From Sedimenticola sp. (lineage in GTDB: Bacteria; Pseudomonadota; Gammaproteobacteria; Chromatiales; Chromatiaceae), in contig JALWRH010000076.1 in NCBI GenBank assembly GCA_026994195.1, positions 10,256 to 53,754 on the forward strand: 43,499 nucleotides of DNA, in the 5' to 3' direction. How positions within the stretch are numbered: position 1 is the first letter of the stretch; every line of letters starts with the position of its first letter. This document shows positions 1 to 43,499 of this stretch, piece after piece. The position numbers and the translations under genes were made by a program. The notes below the pieces were generated by a model. That model ran no database searches. It was not told the origin of the DNA and saw only the letters and a program-made list of their open reading frames with translations.

Positions 1-16
1 CCGTACCCGTAATCCC

Positions 17-56
17 CCTTGCCGGCGGCCTGGCCAGCCGGCGATCAGGGGCAAGG
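17..56. other. GC-rich inverted repeats at window edge
   Basis: CCTTGCC (17-23) pairs with GGCAAGG (50-56), and two copies of the palindrome GCCGGC lie inside (21-26 and 37-42). This could be the 3' end hairpin of an unseen upstream gene. There is no T-run, so I do not call it a terminator. Nothing else coding is visible before 287. Confidence 0.3.
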
Positions 57-121
57 CATAGCGCTGATGCTGGATTCGGATGTTCATTTTTTGGGTAGAT
101 TAGAAAATTCCGTTATTGTTT

Positions 122-135
122 TTGATATATGTCAA
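122..135 (+). promoter_or_regulatory. FNR/Dnr-type box upstream of nosZ
   Basis: TTGATATATGTCAA matches the FNR/Dnr consensus TTGAT-N4-ATCAA at nine of ten defined positions. It lies about 150 nt before nosZ, the expected place for oxygen- or NO-responsive activation of denitrification genes. A -10 element at the class II distance (about 158-163) is poor, so the exact transcription start is unclear. Confidence 0.65.
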
Positions 136-286
136 ACCAAGCCTGTGTGAAATGACACACACTACCACTGTCCGTTCAATCGGCACCGGCCAGCTTTTGG
201 CGGGTCAACTTTATTGGTTGAAACAGGGCAGTAGTTTTGCCTCTGTTATCAGTCGTTTATAAGGTAGTTACCAGAAGGAGAATACC

Positions 287-2599
287 ATGAAAATACGCAA
301 GCCTATGCTTGCCTCCCTTATCGCTTTGACGGTGGGACTGACTGCTGGAGGCCAGGCCTGGTCTCAGGACACGTTGAAAGACGTGATGAAAAAGCGCGGT
401 CTGACCGAAAAAGACATATTGGCGGCGGCGAAAACCTACACACCCACCGGTGGTCGCGACGAGTATCTCGCGTTCAGTTCTGGTGGTCAGAGTGGTCAGA
501 TTATTGTGTATGGCGTTCCGTCCATGCGCATTCTCAAGTACATCGGCGTATTCACGCCGGAACCCTGGCAGGGTTACGGATTTGATGACGAGTCCAAAGA
601 AGTGCTGGCTCAGGGCCGCATCGAAGGCAAGGACATCGTCTATGGTGATACCCACCACCCGGCGCTGTCTGAAACCAATGGCGACTATAACGGTAAGTTC
701 CTGTTCATCAACGACAAGGCGAACCCGCGTATTGCGGTTATCGATCTGAAGGATTTTGAAACCAAGCAGATCGTGGTCAACCCTCTGTTCCGTTCCGAAC
801 ATGGTGGCGCTTTCGTTACACCCAATACCGAATATGTAATGGAAGCCACCCAGTATGCTCACCCGTACAAAGGCAGCGGTTTCGTACCTCTGGAAGACTT
901 CAACGAGAAGTACCGTGGTGGTCTGACCTACTGGAAGTTCAACATGGAAAAGGGCCGCATCGAGCCCGAAAACTCCTTTACCTTTGAGTTGCCCCCCTAC
1001 AGTCAGGATTTGTCTGACGCAGGTAAAGGGCCTACCTACGGTTGGGGTTTCACCAACTCCTTCTGCTCCGAGCGCTATGTAGGCGGTATTGAGAAGGGAC
1101 GTCCTCCCTTCGAAGCAGGCTGTTCCTCCAAGGACACCGACTTCATGCATCTGACCAACTGGAAGAAAGCTTCCGATTTGGTCAAGGCGGGCAAGATCGG
1201 TAAGAAAGTCAACGGCATGACCCTCATTTCCATGAAGGAAGCCGTGGCCAACAACCTGTTGTATCTGATCCCCGAGCCCAAGTCACCTCACGGTGTTGAC
1301 GTGGTTCCCACCGGCGACAAGATCGTCGTATCCGGCAAGCTGGACAGCCACACCTGGGTATATGACTGGAAGAAGATCCAGAAAGCCATGAAGAACAAGA
1401 AGTTCGAAGGCAAGGATCCCTATGGTATTCCCATCATCGCGTTGAAGGATGCGCTGGACAAGTCCGTGGCCGTTGGCCTTGGTCCTCTGCACACCCAGTT
1501 CGATTCCAAGAAATGCGTGGCCTATACCTCTATTTATGTGGACTCCATGATCACCAAGTGGGACTACTGTAAAGGCAAGGTGCTGGATCAGCTGCCCATC
1601 CACTACAACGTGGGTCACTTGGTAGCGATGGAAGGTGATACTGTCAAGCCTGACGGCAAGTACCTGATTGCTTTGAACAAGCTGGCTATCGACCGTTTCA
1701 ACCCAGTGGGTCCCCTGCATCCGCAGAACCACCAGCTCATCGATATCAGCGGCGACAAGATGCAACTGCTGTACGACATGCCTGTTCCTCTGGGCGAGCC
1801 GCACTATGTGGTTGCCATCAAGGCTGACAAGCTCAAGCCGGAGATTCGTTACAAGTCCGGCTGGAACAGCCGCAAGGATGAGCGTTCTCCCTGGAAGACC
1901 CGTGCGGGCCGCGAGAAGATCGAGCGTACCTGTGATGCGAACGGCAAGTGTACCGTCAATGTTTATGGCACGGCCATCCGTTCCCACCTGACGCCCGAGA
2001 TCATCGAAGTAACCGAAGGCGACACCGTTTCCATCCACGTTACCAACCTGGAGCGTGCTGAGGACGAGGTTCACGGTTATGCCATGTATGGCCACAACGT
2101 TCAGCTCTCTATTGAGCCGGGCAAGACAGCCAGCACCACCTTCGTTGCCGATAAAGCAGGTGTCTATCCTTACTACTGCACCGAGTTCTGCTCCGCGCTC
2201 CACCTGGAGATGCAGGGTTATCTGCTCGTGCAGCCCAAGGGATACAAAGCGAAGGCCGGTGGTCTGAAGGCCGGTACCAACTACACCGAAGCTGATTACA
2301 AGAAGCAGGTAAAGACCAACATCGATACCCAGGCTGTAATCAACCAGGTTGTTGGATTCATCACCAGCCACAACTACAAGGATTTCCCGACCGTAGTTGC
2401 CCTGGTTGAAGATGCTACCGACCAGCTGGGCTTCGCCAAGGAAGCCAAGGCCAAGGCCGAAGCGGCCGCTGCCAAGAAAGACTGGAACAACGCCATGCTT
2501 TGGGCGAACCAGTGGTGGCAGTATCAGGTCAAGACCGCTGACCTCGGTCTGCGTGCCAAGACCTATCTGGAAGAGCACGGCGCCAAGAAAGTCAAGTAA
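287..2599 (+). CDS. nosZ: nitrous-oxide reductase NosZ, clade II type
   Basis: Periplasmic multicopper enzyme reducing N2O to N2. The start has AAGGAG at 275-280, six bases ahead. The N-terminus is a plain Sec signal peptide (about residues 1-26) without a twin-arginine motif, typical of clade II NosZ. The CuZ region begins with a DTHH motif at residues 121-124. The CuA site is His596 plus C631-x3-C635-x3-H639-x2-M642 in a cupredoxin domain. About 120 residues follow the CuA domain. They are predicted helical, Ala/Lys-rich and contain no CxxCH, so this is not the cytochrome c tail of Campylobacterota NosZ. Length is 770 residues. Neighbouring cytochromes and nosBDGHFLY agree with the assignment. 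Confidence 0.97.
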   Translation: MKIRKPMLASLIALTVGLTAGGQAWSQDTLKDVMKKRGLTEKDILAAAKTYTPTGGRDEYLAFSSGGQSGQIIVYGVPSMRILKYIGVFTPEPWQGYGFDDESKEVLAQGRIEGKDIVYGDTHHPALSETNGDYNGKFLFINDKANPRIAVIDLKDFETKQIVVNPLFRSEHGGAFVTPNTEYVMEATQYAHPYKGSGFVPLEDFNEKYRGGLTYWKFNMEKGRIEPENSFTFELPPYSQDLSDAGKGPTYGWGFTNSFCSERYVGGIEKGRPPFEAGCSSKDTDFMHLTNWKKASDLVKAGKIGKKVNGMTLISMKEAVANNLLYLIPEPKSPHGVDVVPTGDKIVVSGKLDSHTWVYDWKKIQKAMKNKKFEGKDPYGIPIIALKDALDKSVAVGLGPLHTQFDSKKCVAYTSIYVDSMITKWDYCKGKVLDQLPIHYNVGHLVAMEGDTVKPDGKYLIALNKLAIDRFNPVGPLHPQNHQLIDISGDKMQLLYDMPVPLGEPHYVVAIKADKLKPEIRYKSGWNSRKDERSPWKTRAGREKIERTCDANGKCTVNVYGTAIRSHLTPEIIEVTEGDTVSIHVTNLERAEDEVHGYAMYGHNVQLSIEPGKTASTTFVADKAGVYPYYCTEFCSALHLEMQGYLLVQPKGYKAKAGGLKAGTNYTEADYKKQVKTNIDTQAVINQVVGFITSHNYKDFPTVVALVEDATDQLGFAKEAKAKAEAAAAKKDWNNAMLWANQWWQYQVKTADLGLRAKTYLEEHGAKKVK

Positions 2600-2608
2600 G
2601 GCGCTTTT

Positions 2609-2644
2609 CCCGGCACCGCCTTGATGAAAGGCAAGGTGCCGGGG
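2609..2644 (+). other. hairpin downstream of nosZ stop
   Basis: CCCGGCACC (2609-2617) pairs with GGTGCCGGG (2635-2643), with a further interrupted GCCTT/AAGGC pairing inside. No T-tract follows directly. It probably works with the terminator-like hairpin at 2666-2695 as a stabilising or processing structure at the 3' end of the nosZ message. Confidence 0.5.
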
Positions 2645-2665
2645 AACTCATTCAGGCTGTAATAT

Positions 2666-2695
2666 GGGGGTGATTTTTCACCCCCTCTTTCTTTC
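2666..2695 (+). terminator. intrinsic terminator between nosZ and cytochrome gene
   Basis: GGGGGTGA (2666-2673), a TTTT loop, then TCACCCCC (2678-2685), followed by pyrimidine-rich TCTTTCTTTC. The stem is a perfect 8 bp. The ribosome-binding AGGAG of the next gene starts one base after the T-rich stretch, so the element can act as a leaky terminator that lowers cytochrome expression relative to nosZ. Confidence 0.65.
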
Positions 2696-2711
2696 AGGAG
2701 AATATGAAGTT

Positions 2712-3053
2712 ATGAAAAAACAACTTATCGTTGCCGCGACCGTTTCCATGGTTTTGGCTGTCAGCGCCTTTGGAGGCAGTGCTTCTGCCGCCAGTGGCAA
2801 GCGCCTGTTCATGACCTGCACTGCCTGCCATGGCAAGGACGGCAAGAGCCCCATTATGCCGGCCTATCCAAAAATTGCAGGCCAGAACAAGGAATACGTT
2901 TTGCAGCAGGTTAAGGACATCATGTCCGGTAAACGTTCCAATGGCCAGTCTATAGCCATGAAAGGCGTGCTGGTTACGCCGACAGGAGAACCCCGTTTCA
3001 GTGACGAAGATTTGAACGTGCTGGCTGATTACGTGTCCAAGCTGGCGCCCTGA
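2712..3053 (+). CDS. periplasmic monoheme c-type cytochrome
   Basis: Small class I cytochrome c of 113 residues. I chose the ATG at 2712 because it starts a clean Sec signal peptide (about residues 1-24, ending near SASAA) and follows AGGAG at 2696-2700. An upstream in-frame ATG at 2664 would place the terminator stem inside the coding sequence. One CxxCH heme site (C36, C39, H40) is present, with a downstream Met in an AMKG context as candidate axial ligand. It lies between nosZ and a NirT-like cytochrome, so it probably shuttles electrons to the CuA site of NosZ. It resembles the c-type cytochromes of other clade II nos clusters in role, but its order in the cluster differs. Confidence 0.85.
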   Translation: MKKQLIVAATVSMVLAVSAFGGSASAASGKRLFMTCTACHGKDGKSPIMPAYPKIAGQNKEYVLQQVKDIMSGKRSNGQSIAMKGVLVTPTGEPRFSDEDLNVLADYVSKLAP

Positions 3054-3076
3054 TCTGGTTGATTTGGAGTCATGTA

Positions 3077-3109
3077 ACGGCCTGGCTTGCGTCAGGCCGT
3101 GTTTTTTTC
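3077..3109 (+). terminator. intrinsic terminator after monoheme cytochrome gene
   Basis: ACGGCCTG (3077-3084), an 8-nt loop, CAGGCCGT (3093-3100), then G and seven T. This is a textbook Rho-independent terminator. A second small hairpin, GAGCCT (3122-3127) with AGGCTC (3133-3138), follows. The next gene therefore needs its own promoter or readthrough. Confidence 0.85.
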
Positions 3110-3180
3110 TTCGTTTTACCTGAGCCTTTTCGAGGCTCGATAGGTGTAGCGCATCGGTTAATGACAGCATAATTCAGCAT

Positions 3181-4338
3181 ATGAGCAATAAACGTTCTTT
3201 TTGGAGTGCACTGGGTCTGGTGATTTTGGGTGTCGTATTGTGGGGTGGTTTCAATACGGCTATGGAAGCGACCAATACGCTGCCATTCTGCACCAGCTGT
3301 CATGAAATGCGGGACAATGTCTATCAGGAATACAAGACCTCCGTGCACTATTCCAATCCGGCTGGCGTACAAGCCATTTGTCCTGACTGCCATGTTCCCA
3401 AAGCCTGGGTTCCCAAGGTCATCCGCAAGATTCAGGCTTCCAACGAAGTTTATCACTGGCTCATAGGCACCATCGATACCAAAGAGAAATTTGAAGCGCG
3501 GCGCCCCAAACTGGCCAGTCATGTGTGGAAGGTCATGAAGGAGACTGATTCAAGGGAGTGCCGCAATTGCCATAAATTTACTGCCATGGATTTCAAAGGG
3601 CAGGCGCGTTTCGCCGCCCGCATACATAAAGATGCCATTAAAGAGGGAAAGACCTGCATCGATTGCCACAAGGGCATCGCTCATCACTTGCCGAAAACGT
3701 ATACCGTAAAAGCTGAACTGCCCGAGTATGACCCGGAAGACGCGGAAGATATCATGGAAATCTGTGCGGGTTGCCACGGAATATATGGGCAGGGGACCCC
3801 GGATGGCGAGTATCCACGTCTGGCTGGTTTGAATCCCGCCTATCTGGCGAAACAACTCGAGGCCTTCAAATCGCGTAAACGCATCAATATTCCCATGATT
3901 CCCTACGCAAATGATCGGGAGCTGCCAAAAAAGGACGTGGAGACCATTACGGCTTATCTGGCCAGTATCCAATTGCCTGTTCACATGGAGGCGGTGGACG
4001 AAGCGCAAACTCAACAGGAGGATTTTGATGCCCTGGGGCGCTTGGAGGAGAGCAAGCGGGTATTGAATATACCCCATTACCCTGGTAATGCAGATGCTGG
4101 AGCGCGTCTTTACCATAAAGAATGCGCCACCTGCCATGGGAAAAAGGGTGAGGGTAATCGTTTGCTGACCATTCCCCGGCTCACCGGGCAACATAGCAAG
4201 TATCTGCTGCGGCAGATCGATAAGTTCCGCAAGGGAAAGCGTTTTCACGATGACCCGAGGGATCAGAAGATATTTCAACAGTTTAGCGATGCGGAGATCG
4301 CTGACATACTGGCCTGGCTGTCCTACCAGGATGACTAA
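3181..4338 (+). CDS. hexaheme NirT/NapC-cytochrome c4-like fusion
   Basis: 385-residue membrane-anchored multiheme cytochrome. An uncleaved N-terminal anchor (about residues 7-25) precedes four CxxCH sites at C37, C67, C127 and C159, in the spacing and context of the NapC/NirT quinol dehydrogenases. Two further class I heme sites follow at C195 and C315 in a c4-like half. NapC/NirT proteins oxidise quinol and pass electrons to periplasmic partners; the fused diheme part probably relays them onward to the small cytochromes or NosZ. There is no Shine-Dalgarno before the ATG. A CATAAT at 3168-3173 lies only 7 nt upstream, so a very short or absent leader is possible. The terminator at 3077 separates it from the preceding gene. 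Confidence 0.88.
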   Translation: MSNKRSFWSALGLVILGVVLWGGFNTAMEATNTLPFCTSCHEMRDNVYQEYKTSVHYSNPAGVQAICPDCHVPKAWVPKVIRKIQASNEVYHWLIGTIDTKEKFEARRPKLASHVWKVMKETDSRECRNCHKFTAMDFKGQARFAARIHKDAIKEGKTCIDCHKGIAHHLPKTYTVKAELPEYDPEDAEDIMEICAGCHGIYGQGTPDGEYPRLAGLNPAYLAKQLEAFKSRKRINIPMIPYANDRELPKKDVETITAYLASIQLPVHMEAVDEAQTQQEDFDALGRLEESKRVLNIPHYPGNADAGARLYHKECATCHGKKGEGNRLLTIPRLTGQHSKYLLRQIDKFRKGKRFHDDPRDQKIFQQFSDAEIADILAWLSYQDD

Positions 4339-4389
4339 AACCGCATAAACAGTACAGTAATAAGAAATTCAACCACTTATGGGTCGCAC

Positions 4390-4431
4390 TTGATTTTCCT
4401 CAAGTGCGTAGCATGGTTGGAATGTTACTAT
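4390..4431 (+). promoter_or_regulatory. FNR/Dnr-type class II promoter before diheme cytochrome
   Basis: TTGATTTTCCTCAA (4390-4403) matches TTGAT-N4-ATCAA at nine of ten positions, and a -10-like TACTAT lies at 4426-4431. A start near 4438 would place the box centre at about -41.5, the class II FNR geometry. The same bases form a 9-bp hairpin CGCACTTGA/TCAAGTGCG (4385-4408), so an RNA structure is the alternative reading. It would drive the gene at 4513. Confidence 0.5.
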
Positions 4432-4512
4432 TTCATGGTTTTTTAATACGGGCTGAGGCTTTTGGTAGCTGCAATGCCTGCCCACGAGTGCATTTTTCGG
4501 AGAATTGTAAAT

Positions 4513-5232
4513 ATGAACAAACGTTTGATGGTGTCCATGTTGGCTGTTACTGCCACCATGCTGGTAAGTGGCAATGTTTTTTCTGATGAATGGATGTCTA
4601 AAGGTGGCGAACGGGATAAAACCCTGAAGTTGAAGCCCAATCATGAAAATGGCATCGAAGTATTCGAGGTTTGCGCTGCCTGTCATTTGACCGAAGGCTG
4701 GGGCACCAAGGATGGCACCTTCCCCCAAATTGCCGGTCAGCATCAAACTGTGTTGGTCAAGCAGTTGACCGATATTCGTGAAGGGCATCGTGACAATCCC
4801 ACCATGTATCCTTTTGCTAAGCCGGAATCCATTGGCGGCCCTCAGGCCATGGAGGATGTGACTTATTACATCTCCACTTTGAAAATGAACCCGGACAATG
4901 GCAAGGGTCCTTGGGCTGAAGGCACCCCTGAATACGAGAAAGGCAAACAACTGTTCAAAGACAATTGCGTGAAATGCCATGGTGACCGGGGTCAGGGTAA
5001 TGCCGAAAAATTCTATCCTAAGATCCAAGGGCAACACTATAAGTACATGGTGCGTCAGTTCGAGTGGATTCGTGACGGCAAGCGCCGCAATGCCAACCCG
5101 GACATGGTCAAGCAGATCAAGGAATTCAGCAACGATGACATGAAGAAAGTTATCAACTATGTTTCACGGATTCCTGTGCCGAAAGAAGATCTGGCGCCAT
5201 CCACAGATTACGTCAATCCTGACTATGATTGA
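4513..5232 (+). CDS. diheme c4-like cytochrome c
   Basis: 239-residue periplasmic protein. The ATG at 4513 starts a Sec signal peptide (about residues 1-24, ending in a VFS-like site) and has CGGAGA about nine bases ahead; an in-frame start at 4462 would add 17 unlikely residues. Two CxxCH sites at C54 and C152 lie in two tandem class I domains, each followed by a P-x-IxGQ-type segment, as in cytochrome c4. It probably moves electrons between the quinol-oxidising modules (NosGH or the hexaheme protein) and NosZ. It is followed by three hairpins ending in a terminator. Confidence 0.85.
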   Translation: MNKRLMVSMLAVTATMLVSGNVFSDEWMSKGGERDKTLKLKPNHENGIEVFEVCAACHLTEGWGTKDGTFPQIAGQHQTVLVKQLTDIREGHRDNPTMYPFAKPESIGGPQAMEDVTYYISTLKMNPDNGKGPWAEGTPEYEKGKQLFKDNCVKCHGDRGQGNAEKFYPKIQGQHYKYMVRQFEWIRDGKRRNANPDMVKQIKEFSNDDMKKVINYVSRIPVPKEDLAPSTDYVNPDYD

Positions 5233-5238
5233 TCTGCT

Positions 5239-5310
5239 GCCTCAGGCCTTGGTCTGAGGCGGTAACTGTATTGATTTGCGATTTCCCGCCGGGCCTGGAG
5301 CCTGGCGGGA
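5239..5310 (+). other. two tandem hairpins after cytochrome gene
   Basis: GCCTCAGGCC (5239-5248) pairs with GGTCTGAGGC (5251-5260) with one wobble. TCCCGCCGGGC (5284-5294) pairs with GCCTGGCGGGA (5300-5310), also with one wobble. Neither has a T-run. They precede the strong terminator at 5316-5353 and may protect the 3' end of the message. Confidence 0.55.
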
Positions 5311-5315
5311 GATTT

Positions 5316-5353
5316 CAAACAGAAAAAAGCGACTTGTCGCTTTTTTCTGTTTG
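5316..5353. terminator. bidirectional intrinsic terminator before nosB
   Basis: A perfect 18-bp inverted repeat runs 5316-5333 and 5336-5353. The GC part of the stem is GCGAC/GTCGC, flanked by six A on one side and six T on the other, so it can terminate in both directions. It divides the nosZ-cytochrome segment from nosBDGH. Confidence 0.85.
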
Positions 5354-5382
5354 GGGCCGTGAAAACCCATAACTTTACTATG

Positions 5383-5406
5383 GCCATGATTGCGGGAAAT
5401 CATGGC
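5383..5406. promoter_or_regulatory. 9-bp palindrome in nosB upstream region
   Basis: GCCATGATT (5383-5391) and AATCATGGC (5398-5406) are perfect inverted arms around GCGGGA. It lies 62 nt before the nosB start and after the terminator, so it could be an operator or a leader hairpin. The half-site spacing is not that of FNR. I could not find a convincing -35/-10 pair next to it. Confidence 0.35.
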
Positions 5407-5468
5407 TTGTTGCAGTAAAACACACTAAATTTTAACGTCCTAGATTTTTCAACCCAACAGGTAATGTC

Positions 5469-6719
5469 ATGTCCAAGCGCATAATTCTTTCCAACTTGCT
5501 GATACTGGCCAGTATCGCCTTGCTGGCAGTCATCTACTTCGCCCCGGCCTGGTGGGTGTCCCTGACTGCGCCCAACTATCCGAAAGAAGCTTTCCCCGAT
5601 GGAGTTCGCATCGAGTTTCACATGAATGGCGTGTTCAATGGCTGTAAAAAGGTGGACAAGCAGGAGATCGAGGAAAGCGAAGCGCTGGACTGCGTGCATG
5701 AGATGGATACCATCAACCACTATGTAGGTATGTATCCCATTGCTGCGGGGGGGGTTATCGAGCGGGCCTTCTCTCCCTTCCTCATGGCCTTTCTGGCGGT
5801 GATGTTGCTGGGCTTTGCCTGCACCAAACCCAAGATTCGCGTGCCCCTGATGGCGGTAGGTTTTGGTGCCATTGCTGTCTGGATGTACATGACCTGGTAT
5901 GGGAAGGACGGTATTAAGTATCAGAACGCCGGCTATATCGAAGCCCTGGTAACCTCTATGGATCAGGACACAGAACGCGGCAGCGATCGCAATAAGAATG
6001 ATGAGCTCATCGAGCGTATGAAGAAGGCGCTTCCTGAAAATGTCGTATCCGTGGAAGAACAGAAAGACAGCAGTGATGAGATGGTCAAGAAACTGGCTGG
6101 CCTGGGTGGCGCCCTGGTGAGCGACAAGGATCTCGGTGTGAAGCTGGATAAGACTGTGGATGCCGGCGGTGCTACAGGTGATCCCAAAACCGACAACATT
6201 GCTTTGCTCAAGACCTCTTTTCTTATCGACCAGAAGAAAAAACCTGCCAATGAACAGGAAGAATGGACGGGCAGCAATGCCCAGGTCATGCGCTGGCATT
6301 ATGCCAAGAGCCTGGGCCGTTACTTCAACAACCAGGAAGAAATCCGGCCCATGGTGAAAAAGATGTCTGCGGCTTCCCATGTGGTGTTCTGGGGTATCAT
6401 CGCTGCCATGGTGCTGCTGGTCTGGGGTGCACGAAAGAACCAGGGGATTCTCTACTGGCTGCTGATTGCCGTACCCATGGCGCTTCCCGTTTTCTTCGTT
6501 GTCGAGTATTCCGCCTGGTTGTGGTGGTATGGGCATAACCTCAATGCCATGGGAGCCTTTACCGTGAAGCCATTCATGCCGACAGTATTTGGTCAGGGCA
6601 AGGTGGCCCAGTTCACCACCCATTCCTATCCTGATCTGGGCTTTGGCCTGATGATGCTCATGGCCGCCCTGCTGGCTGTTGCCGCGCTCTTGCGAGTCAA
6701 GGACGCCCGGCAGCAGTGA
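5469..6719 (+). CDS. nosB: NosB-like integral membrane protein
   Basis: 416-residue inner-membrane protein found in clade II nos clusters; its molecular role is not known. About six membrane segments are visible (near residues 5-30, 95-118, 120-142, 305-325, 330-355 and 388-408). A large charged region of about 150 residues lies between the third and fourth. No metal or heme motif is evident. The position between nosZ/cytochrome genes and nosD, with the stop overlapping the GTG start of nosD, fits NosB. The ribosome-binding site is weak. Confidence 0.8.
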   Translation: MSKRIILSNLLILASIALLAVIYFAPAWWVSLTAPNYPKEAFPDGVRIEFHMNGVFNGCKKVDKQEIEESEALDCVHEMDTINHYVGMYPIAAGGVIERAFSPFLMAFLAVMLLGFACTKPKIRVPLMAVGFGAIAVWMYMTWYGKDGIKYQNAGYIEALVTSMDQDTERGSDRNKNDELIERMKKALPENVVSVEEQKDSSDEMVKKLAGLGGALVSDKDLGVKLDKTVDAGGATGDPKTDNIALLKTSFLIDQKKKPANEQEEWTGSNAQVMRWHYAKSLGRYFNNQEEIRPMVKKMSAASHVVFWGIIAAMVLLVWGARKNQGILYWLLIAVPMALPVFFVVEYSAWLWWYGHNLNAMGAFTVKPFMPTVFGQGKVAQFTTHSYPDLGFGLMMLMAALLAVAALLRVKDARQQ

Positions 6720-8053
6720 TACGCCAGCGCATTTGGGGCTTGCTGTTTCTGCTGTTGCCCGCAGTTTGTGCTGCGGGCTATCCTTCCCTGCAGGAACTGG
6801 TGGACAAGACGCCCAAAGGTGAGACTCTGGTTCTGGAACCTGGCACTTATGCAGGCCGGGTGCTTATTACCCAGCCCATTACCATTGATGGGCAGAACAA
6901 GGCAACCGTGGATGCCGGCGGCAAGGGTTCGGTGATCGTCATCAAGAGCGATGGCGTGACTATCAAGAACCTGCACCTGACCAATTCAGGGGAATCCACC
7001 AATGACCTCGATTCCGGTGTGCAGGTGCGTGGCAACTTCAATGTGATCAAGAACAATGTCATCGACAATGTTCTGTTTGGTGTGGATCTGCAGCAATCAC
7101 GCAACAACATCGTCAAGCGCAACCATATAAGTTCCAAAGACGAGTTCTCTCTGGGCCAGAAGGGTGATTCTGTGCGCCTGTGGTACAGCTTTGAGAACAA
7201 GGTGTTGGACAATGTGACCGATCGCGTTCGGGATATGGTGGTCTGGTATTCCGCCAACAACGTAATCTCCGGCAATCACACCACCAACAGCCGCTATTCC
7301 CTGCACTTCATGTATTCCCGTTACAACCTGGTGGAGAACAACGACTATGTGAATAATGCCGTGGGCATCTTTCTGATGTACAGCGACAGTGTTGTGGTGC
7401 GCAACAATCACATAGCCCATGCTGCCGGGCCGACGGGAATCGGTATTGGTTTCAAGGAAACTTCAGATCTGACCATAGAGGGCAACAAGATTCTGTATTG
7501 CGCCAGCGGCCTGTATATCGATGTGTCGCCTTTTCAACCGGATACCACCAACCGTTTCAATGACAATCTGATTGCCTATAATGGCATCGGTATCCGTTTT
7601 CTCAATGACTGGCACAGCAATATCTTCAAGGACAACCGCTTCGTGGACAACCTGACCCAGATCGTTGTTTCCGGAGGCGGCACCGCCAATCGCAACGAAT
7701 GGACGGGCAATTACTGGAGCGATTACGAAGGTTTTGACCAGAACGGTGATGGCATAGGGGACAGCCCCTATGAACTCTATGCTTATGCTGACCGCCTGTG
7801 GCAAAATGAACCTTACGCCCAATTTTTCAAGGGTTCGCCTCTGCTGGAAGTGCTCGATTTCCTGGAGCGTCTGGCGCCCTTTTCCGAACCGCGCCTGCTG
7901 GTGCGCGACGACAAACCCTACCTGAAAATGCTGGCCCTGAACGAGCGGCCCGCATCCCCGGAGCCGGTGGTGAAAGCCCCTTCAGCCCCGGAACAGGATC
8001 CTGCTGATCTGAGCAACGCCCTGAACGCCTTGCGCAAGAGCCTGGAGAACTGA
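6716..8053 (+). CDS. nosD: NosD, periplasmic beta-helix copper-maturation factor
   Basis: 445-residue exported protein needed with NosF and NosY for CuZ assembly in NosZ. The start is a GTG that overlaps the nosB stop (GTGA), and a Sec signal peptide covers about residues 1-20. The body is a long run of parallel beta-helix repeats rich in N-x-I/V and NN turns (CASH/PbH1 type), followed by a proline-rich C-terminal stretch. The length is normal for NosD. The next gene, nosG, starts 2 nt after the stop. Confidence 0.93.
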   Translation: MIRQRIWGLLFLLLPAVCAAGYPSLQELVDKTPKGETLVLEPGTYAGRVLITQPITIDGQNKATVDAGGKGSVIVIKSDGVTIKNLHLTNSGESTNDLDSGVQVRGNFNVIKNNVIDNVLFGVDLQQSRNNIVKRNHISSKDEFSLGQKGDSVRLWYSFENKVLDNVTDRVRDMVVWYSANNVISGNHTTNSRYSLHFMYSRYNLVENNDYVNNAVGIFLMYSDSVVVRNNHIAHAAGPTGIGIGFKETSDLTIEGNKILYCASGLYIDVSPFQPDTTNRFNDNLIAYNGIGIRFLNDWHSNIFKDNRFVDNLTQIVVSGGGTANRNEWTGNYWSDYEGFDQNGDGIGDSPYELYAYADRLWQNEPYAQFFKGSPLLEVLDFLERLAPFSEPRLLVRDDKPYLKMLALNERPASPEPVVKAPSAPEQDPADLSNALNALRKSLEN

Positions 8054-8055
8054 TT

Positions 8056-8904
8056 ATGAGCAAGAAACCACAAAAACGCCTTACTCCCAAGCAACGGGAG
8101 CGCCGCAAATTTCTGCGCTCCATTGCCCTGACGGCGGGAATCAGTGGTATCGCCTTGTTGGGCATGGTGCCTGTACTGGGGAAATGGGTACAACGTATAC
8201 GGCCACCTGGTGCGCTCAAGGAAGAAAAGTTTCTGGCGGCCTGCATCAAATGCGGGCAGTGCGTACAGGTGTGTCCCGTGGAAGCGATCAAGCTTGCGGA
8301 CATGACCGATGGCCTGGGCGTGGGGGTTCCCCATATCGAACCCAGAGAACAGGCCTGTGATTTCTCCTGTGATGGTCTGCAGTGTGTGCTGGCCTGCCCC
8401 ACGGGCGCGCTGATTCATGAGATCTCTTTTGAATCAGAAGTGGACATGGGCGTAGCCAAGGTCGTCAACCCCACCAAGTGTCTTGCCGTGCAGGGCAAGG
8501 GTTTCAAGGGGCTGGCGCGGGGTGAGGATTTCAAGGGCAAACTGCGTTATGCGGAGATAGACCGTTGGAATCCCATCAAACTGGCCGATCATCCCTATGA
8601 CCTGGAGCTTTGCGATCTTTGCGTGCGTCAATGTCCCATTGAACTCAATATAGCGAAATGCGCTGCTGAAGATGCCGAGCAGAAACAGGGCAAGGTCGAT
8701 CTGGTGGCCGTACGGCAGAAGAACGAGTGCGCACCCAAGCATGCCATTGAACTGCAGAATATCAACGGTGTAATGACCCCGGTGATTCTGGAGGGCTGTG
8801 TGGGTTGTGGGGTATGTGAAATGGTGTGTCCGGTGGAGCCTGCAGTCATCGTCATGGACAGCAGTGAGAGCCGCGCCAACAGCGAGGGGATGAGAATACT
8901 ATGA
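8056..8904 (+). CDS. nosG: NosG, four-cluster ferredoxin of the NapG family
   Basis: 282-residue iron-sulfur protein, homologous to NapG. With NosH it is thought to form a menaquinol dehydrogenase feeding N2O reduction. A twin-arginine motif RRKFL (residues 16-20) precedes a hydrophobic stretch, so export by Tat as a periplasmic ferredoxin is likely. Four cysteine-rich [4Fe-4S] motifs are visible: CIKCGQCVQVCP, CDFSCDGLQCVLACP, CDLCVRQCP and CVGCGVCEMVCP. The stop overlaps the nosH start by four bases (ATGA), indicating translational coupling. Confidence 0.92.
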   Translation: MSKKPQKRLTPKQRERRKFLRSIALTAGISGIALLGMVPVLGKWVQRIRPPGALKEEKFLAACIKCGQCVQVCPVEAIKLADMTDGLGVGVPHIEPREQACDFSCDGLQCVLACPTGALIHEISFESEVDMGVAKVVNPTKCLAVQGKGFKGLARGEDFKGKLRYAEIDRWNPIKLADHPYDLELCDLCVRQCPIELNIAKCAAEDAEQKQGKVDLVAVRQKNECAPKHAIELQNINGVMTPVILEGCVGCGVCEMVCPVEPAVIVMDSSESRANSEGMRIL

Positions 8905-9872
8905 GCAATGTCATCGAATCGATCCGTGTACTGCTGGGCGGAGCGCCCAAGCGCATAGCTAAAAAAGATCTCCCAGAGGAAGTGCGTGAGTTGCACGCGC
9001 ACAAGTTTGCAGACAAGGAACGCATTGAGAAGATCCATATCGAGTTGGCGGAAAAGCACGCCAACCCCCCCCCGGAACGCCTGCGGCGCAAACGCTGGAT
9101 GGTGCTCATAGCGGTCAACCTGCTGTTCGTGCTCTCCTACCATCTGGATATCCAGTTGCTCGAAGGTGCCCTGACGGCTTCCCGTTTCGCCGGTTTCCAC
9201 ATGGCGGATCTCAATTCCGCCTTACAGGTCATGCTGGCTTTCAAGCATGTGGTCATCAACCTGGTCATAGGCACCACTACGGTGTTCATTCTCTGGTGGC
9301 TGCTGGGCGGCCGCACCTTCTGTTCCTGGGTCTGTCCCTATCACCTGGTGGCGGAATGGGCCGAGATGCTGCATCTCAAGCTGGTAAAAAAGGGCTGGGC
9401 CAAGGATATACAGTTCGACCGCCGTTCACGCACCTGGTTGTGGCTGGTGTTTGTCATTTTGGCGATAGTGACCGGTTATACCGTTTACGAGAGCATATCC
9501 CCCACGGGCATACTGAGCCGGGCTTTGATCTATGGCCCGGGAGTGGCCCTGATCTGGGTATCCCTGCTGTTGCTGTTCGAAATCTTCTTTTCCCGGCGCG
9601 CCTGGTGCCGCTATGCCTGTCCTATCGGTCTCACCTATGGCATAGTCGGCGCCACTTCACCCTTTACGGTGCACTATAAGCTTCCCAACTGTTTCCATGA
9701 AGGTGAATGCCGCAAAGTCTGCCTGGTGCCTCATGTGCTGGACACAGTGCTCAAGGGCAAGGCAAAGGCCCTGGAAGTGGACATCGGCGCCGATTGCACC
9801 CGCTGCCTGCGCTGCGTGGATGCCTGCCCCACAGGGGCTCTGACATTCAAGTACAAGGGCTTGAGTTCATGA
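8901..9872 (+). CDS. nosH: NosH, membrane quinol-oxidising partner of NosG
   Basis: 323-residue NapH-family protein. Four membrane segments are visible (about residues 66-84, 112-135, 178-200 and 210-233). The two CxxxCP motifs characteristic of NapH are at C141/C145 and C236/C240. The C-terminal ferredoxin part has one complete motif (C299, C302, C305, C309). A preceding cysteine group, C264-x5-C270-x3-C274, lacks the usual CxxCxxCxxxCP spacing, so the first [4Fe-4S] site may be altered. About 60 charged residues precede the first membrane segment. The start overlaps nosG. Confidence 0.9.
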   Translation: MSNVIESIRVLLGGAPKRIAKKDLPEEVRELHAHKFADKERIEKIHIELAEKHANPPPERLRRKRWMVLIAVNLLFVLSYHLDIQLLEGALTASRFAGFHMADLNSALQVMLAFKHVVINLVIGTTTVFILWWLLGGRTFCSWVCPYHLVAEWAEMLHLKLVKKGWAKDIQFDRRSRTWLWLVFVILAIVTGYTVYESISPTGILSRALIYGPGVALIWVSLLLLFEIFFSRRAWCRYACPIGLTYGIVGATSPFTVHYKLPNCFHEGECRKVCLVPHVLDTVLKGKAKALEVDIGADCTRCLRCVDACPTGALTFKYKGLSS

Positions 9873-9946
9873 TTTGTTCAGGGCTTGCCCAGGCTTGTGC
9901 TATCCTCCCGCCTCCCATTGAATCCTGAATCGGGCGGGTTTGAGCG

Positions 9947-10810
9947 ATGCCAATGATCGAATTTCAGAAAGTGACCAAACGGTTCCGCCGTGTGGATGTG
10001 CTCAAGGGCATAGACCTGAGCATGGATCGCGGCGACCGGGTTGCCCTGGTGGGATCGAACGGTGCCGGTAAGACCACCATGATCCGCTGTCTGCTGGGTG
10101 AATACCAATGTGGCGGCAAAGTGATCGTGGATGGGCTGGAACCCCGCAAGCACCGCACGGAGGTACTCAAGCACGTGGGTTTCGTCCCGCAGATTTCCCC
10201 GCCCCTGAAAATGCCCGTGGGACAGCTGATCCGGTTTGCCGCAGGGGTTTGTGACAGCGATCCGCAAAAAATGATCCAGGTAGCAGAAAAGCTGGGCCTG
10301 GACGTGAACAGAATGCGCCATCAGCCATTCAACAAGCTTTCCGGGGGGCAGAAACAGAAGCTGCTCATCAGTATTGCCCTGGGCCGTGAATGTGAGCTGC
10401 TGGTGCTGGACGAACCGGCGGCCAATCTGGATCCGGAAGCCCGGCATATATTCTTCCAGCTGCTGGAGGAAAGGCGGGACAAGGCCGCCATGATCATATC
10501 CAGTCATCGCCTGGATGAAGTGGCCTCCCTGGTGAACCGCGTGGTGGAGATGGACCAGGGTAAGATCGTACTCAATGACCACGTGGCTGACGATGTAGAC
10601 ATGACCAGCATGCTCAGCTGCCGCCTGGTGCTGACCCGGGCCAGCGAGGCATTTTCCCGCACCATAGAAGAATGGCGCTTCTCCGATGTTCGCGAAGGGA
10701 TCATCTGGGAAGGCCGTGTCGCCGGTCCGGACCGGTTACGTTTCCTCGGGATGCTGTCACGCTATGCGGCCATTCTCAAAGCCATACATCTGGACGAGGC
10801 GGCAGATTGA
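9947..10810 (+). CDS. nosF: NosF, ABC transporter ATPase
   Basis: 287-residue cytoplasmic ATPase of the NosFY complex that works with NosD to deliver sulfur or copper-site components for CuZ assembly. Walker A is GSNGAGKTT, the signature is LSGGQKQK, and Walker B is LLVLDEP. 74 nt separate it from nosH. The extended -10-like TGCTATCCT near 9898-9906 could give a weak internal promoter. A second ATG two codons downstream (9953) is an alternative start. The stop overlaps the nosL start (TGATG). Confidence 0.93.
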   Translation: MPMIEFQKVTKRFRRVDVLKGIDLSMDRGDRVALVGSNGAGKTTMIRCLLGEYQCGGKVIVDGLEPRKHRTEVLKHVGFVPQISPPLKMPVGQLIRFAAGVCDSDPQKMIQVAEKLGLDVNRMRHQPFNKLSGGQKQKLLISIALGRECELLVLDEPAANLDPEARHIFFQLLEERRDKAAMIISSHRLDEVASLVNRVVEMDQGKIVLNDHVADDVDMTSMLSCRLVLTRASEAFSRTIEEWRFSDVREGIIWEGRVAGPDRLRFLGMLSRYAAILKAIHLDEAAD

Positions 10811-11289
10811 TGCGGGCACTGTTGCTTTTCGCGAGCCTGGCACTGCTGGCAGCCTGCTCCGGCGAGCCGGATACCGGTCCAGGAAAGATTCGCTGGGACC
10901 GGGAGGTCTGCCAGCGTTGCGCCATGGCAGTCAGCGATCACAATTACGCCGCCCAGGTGCGGGGTGGACCTGCGGGCCAGAAAGGAAAACTGTACAAGTT
11001 CGATGACATTGGCTGTGCCGTTATCTGGCTGGATCAACAACCCTGGAAGGATAATCCAAAGACAGAAATCTGGGTTGCTGATTTCCGTAACGGTGACTGG
11101 CTGGACGCACGCAAAGCCTGGTATGTAAAGGGCAAGATCACGCCCATGGGCTATGGTCTGGGAGCCACTCCCGTGAAGCAGCCGGGTGCGCTGGATTTCG
11201 ACCAGGCGCGAAAGCATATCTATGAAGTGGAAGACAAGACGCACGCCCACCGTGGCGACGAACATCAGCATTCCGCAGCTGGAGAATAA
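10810..11289 (+). CDS. nosL: NosL, copper-chaperone lipoprotein
   Basis: 159-residue outer-periplasmic lipoprotein. A signal peptide of about 17 residues ends in a LLAAC lipobox. The copper-binding region CQRCAMAVSD has the CxxC-x-M pattern of NosL, which supplies Cu(I) to NosZ. I chose the ATG at 10810, overlapping the nosF stop, because it begins the lipoprotein signal; the open frame extends upstream into nosF without meaning. A His-rich C-terminal segment may also bind metal. In most nos clusters nosL follows nosY; here it sits between nosF and nosY. Confidence 0.92.
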   Translation: MRALLLFASLALLAACSGEPDTGPGKIRWDREVCQRCAMAVSDHNYAAQVRGGPAGQKGKLYKFDDIGCAVIWLDQQPWKDNPKTEIWVADFRNGDWLDARKAWYVKGKITPMGYGLGATPVKQPGALDFDQARKHIYEVEDKTHAHRGDEHQHSAAGE

Positions 11290-11295
11290 GCCATC

Positions 11296-12123
11296 ATGAA
11301 ACATCTTCTTCTGACTGCAAGAGCGGATATCAGTGAATCCCTGCGTTCACGCTGGTTCCTGGTCTATACCCTGGTGTTTGGCGGTGTCGTGGTGGCTCTG
11401 TTCGCTTCGGGGCTGACAGAATCGCGCATCATGGGATTCACCGGCCTGTCGCGTATGCTGGTCACCTATCTGCAGATCACCATGGCAGTGTTGCCTCTGT
11501 TCGTGCTCATTACCACTGTGCGCTCCGTGGCCGGAGACCGGGAAGCTGGTATCTTCGAATACATGCTGTCCCTGCCTGTGAGCCTGGCCAGCTGGTTCTG
11601 GGGCAAGCTGCTGGGGCGTTTCTTTGTCGTCTTCCTGCCAGTGGTACTGGCCATGTTCGCCGCGGTCGCCTGGGGCATGTTCAAGGGCGTGGAAATCCCC
11701 TGGAGCCAAGTGCTGTTCTACACGGGTTTTCTAATTTCCCTGGCATGGTGCTTCCTGGGCATCGGCATGCTGGTGTCCACCCTGGCGCGTTCTTCCGATG
11801 TGGCCACGGGAGCAGCTTTTCTCATCTGGCTGTTCCTGCTGCTGTTTCTGGATCTGATCCTGTTGGGCGCCCTGATCAAGCAGGGGCTGCCCCCGGAAAC
11901 CATTATCGCCATTGCCCTGGCCAACCCTCTGCAGGTGTTCCGCACCGGCGCCATGCTGCTGTTTGATCCCCAATTGGTGCTGCTGGGACCGTCCGCTTAC
12001 GTCATCCTGGACAATTTTGGCGAGACCGGGTATTTGGTCTGGGCGCTGGCCTATCCTTTTGCTCTGGGGAGTGTTACCGCCTGGCTGGGCTATCGCCTGT
12101 TCCGCAAAGGCGATCTGCCATAA
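11296..12123 (+). CDS. nosY: NosY, ABC transporter permease
   Basis: 275-residue membrane protein with about six hydrophobic segments and the N-terminal cytoplasmic approach typical of ABC-2 type permeases. It is the membrane partner of NosF. It follows nosL by six bases. The length and the EYMLSLPVS coupling-helix region are normal for the family. Confidence 0.92.
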   Translation: MKHLLLTARADISESLRSRWFLVYTLVFGGVVVALFASGLTESRIMGFTGLSRMLVTYLQITMAVLPLFVLITTVRSVAGDREAGIFEYMLSLPVSLASWFWGKLLGRFFVVFLPVVLAMFAAVAWGMFKGVEIPWSQVLFYTGFLISLAWCFLGIGMLVSTLARSSDVATGAAFLIWLFLLLFLDLILLGALIKQGLPPETIIAIALANPLQVFRTGAMLLFDPQLVLLGPSAYVILDNFGETGYLVWALAYPFALGSVTAWLGYRLFRKGDLP

Positions 12124-12132
12124 ACTTCCCCC

Positions 12133-12600
12133 ATGGCTGAACGCAAATCCTGGATACTTCCTGTTGTCATTTTGGCTGCCGGCGCTGTTCTCGGGGGAGT
12201 GGCCTGGTATTTCCGCGACTACTTCAAGCCGCCGCCGGCACAGATGCTTTCCCTGGACGACTGTGACCTCCATAAGGGACCCTGCAGCCGGACCCTGCCC
12301 GGTGGCGGTGAAGTGATGTTTGCCATCGAACCGCGCAGCATTCCTCTTACCAAGCCTTTGAAGCTGAAAGTCCGGGTGAAAGGTGTGGATGCAAAAAAAG
12401 TGGAGGTGGATTTCTCTGGCGTCAGTATGAACATGGGCTATAACCGGCCGCTGCTGAAAAAGGTGGCAGAAGGGCTGTTTGAAGGCGATGGCCTGTTGCC
12501 TGTCTGTATCCGCCAGCGTATGGCCTGGGAGGCAAAAGTCATCCTGCGCACTAGTCAGGGTGGTTTCATACTTCCCTGGCGGTTCGAAACTGTCAAGTAA
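12133..12600 (+). CDS. membrane-anchored periplasmic protein, end of nos cluster
   Basis: 155 residues, not recognised with certainty. One N-terminal anchor (about residues 7-27) is followed by a short globular domain with three cysteines and a Met-containing segment, VSMNMGYNRP. That context recalls small periplasmic copper-handling or FixH/YtkA-like beta-sandwich proteins, but this is a guess. It starts nine bases after nosY without a clear Shine-Dalgarno and ends five bases before menF. It therefore belongs to the same transcript and is likely an accessory factor for NosZ maturation. Confidence 0.7.
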   Translation: MAERKSWILPVVILAAGAVLGGVAWYFRDYFKPPPAQMLSLDDCDLHKGPCSRTLPGGGEVMFAIEPRSIPLTKPLKLKVRVKGVDAKKVEVDFSGVSMNMGYNRPLLKKVAEGLFEGDGLLPVCIRQRMAWEAKVILRTSQGGFILPWRFETVK

Positions 12601-12605
12601 CCCCC

Positions 12606-13982
12606 ATGGGCCGGCAAGCCGACAGATTTCAACCCGTACCCGTGTGGCTGGGACGCTTGCGCATGGAACTGCGCCAGCTGGCCATGCCGGTGCTGCAATC
12701 ATCACGGCGGGGACTCCTGTCCATTTCCCTGGAAGCGCCCTTGGCGCCTCCAGATGCGCCTCCCGCAGATGCCAGGGTATGGCAGTTCTGGCAGCGTCCG
12801 GCAGCACGACACTGCCTGCTGGGCCTGGGGCTGGCCCACAGGGAAACGGCATCCGGTTCGCAGCGCTTTTCTCGTCTGGATACTGCCTGGCAGGATTTGC
12901 GCAGCAGTTGGACCCGCATTGTTCAGGGACATGCCCGGCCCCGGGCCAGCGCTTTTTTGGGCTTTGCCTTTGATCCGGACTTTCAGCCTGATGCAGACTG
13001 GCGGGGGTTCGACAACGCCGTTATTCATGTACCGCGGCTGCTTGCGGAATGGCGGCGCGGGCGCTGCATCATCAGCTTCAATTGTCGCCTGGAGCATGAT
13101 GGGAAGCCCGAACGCCAGTTTTCCCGATGGATGGACGATCTGGATCAATTGCTGAAACAGACGCATACGCCTGAACAGGGCCTGTCCTCCTGCGTGATCA
13201 GTGAAGAGCCCAGTGCCGTAAGCTGGCAGGCGCAGGTGGCTGATGCCGTAAGGACGGCGGAACAGGGTGGCCTGGACAAGGTCGTGCTCAGCCGACGTCT
13301 GCAACTGCGCTTCAGACAGCCCGTGGACCATCGCAGCCTGCTGCCGGGGTTGGCCAGGTGCTATCCCGGCTGCACCATCCTGTCCCTGTGTCTTGGGGGA
13401 GATGTGCTGCTGGCGGCCACGCCGGAACAACTGCTGCGCATGAATGCGCGCAGTATTCATTGTGATGCCTTGGCGGGAACTCTCCCTGTACATAGCCAGG
13501 ATCGTGATGCCGACATGGAGACCCACGAACATGCGCCAGTGGTGACGGCTATCCGGCAGGCCCTGCAGCCATTCTGCCGTGAACTGCGGGTGGACCAGCG
13601 CCCAGGCAGGCTGAATCTCAACAACCTGGCGCACCTGTACACGGCGATACGCGGCGAGCTCAGGCCCGGCAGCCGGGCCATGCAGGTTCTGGACAGGCTG
13701 CACCCCACGCCTGCCGTGGGCGGTATGCCGCGAAAGCAGGCACTGGAATGGATGGGGCGGGACGAACGCCAGTCGCGAGGCTGGTACACGGGTGGATTCG
13801 GATGGCTGGGTGATGGCAACCAGGCGGACCTGTCAGTACTGTTGCGTTGCGCCCGTATCCAGGGCAACAGCGCGAGCCTGTATGCCGGCGCAGGCATTAC
13901 CCGCGTCTCTGATCCGCAACGGGAGCTGCGGGAGACAGAGCTCAAGTTTGAACCCATGCTGCGGGCTTTGACCCAATGCTGA
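12606..13982 (+). CDS. menF: isochorismate synthase MenF
   Basis: 458-residue cytoplasmic enzyme converting chorismate to isochorismate, the first committed step of menaquinone synthesis. The C-terminal chorismate-binding domain shows KVVLSRR, DALAGT, the HTP-like LHPTPAVGG segment and the final YAGAGIT...RELRETELK block. The N-terminal half is variable, as in the family. No Shine-Dalgarno precedes the ATG. The stop overlaps the menD start by seven bases. MenF is favoured over EntC-like synthases because of the men neighbours. Confidence 0.92.
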   Translation: MGRQADRFQPVPVWLGRLRMELRQLAMPVLQSSRRGLLSISLEAPLAPPDAPPADARVWQFWQRPAARHCLLGLGLAHRETASGSQRFSRLDTAWQDLRSSWTRIVQGHARPRASAFLGFAFDPDFQPDADWRGFDNAVIHVPRLLAEWRRGRCIISFNCRLEHDGKPERQFSRWMDDLDQLLKQTHTPEQGLSSCVISEEPSAVSWQAQVADAVRTAEQGGLDKVVLSRRLQLRFRQPVDHRSLLPGLARCYPGCTILSLCLGGDVLLAATPEQLLRMNARSIHCDALAGTLPVHSQDRDADMETHEHAPVVTAIRQALQPFCRELRVDQRPGRLNLNNLAHLYTAIRGELRPGSRAMQVLDRLHPTPAVGGMPRKQALEWMGRDERQSRGWYTGGFGWLGDGNQADLSVLLRCARIQGNSASLYAGAGITRVSDPQRELRETELKFEPMLRALTQC

Positions 13983-15670
13983 AGGATGTGGCGCAAATCC
14001 ATCTTCAGGCTAGTCAGGCCCTGCTGGACGGTCTGGTTGGCGCCGGACTCGAACATCTGGTGTATTCCCCCGGATCACGCAGTACCCCTCTGACCCTGGC
14101 GGCCCTGCGTAATGAACAGATCAGCAGCAGTGTTGCCGTCGATGAACGCAGTGCGGCCTGGCTGGCTCTGGGCATGGCCCGGGTCAGCGGGCGGACTGTG
14201 GGTTTGATCTGCACGTCCGGGACTGCCGTGGCCAACTGGCATCCCGCGGTAGTGGAAGCAGACCGGCAAGGCATCCCGCTGGTGCTGATCAGCGCCGACC
14301 GTCCCTGGGAACTGCAGGATTGCGCCGCCAATCAGACCATCGACCAGGCGGGGATCTTTGGGCGCCATGTGCGCGCCTTTCATCAACTCTCCTCCCCGGA
14401 CAGGCAGGACGATGCCCCAAGACGCCTGCGGGCACTGGGGCGTCAGCTGGTTCGGGAAGCCCTGGGCGTGAACAGAGGGCCGGTACACCTGAATTTTCAG
14501 TTCCGTGAGCCCCTGGTGCCTCAGATTGTCCCGGACAGAACTCCAGCGGTCAGCGTCGATCCGGTACTCAGCCCGGTGGTGTCTTTGCGTCCAGAAGCAT
14601 TGGCGGCGCTGGCCCGGCAGTTGAGTCAGGGTAAAGGACTGATCATCTGTGGTCCGGGGGATCCAGTGCCGGAAGTACTGCAACTGGGAGAAGCTTGTGA
14701 TGCCCCCGTGCTGGCAGATCCTCTTTCCGGGGTGCGCTTTCTGACCTCGCCCGGCGCCACCCCTCTGGCCGCTTACGATTTATTCCTGCGCGATGAGACG
14801 CTTTGTCATGCGCTGCGGCCTGACTGGATACTGCATTTTGGCGGCCTGCCTGTATCCAGATCGCTGCAGAACTGGCTTGGCGCCCAGGCCCAGGCCCGCT
14901 ACTGGTGGGTGAATCCACAAGGACGCACTCTGGATCTGCCCGGATGCAGCGTGGAGACCCTGGCTGCCAGCCCCGGTGGTTTGATCCAGGGTCTTCTGGA
15001 AAAGCGCGTGTCCCACGGGCCGGGGAACTGGCTGGAGGCATGGCAGGAGCAGGAGCGCCGGGCCAGGGAACTTGTGCGGCAGGCTTCCCTGCCTCTGGAA
15101 ATCCAGGTATTGCGTCGGCTTCTGGACAAACTGCCGGAAGACAGCCTGTTGTTTCTGGCCAATTCGCTACCCGTTCGGTATTTTGATGCCTGTTCTGGGA
15201 TTCGCGACAAGGCCGTTGGCGTGTATGGCAACCGTGGCGCCAGCGGCATCGATGGCAATCTCTCCACCCTGGCGGGCCTGGCACGGGCCTGGCAGGGTAG
15301 TGGTCTGGCTGCCGGCATCCTGGGGGACCTGACCTTCTTTCACGATCTCAATGCCCTGTCCCTGTGCCGGGAGCAGGATGTGCTGTTGCTGTTGTTCAAT
15401 AATGGCGGCGGCGGCATCTTCGACTACCTGCCCCAGGCGGATCTGGCGGAACATGAGCAGGGTTGGCGCACCCCGGTACCTTTGAATCACGACGATCTGG
15501 CGGCGGCCTTTGGTATCGCTTACCGGCAGTTGAACCAGCCGGAGGATATGGATGCGCTGCTCACGGAGTTGGTGGCGGAAAAGGGATGCCGCCTGCTGGA
15601 GATTGCTATTGACGCCAGGGTCAGCCGCCAGCAGTATCTGGAATTTACCAATCGATTTGCAGGAAACTGA
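13976..15670 (+). CDS. menD: SEPHCHC synthase MenD
   Basis: 564-residue thiamine-diphosphate enzyme that joins 2-oxoglutarate to isochorismate (SEPHCHC synthase). The family blocks PGSRSTPLTLA, DERSAAWLALGMA, GNRGASGIDGNLST and GDLTFFHDLNAL are all present. The length is normal. It overlaps menF upstream, and menB starts on the base after its stop, so translation of the men genes is coupled. Confidence 0.96.
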   Translation: MLKDVAQIHLQASQALLDGLVGAGLEHLVYSPGSRSTPLTLAALRNEQISSSVAVDERSAAWLALGMARVSGRTVGLICTSGTAVANWHPAVVEADRQGIPLVLISADRPWELQDCAANQTIDQAGIFGRHVRAFHQLSSPDRQDDAPRRLRALGRQLVREALGVNRGPVHLNFQFREPLVPQIVPDRTPAVSVDPVLSPVVSLRPEALAALARQLSQGKGLIICGPGDPVPEVLQLGEACDAPVLADPLSGVRFLTSPGATPLAAYDLFLRDETLCHALRPDWILHFGGLPVSRSLQNWLGAQAQARYWWVNPQGRTLDLPGCSVETLAASPGGLIQGLLEKRVSHGPGNWLEAWQEQERRARELVRQASLPLEIQVLRRLLDKLPEDSLLFLANSLPVRYFDACSGIRDKAVGVYGNRGASGIDGNLSTLAGLARAWQGSGLAAGILGDLTFFHDLNALSLCREQDVLLLLFNNGGGGIFDYLPQADLAEHEQGWRTPVPLNHDDLAAAFGIAYRQLNQPEDMDALLTELVAEKGCRLLEIAIDARVSRQQYLEFTNRFAGN

Positions 15671-16504
15671 ATGAGCGGCAACCTGAACTGGACACCCGTA
15701 GGGGAAAAGACCTACACGGATATCCGCTATGAACAGCTCGATGGGGTGGCCAAGATTACCATTGCCCGCCCGGAAGTGCGCAATGCCTTTCGTCCGCGCA
15801 CGGTGCAGGAACTCATCGATGCTTTTCATCATGCGCACCATGCCCAGGATATTGGCGTCATCATCCTCACCGGGGAAGGGGATCTGGCCTTCTGTTCCGG
15901 CGGTGATCAGAAGGTGCGTGGCACGGACGGAGGCTACAAGGATGAAGAGGGCGTGCAGCACCTGAATGTTCTGGATCTGCAGATGCAGATCCGCCGCCTG
16001 CCCAAGCCCGTGGTGGCTATGGTGGCGGGCTATGCCGTCGGTGGGGGACATGTCCTGCACCTGGTGTGCGATCTCACCATTGCTGCGGAGAATGCCCGTT
16101 TCGGCCAGACCGGCCCCCGGGTAGGTTCCTTCGATGCCGGTTTGGGAGCGGGATTGCTGGCGCGCACCGTAGGCCTGAAAAAAGCCAAGGAGATCTGGTT
16201 CCTATGCCGCCAGTACAGCGCCCGGGAAGCGCTGGACATGGGCCTGGTGAATACCGTGGTGCCCCTGGACAGGCTGGAGGAGGAGACTCTGGACTGGTGC
16301 CGCCAGATGTTGCGCCATTCTCCCACTACCTTGCGCCTGCTCAAGGCGGGCTTCAATGCCGATACCGATGGCCTGGCCGGCATCCAGGAACTGGCGGGCA
16401 ATGCCACGGCCCTGTTCTACATGTCTGAGGAAGCAAAAGAAGGCAGGGATGCTTTTCTGGAAAAACGGCTTCCGGATTTCAACAAATTCCCCCGGCGGCC
16501 ATGA
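15671..16504 (+). CDS. menB: 1,4-dihydroxy-2-naphthoyl-CoA synthase MenB
   Basis: 277-residue crotonase-fold enzyme that cyclises o-succinylbenzoyl-CoA to DHNA-Co[12 protein letters not shown] (oxyanion and binding loop), [11 protein letters not shown] and [10 protein letters not shown] match MenB rather than other crotonases. It follows menD directly and overlaps menA by four bases (ATGA). AGGAAA just before the start lies in the end of menD. Confidence 0.96.
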
Positions 16505-17415
16505 CCGATACTGAAGGTCGGGCAGCAGCCCGGCACGGGGCAGGGCTGAAGGCCTGGCTCCCGGCCATCCGTCCCAAGACGCTGGGTTTGTCTGTCAGTC
16601 CAGTCCTGCTGGGAACGGTGCTCGGGGCCACGGGGCAGCCTGAATGGCACTGGCTGCCTGCGCTGGCCGCTCTGCTGGCAGCCATGGCCATACAGGTGGG
16701 TACCAACCTGCACAACGATGCCGCAGATTATCTAAAAGGCACGGATACGCCAGACCGGCTGGGTCCCAGCCGGGCTTCCGCCCTGGGACTGATTGATCCC
16801 CAGCGGGTGAAACAGGCGGCGTTGGCCGCTTTTACCGTAGCCTTTCTCCTGGGCATCTACCTGGTGGTCTGGGGTGGCTGGCCCATCCTGCTGCTGGGGG
16901 TGGCCTCCCTGCTGGCGGGAAGCGCGTATTCTGGCGGTCCCTGGCCCATTTCCGAGTCGCCCCTGGGAGAAATGTTCGTGTGGATGTTCTTTGGCCTGGG
17001 TGCCGTGGGGGGAAGCTACTACCTGCAGACGGGACGCCTGGATGTGGAAGTGTTGCCTCCGGCTGCCGCCCTGGGGAGTTTTGCCGCTGCGGTGCTGGTA
17101 GTGAACAATTACCGGGACCGCTACACGGATGCGCAGGCAGGGCGCAAGACCCTGGCGGTGCTTATGTCTCCCGCGGCCAGCCGCCTGGAATACAGCCTGC
17201 TCATGCTGACCCCTTTTCTGTTGCCAGGGGTGTTGTGGCGGGAGCAGGGCATTGCCTGGCTGCTGCTGCCGGCCCTGGCCGCAGCCCTGTACCTGTCCAG
17301 CCGCATCTGGCGCCTGCCTCATGGCCGGGAACTGAACGGCCTGCTGGCTGCTACAGCACGTTTTCAGCTGCTGTTTTCCCTGCTGTTTTGTGTCCAGTTA
17401 TTTCTGGGGGGATAA
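16501..17415 (+). CDS. menA: DHNA octaprenyltransferase MenA
   Basis: 304-residue membrane prenyltransferase of the UbiA family that attaches the polyprenyl tail to 1,4-dihydroxy-2-naphthoate. The first Asp-rich motif is in [14 protein letters not shown], the second in [16 protein letters not shown]. About eight hydrophobic segments are visible. The N-terminal [16 protein letters not shown] is typical of MenA. It is the last gene of the men operon. Confidence 0.95.
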
Positions 17416-17428
17416 GCATTTCGGCAGC

Positions 17429-17456
17429 CCGGGATCGCTGCGGGAACCGATTCCGG
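17429..17456 (+). other. inverted repeat after menA
   Basis: GCCCGG and CCGGGC arms (with the outer GCA/TTGC partly pairing) lie in the 126-nt gap between menA and sppA. No T-tract follows. It may mark the end of the men message. I see no clear sppA promoter in the gap. Confidence 0.3.
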
Positions 17457-17541
17457 GCTTGCAGTGGACTGAAAATCGCGCTCCAATTGCATTTCTAACG
17501 CTTTTTGGCGCTACGACGCCAGCTCACGCTGAGGTTTATTC

Positions 17542-19305
17542 ATGAAAGGATTTTTCAAAACAGTATTGGCTTCCCTGGTGGGACTGGTGTTGTTCTTCAT
17601 ACTGCTGGTGATGTTTGCAGGTGTAATCATCAGTGGCCAGGAGGCGCCCAAGCCTCTGGAAGACAACACCCTGCTGGTGGTCAACCTGTCTGTGCCCATC
17701 AGTGACAAAGCGCCACGGCAGAAGTTTTCAGATGTCATCGGGGGCGCGATACAGAAAAAGGAAACCGGCCAGCAGTCCTTGCGCACAGTGGTGAGGGCCA
17801 TACGCAAGGCGGCAAAGAACGAGCATATCAGCGCCCTCTATCTCAAAGGCAGCGTGGTACGCAAAGACTATTCCTCGGGTTGGGCTGCCCTCAAGGAAGT
17901 GCGCGAGGCCATTGCAGCTTTCAGGGAATCCGGCAAGCCCGTTATCACCTGGCAGGAAGGGTTGGACGAAGAAACCCTGTATGTGGTGTCTCCTGCGAAT
18001 GAAATCGTACTCAATCCCCTGGGGTTGCTGGAATTCAATGGTTTTGCCGCCGAGGTCAAATATTACCGGCAGGCCTTTGAAAAATACGGTATCGATGTTC
18101 AGGTTACCCGGGTGGGCAAATACAAGTCCGCAGTCGAACCCTTCCTTCTGGATCACATGAGCGCTGAGAACCGGGAGCAGCTCAACACCCTGTTGAACGA
18201 TATGTTTTCGGAAGTGGTCACCGGTATTGCCAGCAGCCGCAATCTGAAGGCGGACGACCTTTACAGTCTGGCGCAGAATGAAGCCGTGATTCCTGCCCGG
18301 GAGGCGCTTGCCAGGGGGTTCGTGACCAAGGTGGACTACTACGATGTGGTGCTGGACAGGCTGCGCGAACTCACCGGTACCGAAGCTGGCGAGGATGTGG
18401 AACGCCTGGTGGGGGCATCTGATTTTCTCGCCAGTGTGGAAAAGGATGCGGAAGGCAAGGACAAGTTGGTGGTGATTTATGCTGAAGGCGACATCATCTC
18501 CGGGGATGATGAGGATCAAGTGGGGGGAACTTATATTTCCCGCCTGCTGCGCAAGGCCAGGGAAGATGAGAACGTCAAGGCTGTGGTGCTGCGCGTGAAC
18601 AGCCCCGGTGGCAGCGCTGACGCCTCGGATATCATTCAGCGGGAAACTATCTTGCTGAAGAAGGAAAAGCCTCTGATCGTTTCCATGGGCACTGTGGCAG
18701 CCTCCGGTGGGTACTGGATCTCTGCCTATGGGGATGAGATCTACGCAGAGCCTAATACCATCACCGGCTCTATCGGCGTGTTCGGCATGTTTCTCAACAT
18801 CAAGAAGCTGGTGAATGAGTTTGGCGTCAAGGTGGAGACGGCGCGCACGGCCCCGGCAGCGGATATCTTCAGCCTGTTTCGGCCCAAGACGGAACAGGAA
18901 CTGGCGGTGATCCAGAAGTTTATCGACAATATCTATGACCAGTTCCTGGACAAGGTTTCTGAAGGACGCAAGCTGGATCGCGCCAGGGTGCACGAGATTG
19001 CCCAGGGCCGGGTATGGTCAGGAAGGCAGGCGAAGCAGCTGGGCCTGGTGGATGAGTTCGGCGGTCTTGAGGACGCCATTGCCGCAGCTGCGGACAAGGC
19101 GGGTTTGAAAGACTATACCGTCGAGGAGTACCAGCAGCCCGGAAGTTTTATGGATGACATCATGAAAGAGCTGGGTTTCAGTGCTTCCACCAGCACCGGT
19201 GTGCCAGTGCTGGATTCCATGTGGCAGGAGCTGGGTTACCTGCTGCAAAAGGCGGATGCCAAAGGCTTCTATGTGCGCCTTCCTTATGATTTGACCGTGC
19301 ACTGA
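17542..19305 (+). CDS. sppA: signal peptide peptidase SppA, long form
   Basis: 587-residue inner-membrane serine protease that degrades cleaved signal peptides. The N-terminal anchor covers about residues 10-30. Two tandem SppA domains follow, as in the E. coli 67K type. The catalytic Lys is K195 in KYKSAVEPF and the catalytic Ser is S388 in AASGGYW, with the spacing expected for the long form. GAGG precedes the ATG. The next gene starts 17 nt after the stop and may be cotranscribed. Confidence 0.95.
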   Translation: MKGFFKTVLASLVGLVLFFILLVMFAGVIISGQEAPKPLEDNTLLVVNLSVPISDKAPRQKFSDVIGGAIQKKETGQQSLRTVVRAIRKAAKNEHISALYLKGSVVRKDYSSGWAALKEVREAIAAFRESGKPVITWQEGLDEETLYVVSPANEIVLNPLGLLEFNGFAAEVKYYRQAFEKYGIDVQVTRVGKYKSAVEPFLLDHMSAENREQLNTLLNDMFSEVVTGIASSRNLKADDLYSLAQNEAVIPAREALARGFVTKVDYYDVVLDRLRELTGTEAGEDVERLVGASDFLASVEKDAEGKDKLVVIYAEGDIISGDDEDQVGGTYISRLLRKAREDENVKAVVLRVNSPGGSADASDIIQRETILLKKEKPLIVSMGTVAASGGYWISAYGDEIYAEPNTITGSIGVFGMFLNIKKLVNEFGVKVETARTAPAADIFSLFRPKTEQELAVIQKFIDNIYDQFLDKVSEGRKLDRARVHEIAQGRVWSGRQAKQLGLVDEFGGLEDAIAAAADKAGLKDYTVEEYQQPGSFMDDIMKELGFSASTSTGVPVLDSMWQELGYLLQKADAKGFYVRLPYDLTVH

Positions 19306-19322
19306 ACGTCAGGAGAATGGCA

Positions 19323-20018
19323 ATGGATGGAACGGCAGAAGAAAAAGACGGGGGCAAACGCGGCTTTCGCGCGGTGCATGTGCTGTGGATCGTATTGGGC
19401 ACCATACTGGTGACAGCGGCGGTCACTTTCTGGGCGGTGCGTACTTACATCTATGCCCATGACTTCAAACCCGTGCAACTGAGCCAGAAGGAGCAGCAGC
19501 AGCTTCAGGGCAAACTGCGCCTCCTGGGCTATGAACCCCAGACCCCGGTATCTTCAGCCAAAGCGGATGCCAGGGAAACAGACCAGCAATGGCTGCGCCC
19601 GGAACCTTATCAGGAGCAGGGCGGTAAGCATGCCCTGTTCTTCACAGAGAGAGAACTCAACGGACTTCTCGCCAACAATCCCAGTTTGGCGCGCAAGATG
19701 GCCGTGGATCTGTCTGATGACATGGTGAGCGCGAGAATGCTGGTACATGTGGACCCGGATTTTCCCTTTCTTGGGGGCAAGACTCTGCGGGTTTCCGCAG
19801 GCGTGGAAGCCGGGTTCCACGGGGGACGGCCCGTGATCAGGCTGCGCGGGGTCAGTGTCATGGGCATTCCCATACCCAACGCCTGGCTGGGAGGTCTGAA
19901 GAACGTGGATCTCATCAGCGAGTTTGGTGATGCCAATGGCTTCTGGAAAGCCTTTGCTGATGGCGTAGAGGATATCCAGGTGGAAGACGGGCGCCTGAAG
20001 ATCACTCTGAAGGAGTGA
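19323..20018 (+). CDS. membrane-anchored conserved protein
   Basis: 231 residues from the ATG at 19323, chosen because AGGAG (19311-19315) is then seven bases away; the ATG at 19317 is only one base from it. One N-terminal membrane segment (about residues 20-42) precedes a periplasmic domain with a [11 protein letters not shown] helix and VDPDFPFLGGKTLRV and GIPIPNAWLGG strands. I recall similar gammaproteobacterial proteins of this length, some labelled arginine N-succinyltransferase, but I see no enzyme motif. The function is unknown. It follows sppA closely. Confidence 0.75.
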   Translation: MDGTAEEKDGGKRGFRAVHVLWIVLGTILVTAAVTFWAVRTYIYAHDFKPVQLSQKEQQQLQGKLRLLGYEPQTPVSSAKADARETDQQWLRPEPYQEQGGKHALFFTERELNGLLANNPSLARKMAVDLSDDMVSARMLVHVDPDFPFLGGKTLRVSAGVEAGFHGGRPVIRLRGVSVMGIPIPNAWLGGLKNVDLISEFGDANGFWKAFADGVEDIQVEDGRLKITLKE

Positions 20019-20031
20019 ACAGGCTCAAATC

Positions 20032-20059
20032 CAAGAACCGTGATTGATTGCGGTTCTTG
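20032..20059. terminator. bidirectional terminator between convergent genes
   Basis: CAAGAACCG (20032-20040) and CGGTTCTTG (20051-20059) form a 9-bp stem with a 10-nt loop in the 43-nt gap between the plus-strand gene and djlA. There is no long T-run on either side, so efficiency is uncertain. Confidence 0.55.
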
Positions 20060-20061
20060 AT

Positions 20062-20874
20062 TCAGAAGCCGCGAGCCTGCTTGATGGCTTCATAGGCTTT
20101 GCGGATTTCCTTGGTCTTGCGCGTGGCGACTTTCATCATTTCTTCAGGAAGCCCCTTGGCCACCAGCTTGTCCGGATGGTGCTGGCTCATGAGGCGGCGG
20201 TAAGCTTTTTTTACTTCAGCCTCACTGGCGTGGCTGCTGATACCCAGCATGGCGTAGGCATCCTCCAGGGAAGGAGCGCTACGAGCTGCTCCCCCAGTGC
20301 GCCGGTTTTCACCGGCATGGCTTCCCTGCTGGGCGCGGATCATGCGTTCCAGCTGGCGGAACAGGAACTCCGGAATCCCCAGCTTCTGGCAGATATGCAG
20401 CAGCATCTGCTCTTCGGCGGTGTCCATGCGTCCATCCGCCCAGGCAGCCTGGATCTGGATTTCCAGGAACATCTGTATCAGGGTGCTGCGGCGGCGGCAT
20501 TCGCGGCGAAACTGTTGCAGTACCTCGTCCAAGGGGAAATCCTGCCGCTTGCCCTGGTTGAACAGCTCGATGGCGGCCCGGCGCATATCCGGCGGCAGAT
20601 CCATCTGGGCCATGACCGCTTGCGCCTGGCTGATTTCCTCCGGGGATACGCGCCCGTCTGCCTTGGCAATGTGCCCCATAACAGAGAAAGTAGCGGTGAA
20701 GAAAGCACTTTGTATGCGCTCTTGTTCGGCCTGGGAACCGCCCATGCCGTCTTTGTCCAGACCCGCCAATCCTTTGTCGAAGTTGTGCCCGAGTACGCTA
20801 CCCAGCAGGGCGCCCAGAGGGCCGCCCAGCATGAATCCGAACACGCCTCCGGCCAGTTTTCCCCACCAACTCAT
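20062..20874 (-). CDS. djlA: DjlA-type membrane J-domain co-chaperone
   Basis: 270 residues from the ATG at 20874, which gives the normal DjlA length; the open frame runs 25 codons further upstream without support. A glycine-rich N-terminal membrane segment (GKLAGGVFGFMLGGPLG) is followed by a TerB-like all-helical domain (about residues 55-175) and a C-terminal J-domain with the HPD motif in SQHHPDKL. It stimulates DnaK at the inner membrane. It stands alone, convergent with the preceding gene. Confidence 0.92.
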   Translation of the reverse strand: MSWWGKLAGGVFGFMLGGPLGALLGSVLGHNFDKGLAGLDKDGMGGSQAEQERIQSAFFTATFSVMGHIAKADGRVSPEEISQAQAVMAQMDLPPDMRRAAIELFNQGKRQDFPLDEVLQQFRRECRRRSTLIQMFLEIQIQAAWADGRMDTAEEQMLLHICQKLGIPEFLFRQLERMIRAQQGSHAGENRRTGGAARSAPSLEDAYAMLGISSHASEAEVKKAYRRLMSQHHPDKLVAKGLPEEMMKVATRKTKEIRKAYEAIKQARGF

Positions 20875-21013
20875 GATAGTCCACCGACAGCCTGGAAATT
20901 GTTCCGGGCGGCTGAATGTCTGGAACAGGGTATATAGTAATCTGCGCAAGAAAACATATAAGCCATTGGTTTTTGGGGATTCATGATGATACAGCTAAGT
21001 GCCATGAGCGTAG

Positions 21014-21031
21014 GTCGGGCTTCAGCCCGAC
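21014..21031. repeat. REP-like palindrome
   Basis: GTCGGGCT-TC-AGCCCGAC is a perfect 8-bp stem, preceded by GTAG. Palindromes of this GTCGGGCTTCAGCCCGAC kind are common interspersed REP elements in gammaproteobacteria. Only one copy was noticed in this window. Confidence 0.55.
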
Positions 21032-21123
21032 AACAGCGACTGCAACGGAGAAATGCCGGACTGAAGTCTTGCCTGCAGACAAGGGTTTTTCCGTGATCAG
21101 CGGTGTGGCCGGGGTTGACAACG

Positions 21124-21160
21124 CCTGCCTCGAAGACCGGGTAACCGGTTTCGAGGCAGG
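21124..21160 (-). terminator. hairpin 3' of yegP-like gene
   Basis: CCTGCCTCGAA (21124-21134) pairs with TTCGAGGCAGG (21150-21160), and an inner ACCGG/CCGGT pairing adds to the stem with one bulged G. It lies 12 nt past the stop of the minus-strand gene. No T-run follows, so it is a weak or Rho-assisted terminator. Confidence 0.45.
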
Positions 21161-21171
21161 TGATGCGGATG

Positions 21172-21507
21172 TCAGGCCTTGGCTTCCACCACGGGTGCAT
21201 CCGGAGCATTGCGCCCTACGGAATCGATGCCATTGTTACGGCCTTTCTCGGTTTTGTACATCTGGCTCTTGCCAATGATCTGGCCATTGGTGGCGTTCAG
21301 GGTGAAAAAGAACTTGCCGTTGGTGGCGGTTTTCTTTTCAAAGCGCTTGGGATCCTGGCTGTTCTTGCGCACGGACTCGATGCCGTTGGCGCAGCTCTTG
21401 GGTGCAGCATATCCCTGGCTCTGCAGAATGGTCTCGCCGTTGCCGGCTTTGAGTACGAAGTAGTGTTTGCCGTCCTTACCGACGGAAGTAACGAACTTGC
21501 CTGCCAT
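21172..21507 (-). CDS. YegP/DUF1508 family protein
   Basis: 111-residue small cytoplasmic protein made of two tandem DUF1508 repeats. Each repeat has a GKFxF/GKHYF strand, an NG(E/Q)(T/I)I turn, a SQ(M/G)Y segment and an NGI(E/D)SV(R/G) helix. E. coli YegP has the same two-repeat layout and nearly the same length. The biochemical role is unknown. AAGGAGA lies just before the start, so expression may be strong. Confidence 0.9.
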   Translation of the reverse strand: MAGKFVTSVGKDGKHYFVLKAGNGETILQSQGYAAPKSCANGIESVRKNSQDPKRFEKKTATNGKFFFTLNATNGQIIGKSQMYKTEKGRNNGIDSVGRNAPDAPVVEAKA

Positions 21508-21551
21508 AATGGTCTCCTTTCGAGTGTTGCTTGTTGTGGTTCCAGGTGGGT

Positions 21552-21977
21552 TCAGACATCGGTTTCAACATCGTCGACATCGATCTGCCCGGTGATCCTG
21601 CGCCGGATATGCGACCAGGATATGCCAACGGCCAACAGCAGTGACAGCAGTGACAATGCCACATAGCCGAGCATGGATTTGTTGTCCAGAGACAGCCAGC
21701 CATAAAAAATCATGGCCCAGATCAGGCTGCCGAACAGGGCGATAACCAGTACGGAGCCGCCAAGTCCCAGAGAGCGGGCGGTGGCGCGCAGATAGATAGC
21801 CCAGCCGATGATGAGAACCACGGCTGAGAGTATGATCATGGGATCCAGCTTGTTTCCGCTTTCCACGAACCAGTGTATCCAGGAGTGGCCGGACGGGTTA
21901 TAGGTGGCGAACACCAGAATAAAGGCAACGACCAGGCGAATGAGAAAGTTGCTCCAGTGAAAAGCTGTGACTGCCAT
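21552..21977 (-). CDS. small four-TM protein (DUF6524-like)
   Basis: 141-residue inner-membrane protein with four hydrophobic segments (about residues 8-25, 45-62, 72-95 and 100-120) and an acidic C-terminus. The FATYNPSGHSWIHW signature after the first segment resembles DUF6524 proteins; that family name is from memory. AGGGAG precedes the start. It lies 44 nt upstream of the yegP-like gene on the same strand. The function is unknown. Confidence 0.75.
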   Translation of the reverse strand: MAVTAFHWSNFLIRLVVAFILVFATYNPSGHSWIHWFVESGNKLDPMIILSAVVLIIGWAIYLRATARSLGLGGSVLVIALFGSLIWAMIFYGWLSLDNKSMLGYVALSLLSLLLAVGISWSHIRRRITGQIDVDDVETDV

Positions 21978-22010
21978 GAAGAACGGCTCCCTTGATTCTT
22001 GATGCCCCGC

Positions 22011-22038
22011 AGTATAGCAGGCCGTTGAAAAAAGTCAT
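22011..22038 (-). promoter_or_regulatory. candidate sigma70 promoter for four-TM gene
   Basis: Read on the minus strand: ATGACT (22038-22033), a 16-nt spacer, then TATACT (22016-22011). Matches are four and five of six to the consensus. Transcription would start near 22004, giving a leader of about 27 nt. Confidence 0.4.
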
Positions 22039-22083
22039 GTTTTCAGGGGTTATGGAGGGAAACTCCAGTTGGAGGGGGCGGCT

Positions 22084-22464
22084 TCAGAGTCCGGGTACAG
22101 GGCTGCGGGTCAGAGCGACAGCAACCATGTAGGCGAAGCAGGCATATGCTGCAACCAGGGACAGGTAGCGGCGTCTGCGGGTGCGTCCACGCAGAGCCAG
22201 GGCGCCAAATACGATGTAGGCGATGAGGGCGCTGAGCTTGGCGGTGAGCCAGGGGGTGGTGCCGGGGTACTGGTGCAGGTTCCAGGCCAGCCACAGTCCG
22301 CTGAAAAACAGGGTGCTATCCACCAGGTGGGGAACAGTGCGCACCCAGGAGCGGCGCAGCAGGGGTGATCCCATGAGCATCAGAATGCTGCGCAGGGTAA
22401 AGCCGATCAGGGACAGTACGACGCAGCTGATGTGAATCAGCTTGACCAGGTCGTGATCGATCAT
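22084..22464 (-). CDS. SirB2-family membrane protein
   Basis: 126-residue inner-membrane protein with about four hydrophobic segments. The N-terminal [18 protein letters not shown] and the [15 protein letters not shown] segment are typical of the SirB family (PF04247). The family has been named for an invasion-gene regulator, but its molecular role is unclear. The start overlaps the nadA stop by four bases, so the two are cotranslated. Confidence 0.88.
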
Positions 22465-23522
22465 GGGCGCGGAGCGCCGCTGATTCCCTGGCTACGGGCA
22501 AAGTCCAGCATGCGTTGGATGGGAAGCACTGCCTGGGCGCGAATGGATTCCTCAATATGGATTTCATTGTGGCCCTGGATGAGCAACTGCTCCAGGTTCT
22601 GCAGGGCATTCATGGCCATCCAAGGGCAGTGGGCGCAGGACACGCAGGTGGCGCCCTCGCCGGCGGTAGGGGCGGAGAGCAGTTTTTTGTCCGGCGCCAG
22701 CTGCTGCATCTTCCAGAAAATGCCGTCGTCCGTGGCAACGATGAATTCCTTGTTGGGCATTTCCTGCACGGCCTTTATCAGCGCCGTGGTGGAACCCACC
22801 ACGTCTGCCTGTTCGATGACGCTTTCCGGAGACTCGGGATGCACCAGAACCGCCGCTTCGGGATGCAGACGGTGCAGGCGTTCCAGGCCAAAGGCCTTGA
22901 ATTCTTCATGCACTACGCAGGAGCCGGGCCAGAGCAGCATGTCGGCTCCGGTCTCGCGCTGAATATAGTGCCCCAGATGCTTGTCCGGAGCCCACAGGAT
23001 CTTTTCTCCCTGTTCCTTGAGATGCCGGACGATGGGCAGGGCGATGCCAGAGGTGACCATCCAGTCGGCGCGCGCCTTCACTTCGGCGCTGGTGTTTGCA
23101 TACACCACCACCTTGTGATCGGGATGCGCATCACAGAAAGCACTGAACTCGTCTGCCGGACAGCCTTCATCCAGGGAGCAGGTGGCGTCCAGGTCAGGCA
23201 TCAGCACCCGTTTTTCCGGGTTCAGAATCTTGGCGGTTTCGCCCATGAAGCGCACCCCGCAGACGATCAGGGTCTCGGCGTCAGACGCCGCCCCATAACG
23301 AGCCATCTCCAGGGAGTCTGCCACGCAGCCACCAGTCTCCTCGGCCAGGGCCTGCAGGTCGCCATCCACATAGTAGTGAGCCACCAGTACGGCGTTGTTC
23401 TGCTTCAGGAGTTCCTTGATACGATCAGTCAGACCGCGCTTTTCCGCTACGGTGAGTTCCGGCCACTTGGGGTGGGGCGGTACCTGGATGTCTTTGACGC
23501 TGACGGTATTACTGGTGGTCAT
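22461..23522 (-). CDS. nadA: quinolinate synthase NadA
   Basis: 353-residue [4Fe-4S] enzyme that condenses iminoaspartate with dihydroxyacetone phosphate to quinolinate in NAD synthesis. Conserved blocks are [38 protein letters not shown] and [13 protein letters not shown]. The length is normal. A weak Shine-Dalgarno precedes the ATG. It is followed by sirB2 with a four-base overlap. nadB is not in the window. Confidence 0.96.
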
Positions 23523-23573
23523 TGGGAAAGATGAGTTGAAGTGGTATCTCAGTATTATGAACGACCCACGCCC

Positions 23574-24467
23574 TTACCGCCACAACCAGGCGGCGCCACG
23601 GACGCCGCTGCTGTCACCGTGCGCGGGTGGCAGCAGGCGGGTTGTGCAGATATCCGAAAACACATACGGCTTCCACAGGCGGGGAATATTCCGGTACAGG
23701 CGTTCGATTCCGGACAAGCCGCCGCCGAGAATGATGGCATGGGGATCCAGAATGTTGATGATGCCGGCCAGGCTACGGGCCAGGCGGTTTTCATAAATGG
23801 CCAGGGTTTTCTGCGCCTGAGTGTCGCCTTGCCCGGCGGTATTTACGATATCCGGTCCCTGTAGATCCTGCCCGGTGCGGCGAAAATGCTCTGACGCCAA
23901 TCCGGGGCCGGAAAGAAAGGTCTCGATACAGCCGTGTTTGCCGCACCAGCAGGCCGGACCGGGCAGTTCGGTGTCGCCGGGCCAGGGCAGGGGATTGTGT
24001 CCCCATTCGCCGGTGATGGCATTGGGCCCGTCGAGCAGACGGCCATCCACGGTGATGCCCCCGCCGGTGCCCGTGCCTATGATGACCCCGAAAACGATCC
24101 TGGCATCCCGGCCCGCGCCATCCACGGCTTCGGAAAGGGTGAAACAGTCTGCATCGTTGGCCATGCGCAGGGGCCGGTTCAGAAGCGCTTCCAGATCGGC
24201 CTTGAGATTGCGCCCGTTGAGACAGGTGGAGTTGGCATTGCGCATGAGTCCCGTCGCGGGGGAGAGGGATCCCGGGGTGCCCAGTCCCAGGGGAAGCTGT
24301 TTGCCCGCCCGGGCTTCCAGCTGCCCATGCAGGGTGGCAATAGCGTTCAGAATGGCCTGGTAATCGCCAGCCGGGGTGGGTTGCCGGATACGCAGCAGTT
24401 CAGCGCCATCCTCATCGAGGAGGATGGCTTCGATCTTGCTGCCTCCCAGGTCCACGCCAGCCAGCAT
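23574..24467 (-). CDS. ROK-family sugar kinase
   Basis: 297-residue cytoplasmic kinase. DLGGSKIE is the N-terminal phosphate loop, GTPGSLSP and NDADC are hexose-binding and catalytic segments, and GTGTGGG is the second phosphate loop. The zinc motif CWCGKHGCIE with a preceding EWGH is complete. This pattern fits fructokinase Mak or N-acetylglucosamine kinase NagK; substrate cannot be told from sequence. It starts six bases after the stop of the dynamin-like gene, so the two form an operon. Confidence 0.9.
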   Translation of the reverse strand: MLAGVDLGGSKIEAILLDEDGAELLRIRQPTPAGDYQAILNAIATLHGQLEARAGKQLPLGLGTPGSLSPATGLMRNANSTCLNGRNLKADLEALLNRPLRMANDADCFTLSEAVDGAGRDARIVFGVIIGTGTGGGITVDGRLLDGPNAITGEWGHNPLPWPGDTELPGPACWCGKHGCIETFLSGPGLASEHFRRTGQDLQGPDIVNTAGQGDTQAQKTLAIYENRLARSLAGIINILDPHAIILGGGLSGIERLYRNIPRLWKPYVFSDICTTRLLPPAHGDSSGVRGAAWLWR

Positions 24468-24473
24468 GGCGGA

Positions 24474-25970
24474 TCATTCCTTTGTTTCAGTGGCCGGGGT
24501 TTCCAGGTTGTCTGGAGCAACAGCGGTTTCCTCCTTGTCTGACTGCGCCTCTGCGTGGCCGGAGGGATTGGTGAACCGGTCATTGAGTTGTTGCACGAAC
24601 TTGTCAGCCCGGTTTACCAGGGCTGACAGCTTGCGCCGGGTGCCGCGCCCCCAGCCGGCCGGGGTCTTGGCCATCAGGCTGCGCCAGGGACGGGTGCTCC
24701 TGTGGAAAGCGGCAGCCAGATTGATCTTCACGGGCAGAGCCTGTTCCTGCTCAGCCAGCCATCCGCCAAGGCTGCGGGCCGCCAGGCGGCGCAGGGCCAG
24801 GTGCAGCGCATAACCGCCACCGAGAACCACGGCCAGGAAGATGCCGCTGTGTAAGGTGCTTTCCCGTATCCATTGCCACCAGCTGCCCAATTGTCCGTTG
24901 CTGGCCCCCAGGCCCAGCACCAGGGCGGCGATCAGGCCGAAGACAATGCCATCCAGCCAGAGCACGCGTTTTTTCCACCGGGCCAGGGCTTGCGTGAGCG
25001 AGGGGATGACCTGCTCCTCGATTTCCCGGGCGGTTTTTTCCAGAGCGGCGACGATGCGATAGGCGCGTTCGACTTCCACCTGGGCCATACGGCCGTATAT
25101 TTCCGCCAGATCCTTGTCCCGCTTGCTTTCATAGCGTTGACGCAGCTTGTCGTCCTCGATCAGATTGGAGGCCGTGTGGCTGTAGATGGTGTAGAAACGG
25201 CCTGCAGTCAGGCCGTGCTCTCCCAGGGCGCGTTGCCATGCGGCGATGACTTCCTCGGGATTGTCTTCCTTGGCCGTTGTGTCTATCTGGTTGAGAATAA
25301 ACATGAATTTCCCGGAATCGGGACGGTGGATGGTCTTGGCGACCAAATGTTCCAGGGTATCGCGCATGGCGCCGGGTTCCGGGTGTCGGGCATCGAAAAA
25401 CACCAGGACCAGATCCGACAAATCCACCATGTGATCCGTAATGCGCAGTGTGGAAGTGCGTTGCGCGTCAGCGTCGAAGCCCGGGGAGTCGATAAGAATC
25501 TTGCCCTTGAGGCGCTCGCTGTTGCAGCTTTTGAGCTGCAGGTACGCGTCGATGCGATCGCCTTCGCCTTCCGCCACCAGTTCGATCTCGCGGCTGATCT
25601 TGTAGAACGGGAAACGCGGGTCGGAATCCAGGGCGACGCCGGGCAGGGTGTGGGGCGTGGGATCCTCGCTGTAGCAGATTACCGTGAACTTGTCGTCCAC
25701 GGCCTGGTTGCCGCTGCGTTGCAGCTGGGTTTCCAGGTAATTGTTGATGAAGGTGGATTTTCCTGCAGAAAAAGTGCCCAGGATGGAAATCAGGGGCCAC
25801 CAGGGAATCTGCGTAGCGAAAGACTCGCTACGACTCAGGAGTCCCATGCGGTAGGCCACCTTGTCCAGCTCACGGAAGCTCTGTACGGCTTTGAGCAGCA
25901 CGGGGTTTTCCTTTTCCAGGTGGGATTCCAGTTGTTTCAGTCTGTTTTCGATAATATCTTGATCGGCCAT
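24474..25970 (-). CDS. dynamin-like GTPase, membrane-associated
   Basis: 498 residues. The GTPase domain has G1 GTFSAGKST (about residues 64-72), G3 DSPG and G4 NQID, and DARHPEPGAM follows G3 as in EHD/dynamin-type GTPases. A helical stalk follows (about residues 270-325), then two hydrophobic segments (about residues 333-352 and 368-388) and a basic region. The C-terminus is acidic and likely disordered. Bacterial dynamin-like proteins remodel or tether membranes. A single copy is present here without the usual tandem partner. Confidence 0.85.
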   Translation of the reverse strand: MADQDIIENRLKQLESHLEKENPVLLKAVQSFRELDKVAYRMGLLSRSESFATQIPWWPLISILGTFSAGKSTFINNYLETQLQRSGNQAVDDKFTVICYSEDPTPHTLPGVALDSDPRFPFYKISREIELVAEGEGDRIDAYLQLKSCNSERLKGKILIDSPGFDADAQRTSTLRITDHMVDLSDLVLVFFDARHPEPGAMRDTLEHLVAKTIHRPDSGKFMFILNQIDTTAKEDNPEEVIAAWQRALGEHGLTAGRFYTIYSHTASNLIEDDKLRQRYESKRDKDLAEIYGRMAQVEVERAYRIVAALEKTAREIEEQVIPSLTQALARWKKRVLWLDGIVFGLIAALVLGLGASNGQLGSWWQWIRESTLHSGIFLAVVLGGGYALHLALRRLAARSLGGWLAEQEQALPVKINLAAAFHRSTRPWRSLMAKTPAGWGRGTRRKLSALVNRADKFVQQLNDRFTNPSGHAEAQSDKEETAVAPDNLETPATETKE

Positions 25971-26282
25971 TGATCTCTCTGGGTGCTTCGGTATGTGATG
26001 AAGGGTTCAGCCCGGGGCGGTTGTGCCGGCGGCCTTAAGGAACCCGGGTTGTCCAGATATTAACCCGAGTCGGAGGGGTGCGGGTAGTGCAGCCTCCTGA
26101 TGTGGACTAGCAAATACCGCTTTCAGTTCCCTGGCTTCGGTGGGAACAGAACAAGATTAATAGGTCTCAGTGATGGAAAAATTGGCTGGAATATTGGATA
26201 ATCCCGGGTCACGTGTCGGCACTCCCCCCGGAGGGTCGGCAATTGTCAGTGGATAATGAGAATTATATAGTGGAGGTGAAGC
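25971..26282. other. divergent intergenic region
   Basis: 312 bases between two divergent genes. It contains an inverted repeat around 26040-26065 (CCCGGGTT with AACCCG), and a promoter-like and Fur-like stretch at 26243-26271 next to the SCP2-like gene. Nothing coding was seen. Confidence 0.5.
26243..26271 (+). promoter_or_regulatory. sigma70-like promoter with Fur-like overlap
   Basis: TTGTCA (26243-26248), a 17-nt spacer and TATAGT (26266-26271) each match consensus at five of six. The spacer holds GATAATGAGAAT (26252-26263), which matches two hexamers of the Fur box at eleven of twelve bases. A start at about 26278 would leave out the GGAGG at 26272-26276, so the real transcription start may be further upstream. 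Confidence 0.4.
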
Positions 26283-26678
26283 ATGGCTGACCTGTTTTCC
26301 GCAGAATGGATGGCTTCTTTTGCTGACCATTGGAATGCTGAGGATGATCTGACCGGGCCTTTGGGCGATATCGGTTTCAACAGCGTGATTGGCTATGGTT
26401 TTCCTGATGATGATCAGCCTGTCGGCGTATTGACCGTTGAGAACGGCAAGGCGGTATCCGGTGGCGCCTATAATGGCGAAGCGCTGAACTGGGACATCCG
26501 CGCTTCCGCCGATCAATGGAATAAGTGGATCGCCAAGCCTCCCGGCATGATGGGGCTTGGCGCGGCATTCACCACGGGCAAAATGAAATTCAAAGTGGGT
26601 GATTACGGCTCCATGCTCAAGGACCCCCGCATGGCCAAGCCCTTCATCAAGAGCTTTTCCGTGATGGGGAAGGTGTAG
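26283..26678 (+). CDS. SCP2-like sterol-carrier domain protein
   Basis: 131 residues. Alternating strands and helices with a WDIRASADQWNKWI helix and the GKMKFKVGDYGSMLKD segment resemble SCP2/SCPx lipid-binding domains. The fold is a hydrophobic-ligand pocket, but the ligand is unknown. GGAGGTG lies six to eleven bases before the ATG. There is no signal peptide, so it is cytoplasmic. It stands alone ahead of the RND genes, 112 nt away. Confidence 0.75.
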   Translation: MADLFSAEWMASFADHWNAEDDLTGPLGDIGFNSVIGYGFPDDDQPVGVLTVENGKAVSGGAYNGEALNWDIRASADQWNKWIAKPPGMMGLGAAFTTGKMKFKVGDYGSMLKDPRMAKPFIKSFSVMGKV

Positions 26679-26790
26679 CTCTGCCGTATCGGCGCCAGTG
26701 GCGGGTTTTACCCGGGTCGGGAGAACCGCTGCTGTTATCTAAATGCCTGGGTGACATACCCGGCTTTCAGAAATCTTGGGAATCACGTAT

Positions 26791-27942
26791 ATGAGCAATA
26801 TCAGGACAATGCGGGCGGCGGTCGTGGCTTTCGTCATTTCGCTCGGAAGCCTAGGCTCGGCACTGGCAGAGGGCAAGAATTCATTCGGCGAAATCTTTGT
26901 GGTGCAGGCTTCAGATCGCCAGCCTACCGTGTCCATTGGCGGCACTGTGGTGCCTTACAAACAGGTTACTCTGGCCGCGCAGATTCCCGGACGGGTCAAG
27001 TACATTGCCGGCATCGAAGGGGATGCGTTCAAGGAGGGCACGCTTTTGGTGGCTATCGATGACTCGGAGCTTCTGGCCAAGCGGGCCGCCGCCTATGCCC
27101 AATTGTCGTCTGCAGAAGCGGAACTGCGCAATGCCGGGGTGCAGTATTCCCGGGAACTGTGGTCGCCCAAGTCCAAGGCGGCTCCTGGTGGCATGGGCAT
27201 TCCCAATCTTTTCGACCAGATGTTTACCAGTGGGGCGGAGGACTTCATGGGCGAGCGTGACCGCGGAGCGGAGCGCAGCGCTGATCTGTATGCCTCCACC
27301 ACCCGTATCGAGCAAGCCCGTTCGGCTATCATGCGCGCCCGTTCGGAGATCCAGGCCATCGAGGCCAAGCTGCGCGACGCCAAGAGCCTGGCGCCTTTTG
27401 ATGGCGTGATCATGAACAAGATGGTGGAAGTGGGCGATACAGTGCAGCCTGGTGTGCCCATGCTGCGCTTTGCCGATATCACCTGGCTGCAGGTGGAACT
27501 GGACATCCCCGCCCGCCTGGTTACGGGCCTTCAGGAAATGATGGTGCTGAAGAAAGCAGCAACCTTTGACGATTACGCGGAACCCGTGGACGTGCGCGTT
27601 GCCCAGATCTACCCCATGGCGGATGCCCAGCGCCACACGATCAAGGTCAAGTTTGATATCCCCCAGGGAATATCCCAACCGGGTATGTATGCCAAGATCA
27701 GTATTCCGGATACCAGCCATGCGGCGGAAACCGGCAGCCTGCCGGTGATTCCTGCCTCAGCCATTCGCTATCGCGGCAGCCTGCCCGTGGTCTATGTGCA
27801 AAATGAGGAAGGCAAGCCGGAACTGCGCCTGATTCGTGAGGGCCGCCGTCTGGACAATGGCATGGTCACCGTGCTTTCCGGCCTGGCGCCGGGGGACAAG
27901 ATTTGGGTCAATCCGCGGCCAGGGATGATTTCCGGTTCATGA
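26791..27942 (+). CDS. RND efflux periplasmic adaptor (HlyD/MFP family)
   Basis: 383 residues from the ATG at 26791; a TTG five codons upstream is also in frame. A Sec signal peptide ends near ALA. The order is a beta-barrel/lipoyl first half (GTVVPYKQVTLAAQIPGRV), a helical hairpin with a long insertion (about residues 110-190, including a Met/Phe-rich loop), a lipoyl second half (LAPFDGVIMNKMVEVGDTV), a beta-barrel and a membrane-proximal domain. It should link the RND pump encoded 169 nt downstream to an outer-membrane channel not present here. Confidence 0.88.
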   Translation: MSNIRTMRAAVVAFVISLGSLGSALAEGKNSFGEIFVVQASDRQPTVSIGGTVVPYKQVTLAAQIPGRVKYIAGIEGDAFKEGTLLVAIDDSELLAKRAAAYAQLSSAEAELRNAGVQYSRELWSPKSKAAPGGMGIPNLFDQMFTSGAEDFMGERDRGAERSADLYASTTRIEQARSAIMRARSEIQAIEAKLRDAKSLAPFDGVIMNKMVEVGDTVQPGVPMLRFADITWLQVELDIPARLVTGLQEMMVLKKAATFDDYAEPVDVRVAQIYPMADAQRHTIKVKFDIPQGISQPGMYAKISIPDTSHAAETGSLPVIPASAIRYRGSLPVVYVQNEEGKPELRLIREGRRLDNGMVTVLSGLAPGDKIWVNPRPGMISGS

Positions 27943-28111
27943 TTGAATGCCGGCAACCGTTCTTCTCAGGAGAAGAACCCCATGCCGTTAGGCGCAGGAT
28001 TGAATAACCGGGAATGGATACCTGCGCAGTTTGTCTGTATCGGCCCGTACACGAACATGACCCCGCCAGGGACCATGAACTACAAAACAACTTACACAGG
28101 TTATTGATGGT

Positions 28112-31100
28112 ATGAGTGATCTCGATACCAAGCCCCACAATCCCCCGCTGTCCGGCATCGTGGAAGAATCCGAGAATCTCGGGATAGCGGGGCGTACGGC
28201 GCGCTTCTTCATCAATTCCCCCCTGTCGCCCCTGTTGTACATGACCATGTTCCTGCTGGGTCTGGCCGGCCTGATCATGACGCCGCGCCAGGAAGATCCA
28301 CAGATCTCCGTGCCCCTCATCGACCTTTTCGTTCAATACCCGGGCGCTCCTGTGGAAGAAGTGGCTTCTCTGGCCATTCAACCCCTGGAACGCATGATGT
28401 GGGAGATAGAGGGGGTCAAGCACGTATATTCCGCTTCCAGGCGCGGTGGCGGCATGGTTACCGTGCAGTTCGAGGTGGGCGAGGAGATGGAACCCTCCCT
28501 GGTGAAGGTCAATGAACAGCTGGCCTCCAACATGGACAAGATTCCCAATGGCGTTTCGCCACCCCTGGTGCAGGCCAAAGGCATCGACGACGTGCCGGTG
28601 GTCACTTTGACCTTGTGGTCCGACAAGGATTTCAACGGAGACGGTATTCCCGACGTGGACGACAGTCAGCTGCGCCGCCTGGCCCTGTCTGTGCTGCAGT
28701 CCATCAAGGAGATTCCCGAGACCGGCGAGGGCTTCGTGGTGGGCGGGCGCGCCGAGCAGGTGACTATCGAAGTGCTGCCCGAGCGTCTGGCCGGTTACGG
28801 CATCAGCCTGGGGCAGGTGGCCCAGGCCATTCAGAAGGCCAACTCAGAACAGCAGGCTGGCAACGTGGAAGCTGCCGGCACGCATTTCTCGGTGGTCACC
28901 GGCAAGTTTCTGCAGACTGCTGATGATATCAACCATCTCAAGGTTGGCAGCCACAATGGTGTGCCCGTGTATGTACGGGATGTGGCCCTGGTGCGCCAGG
29001 GTCCGGAAGATGCCAAGCGCATGGTGGCATACTACACGGGAGCCGCATCGGAGAATCCGGATCTGGCAGTCAGTGTGCCTGCGGTGACCATTGCCATTGC
29101 CAAGAAGAAAGGCACCAATGGCGTCACGGTGGCGAACAAGGTGCTGGAACGGGTGGAGGAACTCAAGGGCCGCCTGATTCCCAGCAATGTGCAGGTGAGT
29201 GTCACCCGCAATTACGGCAAGACTGCCAATGATAAGGTCAGGGCGCTGATCTTCAAGCTGTTCGTGGCTACTTTCTTCGTGTTCATCCTGGTCTGGTGGG
29301 CCTTCCGCGCCCTCAAACCCGCCATGGTGGTGTTGCTGGTCATTCCCGTGGTGTTGCTGTTCACGGTTTTTGGAGCCTGGATGCTGGGCTTCACCATCGA
29401 CCGGGTGTCCCTGTTCGCCCTGATTTTCTCGATTGGCATCCTGGTGGATGATGCCATTGTAGTGGTGGAGAACATCTACCGGCGCTGGCTGGAGGAAGGC
29501 AAGACGGATTCTGAAACTGCCGTGGATGCCGTGCGGGAAGTGGGCAACCCCACCATCCTCGCCACGCTTACGGTCATCGGCGCTCTCCTGCCCATGGGCT
29601 TCGTGTCCGGCATGATGGGCCCCTATATGATGCCCATTCCTGCCTTGGGCACAGTGGCCATGATCATCTCTTTGTTTGCCGCCTTTGTGTTCACCCCCTG
29701 GCTGGCGATTCATCCCCTGTTCCGTCCTTCCATGGAGTATTTGGCTGTGGCGGAAAAACGTGAGCACAAGGAAGCAGAGAAGCTGGAGAAGGTTTACCGG
29801 CGCATTCTCATGCCCATGATAGAGAATCCGCGCAAAGCGCGGCGTTTCCGTCTGGCCATGTGGGGCGTGTTCCTGCTCATGTGTTCCATGTTCTATTTCA
29901 AGCTGGTGGTAGTGAAAATGCTGCCCCTGGACAACAAGCCCGAGTATTCGGTGGTTCTGGATATGCCGGAGGGCACGGCTCTGGCAGAGACGGCGAACCG
30001 TGCCAACCAAGTCGCCAACCTGGTGCGCAAGCTGCCGGAAGTGACCGCAGTGCAGGTCTATGTGGGCACCGCCAAGCCCTATGATTTCAACGGCATGGTG
30101 CGGCACTATTATTTGCGCAAGGAACCCTGGCAGGCTGAAATACAGGTACAGCTGCTGGACAAGCACAAGCGCAAGCGCAGCAGCCACGAGATTGCAGTAG
30201 AGACCCGGGCGCGGCTCAAGGAGCTGTTCAAGGATGTGGAAACCAATTTTGCCGTGGTGGAAATGCCGCCAGGCCCGCCGGTACTGCAGTCTGTGGTGGC
30301 TACGGTGTACGGGCCTGATGCCCCCACGCGGCGCAAGGTGGCGGAGGATCTGACCGGGATCTTCTCGGAAGCGCCCAATCTGGTTGACGTGGACAACTAC
30401 ATGGTCAAGCCCCATGACTACTGGCGTTTCATGGTGGACCGGGACAAAGCCGATATGCGCGGCATTTCTGTGGATTCCATCAATAAGAACCTGGCTATGG
30501 CTTTGGGCGGCATGGTTTTGGGCGATGTCAAGCAGCGGGCCGGCCATGAACCGGTGAATATCGTGATTCAGGTGCCTCTGGCGGAGCGCTCGCAGATCAG
30601 CCGCCTGGGAGATCTGCTCATCCAGTCCGTGGATGGCGTGGGTGTACCCCTGCGAGAACTGGGTGAATTCAAACGGGTGCCCGTGGAGCCCACGGTGTTC
30701 AACAAGGATCTGCGTGCCGTGGAGTATGTGGTAGCCGATGTAGGCGGGCGCCTGGCAGCGCCTGTGTACGGCATGATGCAGGTTGAAGATCTGCTGGCCA
30801 ACTGGAAGGACGGCAAACCTTATGTCACTCCGGACAACATTACGCTGGCGGACCACACTTACTGGACCGGACCTCCTCCCACGGAGGGTCAATCCAGCTT
30901 CGAGTGGACCGGTGAATGGACGGTTACCTACGAAACTTTCCGGGATATGGGGGCGGCTTTTGGCGCAGCCCTGGTGCTGATCTATATACTTGTGGTGTGG
31001 GAGTTTGGCAACTTCCGCATTCCTGCACTCATCATGTCTCCTATTCCCCTGACCCTGCTGGGTATTCTTCCGATGCATGCCATCTTCTTCGCCCTGGGCC

Positions 31101-32326
31101 TGGGTGGAGAATTCACGGCTACCTCCATGATTGGCTGGATTGCCCTGGCGGGTATCATCGTGCGCAACTCCATTCTGCTGGTGGATTTCTCTATTCACGA
31201 AGTGCAAAAAGGTGTAAGTGTGCCGGAGGCGGTGATTCGGGCCTGTAAGACCCGTACACGTCCTATTCTGATAACGGCCTTTGCTCTGGTTTTTGCTTCT
31301 TCAGTCATCTTCTTTGATCCCATCTTTCAGGGTATGGCAATTTCCCTGGCGTCTGGCGTACTGGTATCCACCATTCTGACCCTGGTGGTCATTCCTTTGG
31401 GCATGGTGTCCGCCTCTGATTCCCTGTGCGAGGCAGCAGGACGCCGTTGTCCCAAGCCCTCCAAAGGCAAGAAAGGACCACAGGGTGGCAGTTCCGGAAG
31501 TGGTGGCAGGACTTTCCTCAAACGGGGCTGGAATGTTGTAGCCACGGTTCTGATCGGTGCTTTTGGTCTTCTTGCTTCGGTTATCCGCATGTTCCGTGGC
31601 AAAGGCAAAGCTCAGCCTCACCAGGCTGCGCCGGCAGAATCTTCCAGGACCCCAAGAACTGCCGAGCAGGAAAAACCTGATATACAAGAAAAGCCTGTGG
31701 AGAAGAAGCCCATAGAGAAAAGCCGCACCTCCTTGGTATCTGACGAGGAGGAGGGCAAGTCTTTGGATGTGGAGCGTATCGAAAGGGATCTGGAAATCAT
31801 CGCCCAGCCCCTGCGCAAGTCGGCCGCGCCGGCAGTAGAGACATCCAAGCAACCTGGGCGCGCTTCCAAGAAAACAGTCAGGAAGCCGCCAGTGAAAAAA
31901 GCTGCCGCCACGAAAAAGCCTGCTTCAAGGGTGGCGGGCAAGTCTGCTGGTACAACGGTTGCTGATGCAACAAAGAACAAACCTTCCGCAAAGAAAACGG
32001 CGACGGACAAGACAGCGGTCAGGAAAGCTGCTGCTAAAAAGCCGGTGGCCAAGAAAAAAGCTGTCACCAAGAAGTCAGAGGCAAAGCCATCGGCTCCCAA
32101 GAAAACAACGGTGAAAAAGTCAGCAGCCAAGAAAACAGCCAGTAAGAAAACACCGGTTACACAGAAGCGTACACCGGGCAAAGCTCCGCTGAAATCCGCC
32201 ACGGCGGCGCCACGTAAAAAAGTTGCCAAGAAGAAAGTGATACCCGTAGCCGTTGCCAGGAAAAGTGGCCGGCGGGGTATCCGCTTGAAAAGTCTGGACA
32301 GCAGCGATGATGGTCTATCATCCTGA
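28112..32326 (+). CDS. RND transporter with H1-like lysine-rich tail
   Basis: 1404 residues, about 350 more than usual. Residues 1 to about 1100 are a full RND pump: N-terminal TM1, two large periplasmic loops, TM4 with the conserved GILVDDAIVVVENI proton-relay aspartates, and the second TM bundle ending near VVIPLGM. The first periplasmic loop has an inserted DFNGDGIPDVDDSQ, an EF-hand-like calcium loop. After the twelfth segment comes an extra hydrophobic stretch (about 1140-1158) and then a 245-residue tail. The end of the tail (1253-1376) has 38 lysines in 124 residues, with repeated KKxA/AKKP/VKKS motifs like histone H1 or AlgP. Substrate is unknown. The start has a poor Shine-Dalgarno. 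Confidence 0.9.
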   Translation: MSDLDTKPHNPPLSGIVEESENLGIAGRTARFFINSPLSPLLYMTMFLLGLAGLIMTPRQEDPQISVPLIDLFVQYPGAPVEEVASLAIQPLERMMWEIEGVKHVYSASRRGGGMVTVQFEVGEEMEPSLVKVNEQLASNMDKIPNGVSPPLVQAKGIDDVPVVTLTLWSDKDFNGDGIPDVDDSQLRRLALSVLQSIKEIPETGEGFVVGGRAEQVTIEVLPERLAGYGISLGQVAQAIQKANSEQQAGNVEAAGTHFSVVTGKFLQTADDINHLKVGSHNGVPVYVRDVALVRQGPEDAKRMVAYYTGAASENPDLAVSVPAVTIAIAKKKGTNGVTVANKVLERVEELKGRLIPSNVQVSVTRNYGKTANDKVRALIFKLFVATFFVFILVWWAFRALKPAMVVLLVIPVVLLFTVFGAWMLGFTIDRVSLFALIFSIGILVDDAIVVVENIYRRWLEEGKTDSETAVDAVREVGNPTILATLTVIGALLPMGFVSGMMGPYMMPIPALGTVAMIISLFAAFVFTPWLAIHPLFRPSMEYLAVAEKREHKEAEKLEKVYRRILMPMIENPRKARRFRLAMWGVFLLMCSMFYFKLVVVKMLPLDNKPEYSVVLDMPEGTALAETANRANQVANLVRKLPEVTAVQVYVGTAKPYDFNGMVRHYYLRKEPWQAEIQVQLLDKHKRKRSSHEIAVETRARLKELFKDVETNFAVVEMPPGPPVLQSVVATVYGPDAPTRRKVAEDLTGIFSEAPNLVDVDNYMVKPHDYWRFMVDRDKADMRGISVDSINKNLAMALGGMVLGDVKQRAGHEPVNIVIQVPLAERSQISRLGDLLIQSVDGVGVPLRELGEFKRVPVEPTVFNKDLRAVEYVVADVGGRLAAPVYGMMQVEDLLANWKDGKPYVTPDNITLADHTYWTGPPPTEGQSSFEWTGEWTVTYETFRDMGAAFGAALVLIYILVVWEFGNFRIPALIMSPIPLTLLGILPMHAIFFALGLGGEFTATSMIGWIALAGIIVRNSILLVDFSIHEVQKGVSVPEAVIRACKTRTRPILITAFALVFASSVIFFDPIFQGMAISLASGVLVSTILTLVVIPLGMVSASDSLCEAAGRRCPKPSKGKKGPQGGSSGSGGRTFLKRGWNVVATVLIGAFGLLASVIRMFRGKGKAQPHQAAPAESSRTPRTAEQEKPDIQEKPVEKKPIEKSRTSLVSDEEEGKSLDVERIERDLEIIAQPLRKSAAPAVETSKQPGRASKKTVRKPPVKKAAATKKPASRVAGKSAGTTVADATKNKPSAKKTATDKTAVRKAAAKKPVAKKKAVTKKSEAKPSAPKKTTVKKSAAKKTASKKTPVTQKRTPGKAPLKSATAAPRKKVAKKKVIPVAVARKSGRRGIRLKSLDSSDDGLSS

Positions 32327-32454
32327 TTGTATTCAGGTTTGGTAAAAAGGGGAGGGGCCGAAAGAAACTATGTTGGGTTTCCGAGCCAAGGCCTGCGTTT
32401 TGTGTACAGCTGAGTTTCTGACGGTTTTGTTCAGGCCTGTTCAGTTGTTCTTCT

Positions 32455-32476
32455 ACCTGAACCCGCGGATTCAGGT
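32455..32476 (+). other. hairpin in parA leader
   Basis: ACCTGAA (32455-32461) and TTCAGGT (32470-32476) form a 7-bp stem 27 nt before the parA-like start. It lies in the 176-nt gap after the RND gene. It could be an operator or a leader structure. I found no good -35/-10 pair and no T-run terminator in this gap. Confidence 0.35.
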
Positions 32477-32502
32477 TCTAATGAATTAGGGAGATACCGG
32501 CA

Positions 32503-33141
32503 ATGATTACCCTCATTGGAAGCCTCAAGGGTGGATCCGGAAAAAGCACCATCACTTTCAATCTGGCCGTCTGGCTGTCTCTGGCCGAACAGAACGTGCT
32601 CGCCATCGATGCAGATCCTCAGGCCACGCTGACGGATGTTGTGGATGTGCGTACTGAAGAAGGCTATGAGCCCCCGGTTATCCTGGGCAGCAAAACACTA
32701 CTTACAAACCGCAAGAAGCTCGACGAGTATGATGAAGTGTTAGTGGATGTGGGTACGGCGGACCTGCACAGTTTCAAACAGGCCATCGCTGTTGCTGACA
32801 GGATCGTGGTTCCTGTGCCCCCCAGCCAGGCGGATATCTGGTCTACCCAACGTTTTCTGCGCCTCATCGATTCTGTGGTTTCAGACAGCCGCAGGCCGGA
32901 AGTGATGGGTTTCATCAACCGGGCCGACACTCACCGTGCCATTCGTGAAAGTGATGAAGCTGCTGCAGCCCTGGTATCTCTGCCGGGCATCAAGTTCATC
33001 AAGGCGCGCCTGGCCCAGCGTACCGCTTTCCGCCGTTCCTTCAGTGAGGGACTGGGGGTATTTGAGATGGATCCCCGGAGCAAGGGGGCGCTGGAGTGGA
33101 ATGCTCTGGCAGCCGTGCTTTACGCCCATGTGGTCGGTTGA
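32503..33141 (+). CDS. orphan ParA-family ATPase
   Basis: 212 residues. The deviant Walker A is KGGSGKST (K9 signature lysine, K14), Walker A' is IDADPQAT, and Walker B is DEVLVDVG. The short length and lack of an N-terminal HTH resemble ParA-like positioning proteins (as in chemotaxis-array, carboxysome or cellulose-synthase partitioning) rather than plasmid SopA/P1 ParA. No ParB gene or parS-like repeats are near. AGGGAG precedes the ATG. It is followed by a membrane coiled-coil protein, its most likely partner. Confidence 0.88.
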   Translation: MITLIGSLKGGSGKSTITFNLAVWLSLAEQNVLAIDADPQATLTDVVDVRTEEGYEPPVILGSKTLLTNRKKLDEYDEVLVDVGTADLHSFKQAIAVADRIVVPVPPSQADIWSTQRFLRLIDSVVSDSRRPEVMGFINRADTHRAIRESDEAAAALVSLPGIKFIKARLAQRTAFRRSFSEGLGVFEMDPRSKGALEWNALAAVLYAHVVG

Positions 33142-33186
33142 GACAGACCTGTTTCACACTTGGTATGGCTAATCAGCACAGTTTTG

Positions 33187-33215
33187 TTGTGCATAAGAAA
33201 AATTATGAGTAGAAT
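33187..33215 (+). promoter_or_regulatory. sigma70-like promoter before coiled-coil gene
   Basis: TTGTGC (33187-33192), a 17-nt spacer, and TAGAAT (33210-33215). The -10 matches five of six, the -35 four of six. It lies in the 135-nt gap after the parA-like gene and would start transcription near 33222, about 55 nt before the next gene. Confidence 0.45.
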
Positions 33216-33276
33216 CAGTATAAGTTTCTATCCTTTGTTGTCATAGGGTAAAGGATGAAACAGGCTTACATTTAAG

Positions 33277-33780
33277 GTGACAGCATTGAGCTCCCAGGAA
33301 GAAGACAAACAGCAGGTAACCGATCAGGAGGGTATTACACGCCTGTCGGAAGTCTTCGAAACCAGTGCCCGTCGCTGGGAATTGATCATTTATCCTTCCA
33401 TGTTTGCTTTCGTTGTGCTGGCAGCCTATGGCTTCTTTCTTATCTACCGCCTGGCCGGTGATATGCATTATATGGTCATCAGCGTGGATACCCACATGTC
33501 CGTGCTTTCCAGCAATATGCAGAGCATGTCAGAGAACATGGGGCAGATGACTACCAATATCCGCACCATGACGGTGAGCCTGGACTCCATGGAACACAAA
33601 ATGGGGACGCTGCAGCCTATATTGGCGAGCATGGAGTCCATGGATGATTCCATGAAGTCTCTGAATGCATCGACTCGTGCCATGACCTTTGCCACCCAGG
33701 GCATGCAGCATGATATGTCGCGGCTGAACACCAATGTGGGTCGGCCCATGTCGTTCATGAACAGTTTTATGCCCTGGTAG
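33277..33780 (+). CDS. membrane protein with methionine-cored coiled coil
   Basis: 167 residues, not recognised. The start is uncertain: GTG at 33277, or TTG at 33286, which has AAGGTG six bases upstream. An acidic cytoplasmic N-terminus is followed by one membrane segment (about residues 38-58). Then comes a coiled coil in which a/d core positions 70, 74, 77, 81, 84, 88, 91, 95, 98, 102, 105, 109, 112, 116 and 119 are all hydrophobic and nine of the fifteen are Met. The last 105 residues contain 19 Met. It could be a scaffold partner for the ParA ATPase. The 5'-nucleotidase gene starts two bases after its stop. Confidence 0.8.
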   Translation: MTALSSQEEDKQQVTDQEGITRLSEVFETSARRWELIIYPSMFAFVVLAAYGFFLIYRLAGDMHYMVISVDTHMSVLSSNMQSMSENMGQMTTNIRTMTVSLDSMEHKMGTLQPILASMESMDDSMKSLNASTRAMTFATQGMQHDMSRLNTNVGRPMSFMNSFMPW

Positions 33781-33782
33781 TT

Positions 33783-34709
33783 GTGGGTACTATCGAATCA
33801 CGACCCAACCTGGTTGTTGCCATATCCTCCCGCGCCCTGTTTGATCTGGATGAATCCCACCAGGTTTTCCAGCGCCAGGGCGTCGACGCCTATTATGAAT
33901 ACCAGATCCAGCACGAAGAGGATGTTCTTGAACCTGGGGTGGCCTTTTCCCTGGTGCGGAAGTTACTCAATCTGAATGATTTGTTTCAGGGGCGCATCAA
34001 GGTGGAAGTGGTGTTGCTGTCCAGGAACAGCGCGGATACCGGATTGCGGGTGTTCAACTCCATCGAACACCATGGCCTGGATATCACCCGGGCAGCGTTT
34101 ACGAGTGGTCGTAGTCCTTTTGAATATGCCTCCGTTTTGAATGCTCATTTGTTCCTGTCAGCAGATTCCGATGATGTAGCCCGGGCTTTAAAATCCGGTG
34201 TGGCGGCGGCAACCATTACACCCGCTCAACCGGGAGATGCCCTGGATCAGCCCATGAACAAAAAAGCCGATCAGCTGCGTATTGCATTTGATGGGGACGC
34301 AGTGCTGTTTTCGGACGAGGCGGAAAGGATCTACCGGCAACAGGGCCTGGAGGCTTTTGAGGCCAGTGAAAAGGCGGCTGCTAAGCGTCCTCTGGAGGCG
34401 GGGCCTTTTCGCTGTTTTCTGGAAGTGTTGCATAAGCTGCAGTCCCTGGCACCGGAAGGCACGGCGCCTATCCGCACAGCGCTGGTAACGGCCCGGGGGG
34501 CCCCTGCCCATGAACGGGTGATCCGCACCCTGAGAACCTGGGGGATACGCATTGATGAGGCTTTGTTTCTGGGCGGGATGGACAAGAGCGCCTTTCTCAA
34601 GGCCTTTCAGGCGGATATCTTCTTCGATGACCAGACGCACCACGTAGAGTCGGCGGCCCAGTTCGTTCCCGCCGGGCACGTACCCCACGGTGTGGCTAAT
34701 AAAGGTTGA
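33783..34709 (+). CDS. cytosolic 5'-nucleotidase (PF06189 type)
   Basis: 308 residues, GTG start two bases after the preceding stop. Conserved family segments include AISSRALFDLDESHQVF near the N-terminus, SRNSADTGLRVFNSIEHHGLDITRA, the HAD-like RIAFDGDAVLFSDE and the late FDDQTHH. The family is related to mammalian cN-I and hydrolyses nucleoside monophosphates. Its coupling to a ParA ATPase and a membrane coiled-coil protein is unusual. It converges on the FimX-like gene with an eight-base gap. Confidence 0.9.
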   Translation: MGTIESRPNLVVAISSRALFDLDESHQVFQRQGVDAYYEYQIQHEEDVLEPGVAFSLVRKLLNLNDLFQGRIKVEVVLLSRNSADTGLRVFNSIEHHGLDITRAAFTSGRSPFEYASVLNAHLFLSADSDDVARALKSGVAAATITPAQPGDALDQPMNKKADQLRIAFDGDAVLFSDEAERIYRQQGLEAFEASEKAAAKRPLEAGPFRCFLEVLHKLQSLAPEGTAPIRTALVTARGAPAHERVIRTLRTWGIRIDEALFLGGMDKSAFLKAFQADIFFDDQTHHVESAAQFVPAGHVPHGVANKG

Positions 34710-34717
34710 GCTGGTCT

Positions 34718-36820
34718 TTACAATTCTGCGTCGTAGATGATGGTGTCCACGGGTTTCTGGATGAAGTTGCCCTGGATGAAGTCAACGCCCACGTTCCACA
34801 ACAGGGTCAGCTGAGCTGCTTCCTCGATATAGGTGACAATGGTTTTTACCTTTTCTTTGTGTAACTGGTCGTTATAGTCCTTGAGCAGTTCCTGCTGTTC
34901 TTTGTCCTGGGACAGAAGGCCTGAAATTTCCGGGGTGAAACATACCATATCGGAATTCAGATGGCGCACCACGTTGACAGCTTCCTGTTCGAAGGGGAAA
35001 TGGGTGAGGGTGATACGGCAATTGATCTTACGCAGGCCTTCGGCCAGCTGCTCCATTTTTTCAAGGTGTGCAATGACATCGTTGTGTGCCACGGCAAAGG
35101 CCAGCCAAGCGCCTTTGGCCTTGAACTCCCGCAGGCAGTCGCAGATCCACAACAGCAGAGAGTCGTCTTCGATACCGGCTGCGGACAGGGTTATCATGAA
35201 ATTCAGCTTGTGGCCATTGGCCCGGTGGCTGGCGACTTCCCGAATGGCATTGCGGATGACCCAGCGATCGATTTCAGCCATGCGTTCAGAACGGATGGCA
35301 TCCTCCATGAATTCCTCTGGTGGTATCTGCTGATCTTCTTCGTCCAACATGCGTACATAGACGGCGTAGTCCTCGCGGCTGTTGCCGTGCAGGCTGACTA
35401 CCGGCTGATAGACAAGATGGAAGCGGTCATTGGATAAGGCTTGGTCAATCAGCTGAACGACGCTTTCATCGCCAGTGTTCTGTTCAGCAACGGGTTGCCC
35501 GCCCTGTTCAAAAGCAATGATACTGGTGTCGTTGGCCAGCCCCTGTTTCCAGGCTTTGACCGCGTGGGAAATAAGGTCGGTGGCGCTATTGGCTGGCGGG
35601 GCATCTGAATGGGAGATGCCGAATACAAACAGTGGTGAAAAGGCGGCGCCATCCTCTTCAAAACTATGCTCGTCAAGAACATTGGACAAACGATTGGCAA
35701 GGGATTCAGCGTCCGTACCAGGTGTGCATAGTATGGCAAACTCGTGCTCGCCAAAACGGGAAACCAGATCTGTGTCATAGGTGGTTTCATTCAGGATACG
35801 GGTTACTTCTTTGAGTACGGTTTCACTGGCATCCTGGCCGAATTGGGTCCTGATATCAGGAAAGTTGCCAATATTGAGAAGTATCATGCTGAGCCGCTGA
35901 CCGGTTTCTCGGGCTTCGGCAAACTGCAGCTCCAGGGTTTCATTGAAATACTTGCGATTGTGCAGGCCTGTATCCGTATCATAATTGGCCAGCTCGGCCA
36001 GGCGTTGTTCGATATCCATGTCCGGAGCCTGGCTGCGGATAATGACCTGGGTGCAGTCTTCACCATCGATAGTCGAAGGAGCAAACTCCATGGTGACGGA
36101 CAGATCCTTTCCCTCGTTGGTCACACAGGTGATCTCGACCTGGTCTGCCGTGTGCTCCTCGTCCAGTTTGCGCAGTACGGGCTTGAACTTGAGGCGGTCG
36201 TTACTGGCAATGAGATCCATGAAGGGGAGGCCTTCAAGTTCATCCGCGTTGCTGAAGCCAAACAGAGAAACATAGGCGGGATTGGCGTAGACATGCATAC
36301 CCTGGTGTATGTAGGCGATGGCATCACGGGCAGTTTCCGTGAGGGTTTCATAGCGCTGTTTGGTTTCTTTCAACTCCTGGGTAACGGCCAACAGCTTCTT
36401 TTTGGTGATCATGTTCTGCTGCTCACGATTCACCACGTAAATGAGATGTGCATGGTCATTGCGCTCAATAATGTCCTGAGCCCGGGTTTCGGCGGCAAAG
36501 AAAAGCTCTTCACTGGGATCGTCCGAGAGCAGAATGAACGCGGCCAGAGGAGAGACTTCGCGTATCTGGCGAATGGCAGTGGTGAAATCGATTTCCTCTG
36601 CATCTGTATTGACAAGAACCACATCAGCATCCAGGTCTTGCACCAGGCTATCGAGTTCATCAGGTGTGTAAGCAGTATTCAAATGTACTGCCATGCCTGA
36701 ATTACGCAGAGTCTGGGAATAAATATTGGCATCGTCGATGGAACATCCAAGCACCAGGAGTTCGACAATGTCGCTCAAAGGTGTAACGATCTGGATAATT
36801 CTTTCCGCGTTGGTGCTCAT
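34718..36820 (-). CDS. FimX-like REC-PAS-GGDEF-EAL protein, degenerate
   Basis: 700 residues. Domains in order are a receiver-like domain without a clear phospho-aspartate pocket (about residues 15-130), a PAS domain (about 145-265), a GGDEF domain with FGEHEF at the active-site position (about 280-435), and an EAL domain with YAVYVRML at the EAL position (about 450-695). Both catalytic motifs are degenerate, while the binding arginine of the EAL region and the late QGNFIQKP are kept. This is the layout of FimX, a c-di-GMP receptor controlling type IV pili, and the length is similar. AGGA precedes the start. It follows a partner gene by 28 nt. Confidence 0.85.
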   Translation of the reverse strand: MSTNAERIIQIVTPLSDIVELLVLGCSIDDANIYSQTLRNSGMAVHLNTAYTPDELDSLVQDLDADVVLVNTDAEEIDFTTAIRQIREVSPLAAFILLSDDPSEELFFAAETRAQDIIERNDHAHLIYVVNREQQNMITKKKLLAVTQELKETKQRYETLTETARDAIAYIHQGMHVYANPAYVSLFGFSNADELEGLPFMDLIASNDRLKFKPVLRKLDEEHTADQVEITCVTNEGKDLSVTMEFAPSTIDGEDCTQVIIRSQAPDMDIEQRLAELANYDTDTGLHNRKYFNETLELQFAEARETGQRLSMILLNIGNFPDIRTQFGQDASETVLKEVTRILNETTYDTDLVSRFGEHEFAILCTPGTDAESLANRLSNVLDEHSFEEDGAAFSPLFVFGISHSDAPPANSATDLISHAVKAWKQGLANDTSIIAFEQGGQPVAEQNTGDESVVQLIDQALSNDRFHLVYQPVVSLHGNSREDYAVYVRMLDEEDQQIPPEEFMEDAIRSERMAEIDRWVIRNAIREVASHRANGHKLNFMITLSAAGIEDDSLLLWICDCLREFKAKGAWLAFAVAHNDVIAHLEKMEQLAEGLRKINCRITLTHFPFEQEAVNVVRHLNSDMVCFTPEISGLLSQDKEQQELLKDYNDQLHKEKVKTIVTYIEEAAQLTLLWNVGVDFIQGNFIQKPVDTIIYDAEL

Positions 36821-36848
36821 AAACTTGATCCTGGGTTATTCTGAGTAT

Positions 36849-38714
36849 TCAAAGATCATTCCATAGATCCTGAAAGTCATCTGTAGGGTCGTCGGATTGT
36901 TTCCGGGATTTTTCTTGTTCCACGTAAGTGAAATGATAGTGGATGAAATTGTTGTTTGACTCCACCCATTTGGTCAGTTTGATCTGGTGTTCGCCAAATT
37001 CTGTGACCATGGTCATGATTGTGTTCAAATCAAAGGCGCGTGTATTGGTCAGTATGCCTTGTCTTTCGCTGTCTATACCGCTTCCGGACAACAGCAGGCA
37101 GCGATACTGGTTCTGCCGGTTGGAGGATGCTTTTGCGCCTGGGGTAATGGTTATGGGTGAACAACTGGAAGCCATCACCTGTATACCCAGGTACAGTTGA
37201 TCGTCTTCAATATCCTTCAGCCAGCGGGTGACTGCAACACTGAATTCCTCAGGGTTATTGGGAGAACGGATGCCCAGGATGTCTCCCACTCTCACTTTCA
37301 TAGGGTAGGAATCTTTCCAGCCCAGGCAGTAGCCCTCTACGCTTTCATTGTAGGTGAGTACGGAAAACGCGGCATTGGGGTCGCGCTTCATCGCATCAAA
37401 CAGGTTGGCGGGTTCATGTTCCATGGGCGTTCCCAGCAAAGCGCTTGCCAGGTTCGAGGAGGAGTCGGCAAATATGGAGTCTCCGCCAAGGCTGTTGATG
37501 GGAGAGGCAATGGCCAGGGTGCTGAAGACACTGTCGTTCCAGGTCAGGTGACTGGAAGGATTGGCATTGCCGGAATGCGCCGTGTTGTCTGCCTGCTGCT
37601 CAGACCCGCTATCCATGTTTTGCTCCAAGAGGTGCAGGAGATTGGTCAGGCCAACGATGGCGTACAGTTCATGGCGCAGGTTGTTGCGAGCAAACTTTCG
37701 TTCCAGGGATTTGTTCCAGCCTTTTATCAGCGAAGTGAGCAGAGACCGGGACAAGTGGTGCGGGTTCTGCTCCATATGTGCAGGAGACTCCCATTCCGCT
37801 TCATCATACTCTTCCCGGGCGCGGGACAGAACGCCGTTCAGATCGAATGCACGGTAACGGCTGTCATTGCGTTGTGCCGGGCTGATGGATTTTTGTGGTG
37901 GTTCGTCTGACCACAGGTTGAGGTAGAAGATTCCGGCGCTGTGATTGTCCATGTCGCTGATCAGGCCAATCTCTGTGTGCTTGTCCCATTCCTGCAGTTT
38001 GTCATGCAACAGTCGTAACTGGGTTTGGGTCAGGCGATAGGGGCTGGTGGTCGCGATCAGAACCATGTCCTTGTACACGTCCTCGATACTCTGCACACTC
38101 TTGCGGCGCCACAAGAACTTGCTGGTTTCCTTCACGCCTATGTGATGTACATGATTCTGTGAGGCCCAGGCATACAGGTAATGGGCTTCACGCCACAGCC
38201 CCTGTTGATAATTGCGGTAGATCAGCAGGTTGTGAAACATGCGTTGCTTCATATACTGAAGCGCCCGTTGTGCGGCAACGATCACCAGTTTCTGGTTGAA
38301 GTTCTTTTCGTCGCCCATGACCTGTTCCAGAAACAGGATCTTGTAGGAAATGGCGATTTCATTGCACAGTTCCGTGGCCAGCCGGGCGGCTTTCTTTGAC
38401 TTCGGGGACAGGGGAAAACCAACATTCAGGTAGTGTTTGGTGATGTTGGTGTTGATATAGCGGACAGGCTCCCGGAAAAGCTCGATGATCTCTGCACGAA
38501 CCAGGGTAGGGATCTTCATGCGGTTGAAGGTGGCGAGGGTTTTATACACCTGGCGTGCTGTTTCGCCGATGTTGGCGACAGGCAGCTGCTCGGCCCAACG
38601 CTTGACTTCCCGGGGACTCAGCAAAAAACTGTCCTCAGGCGCCACCGTCTGCTTGGGGATGGACAGTTCTACCCGTGGTTGCTTGCTGTTCTCGTCGCGT
38701 CTGCTGTCGGCCAT
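36849..38714 (-). CDS. conserved protein upstream of fimX-like gene
   Basis: 621 residues from the ATG at 38714 (AAGGAAAC nine bases ahead). An in-frame GTG at 38852 with AGGAGG 14 bases upstream would add 46 low-complexity residues. The N-terminal two thirds are mostly helical, and a Ser/Asn-rich linker follows (about 370-440). The C-terminal part has a VGDILGIRS...VAVTRWLKD...LGIQVM pattern that recalls a PilZ-like beta barrel, though the RxxxR c-di-GMP motif is not evident. I cannot name the family. The operon with a FimX-like gene suggests a role in c-di-GMP signalling or pilus control. Confidence 0.7.
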   Translation of the reverse strand: MADSRRDENSKQPRVELSIPKQTVAPEDSFLLSPREVKRWAEQLPVANIGETARQVYKTLATFNRMKIPTLVRAEIIELFREPVRYINTNITKHYLNVGFPLSPKSKKAARLATELCNEIAISYKILFLEQVMGDEKNFNQKLVIVAAQRALQYMKQRMFHNLLIYRNYQQGLWREAHYLYAWASQNHVHHIGVKETSKFLWRRKSVQSIEDVYKDMVLIATTSPYRLTQTQLRLLHDKLQEWDKHTEIGLISDMDNHSAGIFYLNLWSDEPPQKSISPAQRNDSRYRAFDLNGVLSRAREEYDEAEWESPAHMEQNPHHLSRSLLTSLIKGWNKSLERKFARNNLRHELYAIVGLTNLLHLLEQNMDSGSEQQADNTAHSGNANPSSHLTWNDSVFSTLAIASPINSLGGDSIFADSSSNLASALLGTPMEHEPANLFDAMKRDPNAAFSVLTYNESVEGYCLGWKDSYPMKVRVGDILGIRSPNNPEEFSVAVTRWLKDIEDDQLYLGIQVMASSCSPITITPGAKASSNRQNQYRCLLLSGSGIDSERQGILTNTRAFDLNTIMTMVTEFGEHQIKLTKWVESNNNFIHYHFTYVEQEKSRKQSDDPTDDFQDLWNDL

Positions 38715-39133
38715 TGTATTGTTTCCTTGTCCCTGAATCGACCCCTGGTGCTTGCTCGGCTGTGGGGTGGTCGGTAGGGTCGCAGTTATGGTGGCACGAA
38801 CCCCGGTCCCGGCCTGTTTGCTATGGCTTGAACGATTGATTTCTGAGTTCACCGGTAGATACCCCGCCTCCTGCTTCTGTTACACAGGATGACAGAAGAA
38901 TATCTCTACCGCTAAATATCGCCTAAAAAGGCTTTTATTCCAAGCACTAAAGGCAATAAATTATATATGAAATCAATAGTTGGGCACAGGGTTGGGTCTT
39001 CAAACAAAGATGGGTTTTCTTTTGCCGGGGGATGGTTATGCCGTAGTGTTGCAGTAAGCGCATGATTTGAAAGGAAAGATGTTTCTCAATGACAGATCCG
39101 ACATGATTCGTGGGTGGCATACCCGGGAAACAG
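38715..39133. other. AT-rich intergenic region
   Basis: 419 bases between two minus-strand genes. A perfect -10 TATAAT on the minus strand lies at 38960-38965, without a good -35. CTTCTGT (38874-38880) and ACAGAAG (38892-38898) form an inverted repeat, and AGGAGG on the minus strand lies at 38872-38867. A short GCCT-AAAA-AGGC hairpin followed by TTTTATT is near 38920. No gene is convincing here. Confidence 0.5.
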
Positions 39134-40183
39134 CTATGGGAAACCCGCATCAATGCCCGGTTGTCCGTTTTGTGATGGGGTCAGCGCGGTCTTGCTTGGT
39201 GCCCCGGGAATCTCGCGTACCAGCCGGGGCAGCAGGTAGCCGGGCAGACTGGCTTGCATGAGCGTATACAACTCTGCCGCCTCCTGATCGTTCACGGCAA
39301 AATGAGCAGCCCCCTGGACCGGATCCAATTGGTGCAGATAGTAGGGCAGGATACCGGACTCGAACAGTGTTTCGCTCAGTTCGGTCTGCACAGAGACACG
39401 ATCGTTGACCCCTTTCAGCAGGACGGCCTGGTTCAGCAAAGGGATGCCCCGGTGGCGCAGGGGCAGCACGGCCTGCGTGAATTCGGTGCTGATCTCCCGG
39501 GGATGGTTGATATGCCATACCAGGCTCGTCGATAGCCGGGTACCTGCCAGCATGTCCAGCAAGGGCTCGTCCAGCCGGTCAGGGAGTACCACGGGCAGCC
39601 GGCTGTGAATGCGCAGGCGGCGCAGGTGAGGGATGTCCTGCAAATGTTGTATCAAAGTGTGCAGGCGCTCATTCGCCAGGCTCAGAGGGTCGCCACCGCT
39701 GAGTATGACTTCCCTGACTGTTTTATCTTTGCGTAGCTGTTCCAGCAAGGCGCTCCAGTGGGAGGCTGTCATCTGGTAGTCCGCATAGGGAAAATGCCGG
39801 CGAAAACAATAGCGGCAGTTGATGGCGCAGGCCCCGGTGGTGATCAGCAGCACCCGCCCATGATACTTGTGCAGTATGCCGTGCCCCTCATGGGCGGCCT
39901 GATCTGCAAGGGGATCGGTGCTGAAGCCAGGGATGTTTTCCATTTCTGCACTCAGGGGCAGAACCTGGCGCAGCAGGGGGTCGTGAATGTTTCCCTTTTC
40001 CATGAGGGAGGCAAAAAAATGCGTGACGCGAATGCTGAAACTGTTGTCAGCCGCGGCCATGCCGGGTTCCAGGTGGTCTTCGAGATCCAGATAGTTCAGC
40101 AGGTCTCCCACACGGCTGAATGCGCCAGCAAGCTGCTGCTGCCAGCTCCCGGTTTTCATGCTTGGGGCGGAAAGAGGTATCAT
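39134..40183 (-). CDS. epmB: EF-P beta-lysylation protein EpmB
   Basis: 349 residues from the ATG at 40183, chosen because the protein then begins like E. coli EpmB; a start at 40237 is possible and would leave only 12 nt to efp. A radical-SAM enzyme of the lysine 2,3-aminomutase family, it converts (S)-alpha-lysine to (R)-beta-lysine for attachment to EF-P. The cluster motif is [16 protein letters not shown] and the PLP-binding region near the C-terminus agree. It is divergent from efp. Confidence 0.93.
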
Positions 40184-40249
40184 AGGCGTTTTTTCAACGG
40201 GGGCAGGGTCATTGGCCTGGCGGCTCCAGCGGTACATGGCGAGGAAAAC

Positions 40250-40819
40250 ATGGCAACCTATAGTACAAACGAATTTCGTGGCGGGCTCAAGCTGCTTCTT
40301 GATGGCGATCCCTATGTGATCATCGAAAACGAGTTCGTCAAGCCCGGAAAGGGACAGGCGTTCAACCGGGTGAAACTGCGCAATCTCAAGACCGGCAGGG
40401 TGTTGGAAAAGACCTTCAAGTCGGGCGAGTCCGTGGAAGCTGCGGACGTCATGGACAGGGATTTGCAGTATCTGTACAACGATGGCGAGTACTGGTATTT
40501 CATGGACAACGACAGCTATGAGCAGTACCAGGTGGACGCCAATGCCATGGGCGATGCTGCAAAATGGATCAAGGATCAGGATCAGTGCAACGTCACCCTA
40601 TGGAACGATCAGCCTATCCTGGTGGAAGCGCCCAACTTTGTGGTGCTGGAGATTACTGACACAGATCCCGGCCTCAAGGGTGATACCTCTGGCGGTGGCG
40701 GCAAACCGGCCACCCTGGAGACAGGCGCGGTGGTGCGCGTACCCCTGTTCGTACAGATTGGCGAAAAGATCAAGGTGGATACCCGCAAAGGTGAGTACAT
40801 CAGCCGCGCCAAGGATTGA
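40250..40819 (+). CDS. efp: elongation factor P
   Basis: 189 residues. EF-P rescues ribosomes stalled at polyproline stretches. The modified lysine is K34 in VKPGKGQAF, the same position as in E. coli, and both modification enzymes are adjacent. GAGGA lies five bases before the ATG. An upstream in-frame extension runs antisense through epmB and is not part of the gene. The stop overlaps a TTG codon of the epmA frame. Confidence 0.97.
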
Positions 40820-40824
40820 TCACC

Positions 40825-41766
40825 GTGTGTGACAGGCTGCGTGCCCGGGCGGATCTGCTGCGCCGGGTTCGCAGCTTTTTTGATGCGCGAGGGGTAATGG
40901 AGGTTTGCACTCCCGTACTCAGCCGTGCTGCGGGCACAGACCCGGCCATAGAGCCCCTGCGGACCCGCTATACCGGACCGGAGCACCCCCGGGGTCTGGA
41001 CTTGTACCTGCAGACCTCTCCCGAGTTTCCCATGAAGCGCCTTCTTGCCGCAGGCAGCGGTCCCATTTACCAGATTGCCCAGGTGTTTCGTGATGGGGAA
41101 TACGGTACCCGGCACAATCCCGAGTTCAGTCTTCTGGAATGGTATCGTCCCGGCTTTGATCACCACGTGCTCATGGACGAGGTGGCTGCGCTGGCAAATG
41201 CATGCCTGCAATCGTCTCTGCCCATAGAAAAGATTGCCTATGTGGATCTGTTCCGTGAGCACATGGGCTGGCATCCTCTGGAAGCGGATCTTTCCATCCT
41301 GGAAGCAAGCGCCCGGGAACAGGGGCTGATGGTGGAGGGCATGGCCAGCAGGGATCAGTGGCTGGATCTTTTCATGAGCCTGGTCATCGAGCCGCGCCTG
41401 GGGAAGCAAAGCTTGACCTTTATTTACGATTATCCTGCCAGTCAGGCTTCACTGGCGCGCATCAGTCTTCATGATCCTGCCCTAGCCAGCCGCTTCGAGC
41501 TGTATCACCGGGGCGTTGAGCTGGCCAACGGTTTTCATGAACTGGCGGATCCTGTGGAGCAGCGCCAGCGTTTCGAACAGGAGAATCTTCAGCGGCAGGA
41601 GCGGGGACAGCGCCAACTGCCCATCGATGAAAATTTTCTGGCGGCCCTGGAAACGGGCCTTCCGGATTGTGCGGGAGTGGCCCTGGGGCTGGATCGTCTG
41701 CTCATGCTGAAGCTGAATGCTTCCTGTCTGGACGACGTCTTAAGCTTTTCTTTGAAAAACGCCTGA
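40825..41766 (+). CDS. epmA: EF-P--(R)-beta-lysine ligase EpmA
   Basis: 313 residues from the GTG at 40825, with AAGGA nine bases upstream inside the efp end; a TTG at 40816 is the alternative. It is a class II lysyl-tRNA-synthetase-like ligase without an anticodon domain (also called PoxA/GenX/YjeA). Motif 2 (QIAQVFRDGEYGTRHNPEF) and motif 3 (GVALGLDRLLML) are present. It ligates (R)-beta-lysine to K34 of EF-P. Its 3' end overlaps psd on the other strand by 65 bp. Confidence 0.95.
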   Translation: MCDRLRARADLLRRVRSFFDARGVMEVCTPVLSRAAGTDPAIEPLRTRYTGPEHPRGLDLYLQTSPEFPMKRLLAAGSGPIYQIAQVFRDGEYGTRHNPEFSLLEWYRPGFDHHVLMDEVAALANACLQSSLPIEKIAYVDLFREHMGWHPLEADLSILEASAREQGLMVEGMASRDQWLDLFMSLVIEPRLGKQSLTFIYDYPASQASLARISLHDPALASRFELYHRGVELANGFHELADPVEQRQRFEQENLQRQERGQRQLPIDENFLAALETGLPDCAGVALGLDRLLMLKLNASCLDDVLSFSLKNA

Positions 41767-42625
41767 CCTTGCCAATGCGCTGCCCCATGCGCACACGCAC
41801 CCCGGGGACAAATGCCTTGTCCCATGCCACAGCATCCTTGCCAAACAGGGTGATGACCGTGGACCCCATGTTGAAGCGTCCCATTTCCTCACCTTTTTTT
41901 AAGGTGATTTGCTGTTTGCCTTCGTAGAGCCAGGTGCTTGGGTCCTTGCCAGGGGCGCGCACTTCACCTGCCCAGACGGTTTCCATGCTGCCCACGAATA
42001 TGGCGCCCACTAGAATGACCAGCATAGGACCAGCGATGGTGTCGAAGCCGCAGATAAGACGCTCATTGCGGGCATACAGGCCGGGAATGAGTTGTGCCGT
42101 GGCATCACTGACGCTGAACAGTTCCCCGGGAACGAAGATCATGCCCTTTAGTTTGCCGCTGAGGGGCATATGCACCCGGTGATAATCCCGGGGGGACAGG
42201 TAGATGGTGGAATAGGCGCCATCCTCGAAAGTTTCCGCCAGATCCTGGTCCCCGCCAAGGAGGGCCAGAAGATCGAAATCATGCCCCTTGGCCTGGATCA
42301 GCCGGCCCTCGGTAATGTAGCCCGCCTGGCTTACCTTGCCGTCGCAGGGTGAGGCTACCGCATCCGGCTGTTGGGCAATGGGCCGGGCATCGGCTTTCAG
42401 GGCGCGGGTGAAGAAGGCATTGAAACTTGGGTAGCTGGTCGGACGGGGGTTTGCGGCATCGAACATGTCCACGGCATAGCGGGAGACGGCTTCCTTGATG
42501 AGCATGTTCTTCAGGGGCTTCCATCGGGTCCGGGCAATACGGTACATGCCTGCGGCCAGCAGATGCTGGGGCAGAATCTTCAACAGGGCGGTGTTGAGCT
42601 TGTCCTTGAATTGCGGTGGCTGCAT
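41702..42625 (-). CDS. psd: phosphatidylserine decarboxylase proenzyme
   Basis: 307-residue membrane-associated proenzyme making phosphatidylethanolamine. The Asp-His-Ser set is D95 (PCDGK), H152 (DYHRVHMP) and S255 in MGSTVI, where self-cleavage between G254 and S255 produces the pyruvoyl group. The usual LGST is MGST here. The last roughly 20 basic residues are encoded antisense to the end of epmA. The Sco-like gene upstream ends five bases before the psd start, so the two are probably cotranscribed. Confidence 0.95.
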   Translation of the reverse strand: MQPPQFKDKLNTALLKILPQHLLAAGMYRIARTRWKPLKNMLIKEAVSRYAVDMFDAANPRPTSYPSFNAFFTRALKADARPIAQQPDAVASPCDGKVSQAGYITEGRLIQAKGHDFDLLALLGGDQDLAETFEDGAYSTIYLSPRDYHRVHMPLSGKLKGMIFVPGELFSVSDATAQLIPGLYARNERLICGFDTIAGPMLVILVGAIFVGSMETVWAGEVRAPGKDPSTWLYEGKQQITLKKGEEMGRFNMGSTVITLFGKDAVAWDKAFVPGVRVRMGQRIGKVRRFSKKSLRRRPDRKHSASA

Positions 42626-42630
42626 GAGTC

Positions 42631-43254
42631 TCAGTTGAAAAATTGCTGGTCGTGGGCAATCACGGCCGGATCGTCCAGGCCGGTGAACAAGGCTACCAAA
42701 AAACCGTCGGGATTGATAAGCGCCACCGCACTCTTTTCAATACTGCAGGAAGAAGGCAACGGCCCGGAGCCAGGTAATCCCATCTGCCGGGCGAGTGGTA
42801 TCAGTGCTGCTTCATCACCGATGACAGCGGTGAATACGGGGTTGAAGAACTCTATGGCCTGTTTCATATCTGTCTTGGGCATGGGGGTGGTTTGCAGGAA
42901 CACCACCCGGGTCCGCTCCTGAAGTCCTCTGTTCCCGGCCAGCCGGTTCCAGGCAAAGACATACAAACGTAGCAGTTCACGGCAGCCGGGATCTTCCAGG
43001 TTGCCGGCCATGAGGAAGTTCCAGTGCTTGCGCAGACTGGCGGGGGTGAAAGGCTTGCCATCCTTGTCTTGGAGGTGAAAGGGCTGAACAGGCTCGGGTT
43101 GGGGGAACACCCAGATCTGCAGGTGCGCCATCAGGGGCCTGGCATAACGGTTGCCCAGGTAATAGCTCAGGGCAAAGATCAGCGCAGCCATGACAGCGAG
43201 AAGCAGTTTGACAGTGAGGCGCCGTGGGCGTTTGGCAAAATGGGAGGAGGTCAT
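42631..43254 (-). CDS. Sco-like membrane protein lacking copper ligands
   Basis: 207 residues from the ATG at 43254; the open frame continues upstream through the tRNA gene and is not coding there. An N-terminal anchor (about residues 15-33) precedes a thioredoxin-like domain with GKPFTPASLRKHW, the start of SCO1/SenC folds. At the CxxxC position the sequence reads NLEDPGCREL, so only one cysteine remains, and the late His of Sco proteins is replaced near EKSAVALINPDG. It may be a degenerate or redox-inactive relative. No Shine-Dalgarno is seen. Confidence 0.75.
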   Translation of the reverse strand: MTSSHFAKRPRRLTVKLLLAVMAALIFALSYYLGNRYARPLMAHLQIWVFPQPEPVQPFHLQDKDGKPFTPASLRKHWNFLMAGNLEDPGCRELLRLYVFAWNRLAGNRGLQERTRVVFLQTTPMPKTDMKQAIEFFNPVFTAVIGDEAALIPLARQMGLPGSGPLPSSCSIEKSAVALINPDGFLVALFTGLDDPAVIAHDQQFFN

Positions 43255-43261
43255 ATAGGGG

Positions 43262-43294
43262 AAAAACCGCAGCCACGCATGGCGGACTGCGGTT
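43262..43294 (-). terminator. intrinsic terminator after tRNA-Leu
   Basis: On the minus strand AACCGCAG (43294-43287) pairs with CTGCGGTT (43272-43265), followed by a T-tract to 43262. It lies 17 nt past the tRNA 3' end, and its T-tract ends seven bases before the ATG of the next minus-strand gene. Confidence 0.75.
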
Positions 43295-43311
43295 GACGTT
43301 CTCAAGAATAT

Positions 43312-43398
43312 TGGTACCGAGGGCCGGACTCGAACCGGCAAGGCCGTGAAGCCGGTGGATTTTGAATCCACTGCGTTTACCAATTTCGCCACCCCGGC
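43312..43398 (-). tRNA. tRNA-Leu (anticodon CAA)
   Basis: 87-nt class II tRNA with encoded CCA. The acceptor 5' strand is GCCGGGG, and the D-arm reads GGCGAAATTGGTAAACGC. The anticodon stem is GTGGA/TCCAC around TTCAAAA, giving anticodon CAA at plus-strand 43364-43362. A long variable arm and the T-loop GGTTCGAGTCC follow. It closely resembles E. coli leuX. Confidence 0.96.
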
Positions 43399-43409
43399 AG
43401 CAGGCTGGA

Positions 43410-43437
43410 AGTATAACCAACATTTTGCCCGTGGCAA
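43410..43437 (-). promoter_or_regulatory. sigma70 promoter of tRNA-Leu
   Basis: On the minus strand: TTGCCA (43437-43432), a 16-nt spacer, TATACT (43415-43410). Both hexamers match consensus at five of six. Transcription would start just before the tRNA 5' end at 43398. Confidence 0.65.
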
Positions 43438-43471
43438 GTAATCATTCTTTTTGATGTAGAATCCGGTTCCC

Positions 43472-43499
43472 ATGCAGACCTCAGATTTCAGTTATGACC
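43472..43499 (+). CDS. queA: queA start, truncated by window edge
   Basis: Nine codons from the ATG at 43472 give MQTSDFSYD, which matches the usual M-x-(T/V)-SDF-x-(Y/F)-(D/E) start of QueA (S-adenosylmethionine:tRNA ribosyltransferase-isomerase, queuosine synthesis). It is divergent from the tRNA gene. The rest lies outside the window. Confidence 0.65.

Follow-up and report, generated by a model that had tools for sequence, protein, structure and literature searches.

Several bacterial positioning systems are built around ParA/MinD ATPases, among them ParAB, McdAB (carboxysomes), PomXYZ and PpfA/TlpT, and ParF/ParA of TP228 acts in plasmid partition. In those parts of the published work that were accessible, the partners of such ATPases contact the ATPase dimer via short basic peptides, mostly N-terminal, in which one key Arg or Lys is important along with hydrophobic residues (PMC13170346, PMC10241942, PMC12204374, PMC12462528), and many ParA/MinD ATPases are described as orphans with no known partner (PMC10241942). 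The locus described here shares with these systems a small ParA ATPase with a KGGxGKST motif and a proposed partner that is often encoded nearby and bears a short basic terminal peptide. In contrast to them, the proposed partner would be the cargo itself, a polytopic RND permease, and a separate adaptor protein between ParA and the cargo was not found. The peptide is located at the C-terminus of the permease, whereas the known partner peptides are mostly N-terminal, and we count this against the assignment.

The window (the whole 43,499-nucleotide stretch of Sedimenticola sp. DNA analysed here) belongs to contig C76 in a draft genome of 3.0 Mb. The RND ORF occupies positions 28112–32326 of the plus strand and encodes 1404 amino acids in a single frame with no internal stop. 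This agrees with the preliminary description, in which a complete RND transporter was read in one frame into an extra hydrophobic segment and a 245-residue tail. The AcrB/HAE-type permease core (residues 1–1104, 28112–31423, plus strand) matches Pfam ACR_tran (PF00873) at 469 bits with a cut-off of 28, the alignment being split into two stretches (model positions 2–820 and 847–1015). Like HAE-1 type RND permeases (ACR_tran; NF033617, TIGR00914), the protein carries a core that fits the Pfam model and has an adaptor gene upstream. Unlike them, it stays under the cut-offs of all the NCBIfam RND models listed and possesses a C-terminal extension made of a hydrophobic segment, a linker and an RGI peptide. 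By its sequence the protein is assigned to the RND permease superfamily, and proton-driven export is a prediction.

The extension begins with the extra hydrophobic segment (residues 1139–1162, 31526–31597, plus strand), modelled by AlphaFold as a single helix. It is followed by a variable low-complexity linker (residues 1163–1386, 31598–32269, plus strand), which is Lys/Ala-rich in the window, and by the conserved putative ParA-binding peptide RRGIRLK (residues 1387–1393, 32270–32290, plus strand). The linker is probably disordered, as suggested by its composition and by pLDDT values under 50. Residues 1253–1376 contain 38 Lys and 26 Ala among 124, so the lysine count given earlier is reproduced on recounting. 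In the 245 residues 1160–1404 there are 50 Lys and 17 Arg, along with 23 acidic residues; Lys makes up 4.4% of residues 1–1100. Repeats in the tail are weak, and a tandem-repeat origin of it was rejected.

The preliminary description had named an assembly error fusing two genes as one way in which the tail could prove spurious. This explanation fails, since tailed orthologs are present in most genomes of the host family and beyond it. The ortholog search covered 55 related genomes, 34 of them from the host family, and an RND ortholog with at least 60% identity was found in 31 of these 34 (absent from G004, G026 and G027). Open frames of 1221–1487 amino acids occur in 29 of the 31; the two shorter frames (G019 and G023), as well as that of G031, which is among the 29, run into contig ends. 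The layout of the RND gene is identical in G006 and G017, which are assemblies of 2–3 contigs. With tails occurring family-wide, an assembly artefact was rejected. The same layout was observed in records of Thiodiazotropha, Thiohalocapsa, Allochromatium, Thiocapsa, Magnetococcales, Parabeggiatoa, Cocleimonas, Thiothrix and Hydrogenovibrio and in an alphaproteobacterial MAG. These bacteria are largely sulfur oxidisers. Relatives with a stop near residue 1110, the second condition named at that time as speaking against the tail, do exist, but they are second copies or belong to lineages devoid of ParA. A second RND copy of another kind was seen in a Halochromatium genome (L190 in G081, the genome of L145): its 1390-residue frame includes a long Lys/Ala tail that lacks the RGI peptide, which the other RND copy of this genome (L171) carries.

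Comparison of the tails shows which part of the extension is conserved. In orthologs the hydrophobic segment is followed by a linker that differs widely in length and in composition and then by RRGIRLK, which lies 0–28 residues before the C-terminus in 74 distinct tails. The Lys fraction ranges from 0.04 to 0.29 among the linkers listed, and the linker may be rich in Pro, Ala and Glu in place of Lys. The highest Lys count per 124-residue stretch spans 7–42 across 77 motif-bearing tails (three of them repeats, hence 74 distinct). An alignment of 12 diverse orthologs, made without the search pattern, has Arg1387 and Arg1391 invariant and Arg1388, Gly1389, Ile1390 and Leu1392 conserved to at least 90%; between residues 1102 and 1386 this level is reached by Ala1109 and Pro1195 only. 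The pattern itself fixes R2, G3 and I4, so invariance at these positions in pattern-selected tails holds by construction, and the 12-ortholog alignment is free of this limitation. On the DNA level, the RRGIRLK pattern has one match in the host genome, which falls within the RND gene, and seven matches over 16 genomes, one per genome; a reversed control pattern gave none in the host genome and one over the 16 (in G021).

The tail had been likened to histone H1, and its Lys/Ala composition had been emphasised with no mention of RRGIRLK. This emphasis does not hold for the family: Lys richness depends on the lineage, and what the aligned tails conserve is the end peptide. Like histone H1-like proteins (NF038053), the tail is Lys/Ala-rich, most markedly in its own genus. 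Unlike in these proteins, the composition drifts among orthologs, and residues 1236–1377 score 22.2 bits against the NF038053 cut-off of 80, so that membership was rejected. The tail might nevertheless bind DNA or an acidic polymer by its lysines, with the end peptide being incidental. The 38 Lys in 124 residues, the sub-threshold NF038053 match and the Lys-rich state of many tails (16 of 77 reach at least 30 Lys per 124 residues) are consistent with such binding, but the highest count is merely 7–10 in 14 of the 77 motif-bearing tails, and the end peptide is kept and tracks ParA while the linker drifts to Pro/Ala/Glu. We consider direct binding by the lysines quite improbable.

Two further peculiarities of the tails were observed. 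In L068/G042 and L293/G348, which belong to one genus, the linker consists of near-perfect EKAAA units in a long row; the G042 contig stops inside this row, and in L293 RRGIRLK comes after it. The tails of L134, L135, L139 and L141 (the same as L229), from Bathymodiolus/vesicomyid symbiont records and a related MAG, are devoid of RRGIRLK and share a different end, LGINKLIKKKDKNN[LI] or IDTN[SG]LLKKEDK[SN]D[IL], as if another peptide had replaced it. The search for ParA orthologs found none for these four loci.

The ParA-type ATPase (212 residues, 32503–33141, plus strand) is encoded directly downstream of the RND gene. It possesses the deviant Walker A motif KGGSGKST, and Lys9, Gly10, Gly11, Gly13, Lys14, Ser15 and Thr16 of the KGGxGK[ST] pattern are invariant in 14 of 14 aligned sequences (RND tail rows, which misaligned when added, were left out of this alignment). 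Both profile and fold indicate TP228 ParF/ParA (PDB 4dzz, 4e07 and 5u1g, the latter with its ParB) as the nearest solved relatives: the profile match has an E-value of 6e-16, and the top Foldseek matches of the L074 ParA, as modelled by AlphaFold, are 4e07 and 5u1g with TM-scores, normalised by target, of 0.86 and 0.85. In contrast to TP228 ParF/ParA, to which its identity is only about 21%, this ATPase adjoins a pump gene. The NCBIfam equivalog ParA_partition (NF041546) is a relative of the protein rather than its family, as the score of 127.5 bits lies below the cut-off of 180. The protein keeps a conserved basic C-terminal stretch, QRTAFRRSFSEG; dimerisation on ATP and non-specific DNA binding are predictions for it. 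In 14 loci of the own genus ParA starts 30–177 bp after the RND stop. Elsewhere the gap is 0.2–6 kb, often with variable genes in it.

ParA is a frequent neighbour of the tailed RND, and so are the adaptor, a coiled-coil protein and a dynamin-like GTPase; a DUF302 protein is also found nearby in the two lineages tested. In the window the periplasmic adaptor (membrane fusion protein) lies at 26776–27942 (plus strand; TIGR01730 at 161.7 bits, cut-off 94.9) and is preceded by a conserved 131-residue protein with no Pfam or NCBIfam matches (26283–26678, plus strand). The conserved coiled-coil protein (33277–33780, plus strand) has a hydrophobic N-terminal stretch and a weak, below-cut-off resemblance to DUF948. 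The dynamin-like GTPase (24474–25970, minus strand) matches Pfam Dynamin_N at 49.1 bits with a cut-off of 27; its gene is divergent and upstream in the host family and elsewhere is located downstream, in line with ParA (L105, L110, L116, L124). Behind the RND gene of L054, L055, L057, L088, L101, L124, L133 and L140 there are variable proteins that probably are secreted or sit in a membrane and that contain FRP/WRP-like or Gln/Asn-rich stretches; none of four of them searched against Pfam (L101, L124, L057, L140) exceeded a cut-off. Farther downstream in the window, a 667-residue protein without Pfam or NCBIfam matches (36849–38852, minus strand) adjoins an EAL/GGDEF protein and has relatives in loci of the own genus.

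The distribution of the peptide and of ParA was scored with one row per genome, usually for the best-scoring RND copy, and a genome was taken as peptide-positive if any inspected copy carried the pattern. The row of G088 is the tailed L230 and not the better-scoring tailless L226; that of G092 is L229 and not L227, neither of which has the peptide. Second copies (L099, L100, L114, L120, L121, L123, L125, L126, L132, L137, L143, L145, L151, L153), copies of genomes already counted (L074, L077, L086) and contig-cut RNDs for which the locus alone was covered (L075, L094, L097, L113, L118, L148), were left out. ParA orthologs score at least 175 bits and other ParA-like proteins at most 80 bits, contig-cut fragments apart; ParA was scored present from such fragments in G028 (72 residues) and L150. 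Scoring of flanks alone produced false exceptions, which were resolved by whole-genome searches: G033, G048 and the genomes of L098, L103 and L096 have no ParA beside the RND gene and encode it elsewhere. Similarly, all 13 ParA-bearing genomes whose listed RND copy had no tail hold another, tailed copy with the peptide.

The peptide and ParA are mostly present or absent together. Among 101 genome rows, 82 have both, 11 have neither, three have the peptide only, one has ParA only and four, with the RND cut, are unscorable (Fisher p = 4e-11, a value that ignores relatedness). In a FastTree tree of the RND core, eight independent pairs differ in ParA; the peptide changes with ParA in five of them, against it in none, and three are neutral, which gives a sign-test p of 0.0625, the floor for five informative pairs. 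L129, one of the losses, has a long branch here. When pairs were chosen by the peptide, six were obtained, of which on average 4.6 went with ParA, none against it, and 1.4 showed no difference. Furthermore, 22 of the 55 related genomes have neither such an RND (matches of at most 46% identity or none) nor ParA. The peptide without a ParA found occurs in three drafts, where the contig ends 2 kb (L065/G032), 0.5 kb (L146/G090) and 6.9 kb (L107/G057) past the RND gene. The case of ParA without the peptide is L104/G087: its tail frame stops 160 bp from the contig end, and another frame near this end reads SRGIRK. With these exceptions, the peptide is linked genetically to ParA and co-occurs with it.

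In three lineages both the peptide and ParA are gone while part of the operon stays. In G022, a genome of 100% completeness, the adaptor, the coiled-coil gene, the hydrophobic segment and a tail of 220 residues are retained. This tail closes with RKSVRIK, apparently a decayed RRGIRLK, and the genome-wide search gave no ParA ortholog. The tail of L133 (Thiomicrorhabdus), 136 residues long, lacks the peptide, and the search for a ParA ortholog found none there. L128, L131 and L142 are tailless, again with no ParA ortholog found, and have kept the coiled-coil and dynamin-like genes. In L130 and in the L134/L135/L139 clade the adaptor is the only operon neighbour seen, and the tailed copy may have been lost there with the whole operon rather than the peptide alone.

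These losses bear on the possibility that the peptide binds another product of the operon and that ParA disappears alongside by association only. ParA is indeed one among several conserved neighbours, the genes between RND and ParA vary, and the co-occurrence scoring covered ParA. The adaptor and coiled-coil genes, however, persist beside peptide-less RNDs (L052, L128, L131, L133, L142), as does the dynamin-like gene in L128, L131, L133 and L142, and ParA accompanies the peptide also in genomes where its gene lies away from the RND gene. A different operon partner is very improbable in our view.

A class-wide ParA search (E-values up to 1e-40, reaching down to 144 bits) found 65 carriers among 369 genomes. 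Twelve carriers already covered were set aside and the 53 other loci were examined; they share no sequence with the earlier loci, except for L283 with L132. The RND C-terminus is visible in 29 of the 53, and 28 of these 29 have the peptide: 25 match the pattern and three are near variants (RKGIRLK, TRGIRLK and PRGIRIK). In the remaining one, L260, the RND frame ends without the peptide and a separate frame behind it carries RRGIKLK. In L242, L243, L252 and L293 a frame that resembles a tail and is truncated by the contig end stands ahead of ParA and closes with RRGIRLK; it is probably the RND tail. In the other 20 loci no RND C-terminus is visible, 13 with at most about 3 kb upstream and seven with about 9 kb. 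In these seven (L241, L247, L250, L257, L259, L286 and L288) no RND was found in the about 9 kb upstream, the locus only being covered; the ParAs of L286 and L288 stand at 42% identity.

To be reached by ParA, the tail should be cytoplasmic, and the hydrophobic segment bears on this. If the segment spans the membrane, the tail is periplasmic and out of reach of ParA, which counts against its role as a ParA tether. A hydrophobic run of 18–40 residues is present in 66 of 72 peptide-bearing tails. In the AlphaFold model of the RND C-terminal half (overall pLDDT 72.8, pTM 0.55) the segment is one helix at about residues 1135–1164 with a mid-helix pLDDT of about 79. The tail could then act in the periplasm, e.g. 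on the cell wall or on sulfur-globule material, a location that the preliminary description had also offered. The single modelled helix and, for many tails, a 19-residue hydropathy of about 2 are in line with a membrane span, but 37 of the 66 segments contain an inner charged residue, and the net charge after the segment (median +18, range −21 to +44 in 66 tails) is mostly contrary to the positive-inside rule of membrane topology. Moreover, the segment is absent from six of the 72 peptide-bearing tails (L098, L101, L107, L111, L127 and L138), five of which, L107 being the exception, have ParA in the locus or genome. If the C-termini of RND proteins are cytoplasmic, these six tails must be so too. 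A periplasmic tail is therefore disfavoured, and we regard it as unlikely. A re-entrant or in-plane helix would reconcile the segment with a cytoplasmic tail.

The features of known partner peptides listed above are shared by RRGIRLK with its linker, and we propose that the peptide recruits ParA. Placed behind a low-complexity linker, RRGIRLK is itself a short basic terminal peptide, at the C-terminus in this case. The host's own ParB begins with MAKRGLGRGLDALL, and an RG[LI] core is common to it and to RRGIRLK, a resemblance of sequence that is suggestive only. Docking of the tail on ParA was tried with AlphaFold on a natural read-through chain of tail and ParA (L074). ParA was modelled well and the peptide remained unplaced on the monomer, with pLDDT below 50 for chain residues 15–50. 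The model gave no support to docking, and, being a monomer, it cannot show a site at the dimer interface.

We propose that the tail is a flexible cytoplasmic tether presenting the C-terminal RRGIRLK, which would recruit, and probably stimulate, the ParF-like ParA encoded next door. ParA-ATP would bind the nucleoid non-specifically, and the pump with its adaptor would be a cargo that ParA places or spreads over the nucleoid. Equally, the pump may be a membrane anchor that organises ParA. That the tail is a tether with a putative ParA-binding peptide, and the pump a cargo or an anchor of an orphan ParA, seems to us rather probable. The theme of a membrane–nucleoid tether, put forward in the preliminary description, remains likely, but the contact would be made via ParA, which the peptide tracks, and not via the lysines. 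The bolder reading, by which a ParA that rides on the nucleoid actively positions a whole envelope-spanning RND machine and apportions it at cell division, via the tail peptide of the machine itself and with no adaptor, is offered tentatively, and we hold it for somewhat doubtful. Under this reading the pump, adaptor, coiled coil and dynamin-like GTPase might together shape a domain of the envelope, for instance the region of the sulfur globules.

MinD/BcsQ-type ATPases regulate membrane machines, and ParA could likewise act on the pump by way of the tail peptide, controlling its activity or the way it is assembled, with no movement over the nucleoid. The co-occurrence data are identical for such regulation, and the operon encodes envelope-type proteins (the coiled coil and the dynamin-like GTPase), so that ParA may serve membrane assembly. 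On the other hand, by profile and fold the ATPase is most similar to ParF/TP228 ParA, and it retains a basic C-terminal stretch. Regulation of this kind is unlikely in our opinion.

Among the matches listed for open-licence PMC papers, available in part, neither an RND–ParA pairing nor such a tail is mentioned, which is weak evidence of absence. The accessible part of one paper states that the RND genes Alvin_0013–0015 adjoin CzcA (PMC11267869). We file the present case as a known motor, ParA, with what would be a new kind of cargo and a C-terminal tag on the cargo itself.

By comparative genomics, an orphan ParA subfamily obtains a specific peptide as its candidate partner and, surprisingly, an RND pump as its candidate cargo. 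The gain and loss of the peptide and ParA together suggests that the pump is positioned in the way chromosomes are segregated, and the seven-residue element is a mutable handle on the link between ParA and the pump. If the proposal is true, efflux machines would join chromosomes, plasmids, carboxysomes and chemoreceptors as cargo of ParA, and the peptide would be a ready tag for synthetic positioning.
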